A stretch of 31,895 nucleotides of DNA from a virus: IMG/VR virus record IMGVR_UViG_3300034403_000061, positions 1 to 31,895 of that record; one strand, 5' to 3'. Shown here one piece after another: positions 1 to 31,895 of the stretch (position 1 is its first letter; each line of letters starts with the position of its first letter). The notes under the pieces are model-generated. The model was not told the DNA's origin. It did no database searches and saw only the letters and a program-made list of their open reading frames with translations. The position numbers and the translations under genes are program-made.

Positions 1-153
1 CGTTGAGGTGTCGTATTTCAGAACCTCGTTGTTGGCAGGTGCTGTTATGGTTGTATCGGTAAGTCCAACAATGTCTGCTGATCCACCTCCACCACCACCT
101 GACCCTGCTTTTTTCCCAGAGTTACCGCTATTAAATCCTTGATTAAATGCCAT
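1..153 (-). CDS. Structural or tail-fibre-associated protein, 3' end truncated by window
   Basis: Only the first 51 codons are present; the gene runs off the left edge. The start ATG at 153 has an AGAGGG ribosome-binding site just upstream. The visible N-terminus is polar (MAFNQGFNSGNSGKKAGSG) and is followed by a run of six glycines. A stretch then reads DIVGLTDTTITAPANNEVLKY. This matches the short 'L-x-D ... P-x-x-x-x-V-L-x-Y' module that occurs, often repeated, in phage tail and fibre proteins. The gene follows the tail fibre gene and a small 120-aa gene, so a tail or virion role is likely. The function cannot be fixed from this fragment. Confidence 0.7.
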   Translation of the reverse strand, partial: MAFNQGFNSGNSGKKAGSGGGGGGSADIVGLTDTTITAPANNEVLKYDTST

Positions 154-167
154 ATGACCCTCTAATG

Positions 168-530
168 TTATGCGTAAAACGCTATGGTTATTTTACAGTC
201 TGCTTCTGCTATTACAGAAATGACTGTTGCTGATTCTGAGGTCAAAGCGTGTACTTTCCGTACCCCTGCATTTAGCTCTACATTACCTGTTGTCCACGTT
301 GCTGAGGTTGGAATTGCTGCGGTAACCCCATCAAAACTAGCAAAGAAATCACCTGTTGACGAGAAGACCGCAAAGTTACTTCCAAGGGGAACAGGGGTTG
401 TTTGTGGCGTATTAGCCGTTAACGCTATTTGGTAAATTGTATCCGATGATTCAATGGCACTTGTGTTGTAGTGGGGTTCTCGTGGTGACCCTGAATTAGT
501 ACCGTTGTGTATAAGTAAATGTGTTGGCAT
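168..530 (-). CDS. Small hypothetical virion-associated protein (120 aa)
   Basis: A complete 120-aa reading frame with an AAAGGAAA ribosome-binding site about nine bases before the ATG. I do not recognise the family. The protein is rich in Ser, Thr, Ala and Val, has alternating polar and hydrophobic stretches that suggest mostly beta structure, has one cysteine near the C-terminus, and has no signal peptide or membrane segment. It sits between the tail fibre gene and the truncated Gly-rich structural gene. A fibre-attached or decoration protein is plausible but unproven. The gap to the fibre gene is 41 bases and holds only the ribosome-binding site. Confidence 0.7.
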   Translation of the reverse strand: MPTHLLIHNGTNSGSPREPHYNTSAIESSDTIYQIALTANTPQTTPVPLGSNFAVFSSTGDFFASFDGVTAAIPTSATWTTGNVELNAGVRKVHALTSESATVISVIAEADCKITIAFYA

Positions 531-571
531 CTTTATATTTCCTTTGGTTTATATGTTTTCTTTTGCTACTG

Positions 572-2485
572 TTATGGTGCAACCCAAGTTCCATTTGCAC
601 AGAGGAGATACCCTCCATTAATTTCCGCTTGTGTGGGTGCAGGTACTATTCCGTTGCCATTAATCGAAAAGAGTGAAACAGGCAAGCCATATGCGTTTAT
701 ACTTGCAGCTACTGTATTAATTGCATCTTTGTTTAGCCTGACCGCCCAAAATGGGGGTATTACTGTGTTGGGGTCTAAATATTTAGAATATAAGGTTGAA
801 TCACTCAGGGCAGGTGTGCCAATTCTGGCAGTCCACGTTGCTATTTCTGCTGCTGTGGCAATATCGGCTGTATATTTAATGTGTAGCTGCAAATCATTAG
901 GTACATCTATAGTGCCGTCTGCATTAAAGTCTACTCTCGCATATCCGTCAGTATGATTGGCTTGCAACCAAGCAGACAAATAACTATCTGTTGGTGGTAG
1001 ACCTAACAGGATACGACCCATCTCATCCTTGATTGCATAGAGAAATATTCTATCTATATCAGTTGTAGTTGCGGCAAGCGTTGACATCCCTTTTGTGACT
1101 ACTGTACCGTCCTCAATATCGGCTAGTAGGTTAATGTCTGCCATGTTACTAAGGCTGCCAGTTTGAATGACTGCTTGGAGGTTAATTCCAATCGTATTAA
1201 GATAGCCAGAGATGACTGCCAGATCGTTAATGTGTGTTGTATCGGCAGCAACTTGTTGTACATCAAGGATATTGGTCGCAACTGTGTCAATATTTGTTTG
1301 ATTAGCTGCTGACGGGTTCATGGTGTGCCATTGGGACGCACCCGTTCCAGAACCATCACCTACCCTCATCTCTGATGCAGTAGTGTCAAAATACATCGTA
1401 CCTGCTGTATGCATTACGGTTGGGGGAGCGCCTAAAGCACCTATGTATCTATCTAAGAAATCGTCAATATCACTCAGTAATGTTGTGATACTTGGGGCAA
1501 CAGTTGTTGCTACTGTTGTAACATCCGCACTTACCCCTGCCACGGTTGTGACATCTGTTTTAATAGTCGCAACATCTTGAATAGCATTAGTTGCTACTGT
1601 GCCATCTTCAATGTGTGCTAACTGTGTTATATCGGCAAGCCTACTAGACACAGCACTAATATCATTAGGAACAGTGCCAGAACCAAGATTGTATATATGG
1701 GTGTACAAATTGTCATATAAGCCTTCTATCTTGTCATCTATACCCCCTACTGCAGAGATTTTTAGGCGTATTGCCGCAAGATCGGTGAGTACATTAGTTC
1801 CTACAGTACCGTCCTCAAGTTCAGCGAGTATCTTGAGGGCAGACGTTGCTACTGTACCATCTTGTACTTCTGCTAGAGTCTTGAGTGCGTTGGTTGCTGT
1901 TGTGCCGTCTTGTAAGTCAGCTAGAACACCCATGTCTGTAACCATAGCAGATGCCCCAAGGGTGGTCATGTCAGCAACGGCACTCGTAGTACCTAATCGC
2001 CCTATCTCTGTGGCTTTACCTGCGACTGTTTGTATATCGGGATACTCAATGTTCAACTGACCTTTATTTACAGCATCACCGTCAGCTACTCCGTCAGCGA
2101 CATTCTTGAGAACCCTGCTTTGTACATCCATTTTACCGTCAAAGGTCTTCGCTACAGTTTCATCCACTCTATGTACCGCTTCTTGAGCGAGGTTAAAAAC
2201 CTGTTGTGCTGAATCATCTAGGCTTTTCTCTGTCAGTAGTTCCCCTGTTTGGAAATCCACTAATCTAGAACCGCTTTCAGTCCTTCTTTGTATACGAACT
2301 TCCTGATCTTGTACCAAGGTAATTGCCAAGGTTGAACCAGATGAGAATGTGTAATCAGTTACTACAGCCTTTAGTACGGAATCTACATAAAGCTGCACAT
2401 CTTCTTCTGCAATGTAATTGAACGGTATAGGAATAGAGGTCAATCCTCCTGCGCCTACCGTAAACTCGTTATAGGTTATACTCAT
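572..2485 (-). CDS. Tail fibre protein with T7 gp17-like N-terminus
   Basis: A 637-aa receptor-binding fibre. Residues 1 to about 150 match the T7 gp17 N-terminal domain that docks to the tail: it starts MSITYNEFTVGAGGLTSIPI, and around residues 65-110 it has the RRTESGSRLVDFQ and QVFNLAQEAVHRVDE signatures. Residues 188-235 are three tandem 16-residue repeats (LAxLQDGTxATNALKx), with single copies at 289-304 and 454-469. Between them lie stretches with the recurrent TTVA and NIDTVATNI pattern typical of trimeric fibre shafts. A module around residues 341-390 (FLDRYIGALGAPP, then GTMYFDTTASEMRV) is common in marine phage fibres. The C-terminal 150 residues should carry host specificity. An AGGAGA ribosome-binding site precedes the ATG. 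Confidence 0.92.
   Translation of the reverse strand: MSITYNEFTVGAGGLTSIPIPFNYIAEEDVQLYVDSVLKAVVTDYTFSSGSTLAITLVQDQEVRIQRRTESGSRLVDFQTGELLTEKSLDDSAQQVFNLAQEAVHRVDETVAKTFDGKMDVQSRVLKNVADGVADGDAVNKGQLNIEYPDIQTVAGKATEIGRLGTTSAVADMTTLGASAMVTDMGVLADLQDGTTATNALKTLAEVQDGTVATSALKILAELEDGTVGTNVLTDLAAIRLKISAVGGIDDKIEGLYDNLYTHIYNLGSGTVPNDISAVSSRLADITQLAHIEDGTVATNAIQDVATIKTDVTTVAGVSADVTTVATTVAPSITTLLSDIDDFLDRYIGALGAPPTVMHTAGTMYFDTTASEMRVGDGSGTGASQWHTMNPSAANQTNIDTVATNILDVQQVAADTTHINDLAVISGYLNTIGINLQAVIQTGSLSNMADINLLADIEDGTVVTKGMSTLAATTTDIDRIFLYAIKDEMGRILLGLPPTDSYLSAWLQANHTDGYARVDFNADGTIDVPNDLQLHIKYTADIATAAEIATWTARIGTPALSDSTLYSKYLDPNTVIPPFWAVRLNKDAINTVAASINAYGLPVSLFSINGNGIVPAPTQAEINGGYLLCANGTWVAP
1781..1924 (-). 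repeat. Three tandem 16-residue (48-base) repeats within tail fibre gene
   Basis: Fibre residues 188-203, 204-219 and 220-235 read LADLQDGTTATNALKT, LAEVQDGTVATSALKI and LAELEDGTVGTNVLTD. Two isolated copies of the same unit lie at residues 289-304 (bases 1574-1621) and 454-469 (bases 1079-1126). The pattern is LA-x-x-x-DGT-x-x-T-x-x-L/I. The codons differ among copies, so this is a protein repeat under selection and not a recent DNA duplication. Confidence 0.85.
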
Positions 2486-2498
2486 TTATAATATTCTC

Positions 2499-5093
2499 CT
2501 ATTGTAGGAATGAGGTTTGTTGTTCTTGTTGAATTTTCTCTTGTAATAACTCTGGGTAAGTTAATAAAAGCTGCCTTTTAGCCTCTGCTTTATACCTGCG
2601 CAGTAACCTTTTAATATTCCTAACTTGAATAGGCTCCTCATGACCAATATCATTAAAATACATCCTATCTACATCGTAGTCGTAACGAGGGGATTTCATC
2701 TCATCCCCAATGGCCTGTATTAACGTCTTATTTTTATAGTAAGGGAGTCTTACATTCCCCATTAGCTTGTTGTAGTTCGCATACTGATGTGAACTTAGCT
2801 CTACACCATCGAATGATCTAGTAGGCCCTGAAAATCCATGATTTAGATTAACAAGTTCCCTTAATACCCAATCGTCTGATGTAGGTTTCATAGGTATTCC
2901 ATATTCAAGTCCCTGAGGTACTTCTTCCTTCTTACCTGTCAACCAGTTATAGCGATCAGGTAGGTCATCTTGATGCCAAGGAGACTTACGCTTGAGTTTG
3001 TCTATCAACCCCAAAGCCTCTTTGATATATTTGGTATCAAATTCACCTGTTGTCTGTGTTAATAAGGAAGGTACCCATGAGGCTACATGCTCCTCCATAA
3101 GATTCTTAACAGCCATATCTTTACCAATAACATGATCTGAGAATAGAGTAGCTGCATTAGTCACCCCTCTCAAACTAGACTTATCCCCTATAGTGCCTGT
3201 GATTGATAGAATTGTAGCTTGTACAACATCTCCCATATCATCAGCAGTAAGGGCACCATTCCTAGCTGCATCCATACCATTAGCGATTACCCCAAAGAGC
3301 ATCCCTGTAGGGTCAAACTTCTGGTAACTGACCCACTTCCCATCAATTAGAATTGAGTTGGGTTGGTGTGTCTGTCTCCATATCTGATTGGTCTTAGGGT
3401 CATCGGGCCCACTACCTGTTAGCTTACCTTCCATGTAGTAGTTGTACCCTGCATAGGCCATACCAGTACCTATTGCTTGCCTCCCGAACCACTGACCTCT
3501 TTTTAACGGGTCACCTGAGGTGAAATCATTACGCATTCTCTTACTAATCATTCCTATTAGAGGTGTACGTTGGTAAGCCTTGTTGATTAGATCAGAGGGT
3601 GTTCTGACAAAGGGTAAGAACATCCCTAAGGCAGGATTACTAGCCACCAACTGTTGGGTCTTTTGGACTATACTTCCTTCCATTGCCTGTTTGGTATGAG
3701 TAGCATCCTGAGCAACCAACAGGGCATCTTCATCCCTATGTTTAGGAGTAAAACCATCGACTTCAAAGTGATCTTTCATCTTCTGGTGGATGCCAATTTC
3801 AACATCCCTCCTACTTACACCTCTATCTAAATCTCTTAGTGCCTCTGCGTGGTATTTGGACTTTAAAGAAGCCCAGTAATTTGTCTGCTTTACCACTTCA
3901 TCGGTAGCACCTAAGAATCTAAAGGATAACCGAAAGTATTTACCCATACCATCAACCATCCCTCCCATTACAGAGGATGGGTCTAAGCCCCAGTTCTCTG
4001 CTGTGATCTGAAACGGAGATGAATGGCCTGTTGTTAACTCATGTACCTTATGATCCACATGGCCTAAGTTCCCTAAGTTTCCTTGAGGAAATTCAATCAT
4101 ACTACCTCTATAAGGGTCGATGAATTGACGGTCATGCTTTAGTGATTGCCATCCTGCTGCTAACCCCTGTCTAAACCCTTCACCCATATATCTTATGTGG
4201 TTCCATGCTTGGTCATGGGCTAACTTTACAGCAGGGTCATACGTTAAATGTCCATCTGCAAACTTAAATTGGAAAGGAGGTGATGTACCTACCCATCTCT
4301 CTAGGGGTATGATGATACTCTCTGAGATTCCTGAGATTGTGTTGGTAGCAAATGTAGCAGAGTTAAGAAGTAATGAACCCCTCCATGCCTCTGTGAGGCT
4401 TGCCATGAATTTCTCACCTCCACGGTACCTCATGAACTCTCTTGTGATTTTGGTTTTAGCTGCTAGATCATCAAGACCTTTAATAGAATCAATAAGAGCA
4501 TTAAATGCTTTTATATCCCCACCACCCTCAAATTCCTTTAGTGCTAAGGCTAGTTGATCTGGATTTAACTCAGCGAAATCAGTTAGTTTATTCTTACGGT
4601 GGGCTAATGCTCGTCCGTAGGCTGTTTCTAATCGACTTACTGGGTTAGCCCTTTGTTGCATCTCCTCTGTGAGCTTTAATACTTCAGCTTTAGCTCTATT
4701 ACTGACCACTTTATTAGGGTCTTTAAGAGCCTTGCTATTAACAGCCTTCATTAACTTAATATGAGTAGCCTCTAGCATTACCTCTGAGGCGTATAGGTAT
4801 GATATTGAGTCTTCAACATCAGTTGTATACTTGGATAAGAGAGTATCTACTGAACCTACATCCATACCAGATAACTCAGACCATCTTTGGGCCGCTTCTG
4901 CTTTCTGATGTTTAAACCCGAACCTCTTTAAGTCCCTTGTTTCGTTAAGAAGAGGCTTAGTGAGTTTTGTCATGATATACTCCATGATCTCTCGCTCTTC
5001 TTTAGGGGAAGACCAGTATTTAGTAGATAAGTCTTCGCCCATGGATTTAAGAGTTTCCCGTACTACCCCTTGGGGGCTTACCTTACATGGCAT
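2499..5093 (-). CDS. Large internal virion (DNA ejection) protein, C-terminal gp16-like part
   Basis: An 864-aa protein. The frame stays open to a GTG at 5102, but that GTG directly abuts the AAGGAGG ribosome-binding site. The ATG at 5093 lies nine bases beyond AAGGAGG and overlaps the preceding stop as TAATG, so I take 5093. The sequence is mixed alpha-helical. Around residues 490-515 it has FLPFVRTPSDLINKAYQRTP, a signature I associate with large ejection proteins of marine podoviruses. A short hydrophobic stretch follows (IGTGMAYAGYNYY), and the C-terminus is strongly basic and helical. It lies between the other internal virion genes and the tail fibre, where T7 has gene 16. It probably forms part of the periplasm-spanning DNA ejection tube. 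No enzymatic domain is visible. Confidence 0.75.
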   Translation of the reverse strand: MPCKVSPQGVVRETLKSMGEDLSTKYWSSPKEEREIMEYIMTKLTKPLLNETRDLKRFGFKHQKAEAAQRWSELSGMDVGSVDTLLSKYTTDVEDSISYLYASEVMLEATHIKLMKAVNSKALKDPNKVVSNRAKAEVLKLTEEMQQRANPVSRLETAYGRALAHRKNKLTDFAELNPDQLALALKEFEGGGDIKAFNALIDSIKGLDDLAAKTKITREFMRYRGGEKFMASLTEAWRGSLLLNSATFATNTISGISESIIIPLERWVGTSPPFQFKFADGHLTYDPAVKLAHDQAWNHIRYMGEGFRQGLAAGWQSLKHDRQFIDPYRGSMIEFPQGNLGNLGHVDHKVHELTTGHSSPFQITAENWGLDPSSVMGGMVDGMGKYFRLSFRFLGATDEVVKQTNYWASLKSKYHAEALRDLDRGVSRRDVEIGIHQKMKDHFEVDGFTPKHRDEDALLVAQDATHTKQAMEGSIVQKTQQLVASNPALGMFLPFVRTPSDLINKAYQRTPLIGMISKRMRNDFTSGDPLKRGQWFGRQAIGTGMAYAGYNYYMEGKLTGSGPDDPKTNQIWRQTHQPNSILIDGKWVSYQKFDPTGMLFGVIANGMDAARNGALTADDMGDVVQATILSITGTIGDKSSLRGVTNAATLFSDHVIGKDMAVKNLMEEHVASWVPSLLTQTTGEFDTKYIKEALGLIDKLKRKSPWHQDDLPDRYNWLTGKKEEVPQGLEYGIPMKPTSDDWVLRELVNLNHGFSGPTRSFDGVELSSHQYANYNKLMGNVRLPYYKNKTLIQAIGDEMKSPRYDYDVDRMYFNDIGHEEPIQVRNIKRLLRRYKAEAKRQLLLTYPELLQEKIQQEQQTSFLQ

Positions 5094-6964
5094 TAGAAAC
5101 ACCCTCCTTCTTTATTCATTTTCTTAGCTACGTTGTAGCCTTTGTATTTAGCAAAGACAGCATCCATCTCTTCTGCGGTATACCGTTCCCCTGCTGTGTT
5201 CTTTAAAGGCCCTTTTGATTCCTTGACTCCACTTAGATTCGCAAAGGTCTTCTCAGGCTTTATGATCTTTTCGCCTGTATATTCCCCATGTGATTTAACG
5301 GTATTCAATGAGTCTTCTATATCTTTAGTAGCTGCTGATACATCAACGTCAACCCTCTTAGAAACCTCTCTGATTATGTTGCCATATTCAGCATTTAGTG
5401 CGGTCAGATTAGTATCCTTATTGACATTAAAGATAGCGTGAATAGTGGCATCAAAGTCATCTAATAGACTGTCTCTGAATACCTTTTCATCAGAGGTCTT
5501 TTTTAGTAACTTATCGTTTACTGCTCTGTAAAACTTATCAGGCTGTGAGGCCTCTCTTGATTTGTTAGCACTAACACCTCTAGCAGCATCGTCTTCAGCT
5601 TGTTTAGCTGTACGCTCGGCTAACTGTGTGGTCAATTCTTTCATCTTAACTTTATGTGCTTCAGCAGCCTTACTAACCTTTGCCCTAGCGGCTGTCGTTG
5701 TCCTACCCGCTTTGTTTTTAGGTATAGGTGTTCTTTTGCTATTAGCTTCAGCTATCTGCTCGGTTAATGTTTTGACCTCATCATCTAGAGCCTTTCTGTC
5801 CACCCTATTCATCTTAGGGGTCTTCACAGCACTTTCAGGTAAGACCTCAGGGATGTCTTTAACAACCTTATCAGCTTGAATTACAGACTTAACCACATTC
5901 CTTAAGTCATCTGTACTCATGTTCTTTAGGTAGTCAGAGATACTTACATCGTTTTGTGCTGCCTTAATTACAGTGTTTATCTTTAGTGCTGTAGGCTGAT
6001 CTGTTTTAGTAGTATTGTTTAGATGACTCTCTACGGTTTCTGTAGCTTCTTTTAGTTTTACAGCTTCTGCTACTTTCTCTTCTTCTACCCCTTTCTTGAG
6101 GTCATCTGCATCAGGCACCTTTCCATCATTCCTAGCTTTGAATGCTTTGAACAAAGGTAACAAGGCCATCCCTATGGTTACATCCTCTACACCGTTCTTT
6201 AATCTTCTTTCCCATACAGAATCATCTAGGTCTGAGGCTAAGTAAGAAGCCAAGGAGGCTCCTACCCATTCGTTCTCAACCATCACTTCTGCTAATGTAT
6301 GCTCATAAGGGTCTTGGACTACCACAGAGGCTACAGCGGAATCTATGAAGTCTATTCCTCTCTTCTTTCTCCACTGAGGGTCTTTAGCGTTAAACCTCTT
6401 CTTGTTCCTACTTAACCATGTACTCTCTATGTCATCTAGAGATTTACTGACCTTAGCCTTTGTAGTCTTTTTAGCGGCCTCTTTCTTAGACATACTAAGC
6501 ACACCACCTTTACCAAGGACAAGGTTCTCAGCTATGTTTTTACCTACTTTTAATTTTCCTGCCCCTACTAATCCTGTACCGAACTGGAATATATCTTCAA
6601 CGAATTGACCTACAGCAGTTCTAGGTTTATCAACCATCCCTAGGTTAATGAACCTAGCGTTCTCTGCCTCATTATGTAAGTCCCAATCTTTAGCAGATGA
6701 CATTGTGTCATTCCCAAAGAAGTCTCCAACCCCACCAATTACATCGCCTGCATCCTCTACAAACTTATCCTGTATACCTGCGCCAAATTGAAGTGTTTCA
6801 TCCACAGCATCTGTTATACCGTGTAGAGCCCCTCTTCCAACATCTGCTAAGGTATTAGTCTCTTCGGCTGCCATTGATCGGTAGCCCGCTTTAATACCCG
6901 TCAGGTCAGTTTCTGTCAGAGCAATGAAGTCTTCTTCACTCATGCCTCCATCAAACCCCTCCAT
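5093..6964 (-). CDS. Internal virion / DNA ejection protein, middle part of split gp16
   Basis: About 623 aa. An ATG at 6970 is in frame but directly abuts AAAGGAG; the ATG at 6964 is six bases beyond it and is the more likely start. The gene overlaps the lysozyme gene and ends in a TAATG overlap with the next ejection protein. The N-terminal third contains an Ala/Gly-rich amphipathic segment (DVGRGALHGITDAVDETLQF) and a short hydrophobic stretch near residues 128-140. The middle and end are Lys/Ala/Glu-rich helix, probably coiled coil, with many TEQIAEAN-type heptads. I see no catalytic motif. By position it is an ejectosome component, probably an internal piece of what T7 carries as one gp16 chain. 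The last residues (GGCF) include the only obvious cysteine. Confidence 0.65.
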   Translation of the reverse strand: MEGFDGGMSEEDFIALTETDLTGIKAGYRSMAAEETNTLADVGRGALHGITDAVDETLQFGAGIQDKFVEDAGDVIGGVGDFFGNDTMSSAKDWDLHNEAENARFINLGMVDKPRTAVGQFVEDIFQFGTGLVGAGKLKVGKNIAENLVLGKGGVLSMSKKEAAKKTTKAKVSKSLDDIESTWLSRNKKRFNAKDPQWRKKRGIDFIDSAVASVVVQDPYEHTLAEVMVENEWVGASLASYLASDLDDSVWERRLKNGVEDVTIGMALLPLFKAFKARNDGKVPDADDLKKGVEEEKVAEAVKLKEATETVESHLNNTTKTDQPTALKINTVIKAAQNDVSISDYLKNMSTDDLRNVVKSVIQADKVVKDIPEVLPESAVKTPKMNRVDRKALDDEVKTLTEQIAEANSKRTPIPKNKAGRTTTAARAKVSKAAEAHKVKMKELTTQLAERTAKQAEDDAARGVSANKSREASQPDKFYRAVNDKLLKKTSDEKVFRDSLLDDFDATIHAIFNVNKDTNLTALNAEYGNIIREVSKRVDVDVSAATKDIEDSLNTVKSHGEYTGEKIIKPEKTFANLSGVKESKGPLKNTAGERYTAEEMDAVFAKYKGYNVAKKMNKEGGCF

Positions 6965-7502
6965 ACTCATCTCCTTTATCTCTAACTTTCTTTAGGGCCC
7001 CTACAAAGTCACTGACTCTAACAGGGGTCTGTTTTGCCCATCTACTAGGGCCATCCCCTTTAGAGTTCAAGGCCACTTCAGTAATAGCATCGTCCCACTT
7101 ATGGCAACCCATGCAGTTCCATGCTTTAGGGAACTTCTTTATCCAGTTGGTTCCTAGCTGAAAGTTCACATGCACTAAGGCATCTTCTAGCTCAGGGACA
7201 CCTATTTGAGTTGCCTGTTTCTGGGCTGCTGACAGAGCCCCTTCTACATCCTTTTCAAACCATTCATCTATCTGAACCTGCGGTATATAGGTACCCTCTG
7301 GGTAAACCAGAGACTCCTGTGTATTAAGTAAATGACCTATGCCCCCTGTTAGTTTCTTTAGGCTGTCTAGGTAAGATACATTCATTACACCTTCTCTTAA
7401 CTTAAGGTGTTCTAGCATCTCCCTTGAGGGCTCACTTGCATTAGTGTATGACTTCCTGCAAATGTATTCCATGAAGAGACTTCTGATACCGTTTGACATC
7501 AT
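6951..7502 (-). CDS. GH24 lysozyme (T4 lysozyme family), in the internal virion block
   Basis: A 183-aa muramidase that would cleave the MurNAc-GlcNAc bond of peptidoglycan. The family triad is present with exact T4 spacing: E37 in KLREG, D46 in YLDS and T52 in LTGGIGH (9 and 6 residues apart, as in T4 E11, D20, T26). The following GGIGHLL also fits. The 30 residues before it contain a short hydrophobic stretch but no clear signal-anchor. The ATG overlaps the stop of the gp15-like gene (TAATG) and is preceded by GGAGGA. Its position between internal virion genes suggests an enzyme carried in the virion that opens the cell wall during ejection, replacing the transglycosylase domain at the N-terminus of T7 gp16. 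A role in final lysis cannot be excluded. Confidence 0.9.
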   Translation of the reverse strand: MMSNGIRSLFMEYICRKSYTNASEPSREMLEHLKLREGVMNVSYLDSLKKLTGGIGHLLNTQESLVYPEGTYIPQVQIDEWFEKDVEGALSAAQKQATQIGVPELEDALVHVNFQLGTNWIKKFPKAWNCMGCHKWDDAITEVALNSKGDGPSRWAKQTPVRVSDFVGALKKVRDKGDEYGGV

Positions 7503-9463
7503 TAATTTCCTCCAGTGGAGAATACATTACCCTCTTTATGTTTTAGTTTAGCTAAGGCATTAGGGTCTTCAATAACACCTTCCTCTGACCAACCTTTAGG
7601 GTCAGCGTTGAACTTAGCCATTTGAGAGAGAACTAATGCCACAGGAAGCTCTACCTCTCTAGCGAACTTGTATATAAGGGTCTTTTCTAACTTTGCCTGT
7701 ACAAGTGCTTTAGCGTCTAGGCTATTCCAAGTACCTTTTCTTATGTAGTCAGCCCGTAATGCAAGGGCCCCCTTGTAGTCTTCCCCATTGAGATATTGTG
7801 AAACACTTATGGTATCTCTTAGTTTAGTGCCTAATATCTTAGACCTGTCTGCTACATCTTGTGGTGACATATCATTTTCATACTTCTTGTTAGTATACTC
7901 TTGAAGCATCGATGCAAGTGTCTCCGCATAATCACTGTTTATTTTATTAACCGCAGCCACAGCCTCTGATATCTCAAGACCTTTTGGTATTAAAGAAATC
8001 TGTTCATTATATTTCGGCTTCATTATGTTCCATATAGCCTGTCGTGGATAACGGTCGTGGGAAGCAGGGTTAGTAGGGTCAGTACCTGCGGCATAACCAA
8101 AGACTCTTGGCTTAAGGAAGGATTTCTCTGTGGACTTTATGAAGTCTAGGTCAGTGCCTTGTAGCCCCATTCTAATAGTCGCAGTTCTATCTTGAATCTC
8201 CTTTAGTTGAGCCCCACTAAAGCCCCCTAGTTCAATAGCTTTTTCGGTTATCTCAGAATCAAGTGTTGTAGCAATTTCTAACCCTTGTATAAATGAATTT
8301 ACATCAGTGTCATCCCTTTTGATGAAGGCTTGATTTAGAAGCAATGTGGCATGGGTTCTTTTGGAAGTATCCTCTGAATACTTCCCTATATCACGGGCCC
8401 ACGTTATCTGCGCTGACCCTTCATCAGTCTTCCAGAACTGCTCGATAGTGCCTCCATTCTTGACATACTCATCTTTAGCTGATTCATGCCCTTTAATCAT
8501 CTCTTTGGTAGCTCTTATATCCACTTGCTCTCTAGCTGCTGAAGCTCTGGCAAACTCTCTGTCAGCCGCAACCTCTAGCTTTGCTATCAACTCCTTGCCT
8601 TTACCAGTACTACCATAAGATACCCCCTTAGCCAGTTTCACATTGGATAAGACTTCAAGGTACTTAGCTTCCTTATGGGCTAGTGTGCCATCTTCTGACC
8701 CTGCGGCATCAAGTATCGCTCCTGATACAGCAGACTTAATAATCTCCAATCCTCGGCCTGTTCTCATACCTATGTCAGGGTAATGCTCTGTTAGTAACTT
8801 ATCAATAACCTCTGGGGCCTTATCACCCTCTAGGGCTCCAACCACTAAGGATGAAAATTTAGTATCATAGACAACCCGTATAGACTCTTCTTTAGCCTTC
8901 ATATTCTGGGCTAAAGTGGATATGTACATAGGCTCAATTCCCTTACCAAATATCGCTTGTGCCTCTGTACTCATGTTGTCTAACCCAAACTCTTTGACAT
9001 GTGAAGAGTAGTGGTTTCTATTCCACTCCGTTAGGTTTAGGTTAGGATTAGATTGGATCGCCAACTGATAATCTACTGCATACTGTTGTTGGTAAGACAT
9101 AACAGAGTCTTTAGCGATTAATGTTTCCAGTTTCCTACGAAAGAAAGGAGACTGAGAAGGGGCTAATCGGTTATTCTTAACAGCCTTTTTGTATTCCTTT
9201 TGTTCTTCTGGACTAGAGAGTACATAGGTATCGAATGCACTTCTCTCTTCTATCTTTTGGTAGTTCTCTAATGTGTTACTCCCTACAGACTCAAGTAACT
9301 TTCCTATACTAGAAATCTTCTTAGCTTGTACTTTTGAGTTATTAGCTAGGGAGTAGTCTGCTCTAGGGGCTCCTTGATATGTATCAATAGCATTTGCGAC
9401 AGCATTGGGCCTCTTATCTAAGCTCCCAATGCCCCCTAATATTGCTTCTGTTATCCCACTCAT
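7502..9463 (-). CDS. Internal virion protein, gp15-like
   Basis: A 653-aa, mostly helical, soluble protein with no visible signal or membrane segment. The assignment rests on position (after the gp14-like gene, before the lysozyme and large ejection proteins), size near T7 gp15 (747 aa), and an N-terminus that lists short Gln/Ser/Ala-rich helices as in gp15 relatives. Recognisable sequence identity with T7 is weak by eye. It starts in an ATGA overlap with the gp14-like gene, so the two are probably translationally coupled. In T7, gp15 forms the periplasmic part of the DNA ejection conduit; that role is inferred here. Confidence 0.7.
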   Translation of the reverse strand: MSGITEAILGGIGSLDKRPNAVANAIDTYQGAPRADYSLANNSKVQAKKISSIGKLLESVGSNTLENYQKIEERSAFDTYVLSSPEEQKEYKKAVKNNRLAPSQSPFFRRKLETLIAKDSVMSYQQQYAVDYQLAIQSNPNLNLTEWNRNHYSSHVKEFGLDNMSTEAQAIFGKGIEPMYISTLAQNMKAKEESIRVVYDTKFSSLVVGALEGDKAPEVIDKLLTEHYPDIGMRTGRGLEIIKSAVSGAILDAAGSEDGTLAHKEAKYLEVLSNVKLAKGVSYGSTGKGKELIAKLEVAADREFARASAAREQVDIRATKEMIKGHESAKDEYVKNGGTIEQFWKTDEGSAQITWARDIGKYSEDTSKRTHATLLLNQAFIKRDDTDVNSFIQGLEIATTLDSEITEKAIELGGFSGAQLKEIQDRTATIRMGLQGTDLDFIKSTEKSFLKPRVFGYAAGTDPTNPASHDRYPRQAIWNIMKPKYNEQISLIPKGLEISEAVAAVNKINSDYAETLASMLQEYTNKKYENDMSPQDVADRSKILGTKLRDTISVSQYLNGEDYKGALALRADYIRKGTWNSLDAKALVQAKLEKTLIYKFAREVELPVALVLSQMAKFNADPKGWSEEGVIEDPNALAKLKHKEGNVFSTGGN

Positions 9464-10266
9464 GCTCTAAGGGCTCCTGACGCTTTCAAGGTATATAATT
9501 TATTGCCTGTATCAGCAAAGGCCATCATACTATCCACAGCTAATGTGTCTATTGGTGGTGCCCCTGATCTGCTCTGCCATTGTCTATTTACTTTCTTACG
9601 GTAACTAGCAAGGCTCTTTGCTTGTATGTCCTGAGCGTTCGCCTGTAGATTCCATATGTTAGAGGATACATTCCTCTGTTCTTGTTTGTATATGGATGTC
9701 CCTAAATGATCGAATACAGCACTAGCTACTCCTGTAGAACTTCCCATATGAGCTATAGCTTTACCTTGGGCTTGTGCAGCCTTAAGGGTGTTCGCAAAGA
9801 TATTCCCTGCAAAAGTTCTTTCTGCTTGGGCTCTCTGCCTCATTAAGACTCTTTGAGCTTCATCGTTAGACTGCCTAGCCATAAGGGTATTGGCCTGTTG
9901 GGCCTGTAGGTCTGCCATATACTTCTGTTCGGCTGCCCTGTTCTGAGCAAGGCTGCCGGTTACTTGGGATAATCCTCCAACTAGAGTAGTACCTGCCATC
10001 ATAAGGCCCATATTGGAGACTCCTAATCCTCCTAAGCCTCCTGCTGTAAAACCTAATCCTCCGACACCCCCTAGGGCAGGGGCACCTGCTATAGCTATAG
10101 GGGCCGCAGGGGCGAAAGCTAATGCTGCTCCCCCTGTGACTCCTCCTAAGACCCCTCCGATCAAGGCACCCTTTAGGATGTCAGTCCCTGAGCCCCCATT
10201 CATAGCAGACATTCCTGCCCCTAATCCTGCCCCTATTGCTATTCCTATACTTATTGGTTCACACAT
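9460..10266 (-). CDS. Internal virion protein, gp14-like
   Basis: 268 aa. The N-terminus starts MCEPISIGIAIGAG and continues through about 100 residues of Gly/Ala-rich hydrophobic sequence with several possible membrane-active segments. A helical, Gln/Ala-rich region follows (AAEQKYMADLQAQQAN) and then a basic C-terminal half. T7 gp14 also starts Met-Cys with a hydrophobic stretch followed by Gln/Ala-rich helix, and forms the outer-membrane pore of the ejectosome. Length (T7: 196 aa) and position after a gp13-like gene agree. The ATG overlaps the gp13-like stop codon (ATGTGTGA) and the gene ends in an ATGA overlap with the next. Confidence 0.78.
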   Translation of the reverse strand: MCEPISIGIAIGAGLGAGMSAMNGGSGTDILKGALIGGVLGGVTGGAALAFAPAAPIAIAGAPALGGVGGLGFTAGGLGGLGVSNMGLMMAGTTLVGGLSQVTGSLAQNRAAEQKYMADLQAQQANTLMARQSNDEAQRVLMRQRAQAERTFAGNIFANTLKAAQAQGKAIAHMGSSTGVASAVFDHLGTSIYKQEQRNVSSNIWNLQANAQDIQAKSLASYRKKVNRQWQSRSGAPPIDTLAVDSMMAFADTGNKLYTLKASGALRA

Positions 10267-10729
10267 TGTTTTTAATCCTCACAAATTCGTAGAATGGTTG
10301 GTCACTCATTTCAACCTCCCTGATAAAAGTAAACCCTAGGTACTTAAGCCACTTAAGGGATGCTGTGTTATGTGTATGAACATAATTAACCAACATAGGG
10401 TATTTTGATTGTTTCCTTGCTATCCATTCTTTAGACTGCCTTAGGAATGGAACGACTATAGCAGGGTGGGCCATTAGGTCTGAACCTAACAACCATGGTG
10501 AACCTACTAGATTATCTAGCTTGGTTATCCCAAACATCCCTACTACTTCATCTTTATAAATCATTGAATAACAAACATCACTAACACTATACGAATTAAT
10601 GAGAGCTTGATAAGGGGTATGACCATGGCTTGCCATCACTTCCTTGCAGTCTGCCTCCCTCATGTTCTTAGCTAGTCTCTTGCAGTCTTTCTTTGTGGCT
10701 TTCCTTTTATAGCCCCTTATCATATCCAT
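10259..10729 (-). CDS. gp13-like protein with GNAT acetyltransferase fold
   Basis: 156 aa. The middle and end resemble a GNAT N-acetyltransferase: a strand-rich core (CYSMIYKDEVVGMFGIT), a helix, then NTASLKWLKYLGFTFIREVE, which is the typical 'N-x-x-x-x-x-x-x-x-x-G-F' ending of the fold. The same gene position in T7 is gp13, which is needed for virion assembly, and homologues in other T7-like phages are often annotated as acetyltransferases. Whether it acetylates anything is unknown; the acetyl-CoA loop (Q/R-x-x-G-x-G/A) is not obvious, so the fold may be used structurally. The gene begins seven bases after the tail tube B gene and overlaps the gp14-like gene. Confidence 0.75.
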   Translation of the reverse strand: MDMIRGYKRKATKKDCKRLAKNMREADCKEVMASHGHTPYQALINSYSVSDVCYSMIYKDEVVGMFGITKLDNLVGSPWLLGSDLMAHPAIVVPFLRQSKEWIARKQSKYPMLVNYVHTHNTASLKWLKYLGFTFIREVEMSDQPFYEFVRIKNNV

Positions 10730-10735
10730 ATGTAT

Positions 10736-13084
10736 CTATACTCTTTTAGCTTGCTTGTTATATGTAGCTCTCCACTCTGCTGTTTGAAATGAGCATGGGA
10801 AAGGCGTGTTATTGGTTATCCATATTTTTACATGTTCTGCTGCGTTCCATACTCCTACCTTGAACCTTCCGTTACCTACAGCAACGCTGCCAATGATGTT
10901 TGAGCCACTACCTAAGGGTTGATTAAACTCTTGGGTTCTTGTAGGTCTTCCAGTACCACCCCCTCTACCATTCGGGGTAACATGTACTGAGAACTCTGCG
11001 GTTTCACTATAGTCTACGGTGATGTCTTTCATCTTTAATGTGGAAGGGTTTAAAGGAATAGTATCTTGTTTAAGAAGGAACTTAGAGAACACATATTTAA
11101 AGTCATAGGGAAACCCTGCATGTACTGTTTCTGTGGTGTTCGCTGTCGTGTATGCTAATAGTTGTGCTGCATTAAACCCAACACCCACCAATGCCCCTTT
11201 ACTATTGTAGTATGAAGGGGTTACATTCGATGAGTGTTCTATAGTTGGGGCAGCACCAATGCCATACTCATATTTAACCCTTTGGTCTAGGAGTATTCCT
11301 TTTGAATAGGCCATATCGACACTAGAAGAATCATGAGATAACTCCATTGTTTCTAAGGTAGCATAGGCATCCCTTTTGATAAGTATTACAACCTTAGAGT
11401 TGACTATGGTTATATCATATATCTCTTCCCCTAAGTCCCATGTGTGCCATGCAGATTGTTTCTTTTCCCCATTTACCCAGTAGTAATTATAAACGTACAC
11501 TAAGTTGGGTGTGTCCTCAGAAAGAACCATTACCATATCTTGGGTAGAAGAAGTTGTGATCTTACGAACACCACCTTCTATGTACTTTGGGATATGACTT
11601 GTTATGTTTTCTGCATCTCTAGCCTCAGAGTCGCTTGAAACAAAGTATTCCATGAGGCCTGCCCACTTCCCATTCTTCTTAGCAAAGAATACAAAGGTGG
11701 CTGCCCCCTTAGGTTTCGCATTTAGATCAGCTTCAAACCGTGTACTAACATCTACAGACACAGTATCATGAGCCAGAACAGCGCCACTGGTTAGTTTGAA
11801 CTGTACCCTATCTGAGAATATCATTAAGGAGTCACTAAATGGCACCGCATACTTCAGAGGGTTTACGTCATCTGTAGATATGGATATGTCTATAGGGGAT
11901 GAATCTGAAAGAATCAATGTCGTATCATGAAAGAAATTGAAGAAGTCTCCTACCTCTGAGAGTATTATATTCTCATCTGATAGAAATCCCAATCGGTTCT
12001 TATAGAAGAACATATCATTTATAGGTTGGCCTATAAAGGAAGGGAAGGGGTTTGTGTCTTCATCCCCTGCAATCCTATCTGTCCATTCAGCCTCTTTGAA
12101 AAGGAAGGTTCCATTAGGGTCTTTAATAAGAACATGAGGCATTGTAGCCGCATCAATTTTATATTCCACCCCATCAGCTACAGTCTCCTTCCATACATAC
12201 TGCCCGTACCCATCTGGGTCTTGCAATTCTACATAGTAGTCATCTTGGTTCTTAGAATTATCCCCTATAATCTTTAGCTTGAAACCCAAAGGCCCCTTAG
12301 GGGGTAGCTTCTTAAAGTCTGTAGCCTGCCCCTTAAAGGCAAATATGTTTGTATCACCTCGGTCATCTACTGCATCAAGTCTAAAATCTGTAGTAGAGCT
12401 ATAGACCCTTATTATATTCCCATTTAATGACTTACTAACCCCTGAGGGTAACGATAAGCCGTTATACATTGCTGATGCTATATTGGTTGTCTGTACATCA
12501 ACCTCATGTGCTGCGTTAGTGCTATCTCTCGTAGTATATGTTGTTGTGTAGTCTGTAGACCCTACGGTAATTGTTATTTTATACTCGGTCTTGTAATCAC
12601 CCTGCTTAACATACACGATGCCTTCATGAGGTCTTGTAGAGGATACTGAACTATCCTTAGCTACGTTTACAGTCTTGTTTATAATGTATGTATGGTCTGC
12701 AATAGTTACGGCACCTATCTCCTTGTGAGGGGTGGATAAGCCAGAGAGATAGTTTAGGGGCGATGTGCCTGTGGGAGTTGTTATACTCTTACTAACCCCG
12801 TCCTTGTCGAACACCATAAGTTCCGATGGTGTCACTATTAAATTGTAATATTCATCATCTGAATACTTTATTGTATGGTAAAAATCTGTAGAGGCTAAGG
12901 TAGGAGATGTCGTACCCGTTAGTAATGTTTTTACTCTCTCTGTTGGAGGCCTCTTAGATAACCCATCTACTATAGAACTAAGGCCATTTAGCTGTTCATC
13001 TGCTTGGGTATCTAGTTTAAATGAAGGGGCCTGTTGTGATACCCCTGCTATTAGACTTGGTATACTGGTGGATATTAAGGTCAT
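10736..13084 (-). CDS. Tail tubular protein B (gp12-like, tail nozzle)
   Basis: 782 aa, close to T7 gp12 (794 aa). The N-terminus (STSIPSLIAGVSQQAPSFKL) matches the highly conserved 'I..L..GVSQQ.P..R' start of gp12-type tail nozzle proteins, and the rest is beta-rich, as expected of the nozzle. A central IGQPINDMFFYKNRLGFLSD stretch is another hallmark of the family. Six copies are expected to form the distal tail tube below the gp11 ring. The start follows the tail tube A stop by one base with GGGAGGGTAAGG upstream, so the two tail-tube genes are coupled. Confidence 0.92.
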   Translation of the reverse strand: MTLISTSIPSLIAGVSQQAPSFKLDTQADEQLNGLSSIVDGLSKRPPTERVKTLLTGTTSPTLASTDFYHTIKYSDDEYYNLIVTPSELMVFDKDGVSKSITTPTGTSPLNYLSGLSTPHKEIGAVTIADHTYIINKTVNVAKDSSVSSTRPHEGIVYVKQGDYKTEYKITITVGSTDYTTTYTTRDSTNAAHEVDVQTTNIASAMYNGLSLPSGVSKSLNGNIIRVYSSTTDFRLDAVDDRGDTNIFAFKGQATDFKKLPPKGPLGFKLKIIGDNSKNQDDYYVELQDPDGYGQYVWKETVADGVEYKIDAATMPHVLIKDPNGTFLFKEAEWTDRIAGDEDTNPFPSFIGQPINDMFFYKNRLGFLSDENIILSEVGDFFNFFHDTTLILSDSSPIDISISTDDVNPLKYAVPFSDSLMIFSDRVQFKLTSGAVLAHDTVSVDVSTRFEADLNAKPKGAATFVFFAKKNGKWAGLMEYFVSSDSEARDAENITSHIPKYIEGGVRKITTSSTQDMVMVLSEDTPNLVYVYNYYWVNGEKKQSAWHTWDLGEEIYDITIVNSKVVILIKRDAYATLETMELSHDSSSVDMAYSKGILLDQRVKYEYGIGAAPTIEHSSNVTPSYYNSKGALVGVGFNAAQLLAYTTANTTETVHAGFPYDFKYVFSKFLLKQDTIPLNPSTLKMKDITVDYSETAEFSVHVTPNGRGGGTGRPTRTQEFNQPLGSGSNIIGSVAVGNGRFKVGVWNAAEHVKIWITNNTPFPCSFQTAEWRATYNKQAKRV

Positions 13085-13085
13085 A

Positions 13086-13673
13086 CTACCTTACCCTCCC
13101 ACCTGTCCGGTTTATGATTTGGTATGTATCAAATGAGTTAAAGATATTAAAATCGTTAACATCTGCATCAGAATCTTTAAGTTCTATTAATGCTTGGTGC
13201 TCATCTTGAATACTGAATGAATGTGGATATGGTAAGCCTAATGTTCTATCCTGAACCATCCTTGCTGCTCTTAATGTTATATATCTTCTAGCTGCTTCAG
13301 GTAAATCCTCAAACTCTATGAGTATTACCATATCCACATTAAGACTGTCTAAGGTGCTTATGAATGTCTTGGTGGCCCTATTGTACATTTTAGAGCCTCT
13401 CATTATCCAATCGTCTGTGGAGGTCTGTGATGATCCATCTGCTTTTAAAGCGTTAGTTGGTAGGAGTGCCTCCCCCCCTGCGCTTATAGGGAGTGTGTAA
13501 GCCTCCTCTGTATTGAAGTTCCATCCTTTTGCTTGTACTTCTCTGTTCACATTATTAAGAGTGTTGAGTGCCATCTCAGCTTCAACATACCCTGTGCCCA
13601 GAGAACTGACAGGAGTCTCCCCAACGCAGGCCAGTATCTCGTTTACTGCCTCTAGTTTCGTTGTTGGTTGCAT
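13086..13673 (-). CDS. Tail tubular protein A (gp11-like, tail adaptor)
   Basis: 195 aa, the length of T7 gp11 (196 aa). The N-terminal helix (LEAVNEILACVGETPVSSL) and RGWNF-like motif (QAKGWNFNTEE, residues about 47-57) are the signature of the T7 gp11 adaptor, which attaches the tail nozzle to the portal. Later, YITLRAARMVQDRTLG matches the conserved long helix. It is the first gene after the capsid terminator, so its expression depends on read-through or on an unrecognised promoter. AAGGA lies seven bases before the ATG. Confidence 0.92.
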   Translation of the reverse strand: MQPTTKLEAVNEILACVGETPVSSLGTGYVEAEMALNTLNNVNREVQAKGWNFNTEEAYTLPISAGGEALLPTNALKADGSSQTSTDDWIMRGSKMYNRATKTFISTLDSLNVDMVILIEFEDLPEAARRYITLRAARMVQDRTLGLPYPHSFSIQDEHQALIELKDSDADVNDFNIFNSFDTYQIINRTGGRVR

Positions 13674-13691
13674 GTGCTATTCCTTATGATA

Positions 13692-13725
13692 TAAAAAAAG
13701 GCCCCACCGAAATTCGATGAGGCCT
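13692..13725 (-). terminator. Intrinsic terminator after capsid gene (T-phi position)
   Basis: On the minus strand a 12- to 13-bp stem (AGGCCTCATCGAA pairing with TTCGGTGGGGCCT through two G-U pairs) has a three-base loop and is followed by seven T residues and ATA. This is a textbook rho-independent terminator. It lies between the capsid and tail tube A genes, exactly where T7 has T-phi, and would limit tail gene expression relative to capsid. Confidence 0.93.
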
Positions 13726-13747
13726 CTCATAACATAACTACTACATA

Positions 13748-13767
13748 CTAGGGCTACTACCCCCTAG
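13748..13767 (-). other. Short hairpin between capsid stop and terminator
   Basis: CTAGGG and CCCTAG form a perfect 6-bp inverted repeat with an eight-base loop, ten bases after the capsid stop codon. No T-run follows, so it is not a terminator in itself. It could protect the 3' end of capsid mRNA or serve as an RNase processing site; this is a guess. Confidence 0.4.
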
Positions 13768-13776
13768 AAGTTATAG

Positions 13777-14799
13777 TTATACTTTATTTAAACTAATTGC
13801 ACAAGCAGGCTTGAGGATGTTATGTCCACAGGCATACTTAGCTACCATTAGTGTACCTTGACGTTCAATCTGGTATTCAGATTCAACACCCAAGTCTAAC
13901 AACTTAACGGTTGCTGCTGCATCCGCTGAGAAGATAAGTCCACGCACTTTCGAGTAGTTCGAGCGGTATGCTGCTGTTCTACTTGAAGTGATTGGTTCAG
14001 GGTCACCTGTACTAGAAGATTCATCTGTTTGTGGGATGTGATTAGACATTAGAATTTTCACACCACCAATCACAGGTACTTGACCTGCTGACATTGAGCC
14101 TGAACCGCCTACATCCTTATTCATGTAAGCTAATGTGTTAACACCTGCTTCAACATTGAATAGTGAGTAGTATTGGTCTGGTGGTAATACACAAACCTTA
14201 TCGCCAGTTACATCTTTCTTATCGAACTCAGCTAATGCTGCGTAGATAGAAGCTGCAATCTTAGTACCATCAGTAGCGTGGTCTGCTATTGTACCAATTG
14301 TTACATTAGATGTGTAAGCCTCGTCATCAATAACACCTGCAAGACCTGCTGATGTAGCAAGGGCTTTAGTAGTGATGGATGCAGACTTAGCAATAATTCT
14401 TGAGATATTCTTATCCATTTGATTCGCTAAGGCAAATCCTGCCTCTTTAGAATAAACAGAACGAACATCCCAATGGTTCATTGCTTCATCAATGTTAGAG
14501 ATGAACTGTGTGCTGATTAGTAAATCATCTACTGTTACAACTCGCTCACCATGCTTAACTTGGTCAGCTTCAATCATGGAGCCCGGAGTATGATACTTAG
14601 CTGTTGCTGTACCAACCATCGGGAACGATGCTGACTTACCTGACGAAATTGTGCGAGTACGATGCAACGGTAAGAAGATATTTCTTTCTTCAAACGCTGT
14701 TAAGATTTCGCCTGCATATAGTTGGAGAAATAGCGATCTGTCATCGCCTGCTGCGTTTAATTGCCCTAACCTACTAGGGGCTTGATGTGGTAATGCCAT
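13777..14799 (-). CDS. Major capsid protein (gp10A-like)
   Basis: 340 aa, close to T7 gp10A (345 aa) and of the HK97 fold by family. Typical motifs include LFLQLYAGEILTAFEE near residue 25, RTISSGKSASFPMVGTATA (about 47-65), TVDDLLIS and FISNIDEAMNHWDVR around 110-130, and the C-terminal ERQGTLMVAKYACGHNILKP. It follows the scaffold gene and precedes the T-phi-like terminator. The 126-base leader holds a candidate phage promoter and is the longest leader in the structural region, consistent with high and separate expression. No good Shine-Dalgarno lies close to the ATG; AGGTAG is about 12 bases away. There is no productive 10B-type frameshift extension. Confidence 0.95.
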   Translation of the reverse strand: MALPHQAPSRLGQLNAAGDDRSLFLQLYAGEILTAFEERNIFLPLHRTRTISSGKSASFPMVGTATAKYHTPGSMIEADQVKHGERVVTVDDLLISTQFISNIDEAMNHWDVRSVYSKEAGFALANQMDKNISRIIAKSASITTKALATSAGLAGVIDDEAYTSNVTIGTIADHATDGTKIAASIYAALAEFDKKDVTGDKVCVLPPDQYYSLFNVEAGVNTLAYMNKDVGGSGSMSAGQVPVIGGVKILMSNHIPQTDESSSTGDPEPITSSRTAAYRSNYSKVRGLIFSADAAATVKLLDLGVESEYQIERQGTLMVAKYACGHNILKPACAISLNKV

Positions 14800-14814
14800 G
14801 TTCTTTTCTACCTG

Positions 14815-14833
14815 TGTCGTTTATATAAGTGTA
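14815..14833 (-). promoter_or_regulatory. Candidate phage RNA polymerase promoter before capsid gene
   Basis: On the minus strand the site reads TACACT, then nine bases (TATATAAAC), then GACAC, 15 bases before the capsid ATG. The same TACACT-gap-GACA pattern occurs before the SSB operon, thyX and the RNA polymerase operon. The T7 phi-10 promoter occupies the equivalent position. No sigma-70 pair of good quality is seen in this leader. Confidence 0.5.
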
Positions 14834-14925
14834 AATACTGCACTTGTGATCTTCTTTTCCTAAGATTACCCACGCATGGGTCAAAGATACTGGGTAGATT
14901 GGGTGTGCGTTATTGGTGTGCTTTC

Positions 14926-15729
14926 TTAAAATACGTTAGACTTGGATAATTTATTCTCTACCTTCTTTCTGAAGGCAGGGTCTTTAGAATATCTAGGGTC
15001 TGACATATCTCTTTTTACTTCCGCTGCTGATGCGTAGGCACCTGATGAGACAGGAGCATTATCCCCTTGAATCAATTTAGGCTCTACACCCTGCTCAGAT
15101 GCATACCTTGCATGTAATCCCTTGACAGCATATAGAGTCTGGTCAAGATCATTGGTATTAACACTCTGGTCATATATAGCAACTTCAGATTCAGAGAGGT
15201 TATCCTTCGCCCAAGCTACCATCTCTTGGTATTGGGCCTCTCCTCCTACTTCGTTAAATACTGAGCCTTGTACTGAGTTGAGAATGGCCTGTTGGCCTGC
15301 AATATACCCATCCACTATTTGTTTAGGGACACCCATATCCTCAAGCTCTTTATATCTGGTATCAGATAGGGAGCCTTCACTCCAATACTCCGATGCCATC
15401 TCTTCATAATTTATTTCTGTGGGAGGGGTAGCTTCTTCTGCATCCAAGTCCTCCCTCTTATCTACTGGGTTTTCACCTAGTTTCTTTTCCAACTCTGAAT
15501 AAGCCTTAGCGAGTTCCTCTGGTGATTTGAATTTATCAGGCAACCAATCAGGTGTTTCCTCTTGATTATCAGAGTTATCCTCAGTAGTCTCCTCTCCCTG
15601 CTCCTCCTCAACATCTTGAGTTTCTGTGGTGAGCGCATTGCCATTCGCTTTTGCAACCATCTTGTCAATATACTCTTGGTCTTCCGTTGGTTCTTCCGCA
15701 TGAGTATTGAGTTCATTTAAACCTGCCAT
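14926..15729 (-). CDS. Scaffolding / capsid assembly protein (gp9-like)
   Basis: 267 aa, strongly acidic in its N-terminal half (EEEQGEETTEDNSDNQEETP near residues 42-61). The conserved TPDWLPDKFKSPEELAKAYS motif follows at about residues 60-80, and the C-terminus is basic and helical (RKKVENKLSK). T7 gp9 shows the same acidic start and basic capsid-binding tail. The gene lies between portal and capsid. Its start is three bases after the portal stop, with AAGGA upstream. It is expected to line the procapsid and be released on packaging. Confidence 0.9.
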   Translation of the reverse strand: MAGLNELNTHAEEPTEDQEYIDKMVAKANGNALTTETQDVEEEQGEETTEDNSDNQEETPDWLPDKFKSPEELAKAYSELEKKLGENPVDKREDLDAEEATPPTEINYEEMASEYWSEGSLSDTRYKELEDMGVPKQIVDGYIAGQQAILNSVQGSVFNEVGGEAQYQEMVAWAKDNLSESEVAIYDQSVNTNDLDQTLYAVKGLHARYASEQGVEPKLIQGDNAPVSSGAYASAAEVKRDMSDPRYSKDPAFRKKVENKLSKSNVF

Positions 15730-15732
15730 CTA

Positions 15733-17289
15733 TTACTGTCCTTGTTGTTGTTGCTCTCGCATCCCTTGGGCCATTTCCTTAGACACATTGGGTGTCGCTT
15801 TCAAGGAAATGTCTCTTGCGTGCTGTTGGTTTTGCATGTCTTGAGCTTGCTGCATTTCTGCTTGCCTCTGCTCATCCGTTTTAATAAGACCATTAGTATC
15901 TAAGCCTAGTGACGCTCCCAAGCGATCAATGTAATCACCTACGTTTAACTCTGAGGCGATAACATCTGGGCCCAAAGGTTGTAGCATCTGTAGGAACTGG
16001 GATAGTTTATTTAAATCATGCCCCCTTCCTAATGCTTCCATACCAGTAATAATCTTAGGTTTCAGAGTATCCTTAGGCATCTTAGGCATCTTACCTTCAG
16101 ATTCTAAGCGATTAAGTAATAGGTTCACCAAAGGTAACTGAAACTCCTGAGACAATATGGAATATAAACCACCTAAACCACCCTCTAGTTCCTGAGCCAT
16201 GTATCTGATCTCTTCGGCTGTAACCCTTTCTCCTTTACGTTGTACTGCTGTATTGAGCATGAATGCAAAAGCCATACGCTCTTCAATCCTACTTGTTGCC
16301 TCTAGTGCAACCCTGAAATCGTTATACTTTTCTACTTGTAGAGTTGAGACATCTTGGGCATTTCCCTGCACTATGGCCCCATTGGGTGCCTGAGCGAGGG
16401 TTTTCGGCTTCGTAGTTCCGTTTGGAGCTACTAAGAACAGGACTTTTGCAGCGGCTGCACTTCCTTCTACGATGGCCTGCGTCAATGATTCTAGTGATTG
16501 TAAGTCTCCTAAGTATTCCTCAATGAAACCTCTGCCATAGTCTTCCCCATCAATCCTATTAAACCTTAATGGTATAAAAGGGTTTTTATCTAGGGGATAT
16601 GTACCCTCAGAGTTAGGGATAACCACACCTTTTATTTCCTGTCTAACCTCCCACTTGTTTGAGGCTCTCCTCACATAAGTAAATAAGTCTAATGACTTGT
16701 TGGTATCAGACACTTCACCTAATAAATCCTGAGCTGCCTTAGGCAACATAAAGGGACTTACAGACTCCTTTGTGATTATCTCAAGGATGTTACCCATTGC
16801 ATCTCGCTTGACCACATAGCGGTCTAAGCTGAATACCTTTATGCCTCCTTTCTTAGGCATGTGTACTAATGCGTTGCCTGCTACTATCAACTGCTTGAGT
16901 GCTTCAAACACAGGCACCCTAAGGGCCATAGTTTCTATTTCACTCATTGCGTTTCTTTCGATCTTTGCTAGAGCTTCCTCAACCTTACCTCTTGCAGCGT
17001 TATCCGCACCTAGCTCTGCTAAGGCAGCCTCGTCAAGAGACAGCCTAAAGAATGGAGAATTGGGTGGGAGTAGTGCAATAAGTAATTTACTAGCTAAGTT
17101 GTTGAGGCCTCTGGCCCCTATAGCTTGAAATGGGCTAGGGAATGTTGTGTACCCTGAGGAACCCTCTGGAGGAAACAAGGAGGGTATGGTAACTAATGCA
17201 CCGTCCCTCGCTCGTTGTAAGAACGCTGTTCTATAAGTCTCTAGTTGTTGGTAGCGATTGGCAACGGATACAGCTACTTGCTGCTCCAT
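15733..17289 (-). CDS. Portal (head-tail connector) protein, gp8-like
   Basis: 518 aa, near T7 gp8 (536 aa). Family motifs include RARDGALVTIPSLFPPEG (residues about 26-43), the GARGLNNLASKLLIALLPP helix (about 58-76), FIPLRFNRIDGEDYGRGFIE (about 229-248) and ERVTAEEIRYMAQELE (about 352-367). The C-terminus is Gln-rich. Twelve copies are expected to form the DNA channel at the unique vertex and dock the terminase and tail adaptor. AAGGAG lies eight bases before the ATG. It follows the small MCGGG gene by 15 bases. Confidence 0.95.
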   Translation of the reverse strand: MEQQVAVSVANRYQQLETYRTAFLQRARDGALVTIPSLFPPEGSSGYTTFPSPFQAIGARGLNNLASKLLIALLPPNSPFFRLSLDEAALAELGADNAARGKVEEALAKIERNAMSEIETMALRVPVFEALKQLIVAGNALVHMPKKGGIKVFSLDRYVVKRDAMGNILEIITKESVSPFMLPKAAQDLLGEVSDTNKSLDLFTYVRRASNKWEVRQEIKGVVIPNSEGTYPLDKNPFIPLRFNRIDGEDYGRGFIEEYLGDLQSLESLTQAIVEGSAAAAKVLFLVAPNGTTKPKTLAQAPNGAIVQGNAQDVSTLQVEKYNDFRVALEATSRIEERMAFAFMLNTAVQRKGERVTAEEIRYMAQELEGGLGGLYSILSQEFQLPLVNLLLNRLESEGKMPKMPKDTLKPKIITGMEALGRGHDLNKLSQFLQMLQPLGPDVIASELNVGDYIDRLGASLGLDTNGLIKTDEQRQAEMQQAQDMQNQQHARDISLKATPNVSKEMAQGMREQQQQGQ

Positions 17290-17304
17290 TCTTCTTTACT
17301 CCTT

Positions 17305-17544
17305 TTATGCTGATGAGGATGACTTAGGGATACTAAGTCCTGAGCCAGATGATGGGGAACCTAATGTAGCGATACTTGTTTTCTGCTTAAAGGCCTTTTT
17401 ACCTTTCTTCTTTTTGTTTAACATCTTACTGTTAGACTCAATATCTAATGTAGGTGCTGTATCGTAAATACCTGCTATTGCAGCAGGCGTTGCCTGAGCT
17501 ACTGGTACTGGTGGTGGTGCCGGTCGTGATCCTCCTCCGCACAT
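17305..17544 (-). CDS. Small Gly/Pro/Lys-rich protein upstream of portal (gp7.3-like position)
   Basis: 79 aa: a glycine start (MCGGGSRPAPPPVPVAQATP), a short middle, a basic cluster (LNKKKKGKKAFKQK) and a Ser/Gly-rich tail. T7 gene 7.3, also directly upstream of the portal gene, encodes a small basic, Gly/Ala-rich virion or tail assembly protein, so that role is the likely one. Sequence identity is only compositional. The ribosome-binding site is AAAGGAGAAG. The Met-Cys-Gly start has no lipoprotein signal in front of it, so lipidation is not expected. Confidence 0.72.
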   Translation of the reverse strand: MCGGGSRPAPPPVPVAQATPAAIAGIYDTAPTLDIESNSKMLNKKKKGKKAFKQKTSIATLGSPSSGSGLSIPKSSSSA

Positions 17545-17574
17545 ACTATTCTTCTCCTTTGTTTGTTATATATG

Positions 17575-17763
17575 TCATGTTATCTCTCTATCTTTAAGGC
17601 TCAGTATGTAATCTATTACTGACTGTTGTCCTATTAGGTGTTCTATCGTATACCCCCCATAATCCTTGTTGTGTCTAGGAAGTTTATCGGGAAATACCTC
17701 TGCTAATTTAGCTACTAAGGCATCACTAACTACTACGTCTTTACTATTATTCAAAACACTCAT
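17575..17763 (-). CDS. Hypothetical protein (62 aa)
   Basis: An unrecognised, soluble 62-aa protein with two amphipathic helices separated by a Tyr/Gly loop (KDYGGYTIEHLIGQQ). It lies in the small-gene block between nrdB and portal. The ribosome-binding region (GGACAGTAATAG) is identical over 12 bases to the one in front of the scaffold gene. Compact spacing supports a real gene. No function is assigned. Confidence 0.65.
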   Translation of the reverse strand: MSVLNNSKDVVVSDALVAKLAEVFPDKLPRHNKDYGGYTIEHLIGQQSVIDYILSLKDREIT

Positions 17764-17788
17764 AATGTGCTATTACTGTCCATATTTA

Positions 17789-17929
17789 TTACTTGACTTT
17801 CGGTATGTATGCAGTACATTTTTCTCCCCCTGAATAGACCTGTATGTTTATCTTGTAACCTTTGTATGTTGCAGGGTTATAACGCTCACAGTGATGTCTC
17901 CTAGAGCATTTTGTATTCGCACACTTCAT
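17789..17929 (-). CDS. Small Cys/His-rich protein (46 aa), possible zinc-binding
   Basis: A 46-aa frame in what would otherwise be a 168-base gap after nrdB. It starts at an ATG three bases after the nrdB stop, with AGGATG/GGATGG upstream, and ends TAA at 17789. The sequence begins MKCANTKCSRRHHCERY: cysteines at 3, 8 and 14, histidines at 12 and 13 and a further cysteine at 38. This layout could bind one metal. Its aromatic and basic C-terminus (YKGYKINIQVY) suggests a compact fold. I do not recognise a named family; small Cys-rich proteins of this type occur in other marine phages. Confidence 0.62.
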   Translation of the reverse strand: MKCANTKCSRRHHCERYNPATYKGYKINIQVYSGGEKCTAYIPKVK

Positions 17930-17931
17930 TG

Positions 17932-18891
17932 TTACCATCCGAAACATCCTTTCATACCCTCTGCTGAATAATCCGTTACTGTACCCTCGAAGAAGTTCTT
18001 GAAACTATCCCCTGCGGTTACCCAATCTACCCACGGCAGTGGGTTCTCCTTGATACCGTAGTTACCTTTAAGGCCTAGCTGTATAAGTCTTCGATCCGTA
18101 AGATACCTGATGTATTCCTTTACCTCGCTTGCTTTAAGACCCTCTAGGTCACCGCTTTCAAACACTAAATCAATGACCTCATCCTCTAACCTCACCGCTT
18201 CCCTTGCAGTATCGTAGATGTATTCTTTGAACGCATCCTTAACCATCCTTGGTTTTTCCTTGGTGAACTCCTTGAACAGCTTGGTCATTCCATCTACATG
18301 TTTAGTCTCATCACGGATAGACCATTCGACTACCTCACACATCCCTTTCATTTTTCCAAATCTCTGGAAGTTGAGCAGCATCACAAAGGCACTAAATAAA
18401 CCTACCCCCTCATTGATACAGGCCTGTGCTAAGGCATAAGCTACATCCTCATCCCCTGCGTAAGGGGCCCCACCTGCTGCCATGAAGTCAATCTTATCTG
18501 CCATAGGCTTATATTTTAAGAAAGCACTATATTCTGATTCATCTAACCCAAGTGTATCGTTAAGAAGGGCATAGGCACGTTGATGCGTACCCTCCCGATT
18601 CGCAAACGATAGCAGCATATTTCGTATCTCATTGTTCCTGAAGTAAGGGATGAATAGGTCAGCGTAGTTTTGTGCAACCTGTACGTCCGACTGAGTAAAA
18701 AGACGTAGTATCTGGATGATGTGATGCTTTTCTTCAGGGGTGATTTCGTTTCCCTTCCACTGATTAACATCCTCTTGCAGCTTGACTTCCCATGTACCCC
18801 AATGAATCTTCTCATGGTCTTCTGCTAACTCCATTGCCCAAGGGTACTGGAAGGGTTTGTATGTTACTGACGGTCGTGTTAGCCCTCGCAT
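17932..18891 (-). CDS. nrdB: Ribonucleotide reductase class I, beta subunit (radical-generating)
   Basis: A 319-aa protein that makes the tyrosyl radical used by NrdA to reduce ribonucleotides. The frame opens at GTG 18900, but GAGGGG is eight bases before ATG 18891, which I take as start. All metal ligands are present: D69, E100 and H103 (REGTH), E161 (INEGVG), E195 and H198 (RDETKH). Y107, four residues after H103, is the expected radical tyrosine; D69 to E100 spacing (31) equals E. coli D84 to E115. The last residues (MKGCFGW) replace the usual NrdB tail that docks to NrdA, with an aromatic still near the end. It overlaps nrdA by 13 bases, so subunit synthesis is probably coupled. Confidence 0.95.
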   Translation of the reverse strand: MRGLTRPSVTYKPFQYPWAMELAEDHEKIHWGTWEVKLQEDVNQWKGNEITPEEKHHIIQILRLFTQSDVQVAQNYADLFIPYFRNNEIRNMLLSFANREGTHQRAYALLNDTLGLDESEYSAFLKYKPMADKIDFMAAGGAPYAGDEDVAYALAQACINEGVGLFSAFVMLLNFQRFGKMKGMCEVVEWSIRDETKHVDGMTKLFKEFTKEKPRMVKDAFKEYIYDTAREAVRLEDEVIDLVFESGDLEGLKASEVKEYIRYLTDRRLIQLGLKGNYGIKENPLPWVDWVTAGDSFKNFFEGTVTDYSAEGMKGCFGW

Positions 18892-20651
18892 GATAAACAC
18901 CCCTCTTCTACATTCTCTTCAACGAAATCCTTTAGGGCTACTCTCTCAACCTTCTTTCCTACTTGTTCTGCTGTGTGCCCTGATGATGTCCTCAAATAAT
19001 ATAATCCTTTTAGTTTCTTCTTCCATGAGTCTAGATGAACGCTATTAACGTAAGAACGATCAACACCTGATGGAAAGAATAAGTTAACCGACTGACCTTG
19101 GCAGATATACGGTTGCCTGTCTGCCGCATGTTGTACTACCCAGTGTTGGTCAATCTCAAATGCAGTTTTAAATACACTCTTTGTCCATGGGTCAAAGCAC
19201 TCTAACTGTTGCACCGATCCCTCATGGTGTATGACGCTCTCCCATTGCTTACCCACCCAATCTGAATCATGCCCAAAGACTTCAGCTACTTCCCATAGTT
19301 TCTTGTCTAGGTATTTGTTCTTGATTAGATGTGTACCCACTCTGGTTCGATGAGCAAAGGCATTAGACTTCCAAGGCTCGATGCTTGGGGAGGTACTAAG
19401 TATCATGCTTGAGTTGGCGTTAGGTGCTATAGCTAGAAGATGGGAGTTACGCATCTCTGTGCAAGGCCCGTCTGTGTAGGTTCCTTTTTCATGTGCCAAG
19501 TTCACCGTAGCCTTAGTAGCCCAACTCTTTATCTCCATAAAGATTTTTCTATTCAACCCACTGGCTTGTGCAGATTCAAAAGGTACCTCTTTCTGTTGTA
19601 GTAGGGCATGAAAACCCATAGCACCTAAGCCTAATGATCTCTCGGCTATCGCAGACCTAACTGCTTTATGTAACTGTGGAGGAGCGTGAGTGATGAACTC
19701 GGTCAGTACATTGTCCAACATCCTTATCAGGTCACCTATGAATCTCTGGTTTCCTGTCCACTCTTCGTACTTCTCTAGGTTCACACTCGATAAACAACAT
19801 ACTGCTGTACGTTCTGGTGAGGTTGGTAGGTGTATCTCATTACACAAGTTACTACCGTGTATCTTCAGGCCTTTATCCTTAAGAGTCTTAGGCAACTGAC
19901 GGTTAGCCTCATCAATGTAGTTGATGTAAGGTTCTCCAGTTCTGAATCTAACCTCTAGTATCTTCTCCCACAGTTTTCTTGCTGATACTAAATCTCTGAT
20001 TTCACCATCATGGGGATCAATCAAATCCCATAGCTCATCCTTTGCTACCTTCTCCATGAACTCGTCAGTCACATTGACTGCGTTGTTTAGGTTAAAGCAT
20101 TTACGATTAGCATCGCCCCCTGTGGGTAGTCTTATATCTAAGAACTCCATAATGTCTGGGTGACTGACATCTAGGTATGCTGCATAACTTCCCTTTCTAG
20201 TCTTACCCTGTTTGTATGCAGTCATGGCACTATCCGCAACTTTCATAAAGGGGATAGGGGATGGGGCCTTATCAGATACCGCTCTCACATCTGACCAATG
20301 ACCTCCTACTCCTCCTCCTTTAACTGACAACCATGCTAACTCCTCCTGATGTTCAATCAACCCCTCAAGGGTATCAGGGACGTATGATAGGAAGCAGCTT
20401 ATAGGTAGACCTCTAGGGGCTTCACCTTCCTTGGGTGCATTAGATAGTATAGGGCTTGAGAACATGAACCATCCTCTACTGGCATAGTCGTAGATTCGTT
20501 GTGCTAACTCACCGTCACCACCTGAGTACGCTGTGGCTGCCCTAGCAAATGCGTCTTGTATATCCTCACCTTCAAGGGTGTAGTAGTCTGAGAGTAGAGC
20601 TTGTGATTGCTCTGAGAGTACAGAGTTTCTTGACTTATCAATGTCAATCAT
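18879..20651 (-). CDS. nrdA: Ribonucleotide reductase class I, alpha subunit (catalytic)
   Basis: A 590-aa catalytic subunit that converts NDPs to dNDPs. Seen in order: SSPILSNAP (65-73), C86 (ISCFLS, equivalent to E. coli C225), N268-C270-E272 (SNLCNEIHLP, radical and catalytic site), C285/C286 (C462 equivalent), PNANSSMILSTSPSIEP (410-426, phosphate loop), tyrosine pair Y551-Y552 for radical transfer, and the C-terminal CLSC (585-588) for re-reduction. The protein begins directly at the catalytic region: the roughly 100-residue ATP-cone found in cellular NrdA is absent, so dATP feedback inhibition through that site should be missing. The ATGA overlap with the upstream MazG-like gene and overlap with nrdB place it in one operon. 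Confidence 0.95.
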   Translation of the reverse strand: MIDIDKSRNSVLSEQSQALLSDYYTLEGEDIQDAFARAATAYSGGDGELAQRIYDYASRGWFMFSSPILSNAPKEGEAPRGLPISCFLSYVPDTLEGLIEHQEELAWLSVKGGGVGGHWSDVRAVSDKAPSPIPFMKVADSAMTAYKQGKTRKGSYAAYLDVSHPDIMEFLDIRLPTGGDANRKCFNLNNAVNVTDEFMEKVAKDELWDLIDPHDGEIRDLVSARKLWEKILEVRFRTGEPYINYIDEANRQLPKTLKDKGLKIHGSNLCNEIHLPTSPERTAVCCLSSVNLEKYEEWTGNQRFIGDLIRMLDNVLTEFITHAPPQLHKAVRSAIAERSLGLGAMGFHALLQQKEVPFESAQASGLNRKIFMEIKSWATKATVNLAHEKGTYTDGPCTEMRNSHLLAIAPNANSSMILSTSPSIEPWKSNAFAHRTRVGTHLIKNKYLDKKLWEVAEVFGHDSDWVGKQWESVIHHEGSVQQLECFDPWTKSVFKTAFEIDQHWVVQHAADRQPYICQGQSVNLFFPSGVDRSYVNSVHLDSWKKKLKGLYYLRTSSGHTAEQVGKKVERVALKDFVEENVEEGCLSCEG

Positions 20652-21037
20652 CGGTAGTCACCTGACCCCTCTATAACTCCTCTATCTTTGCGTGAGGTTA
20701 ACTTATCAATATTAGCATTGGCAACTTCTGCCAGATCAAGCTGAAAAGTTGTAGCAATCTGAGAGATAAACCAGAGTACATCCCCCAGTTCGTGCTTAAT
20801 ATCTTGGATTGGATAGCGGTAGTAATTCTGTGTTCCTCCTGTGCCTCTGCTGTAGTTACCCTTCCTTAGTTGTTTAGCTATGATGCTTGTTAATTCTCCT
20901 ACTTCGCCTGCTATCCCTGCGGCTAGGTATTCTAACGCCACTTCTTTGTCATAAATGGCTGTAGTCTTCGCTCGTCTTTGGTAGTTCTTAAATGTTTCTG
21001 ATATGTGTGTGCTTGGATATGTTGGGTGATTCTTCAT
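20648..21037 (-). CDS. MazG-like nucleotide pyrophosphohydrolase
   Basis: A 129-aa all-helical protein. The family's acidic metal-binding residues are visible: E45 and E48 in GEVGEL and E83 and D86 in HELGDVLW, followed by NIDKLTSRKDRG (109-120), the usual end of MazG-type domains. These enzymes hydrolyse NTPs or dNTPs to monophosphates; in phages they may supply dNMPs or lower alarmone levels. It is coupled to the upstream gp1.7-like gene and to nrdA through ATGA overlaps, which points to a nucleotide-pool role. A short Tyr-rich insert (NYSRGTGGTQNYYRY) between the two halves is longer than I would expect in minimal MazG. Confidence 0.85.
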   Translation of the reverse strand: MKNHPTYPSTHISETFKNYQRRAKTTAIYDKEVALEYLAAGIAGEVGELTSIIAKQLRKGNYSRGTGGTQNYYRYPIQDIKHELGDVLWFISQIATTFQLDLAEVANANIDKLTSRKDRGVIEGSGDYR

Positions 21038-21294
21038 TTGATTCCCTTGATTATCGCATTCTCTTTGGCTAACTGTGCGTAGTGTATTATCTTATCTAAG
21101 TCTGATATACATTGGCCTTTGTCGTACATGCGTGTAGCATACTTAACAATATTAAATTGGAATGGGTCTAGTTCATTTTCCACTCCGTAATGTAGTGGTT
21201 GTATTTTCTTAGATACATAATGATTACCTCCTACCTGCGTGGAGCTTGCTTTATCCCACTCTTCTACTGTTACATCATTTAATCTCTTATACAT
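21034..21294 (-). CDS. DUF3310 / T7 gp1.7-like protein (possible nucleotide kinase)
   Basis: 86 aa. The motifs VGGNHYVSKKIQPLHY (22-37), FNIVKYATRM (47-56) and DLDKIIHYAQL (65-75) are the conserved blocks of the DUF3310 family. The C-terminal part of T7 gp1.7 has the same pattern; T7 gp1.7 has been reported to phosphorylate dTMP and dGMP. This protein lacks the N-terminal part of T7 gp1.7, so kinase activity is only a possibility. It lies between the exonuclease and MazG-like genes, overlapping both, within the dNTP operon, which fits a nucleotide role. Confidence 0.8.
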   Translation of the reverse strand: MYKRLNDVTVEEWDKASSTQVGGNHYVSKKIQPLHYGVENELDPFQFNIVKYATRMYDKGQCISDLDKIIHYAQLAKENAIIKGIK

Positions 21295-22042
21295 TAGCAG
21301 GCTCCCATAGCTTCACTTCGTTCTTATAGTCACAGTAGTCACCTTCTCTAAGTATCCTCGCTAGTCTTGTCTGAGTTAGAGCCTCATCAACGGTATGGCC
21401 TGCTTTCAGGTAAGCACTCCTTACTCTCTTCCACATATCCTCCTCAGTCTTGGCTCCCTCAAGTATTCGTAACGCTTTAACAGGGCCTACACCTTTAATA
21501 CCTTTATAGTTATCTACTGTATCCCCTGTTAATGCTTGCTTAAACCAATTCCTGTTAGCGGCTTCTTCGGATATTTTAGTAGGCTTGCTATCTGTATTAG
21601 TCATATGCCAACAGTTCGGTATGGTTGCCATGTCTTTATCTGCTGAATATATAACAACCTCCTTATCTCTAGTGGCATAGATTCCCATGACATCATCGGC
21701 CTCTATGTTTGTCCAGATTAGTGACGAGTATTTATCACCTAGGTACGCTACTACTTCTCTTATACACATAGGTCTTCTTTTACCTTCACGGTTCTTTTTG
21801 TACTCAGGGTAAATACCTTTTCTGAAGTTACTGGTGGAACTAAATGCCACCTTGACTTTATCTATATCAAAGTAGTTATTAGCTACAGCTTTAACCCTTT
21901 CTATATGGGTAGCTGCTTTATGTTTAGCTTCCCACTCGTCTGTATGTAAAGTCCATATACCGTCCTCCCATTTGGTAGCTTTCTCTGAGGCTGCACATGC
22001 TTGATATACAACAATATCCCCATCAATAATTAAATCAGTCAT
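21287..22042 (-). CDS. 5'-3' exonuclease (T7 gp6-like, FEN/PIN family)
   Basis: 251 aa. Acidic metal-site motifs of the family appear in order: D7-G8-D9, FRKGIYPEYKKNREGKR (about 74-90, basic arch), EADDVMG (about 114-120) and SADKDMA (about 133-139). TGDTVDNYKGIKGVGPVKAL is the helix-three-turn-helix that grips duplex DNA. In T7, gp6 removes RNA primers and degrades host DNA to recycle nucleotides; the same is expected here. The ATG overlaps the thyX stop with AGGAG upstream, and the end overlaps the gp1.7-like gene. Confidence 0.93.
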   Translation of the reverse strand: MTDLIIDGDIVVYQACAASEKATKWEDGIWTLHTDEWEAKHKAATHIERVKAVANNYFDIDKVKVAFSSTSNFRKGIYPEYKKNREGKRRPMCIREVVAYLGDKYSSLIWTNIEADDVMGIYATRDKEVVIYSADKDMATIPNCWHMTNTDSKPTKISEEAANRNWFKQALTGDTVDNYKGIKGVGPVKALRILEGAKTEEDMWKRVRSAYLKAGHTVDEALTQTRLARILREGDYCDYKNEVKLWEPANV

Positions 22043-22691
22043 CCTTCTCTCCTGTTAATGCTTCCCATGCTTCAGGAAAGTAGACTTTAATCTGGTCTGA
22101 TATTTGTTGAGCAATCTCTCTGGTTTCCTCTTGGGTGGCCTTATCTAATCTTAGGTTGCATATCCTAGAGAACGCTAGGACTGACCCTGTCCAGTACCAT
22201 TCTGTGTTGGTTGCAGTAGGCAGTACCGATCTGGCTTGTTCCTTAGATACACCAAGGTTTAGTAAGGTGTTATAGGCTATGCCACTGGCTTTGACCGATG
22301 ACTCATATACAGAGTTAGCCATTAGTCCCTTCATGCCTAATAGGTAATTCTTACCCGATCCTTGCTTAATATCTTTACTGTCCTTTCTGTATCTCTTTGG
22401 TTCCCAGTAACCCTGAGATGCCTCAACGTATCTATATGACACTTCGTTCCAACACAACCCAACCTGATGTTTGGCTAGTTGTCTCGCTACGAATATTGGT
22501 GCCTTGATTCTGAACTGAGCCTGTATGTGCCCAAAGGGTGACCAATGACCATGCTTGGCTAAGTATTTAATTAGTCTATTGTTCTGATCTAACGAGTAGT
22601 TATCTGCGGTTTCAGAGTAGCTGACTCTAGCTGCATTAGCTACGGTGTCATCTGTTCCCATCGTATTTAGTAGTTCTACTTTCATCATCAT
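22035..22691 (-). CDS. thyX: Flavin-dependent thymidylate synthase
   Basis: A 218-aa protein that methylates dUMP to dTMP with FAD, NADPH and methylene-tetrahydrofolate. Family blocks: HWSPFGHIQAQFRIKAPIFV (49-68), the signature region ARQLAKHQVGLCWNEVSYRY (69-88), and the later ARSVLPTATNTEW. The classical RHR-x7-S signature appears as K74-H75-Q76 followed by S85, so both arginines are replaced and the gap is eight. NEVSYRY is otherwise normal. Three ATG codons occur in a row; AAGGATAA lies about ten bases before the first. It is the first gene after a candidate phage promoter and heads the dNTP operon. Confidence 0.95.
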   Translation of the reverse strand: MMMKVELLNTMGTDDTVANAARVSYSETADNYSLDQNNRLIKYLAKHGHWSPFGHIQAQFRIKAPIFVARQLAKHQVGLCWNEVSYRYVEASQGYWEPKRYRKDSKDIKQGSGKNYLLGMKGLMANSVYESSVKASGIAYNTLLNLGVSKEQARSVLPTATNTEWYWTGSVLAFSRICNLRLDKATQEETREIAQQISDQIKVYFPEAWEALTGEKDD

Positions 22692-22705
22692 AGGTGTAGT
22701 TATCC

Positions 22706-23257
22706 TTATCTGTGTGTCTTACTTAAGTGTAAGTCTTCTGATTTTAAAAAAGGGTTATATCGTGTTTCCATTATGTATTTTATTAAGCTGAATATTTTAT
22801 CAGGACAGTCTCCTAAATTACCTGCCGAGGTGTTACATGCCTTACATAACAAACCTCGAACATCGTTGGTAATATGGCAATGGTCTATGTGTATCGCCCT
22901 ATTGTCACCACTTAACTGCTCTCCGCAGGAATCACAATGACCTTTCGCTCGTAATATCAACGCTGTATGAGTCTCCCATGTAAGACCATACTTTCTACGT
23001 ATAGATGATTCATACATTTGTAGTCTTGTTCTTGCCGTGGTTTGCTTTTTTTTGTTATACAAGCTGTGACATTCTCTACAGCGAGCCTTCAAACCATACT
23101 TCCCTCCCGTCTGTGCAGTGAAACAAGATAAATCTTTAACCTCTCTACACTTAGTACACTTCCTACTAGTGGGTGTCTGCCCAGTTTCTACCGATGTTGA
23201 ACTCCCCTGTAAGAGGAAGCTTGAAGCTGTAGTATTCTCCAGTAATTCGAATTGCAT
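22706..23257 (-). CDS. HNH endonuclease of the phage T4 endonuclease VII type
   Basis: 183 aa. Two treble-clef zinc sites are visible: C34/C37 with C60/C63, and C108/C111 with C138/C141. Between the latter lies the nuclease motif HIDHCHITNDVRGLLCKACN, which matches endonuclease VII, with catalytic D125-H126 and N142. It may be a Holliday-junction resolvase or a free-standing homing nuclease; the extra N-terminal zinc site fits homing-type relatives. The ATG at 23257 lies inside the polymerase gene (92-base overlap), yet GGGGAGG is nine bases upstream, and no later start keeps the first CxxC. A start so deep in a neighbour is unusual. Removing the first 30 residues would not affect the recognised domains. 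Confidence 0.85.
   Translation of the reverse strand: MQFELLENTTASSFLLQGSSTSVETGQTPTSRKCTKCREVKDLSCFTAQTGGKYGLKARCRECHSLYNKKKQTTARTRLQMYESSIRRKYGLTWETHTALILRAKGHCDSCGEQLSGDNRAIHIDHCHITNDVRGLLCKACNTSAGNLGDCPDKIFSLIKYIMETRYNPFLKSEDLHLSKTHR
22715..22731 (-). promoter_or_regulatory. Candidate phage RNA polymerase promoter before thyX
   Basis: On the minus strand: TACACT, seven bases (TAAGTAA), GACACACA. This matches the site before the SSB operon at 17 of 21 positions (TACACT-W-A-W-GTA-R-GACA-Y-ACA). It overlaps the last codons of the HNH gene and ends about 24 bases before the first thyX ATG. Confidence 0.5.
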
Positions 23258-24992
23258 CTATACAGACCTCCCCAACAATCCTCGCTTTATCTTCGCTACC
23301 ATTAACCAGTAACTGTACTTCATCATGTACAAATGCAACTTGAGTGACTCCTTCAATATTCTTCTCCTGTAGTAGCGCATGGAATATAACCAACCATCGT
23401 TTACATATGATTGCCCCTGCGGATTGTAGTAGTGAATTAAGTGCTGCATGTTCTGAACGTATGGGTACCCTTCTACCATCTAGTCCTCGCAACCATCCTT
23501 TATCTTTTACTTGCTTTCTTACTGCATCTCTGAGTTCCTTTAGAGCAGGTGTCTTCTTAAGAAAGGAGTTCTTTAACTTTCTTCCTTGCCCCTTTCCTCC
23601 CCCTACGATCTCTCCTATACGTTCATCCCCACCTCCGTAAAGGAATGCATAAATGAATGTCTTGGCTTGTGATCTAGACTCTAATCCTGCTGCCAGTTGA
23701 TTGACCGTATGTATATCGTCTTCCAAGAGTTGAGTAGCATACTTACCCTCATCAAAGGAATACATATAGTGAGCCAAACACCGTAGCTCAAGGCCAGAAA
23801 CATCGACCCCGACAAGAAGAGAGCCAAGGGGAGCATGAAATAAAGACCTACACTCTTTACCGTAGAGTGCAGATACACTAGGTACTTGTGCCACATTAGG
23901 GTTAGAGTGTGTGCATCTGCTAGTAACGGCCCCCATGGTATTAACTCTCCCATGAATCTTTCCTCCCCTCTCTACCTTTAACCATGCTTGCTTACCCTCT
24001 GCTAGTTGACCTATTCTCTTTTGGAGCATTAGGTACTCTGTTAATAGTTTAGCCGCAGGGTACTTAAGGTCTTTTAGTACAGCCTCATCAACCTTGGGTA
24101 ACCCATTGTTAGTAAAGATAGTGGGCTGCCACTTGTACAAGTCTATTAGCCTCTTTCCTATTTGCTCCCGACTGTTAGGGTTGAAGTCTGTATGCAGTAT
24201 CCTTGTGTACTTGCACCCTTCTATGACATCAGGACGTTCCCTGTCCTTGAAGTTCATAGTCCTCTTGGGTTCCACCAATCCTTTGTGTTCCCACCATGAC
24301 CCAAACTCCTCCTTAAGCTCTACCTCTAGCTCCGCTCTCTTTCCTATTAGAGTTGAATAGAGCTTAGTGGCCTCTTTAACATCAAAGGGAAACCCATCGT
24401 CAGTCTGCTTATTACATATATCAGCTATGGCATGCTCTAGGTCTATGGCATCCTTTGAATACCTCACCCTGTTTAACATGTTAAATAGAGTTGTTGTAAC
24501 CTTGACATCCTGAAGGCAGTAGTCACCCATTTCCTGTGTCCACTCACCCCAGTTGGTAGTCTCTGAGTAAGCCCCTTTGTGGCAGCCTAATCTGTAACCC
24601 CATGCCTTCAATGAATGAGAACCTATGAGAGATGCGTTAGCCTTAATCCATGGGATGTTCTTCTTATACCCATTGAAATCCTTTTCTTTAATATCAGGAT
24701 GCATTAACCTGCTAAGTACTAGAGTATCTATGACCTTCTGGTTTGTTAGCTTAAATTCTTCAAACAAGCCAGAATCTACTTTTTGTAAGGCAGGAATATC
24801 AAACCCTAGGATGTTGTGACCAATGAGTAAGTCTGCTCTATTCAGCATGCTTAGTGCTGTGTCTATAAGGTTAGTCCTATTGTCGTAGACCTTATACCAT
24901 CCGTTGTCTAAGTCGTGTATTCCTATACAGTGAATCTTAAGGTCTTCCTTGTCTAACAGGCCGTTGGTTTCAATGTCAAACACCAACCTCAT
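23166..24992 (-). CDS. DNA polymerase, family A, with 3'-5' exonuclease (T7 gp5-like)
   Basis: 608 aa; T7 gp5 is 704. Exonuclease motifs: D6/E8 (FDIET), GHNILGFDIP (58-67) and Y158/D162 (YCLQD). Polymerase motifs: A, VGVDVSGLELRCLAH (394-408, D397); B, K444-TFIY-AFLYG (Y448 and Y452); C, VHDE (555-558). Proofreading therefore appears intact. The residue at the position called 762 in E. coli Pol I is tyrosine (Y448), as in T7, and the next residue is Ala in place of Gly. It starts in a one-base overlap (TGATG) with a 59-aa gene, and its 3' end is shared with the HNH gene. Host thioredoxin binding cannot be judged by eye; the thumb region looks shortened relative to T7. Confidence 0.96.
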   Translation of the reverse strand: MRLVFDIETNGLLDKEDLKIHCIGIHDLDNGWYKVYDNRTNLIDTALSMLNRADLLIGHNILGFDIPALQKVDSGLFEEFKLTNQKVIDTLVLSRLMHPDIKEKDFNGYKKNIPWIKANASLIGSHSLKAWGYRLGCHKGAYSETTNWGEWTQEMGDYCLQDVKVTTTLFNMLNRVRYSKDAIDLEHAIADICNKQTDDGFPFDVKEATKLYSTLIGKRAELEVELKEEFGSWWEHKGLVEPKRTMNFKDRERPDVIEGCKYTRILHTDFNPNSREQIGKRLIDLYKWQPTIFTNNGLPKVDEAVLKDLKYPAAKLLTEYLMLQKRIGQLAEGKQAWLKVERGGKIHGRVNTMGAVTSRCTHSNPNVAQVPSVSALYGKECRSLFHAPLGSLLVGVDVSGLELRCLAHYMYSFDEGKYATQLLEDDIHTVNQLAAGLESRSQAKTFIYAFLYGGGDERIGEIVGGGKGQGRKLKNSFLKKTPALKELRDAVRKQVKDKGWLRGLDGRRVPIRSEHAALNSLLQSAGAIICKRWLVIFHALLQEKNIEGVTQVAFVHDEVQLLVNGSEDKARIVGEVCIDAIRITGEYYSFKLPLTGEFNIGRNWADTH

Positions 24993-25171
24993 CAGTATGC
25001 CTGTTCTATATCATCCGCTAAAATCCTAATCTCCTCTACGATCCCTCTGACCGCAGTGACATCCCTCATATTTTTAGAGTCATAGGTTTCTACTACCTTT
25101 TTAGCAATAGCATCCCAAGAAATAAAGTAATCACCTGTCCAGATACCACCTTCGTTAATGTCTAGTTCCAT
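24992..25171 (-). CDS. Hypothetical protein (59 aa) between primase-helicase and DNA polymerase
   Basis: A 59-aa frame from ATG 25171 to TGA 24992 that exactly fills the space between two essential replication genes: it overlaps the helicase end by ten bases and the polymerase ATG by one (TGATG). The upstream GGAGAGA within the helicase 3' end can serve as ribosome-binding site. The product is acidic (MELDINEGGIWTGDYFISWD, then a helix ending DDIEQAY). T7 carries small genes (4.3-4.7) at the same position. No function is assigned. Confidence 0.72.
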   Translation of the reverse strand: MELDINEGGIWTGDYFISWDAIAKKVVETYDSKNMRDVTAVRGIVEEIRILADDIEQAY

Positions 25172-26835
25172 GCTGTCTCTCCTTCTTTGGTTTCATTTAG
25201 TTCCAGATTTGAAAAGGGGTCTGTTTCCCCTATAGGTTCATTGTCTTCCTCGGACATGGCTACCTCTGCCATCCTTCCTGTTGTAGTATCGTAATTCAGG
25301 ATAGAGCAGATGCCTGTTTGCCCTGTCCAACGGTTCTTAAGTATCCTTAAGAAGGTGGTGTTAGGATGCTCAACCGATTGTTGATCCCTCTCGCACCCTA
25401 TGACCATATCAGATAGCTGCCCTATGGCCCCTGAGCCTCGCAACTGAGCCAAGGATGTTTGGGCCCCATCCTCATGCCCTTTGTCTCCTGAAGGTCTTCT
25501 TAAGTGGCTTACCAATATCAGGCCTACATTAAGTTCTTCACATAAAGACCTTAGGTTAGTCATGAGGTTGTCGATAATCCTGCGTTCATCTCCTCCCTCC
25601 ATACCTGATACACAAATGGATATATGATCTAGTGCTATGTACCCACATGAGCCTGCTTTAACCAAGTATCTAATCTTAGAAAGTAAGTTGTCTGTTTCTG
25701 TACTGCCCCAATGATCGTATAGGTATACTCTCCCTGTACCTAAGGTGTTATCAAAGGCTAACTTCAATTCCTTATCGGTGACATGCTCTGTCCCTAGATG
25801 TAAGGGTCTGTTAATAGCCAATGACATCAATCCTAATGCTGTTCTCTTAACATTCTCCTCTAAAGCTATATACCCTATAGACTCCCCTTGATTTAACAGG
25901 TGATGTGCTACCTCTCGTACAACCTGTGACTTACCTATACCTGACCCTGCGGTGATGGTGACAATCTCTCCCCTTCTGATCCCTTGGGTCATCTTATTAA
26001 GACCTTCAAAGGGGTATGACTTACTCTCTGTCTTATCTTCAGTACTAACTAAATCCCAGAGGTCTTGTCCATTAATAATCCCATCGGGTTGGTAAGGTTT
26101 AGCATCCCATATGCAGTTAGATAGCTCTTTGTGCTTACCTGCCTTAAGCATCTCATTAGCATCTTTTAGGGGCAGATGAACAACTCTTGCTTTATTAGGT
26201 GGTAGTACTCCTGCACATTCTATGGCAGCCTTCTGACCTGCCTCATCCATATCCATGCAGAAGATTACATGCTCAAACTTACATAACCATTCCATGTTAT
26301 TTATGATGGCCCTCTTGGCACCTTGGGCCCCTGTAGGTACACCAACCACAGGGTACTTATTACCAAAGACTTGGCTGACAGTTAGTGTGTCTACCTCGCC
26401 TTCGCAAACAATTACCTGCTTACCCCCATCTCTCCAGAGCCACTGACCGTACAGTTCAATGTTCTTTGTATCCCCTATGAATAGGAAATCCTTATTGGCA
26501 AACCTTATCTTCTGGGCTACTGTCCTACCTTCCTTTATGTAGTTGGCTACTTGGCATCCCTTGCCTTTAAATCTTCCTTGCTGATACTTAAATTTCTTTA
26601 CTGTGTCTGTTTGTATACCCCTCTTGGTAAGAGGTGTAGTAACCAGATCATCTGTTATTAAATCCATGTGGCTCCTTTGCTTGGGTTGTTCGTTAATTTC
26701 TGTCAACTTTGCGGAACGATAGCCGCAACTAAAACACCATCCATGTCCATCATCGTAGATACTATATGCATCTGATGAAGGACAACTGGGACATTGTGTT
26801 TGCGTTACTAGATTTGATTCAATGTATCCCACCAT
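25162..26835 (-). CDS. Primase-helicase (T7 gp4-like)
   Basis: 557 aa, near T7 gp4A (566). N-terminal zinc ribbon C15-C18-C34-C37 for primase site recognition; TOPRIM primase core with E145 (CEGE) and D195/D197 (MDMDEAG); hexameric helicase domain with Walker A GSGIGKS (297-303), Walker B-type LDH (402-404), SH at 443-444, and KNRWTGQTG (500-508) near the arginine finger. The C-terminus is acidic and ends in Trp, like the acidic tail with terminal aromatic that T7 gp4 uses to bind polymerase. The ATG overlaps the amidase-like gene by 28 bases and has no strong Shine-Dalgarno, so coupling is likely. No internal start for a gp4B-like short form was sought in detail. Confidence 0.95.
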   Translation of the reverse strand: MVGYIESNLVTQTQCPSCPSSDAYSIYDDGHGWCFSCGYRSAKLTEINEQPKQRSHMDLITDDLVTTPLTKRGIQTDTVKKFKYQQGRFKGKGCQVANYIKEGRTVAQKIRFANKDFLFIGDTKNIELYGQWLWRDGGKQVIVCEGEVDTLTVSQVFGNKYPVVGVPTGAQGAKRAIINNMEWLCKFEHVIFCMDMDEAGQKAAIECAGVLPPNKARVVHLPLKDANEMLKAGKHKELSNCIWDAKPYQPDGIINGQDLWDLVSTEDKTESKSYPFEGLNKMTQGIRRGEIVTITAGSGIGKSQVVREVAHHLLNQGESIGYIALEENVKRTALGLMSLAINRPLHLGTEHVTDKELKLAFDNTLGTGRVYLYDHWGSTETDNLLSKIRYLVKAGSCGYIALDHISICVSGMEGGDERRIIDNLMTNLRSLCEELNVGLILVSHLRRPSGDKGHEDGAQTSLAQLRGSGAIGQLSDMVIGCERDQQSVEHPNTTFLRILKNRWTGQTGICSILNYDTTTGRMAEVAMSEEDNEPIGETDPFSNLELNETKEGETAWN

Positions 26836-27173
26836 GATTCTGTATCAAACTCCTGTTCTTCTTGACTGTTTATTACTTCTATACTTTGGTACTGCAACTT
26901 GAGTACCATAATCAGGGATTGCAGGGCCCCTAACTGAATAGGGCTAGGGGGTGATCCACATACTCCTATTCCTATAGAGCAATCGTTAAACCCTCTTGTA
27001 TGGGCCCCTGCCATCTCTAACTCCCTACCTTTTTGTACTACTCCTTCTTCGGTTATAACAAAATGGTAACCAATCTTTAGTAACCCTTTCTTGCGGTGAT
27101 GCTTATCTATATTCACCGAATCACAGGGGCATATATCCTTTACCTCCCTTACTAGAATGTAATCCTTAATCAC
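26808..27173 (-). CDS. T7 gp3.5 (amidase/RNA polymerase inhibitor)-like protein lacking zinc ligands
   Basis: 121 aa from GTG 27173, which forms a GTGA overlap with the endonuclease stop and lies eight bases beyond AAGGAG; GTG 27182 is also open but abuts that site. Family features: IGYHFVITEEG (34-44), GRELEMAGAHTRGFNDCSIGI (49-69), matching T7 lysozyme Y46-H47 and the GSHAKGYN block. Of the T7 zinc ligands, H17 falls at R9, and the C-terminal block with H122, K128 and C130 is replaced by a short acidic stretch (INSQEEQEFDTESWW). Amidase activity is therefore unlikely. T7 gp3.5 also binds and inhibits T7 RNA polymerase; retention of that role is my inference. A C15-x-C17 pair is a lineage feature. 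Confidence 0.82.
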   Translation of the reverse strand: MIKDYILVREVKDICPCDSVNIDKHHRKKGLLKIGYHFVITEEGVVQKGRELEMAGAHTRGFNDCSIGIGVCGSPPSPIQLGALQSLIMVLKLQYQSIEVINSQEEQEFDTESWWDTLNQI

Positions 27174-27538
27174 TTCTCCCACTCCTTGGGTAAACGCATC
27201 CTTGCGTATTGAAATCCGTTCTTCTCACACCACTTAGCATTACTGACCTTGCTTGCCTGACCCTTTGAATCTGGGTTCATAAACACAAACCTAATGTCTA
27301 GGTCAGGATGCTGTTTCTTTATTAACTTGTGTTTGGTACGGTCTGCTGAATAGAAGTATCCTTTAGTCTCTATAATGATTCCGTTGTCAAGTATGAAGTC
27401 AGGCTTGTAATATCTTTGTTGCTGATATGTGATCCTTGTATCTTCATACTCGTATGGAATACCCCTCTCTATTAAGTCCTCTGCAAACTCATACTCAAAC
27501 CCTGATCTAAAAGTCTGATTCAGTCTGTTCGTTTTCAC
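27170..27538 (-). CDS. Endonuclease I, Holliday-junction resolvase (T7 gp3-like)
   Basis: About 122 aa. Active-site residues match T7 gp3 with exact spacing: E15 (FRSGFE, T7 E20), D47 (KPDFIL, T7 D55), E57 and K59 (IIETKG, T7 E65/K67). LIKKQHPDLDIRFVF and CEKNGFQYA-like blocks also fit. The frame is open to ATG 27613, which would overlap SSB by 107 bases with a poorly spaced ribosome-binding site. GTG 27538 gives the same N-terminal length as T7, overlaps SSB by 32 bases and has ACGAGA upstream, so I prefer it. If the longer form is made it would add 25 mostly basic residues. It cuts branched DNA and helps degrade host DNA. Confidence 0.92.
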   Translation of the reverse strand: MKTNRLNQTFRSGFEYEFAEDLIERGIPYEYEDTRITYQQQRYYKPDFILDNGIIIETKGYFYSADRTKHKLIKKQHPDLDIRFVFMNPDSKGQASKVSNAKWCEKNGFQYARMRLPKEWEK

Positions 27539-28166
27539 TTGGAATCTCGTAGAGACTCTCCGTGTCTTCCGTTGTAGCCTTTTGTTGTGTTTCTGTCGCT
27601 TCATAGCCCCCATCTACTGCCGTGAATGGATTGCCTCCTTGTCCATTTGGTAATGATGTATCTAGGTTTACAATCTGGCACGATTGAGGTGACATCTTTA
27701 CACCTACTGTCCCTGTGCCTGCTTGGAACCATGCTCTTGGTGTCCAACTAACTCTAAGAGTTGCCCCATTAGGGATTTCTTGTATGGAACCTTCCTTTGT
27801 TGTGTCGATCCGCTTGGCTTTTGAATCGTACATGACGATCTTTGGGTTCCAAACGCCACCATCTCTGGTTGGTACCTCATACAGTTGTTTGAATGACACA
27901 GCCACATAGCCTTCAAAGTCATCCAAGTACGAGTACATAGGATGGATGTTTATTATCTTCCTCTTAGGGTTTTCTTCTAGTGCTTTCTCCTTCTCCTTCT
28001 CCACTAATCCATCGAGATGTTCAATGAGACTTGCGGCCTCATCCTCCTTGATTAGTAAGCGGCCCTTGTAAGCCTCAGGCCCACCTTTGAATGAGTCTGG
28101 TTTAATGAAACTACACCAGTATGCTAGTCCAGTTAGTACGGTAAAATCTTCGGGTCTTGTAGTCAT
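27507..28166 (-). CDS. Single-stranded DNA-binding protein (T7 gp2.5-like)
   Basis: 219 aa; T7 gp2.5 is 232. The N-terminal part has the SFIKPDSFKG-like strand, and the core reads IVMYDSKAKRI then LRVSWTPRAWFQAGTGTVGV (about 138-157), parallel to the VVVDSKGKK and KYSLVPYKWNTAVGASV blocks of gp2.5. The C-terminal 35 residues are acidic and the protein ends in SDF, as T7 gp2.5 ends in DF; the terminal Phe is essential in T7 for contacts with polymerase and primase-helicase. Its ATG overlaps the 57-aa gene stop (ATGA). It is the first large gene after the candidate middle promoter. Confidence 0.88.
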   Translation of the reverse strand: MTTRPEDFTVLTGLAYWCSFIKPDSFKGGPEAYKGRLLIKEDEAASLIEHLDGLVEKEKEKALEENPKRKIINIHPMYSYLDDFEGYVAVSFKQLYEVPTRDGGVWNPKIVMYDSKAKRIDTTKEGSIQEIPNGATLRVSWTPRAWFQAGTGTVGVKMSPQSCQIVNLDTSLPNGQGGNPFTAVDGGYEATETQQKATTEDTESLYEIPSENEQTESDF

Positions 28167-28336
28167 ATGAGGTTTTCTCCTTTCTCGTTATCTACGTTGG
28201 TTCTTCTTGGGTTTACTATCGCCTCTACATCAATTCCTAAGCTAACCAATTCAGCTTGGAAATCTACAGGGACAGCTATATCGTTATGCATTAAGTACAT
28301 AAGGGTCTTAATTTTAGTTGCTACTTGGGTGTCCAT
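28163..28336 (-). CDS. Hypothetical protein (57 aa) coupled to SSB
   Basis: A 57-aa frame from ATG 28336 to TGA 28163, closing in an ATGA overlap with SSB. It fills the only space between the RNA polymerase and SSB genes apart from the promoter region. The sequence is MDTQVATKIKTLMYLMHNDI followed by VPVDFQAELVSLGIDVEAIV and a short basic tail; it looks like a two- or three-helix protein. No family is recognised. The ribosome-binding site is poor (AGGACATACAATAA), which suggests either low expression or initiation close to the 5' end of a phage transcript. Confidence 0.65.
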   Translation of the reverse strand: MDTQVATKIKTLMYLMHNDIAVPVDFQAELVSLGIDVEAIVNPRRTNVDNEKGENLI

Positions 28337-28344
28337 TTATTGTA

Positions 28345-28361
28345 TGTCCTACATTAGTGTA
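28345..28361 (-). promoter_or_regulatory. Candidate phage RNA polymerase promoter before SSB operon
   Basis: On the minus strand: TACACT, seven bases (AATGTAG), GACATACA, in the 30-base gap after the RNA polymerase stop. It resembles T7 promoters in having CACTA followed by TAGGA (T7: CACTATAGGGA) with a slightly longer gap, and it matches the thyX site at 17 of 21 positions. The position corresponds to the start of T7 class II genes. Confidence 0.55.
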
Positions 28362-28366
28362 TATGT

Positions 28367-30805
28367 CTAAGCAAAAAAATACTTAGAGTTAATTACTTCC
28401 TTAATATCCAATGAGCCTTTAGGGGGTGGGGTGGGTAACTCAAACCCTAACTCTTTAGCATGTACTGCAAACTTAGCTAGTTGATCTACAGAATAGACCT
28501 CTACGAATGCCTCTCGTATCAACCTTGCCATGGTTGAGGTGTCAGCAGCATGTACCCCATAAGAGTCATGTATCATAGCGAAAGATTTGATTCCCTCATC
28601 CACAGCCTTGCATATCGTTATGGTCATACAGGCTCCATCATTACCGTGGACAAAGTTAGGGGCTATACCATTAACCGACCTCGCTCTATCTATGCCATCT
28701 ATTGCCACTCTAATCTGAGGTTTAATTAAGGTGCCATCTATCTTAGTGGTTATCCTCATGGGTTTTGTGTTGGGATAAAGCTGATGTATCCATGCCCCTG
28801 TAGGTGTATCCCATACCACAGGTATATCCTCTTTGGATAATATCTTCCCAATGTCCTGTAGGTATTTCATTATTACCCTTGCGGCAGGCACTGACTCGTT
28901 AGCAACCGTCCATAGCTTGGCTGCTAGGTATGTAACAGCTTCGTTAAAGTCATCCTTGAATACATCGGTAGCTCCTTCACTCAACTGCTCCTCAACATAG
29001 TCTGCTATGTAGTCTCGACAGGCGAACTTAGTACCACCATAGGGGATCACCATAATGGGCCTCTTGACGGTCTTCCTAGAGCCACCAAAGGCTAACCATA
29101 GTTGGGCCATGGGGTGCAGACTGTCTTCCTTTATTGTCTCCCATAGAGACTCGTAGACGTTCTGATACATATCCTCTGGTACCTCTGATGGTATAAGACA
29201 TGTTGCCTTACCTCCAACCTCGTCCAACCCTAATGCGCTTAGGTGTTGTAGTCCATTGTTCCTTCCATCCAGTGCTATAGGAAGATGACTAATGAAACCC
29301 CATCCTACCCTATTGAACTGAGCATACTCCATGCAGAAAGATAAGAACTGGAAAGGGTCTGATGCGGAAGACCACCATTTGTGAGTAAGAGGTTCTGATG
29401 CACTTAATAATATATATTCTTCATTATCCTTTACCCATCTAACTCGCTCTTGGAATGTAACCTTGTCATTACCGTAGGTGTTAGCCCCTTGTACACATAA
29501 CCAATCTGCTGCCTCTTGAGTCTCTATTGCCTTACCCTCCCCAAATAGCAACAGTGCCTTAGAATAGTCTGGCCCCTGAGGATTAACAAAACTACTAACC
29601 GCATATTTTCTAAAGCGGAAATCATTCTGATAAACGTAATAGAGGGGCAGATTAAGGTAATCTCTACATGTACCTATGGTTCGTATCAAGGCCAACCTTT
29701 TAGAGTCTAATTGTGCATTCTTGGTATGGGCATTAGCTGCTCTCCTCTTCCACTTACTAAGAATATCTAACTGCTCAGGGCTCATGTCCTTCTTGTTTAA
29801 GGTGATTGGTAAGGGACACTTAGGAATAGGTACTGACTCCCTTGGTGGTACTCCTGCCCATCCTCCTCCATTCTCCCATATTTGTTCCAATACACTAAAC
29901 ACTCCCTTGTTGATGACCCACTGAGTATTCTGTAGGGCATTGAGGGCCTTGTATTCTAACGGCATTGGTTGATTGGCTAACTCTTCCAAGACATACCTAT
30001 TCTTGGTCTTAACCATAAGTAGAGGCTTGATGTGCCTACTCCAATAACCCCCATCGTAGGGGTTAGTCCATTCTCTAGGTGGGATAACACACGGGCCAAA
30101 GTTGGGCATTAAGAACTGTGTCCTATGGTTTACCTTGGCTATCCAATCAAGCGTTATGTCTGTAGGCTCTAGTATTAGCTTAGTCCTCTTACCTCCCATT
30201 CTGATGGTTGCTTTTTTAACTAGACCAGTATGCTGTATCATTAAGTCGATCAGCTTGACCCCCATGTGAAGTTTCTCTGTTTTACTCCAAGGCTCATAGG
30301 TGATGAGAGCATTCTTGTTCATGGAATGTATCAAGTTGTATCTCATGTAATGTCTGTTACTGGTTCGCTTACTTACTGCACCTTTAACACTCTCAAATAG
30401 CCTAGGTTCTGCTGTTCGGAAGAGGGTGAACTTAAACTCATCCTCTAGTCTCCCTGCAATTGACATAGCGGTAGCGGTGATACCATTAGCGGAATTAAGG
30501 TGGTCTATGGTTACCTTAAGACAAAGGTAGGCAGCTACATCAGGCTTAACCAAGGATAATAACTTAGCATTAGTATGCCTGTTTCCTCTACCTGCCTTGC
30601 CCTCGTATGCCTCTATTAGGTAAGCCTTTAGGGCATCCTCTAGGGCAGTAACAGTGCCCTTTAGTACACTTATTCCTGCTACTGTAGTAGAAGGTAGTGC
30701 CGCTAGGTTATTCTTATTGAACCTAGACATCCCTACAGTAAGCATCCTCTCTTCTAACTTTAACTGGAGGTCATATAGGTGACCCTCTGGAACTTTACTG
30801 TCCAT
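28367..30805 (-). CDS. Phage DNA-dependent RNA polymerase, single subunit (T7 gp1-like)
   Basis: 812 aa; T7 RNA polymerase is 883. Catalytic residues are all present: D513 (LDGRNNGLQH, T7 D537), K581 (VKRPIM, T7 K631), Y589 (IPYGGTKF, T7 Y639) and D747 (MIHDSYG, T7 D812). APNFVHGNDG (715-724) and the terminal KYFFA (T7: FAFA) also match. The segment between 670 and 712, which includes the promoter specificity loop in T7, differs strongly, so a private promoter sequence is expected. It overlaps the 94-aa gene by 11 bases, and both should be transcribed from the sigma-70 promoter at 31113-31141. It drives the replication and structural genes to its left. Confidence 0.97.
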   Translation of the reverse strand: MDSKVPEGHLYDLQLKLEERMLTVGMSRFNKNNLAALPSTTVAGISVLKGTVTALEDALKAYLIEAYEGKAGRGNRHTNAKLLSLVKPDVAAYLCLKVTIDHLNSANGITATAMSIAGRLEDEFKFTLFRTAEPRLFESVKGAVSKRTSNRHYMRYNLIHSMNKNALITYEPWSKTEKLHMGVKLIDLMIQHTGLVKKATIRMGGKRTKLILEPTDITLDWIAKVNHRTQFLMPNFGPCVIPPREWTNPYDGGYWSRHIKPLLMVKTKNRYVLEELANQPMPLEYKALNALQNTQWVINKGVFSVLEQIWENGGGWAGVPPRESVPIPKCPLPITLNKKDMSPEQLDILSKWKRRAANAHTKNAQLDSKRLALIRTIGTCRDYLNLPLYYVYQNDFRFRKYAVSSFVNPQGPDYSKALLLFGEGKAIETQEAADWLCVQGANTYGNDKVTFQERVRWVKDNEEYILLSASEPLTHKWWSSASDPFQFLSFCMEYAQFNRVGWGFISHLPIALDGRNNGLQHLSALGLDEVGGKATCLIPSEVPEDMYQNVYESLWETIKEDSLHPMAQLWLAFGGSRKTVKRPIMVIPYGGTKFACRDYIADYVEEQLSEGATDVFKDDFNEAVTYLAAKLWTVANESVPAARVIMKYLQDIGKILSKEDIPVVWDTPTGAWIHQLYPNTKPMRITTKIDGTLIKPQIRVAIDGIDRARSVNGIAPNFVHGNDGACMTITICKAVDEGIKSFAMIHDSYGVHAADTSTMARLIREAFVEVYSVDQLAKFAVHAKELGFELPTPPPKGSLDIKEVINSKYFFA

Positions 30806-31079
30806 TAATTAAATCTCCTTCTGAGGCCCATTCATAGGCACATATCTTGACGATCTGTGGGTACTTGGCTATGTAAAAGCCTGTTTGTGATGAGAGAGCC
30901 TTATAATTTACAAGGCCCTTGTGTGGGTGTGTTACTTCCTTCCAAGATTTCTTTAGTAAGGTACAGAGTAAGTCGAACTCTGGGTCTGTTAGGGGGCTAC
31001 CGTCCTTAAGGTAGTATAAGTAGCTACTCATTAAATAGTAGCTGAGTAATCCATTAGGTGTCAGGTCATCTATTACCAC
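30795..31079 (-). CDS. Hypothetical early protein (94 aa) upstream of RNA polymerase
   Basis: 94 aa starting at GTG 31079, seven bases after a perfect AAGGAGG, the best Shine-Dalgarno of the window. It is the first gene of the RNA polymerase transcript. The product has a Leu/Tyr-rich N-terminal helix (NGLLSYYLMSSYLYYLKDGS) and LTDPEFDLLCTLLKKSWKEV, and no membrane segment. This resembles small NAD-dependent ligase-like or adenylation 'YYxxDxPxxxDxEYDxL' N-terminal motifs (YYLKDGSPLTDPEFDLL), so a relic or stand-alone version of that helical domain is possible, but there is no catalytic lysine. I assign no function. Confidence 0.72.
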   Translation of the reverse strand: MVIDDLTPNGLLSYYLMSSYLYYLKDGSPLTDPEFDLLCTLLKKSWKEVTHPHKGLVNYKALSSQTGFYIAKYPQIVKICAYEWASEGDLINGQ

Positions 31080-31092
31080 TAATTATCCTCCT

Positions 31093-31111
31093 TGTCCTTG
31101 ATTTGAGTGTA
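31093..31111 (-). promoter_or_regulatory. Candidate phage RNA polymerase promoter before RNA polymerase operon
   Basis: On the minus strand: TACACT, nine bases (CAAATCAAG), GACAAGGAGG. The spacing equals that of the capsid site, and 14 of 19 positions match it. The site overlaps the expected start point of the sigma-70 promoter and the Shine-Dalgarno follows immediately, so it is the least certain of the four. Confidence 0.35.
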
Positions 31112-31112
31112 C

Positions 31113-31141
31113 ATTATACACTAATGCATGTCTTAAGTCAA
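31113..31141 (-). promoter_or_regulatory. Host sigma-70 promoter for RNA polymerase operon
   Basis: On the minus strand TTGACT, a 17-base spacer and TATAAT: five of six and six of six matches at ideal spacing. The predicted start, near 31106, gives a leader of about 27 bases with AAGGAGG. The -10 lies inside the inverted repeat AGTGTA-TAATG-TACACT (31106-31122), which could be an operator. Confidence 0.85.
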
Positions 31142-31144
31142 ATA

Positions 31145-31167
31145 AGAGGCCCCATTAAGAGGCCCCT
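31145..31167 (-). terminator. Weak hairpin terminator candidate upstream of the sigma-70 promoter
   Basis: On the minus strand AGGGGCC pairs with GGCCTCT (seven pairs including one G-U, nine-base loop) and is followed by TATTTGACTT. The T-run is poor. The same DNA is also an 11-bp direct repeat (TAAGAGGCCCC at 31143-31153 and 31156-31166 on the plus strand). It may separate the early small genes from the polymerase operon. Confidence 0.45.
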
Positions 31168-31223
31168 ATGTAACCTATAACTCTGTCAGTTCCTCAATAT
31201 TAAAACCCTCGGCAATCCAAAGG

Positions 31224-31409
31224 CTAGCCTTGTTTACGTGTATCAAGCACTATCCATGCATCATTCACTTGATCGAGCCACTTACTTGTTTCACTACAAT
31301 CTGGCAAGAGGTATTGACGGTATAGAGCATCTTTAATTATGTACTTTAACGATTCGTTAGGTAAATCCCAATACTTGCTGTTTTCAAGGTGCAGTTTGCG
31401 TGTTTTCAT
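31224..31409 (-). CDS. Hypothetical early protein (61 aa)
   Basis: 61 aa, helical, with no recognised domain (begins MKTRKLHLENSKYWDLPNES). GAGAG lies about eight bases before the ATG. It is one of three small genes at the right end of the window, in the position of T7 class I early genes, which often encode inhibitors of host functions. Specific function unknown. An unlinked open stretch continues downstream in another frame but lacks a proper start. Confidence 0.62.
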   Translation of the reverse strand: MKTRKLHLENSKYWDLPNESLKYIIKDALYRQYLLPDCSETSKWLDQVNDAWIVLDTRKQG

Positions 31410-31428
31410 ATCGTATACTCTCGTTAGT

Positions 31429-31662
31429 TTAGATTAAGTCGTATAATGTCTCATTGTCAAATATACACCCCCGTTTAATCAGGTATTCCCGACCTATGGT
31501 AGTGGATAGAGTGTAGGCACCTTGGAATACTTTTATATCGTAGATGCCATAATAGTAAGAGAAGCAATCAAGGGCTTGTTTTTTAGTTGTGAATACTTTT
31601 GTTTCTGTTTGTTTGATAGACTCAAAGGGATTGCCTGTTATTTCTACTTTATAGTTATACAT
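31429..31662 (-). CDS. Hypothetical early protein (77 aa)
   Basis: 77 aa. A beta-alpha-beta-like pattern (YNYKVEITGNPFES, then KVFTTKKQALDCFSYYYGI, then IKVFQGAYTLS) suggests a small compact fold. It is tyrosine-rich with two cysteines. The gene starts four bases after the preceding gene; GGGGGAT upstream is a usable ribosome-binding site. No family recognised. Confidence 0.65.
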   Translation of the reverse strand: MYNYKVEITGNPFESIKQTETKVFTTKKQALDCFSYYYGIYDIKVFQGAYTLSTTIGREYLIKRGCIFDNETLYDLI

Positions 31663-31666
31663 GATG

Positions 31667-31885
31667 TTATCCCCCGTAGGTGTATATAAATTCGAGTTGT
31701 TTCAGTACTTCTTCGCAGCTGAACACCGCTCCGAATTCTTCTGGGATAGGCTCGTCCATAGATACGCCTAGAACATCAACGTCTACTAACCGACCTTTGT
31801 GGTCGTAGACTGCCCAGAAGCTGAGCAAGGTATCTGTAGGGATAAAGTCATCAACGATTACATCGTCGTAGATCTTTTTCCGCAT
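31667..31885 (-). CDS. Hypothetical early protein (72 aa), start uncertain
   Basis: 72 aa from ATG 31885, ten bases from the window edge. The frame is open to the edge, so the true start could lie outside. The product is acidic (DDVIVDDFIPTDTLLSFWAV at its start) and has no recognised domain; acidic small proteins are common among early phage inhibitors and DNA mimics, but nothing specific supports that here. It is followed at four bases by the 77-aa gene. Confidence 0.62.
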   Translation of the reverse strand: MRKKIYDDVIVDDFIPTDTLLSFWAVYDHKGRLVDVDVLGVSMDEPIPEEFGAVFSCEEVLKQLEFIYTYGG

Positions 31886-31895
31886 AGCAGATGGA

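Follow-up and report, generated by a model that had tools for sequence, protein, structure and literature searches.

The window, by which we mean the whole analysed stretch of 31,895 nt, is a linear 31.9-kb virus fragment of T7-like content (RNA polymerase, DNA polymerase, portal, capsid, gp11–gp15 and fibre), with all of its T7-like genes encoded on the minus strand. The genes under study make up the ejection-protein cassette of this marine T7-like phage, in the order gp13–gp14–gp15–lysozyme–gp16N–gp16C–fibre. The gp13 homologue (156 aa, positions 10,259–10,729) matched phrog_308, an internal virion protein family, at E = 1.6e-36, and the gp14 homologue (268 aa, 9460–10,266) was assigned from its position and a match to PF24072 (T7_gp14) below the curated cut-off (E = 6.6e-5). 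The gp15 homologue, the ejection-tunnel core (653 aa, 7502–9463), lies between gp14 and gp16 and matched a profile built from 21 marine gp15 proteins over residues 14–429 (E = 6.9e-19, 62 bits; best of 300 shuffles, 8.4); a Pfam scan revealed no lysozyme domain within it. A stand-alone lysozyme gene (6951–7502), the gene for the N-terminal part of gp16 (5093–6964), that for its C-terminal part (2499–5093) and the fibre gene (572–2485) follow, all on the minus strand. Between the structural and the replication genes, putative ribonucleotide-reductase-like, MazG-like and ThyX-like genes were read off the ORF translations at 17,932–20,651 and 20,648–22,691 (minus strand).

The three minus-strand ORFs described in an earlier, sequence-only reading were recovered at 183, 623 and 864 aa, taking as start the ATG best spaced from a Shine-Dalgarno site, as were the overlaps between neighbours, which amount to 14 nt for the lysozyme and 623-aa genes and 1 nt for the 623-aa and 864-aa genes. 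Both downstream starts have strong Shine-Dalgarno sites, read from the sequence on the minus strand: AAAGGAG (6971–6977) stands 6 nt before the ATG at 6964 of the 623-aa gene, and AAGGAGG (5103–5109) stands 9 nt before the ATG at 5093, where the 864-aa gene begins, and falls within the 3'-terminal stretch of the 623-aa gene. The stop codon of the 623-aa gene and the start codon of the 864-aa gene share the motif TAATG, and the same motif joins the end of gp15 to the beginning of the lysozyme gene. An independent contig, L005, has the same gp15, lysozyme and 623-aa start boundaries as the window and keeps the AAAGGAG motif; its amino acid identity to the window is 95% for the lysozyme and 91% for gp15. 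Comparison of the two gave dN/dS values of 0.29 in gp15 and 0.125 in the lysozyme; over the start of the 623-aa gene the value was 0.21. Given the shared boundaries and the low dN/dS, these are genes under purifying selection, and chance ORFs or a sequencing frameshift were ruled out for gp15, the lysozyme and the 623-aa gene. The 623-aa/864-aa junction lies beyond the end of L005, and the split there is seen in the window alone, together with its Shine-Dalgarno and TAATG signals. When viral contigs were searched with the 623-aa, the 864-aa or the gp15 protein alone, the close relatives recovered were L005 only, or none.

The 183-aa product matched phrog_7 at E = 1.4e-11 and PF00959 at E = 2.3e-4 with 21.9 bits, 0.4 bit short of the curated cut-off of 22.3. 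In an alignment with T4 lysozyme, the match extending over residues 29–170, E37, D46 and T52 fell on E11, D20 and T26 of the T4 enzyme, and the catalytic triad is intact. The motif VNFQLGTNW marks the GH24 branch to which the window lysozyme belongs. A tree of 46 GH24 domains placed it in a 31-member set from marine contigs that excludes phiKMV gp36, LUZ24 and the contig L020 (support 95/87); within this set it sits on a long end branch without a close partner, and no fork joins it to the contig L006 alone. Most of its close relatives are free-standing genes of about 165 aa, in phages that show no recognisable T7-type genes; a few form domains within large proteins matching virion families. 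ORFs of about 2,170–2,375 aa with an N-terminal GH24 lysozyme were observed in L024 (9992–16,783), L025, L029 (9953–16,813) and L030; the C-terminus of the one in L024 matches virion structural protein families.

On profile evidence, gp16 is encoded in the window as two genes, with a break at about 30–40% of its length. The 623-aa protein aligned with positions 36–462 of the 1134 positions of an intact gp16 profile (E = 1.4e-42, 141 bits), on which the best of 500 shuffles of this protein reached 3.6 bits, and the 864-aa protein aligned with positions 337–1117 of the same profile at 593 bits. The 42 sequences behind the profile were intact marine gp16 proteins taken from viral contigs, none of them from the window; a smaller profile, from nine marine gp16 proteins, also placed the 623-aa protein in the N-terminal half. 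A single-sequence search of phages with the 623-aa protein returned no match. The 864-aa protein corresponds to the C-terminal part of phrog_6651 (positions 854–1350 of 1375, E = 6.8e-38), a family of internal virion proteins, and matches gp16 of HTVC011P, CRP-227, ProddE and others. Since one of the two window proteins aligns with the N-terminal and the other with the C-terminal part of intact gp16, the window gp16 is split in two and not in three. The sequence-only reading had distributed gp16 function over three genes; the split itself stood, and the number of parts did not, the 42-sequence profile giving two parts only and the lysozyme being no gp16 fragment.

Among the 80 gp16 relatives fetched, gp16 is a single gene in every copy uncut by a contig end, except L083, where an apparent break was found (2–2795). 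In addition, the gp16 homologue of phage MEP301 (L041, 4778–8365) is annotated as separate genes of 464 and 586 aa. Both breaks are at other places than that of the window. Homologues of 1,507–1,951 aa, apparently with internal insertions, were observed in L107 (1035–6890), L122 (2156–7519), L120 and L123. Structure prediction gave an all-helical model of low confidence for the 623-aa protein (pLDDT 53), too weak for a fold search; for the 864-aa protein, modelled at medium confidence (pLDDT 71), Foldseek returned no PDB match at E ≤ 0.001. With T7 gp16 given as a single sequence, hhalign of the window gp16 family against it yielded a probability below 1%. The link to T7 gp16 itself would therefore be one of synteny, as neither the profile comparison nor Foldseek gave a match; by relative length only, the break lies near the boundary between the T7 N-terminal part and gp16-C (residue 411 of 1,318).

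A Pfam search for an SLT or other wall-enzyme domain found none in the window gp15, the 623-aa and 864-aa proteins or the sampled marine gp16 proteins. In the T7 gp16 control of the same search, SLT was found at residues 15–127 (E = 1.7e-31), confirming the earlier description of T7 gp16 as a chain of 1,318 aa with this domain at its N-terminus. The expectation that the wall enzyme of the window is of another family than that of T7 (GH24, not SLT) and on a separate chain was likewise upheld. Because the sampled marine gp16 proteins have no transglycosylase domain, the lysozyme is no stand-in for a missing gp16 piece, and its origin as a lost gp16 N-terminus was ruled out.

None of the 80 gp16 relatives carries a GH24 gene between gp15 and gp16. 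Among the genomes examined, a free lysozyme between gp15 and a two-gene gp16 occurs only here, with L005 sharing the gp15, lysozyme and 623-aa start. HTVC119P (L036) and L054, two of the gp16 relatives, carry a GH24 gene further downstream than gp16, close to where the late region ends. Fused forms were found in two contigs: L020 has a 920-aa gp15-slot protein with a C-terminal lysozyme 43% identical to that of the window, with gp14 on one side and the beginning of the next large gene on the other, and the corresponding protein of L006 ends in a 45% identical lysozyme and is followed by a 1,285-aa gp16-like protein and the terminase genes. L206 and L006 are 93% identical in gp16 and 70% identical in the gp15 segment, yet the gp15-slot protein of L206 (841–4644) ends in a different PF00959 domain than that of L006 (3–1010); L207, 48% identical in the gp15 segment, has yet another C-terminus. 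Since nearly identical gp16 proteins accompany different lysozymes in L206 and L006, the gp15/gp16 boundary looks like a swap site for wall-cutting enzymes.

Other variation in this part of the cassette was observed in relatives. An extra gene of 332–416 aa lies between gp14 and gp15 in L071 (5620–6861), L072, L074, L075 and L079, and the L071 copy has a LysM peptidoglycan-binding domain at its end (PF01476, E = 2e-6). The gp15-slot proteins of L050, L057, L058 and L066–L069 reach 1,038–1,199 aa, about 400 aa more than in relatives; the three scanned against Pfam (L050, L057 and L066) gave no match. In the Pfam scan of the enlarged gp15 proteins of relatives no wall enzyme was found, the only domain being the LysM in L071.

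Taken together, these data suggest that the lysozyme is probably a virion enzyme that opens the peptidoglycan during ejection and is delivered as a separate chain. We favour this role because the gene lies inside the ejection cassette, its start overlapping the end of gp15 and its end the start of gp16N, because L020 and L006 fuse related lysozymes to the gp15-slot protein, and because L206 and L006 carry different wall enzymes at the same place. It is further favoured because the phiKMV, SP6 and K1E/K1-5 enzymes of this slot are virion lysins (PMC5380687, PMC8954989), because the window gp15 and gp16 parts hold no other recognisable wall enzyme in a search that detected the T7 control, and because HTVC119P and L054 have their GH24 gene downstream of gp16 instead. 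Counted against it were a degenerate amidase in the window, the mostly stand-alone relatives of about 165 aa, the absence of a GH24 gene from this slot in the 80 gp16 relatives and a link to T7 gp16 that comes from synteny.

In the mechanism proposed, the lysozyme would be made along with the other core proteins, be packaged in the head, be held non-covalently through contacts with gp15 or gp16N, and exit via the tail with gp14, gp15 and gp16. It would then cut the bonds between N-acetylmuramic acid and N-acetylglucosamine, allowing the gp15/gp16N tunnel to cross the wall, and gp16C, re-joined non-covalently with gp16N, would act at the inner membrane and in the cytoplasm. As a free chain, the lysozyme would do the job of the N-terminal transglycosylase of T7 gp16 and of the gp15-fused lysozyme of phiKMV and SP6. 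The wider picture, which we put forward tentatively and at somewhat less than even chances, is that of a T7-like ejection machine made from four separately translated proteins instead of two, namely gp15, a head-packaged lysozyme, a periplasmic gp16N and a cytoplasmic gp16C. If this is true, the proteins can assemble in order during ejection with the wall enzyme as a free chain and with the two parts of gp16 not covalently joined. The parts are all known and are rearranged; this is no new kind of machine.

The main alternative, though an unlikely one, is that the GH24 enzyme is a host-lysis endolysin that lies in the structural operon by chance, gp16 being split and the entry enzyme absent or unrecognised, as in HTVC011P-type relatives. 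One argument for it comes from the gp3.5-like amidase of the window (124 aa, 26,808–27,182, minus strand; phrog_822, E = 4.2e-19). In an alignment with T7 gp3.5, whose zinc ligands are His17, His122 and Cys130, and three marine homologues, the window protein has an arginine at the position of H17 and lacks H122 and C130. The zinc-ligand residues are kept in CRP-227 and P12026; gp3.5 of HTVC119P is reduced like that of the window. The window protein may keep only an RNA-polymerase-regulating role, and with the zinc ligands gone the phage may need another endolysin; HTVC119P does have a separate GH24 gene. Gene placement points the same way: the nearest lysozymes, in L125 and L166, are stand-alone and lie upstream of the terminase large subunit, and that of LUZ24 lies between the terminase subunits, which fits lysis. 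Moreover, marine gp16 relatives manage without a recognisable wall enzyme in gp15 or gp16. The sequence-only reading had named, as evidence against it, homologues that serve host lysis beside a holin, and relatives that answer to this in part were found, several being stand-alone lysozymes that adjoin terminase genes and are annotated as endolysin, lysozyme or baseplate hub. Against a lysis role stand the gp15-slot proteins of L006 and L020, to which related lysozymes are fused, and the GH24 genes downstream of gp16 in two gp16 relatives. Furthermore, no holin-like small ORF adjoins the lysozyme or was found elsewhere in the window, which ends short of the fibre-to-terminase stretch, the usual lysis region.

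The lysozyme could also have arisen as the detached C-terminal domain of a phiKMV gp36-like protein. The shared slot and the fused forms in L020 and L006 agree with such an origin, which is nevertheless rather improbable, as the 31-member tree set leaves out both phiKMV gp36 and L020, the window lysozyme has a long end branch, and capture from the common pool of phage lysozymes is as likely a source. Quite improbable is a dual use of the enzyme, with a small number of copies entering the virion for ejection and the rest accumulating in the cytoplasm for lysis; the free chain, the TAATG coupling to gp15 and the degenerate amidase agree with it, but a holin would still be required. Finally, an assembly or sequencing error that broke a single gp16 gene at the 623-aa/864-aa junction is highly improbable: the junction is covered by the window only and one indel could join the frames, but a complete AAGGAGG lies 9 nt before the ATG there, the two genes overlap in a TAATG, about 100 C-terminal residues of the 623-aa protein have no match in intact gp16, the profile alignments of the two parts overlap by about 125 positions, and gp16 is apparently broken in MEP301 and L083 too.

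A virion lysozyme on its own chain would matter for the study of ejection. A single T7 chain serves both as the wall-cutting enzyme and as a piece of the channel, which makes these steps hard to separate experimentally; the natural breaks seen here would allow each step to be removed or tagged alone and would reveal which contacts replace the covalent links. The gp15/gp16 boundary is at the same time singled out as an exchange site for wall-cutting enzymes between phages. For specialists, this natural separation of functions and the signs of module exchange at the boundary have the greatest value.

Among known systems, P22 gp4 is a neck protein with lysozyme activity and thus a small, separate virion protein of a short-tailed phage (PMC5380687); it is likened to the window lysozyme by description only, being a head-tail connector outside the ejection cassette. 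Methylophilales phage MEP301 resembles the window in having gp16 apparently in separate genes and a short gene between gp15 and gp16, but its break lies elsewhere and the short gene (161 aa) is no lysozyme, the absence of a GH24 match having ruled it out as the same enzyme. Direct homologues of the 623-aa and 864-aa pair are the phrog_6651 gp16 proteins of HTVC011P, HTVC025P, CRP-227 and P-SSP7; unlike in the window, gp16 of phrog_6651 phages is a single chain of about 1,140–1,370 aa, and no GH24 gene precedes it.

In T7, gp14 forms the outer-membrane pore, gp15 and gp16-N the periplasmic tunnel and gp16-C the inner-membrane and cytoplasmic part, with the wall enzyme opening the path (PMC8954989). 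Like the window pair, T7 gp16 is a large ejection protein with N- and C-terminal parts between gp15 and the fibre, but it is one chain with SLT, whereas the window has two chains and no SLT. The gp36 proteins of phiKMV and SP6 reside inside the head and have lysozyme activity; K1E/K1-5 gp35 is a gp15-like protein bearing the activity that T7 has on gp16 (PMC5380687, PMC8954989). The association of these enzymes with the virion is known from published work. phiKMV gp36 belongs to a different GH24 branch than the window lysozyme. In phiKMV gp36, SP6 gp36 and K1E/K1-5 gp35, the lysozyme follows the gp15 core and precedes gp16, as in the window, and phiKMV gp16, like the window gp16 parts, has no recognisable SLT domain. 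In phiKMV, however, the lysozyme forms the C-terminal end of the gp15-slot protein, whereas in the window and L005 it is a separate ORF, encoding a chain of 183 aa in the window.
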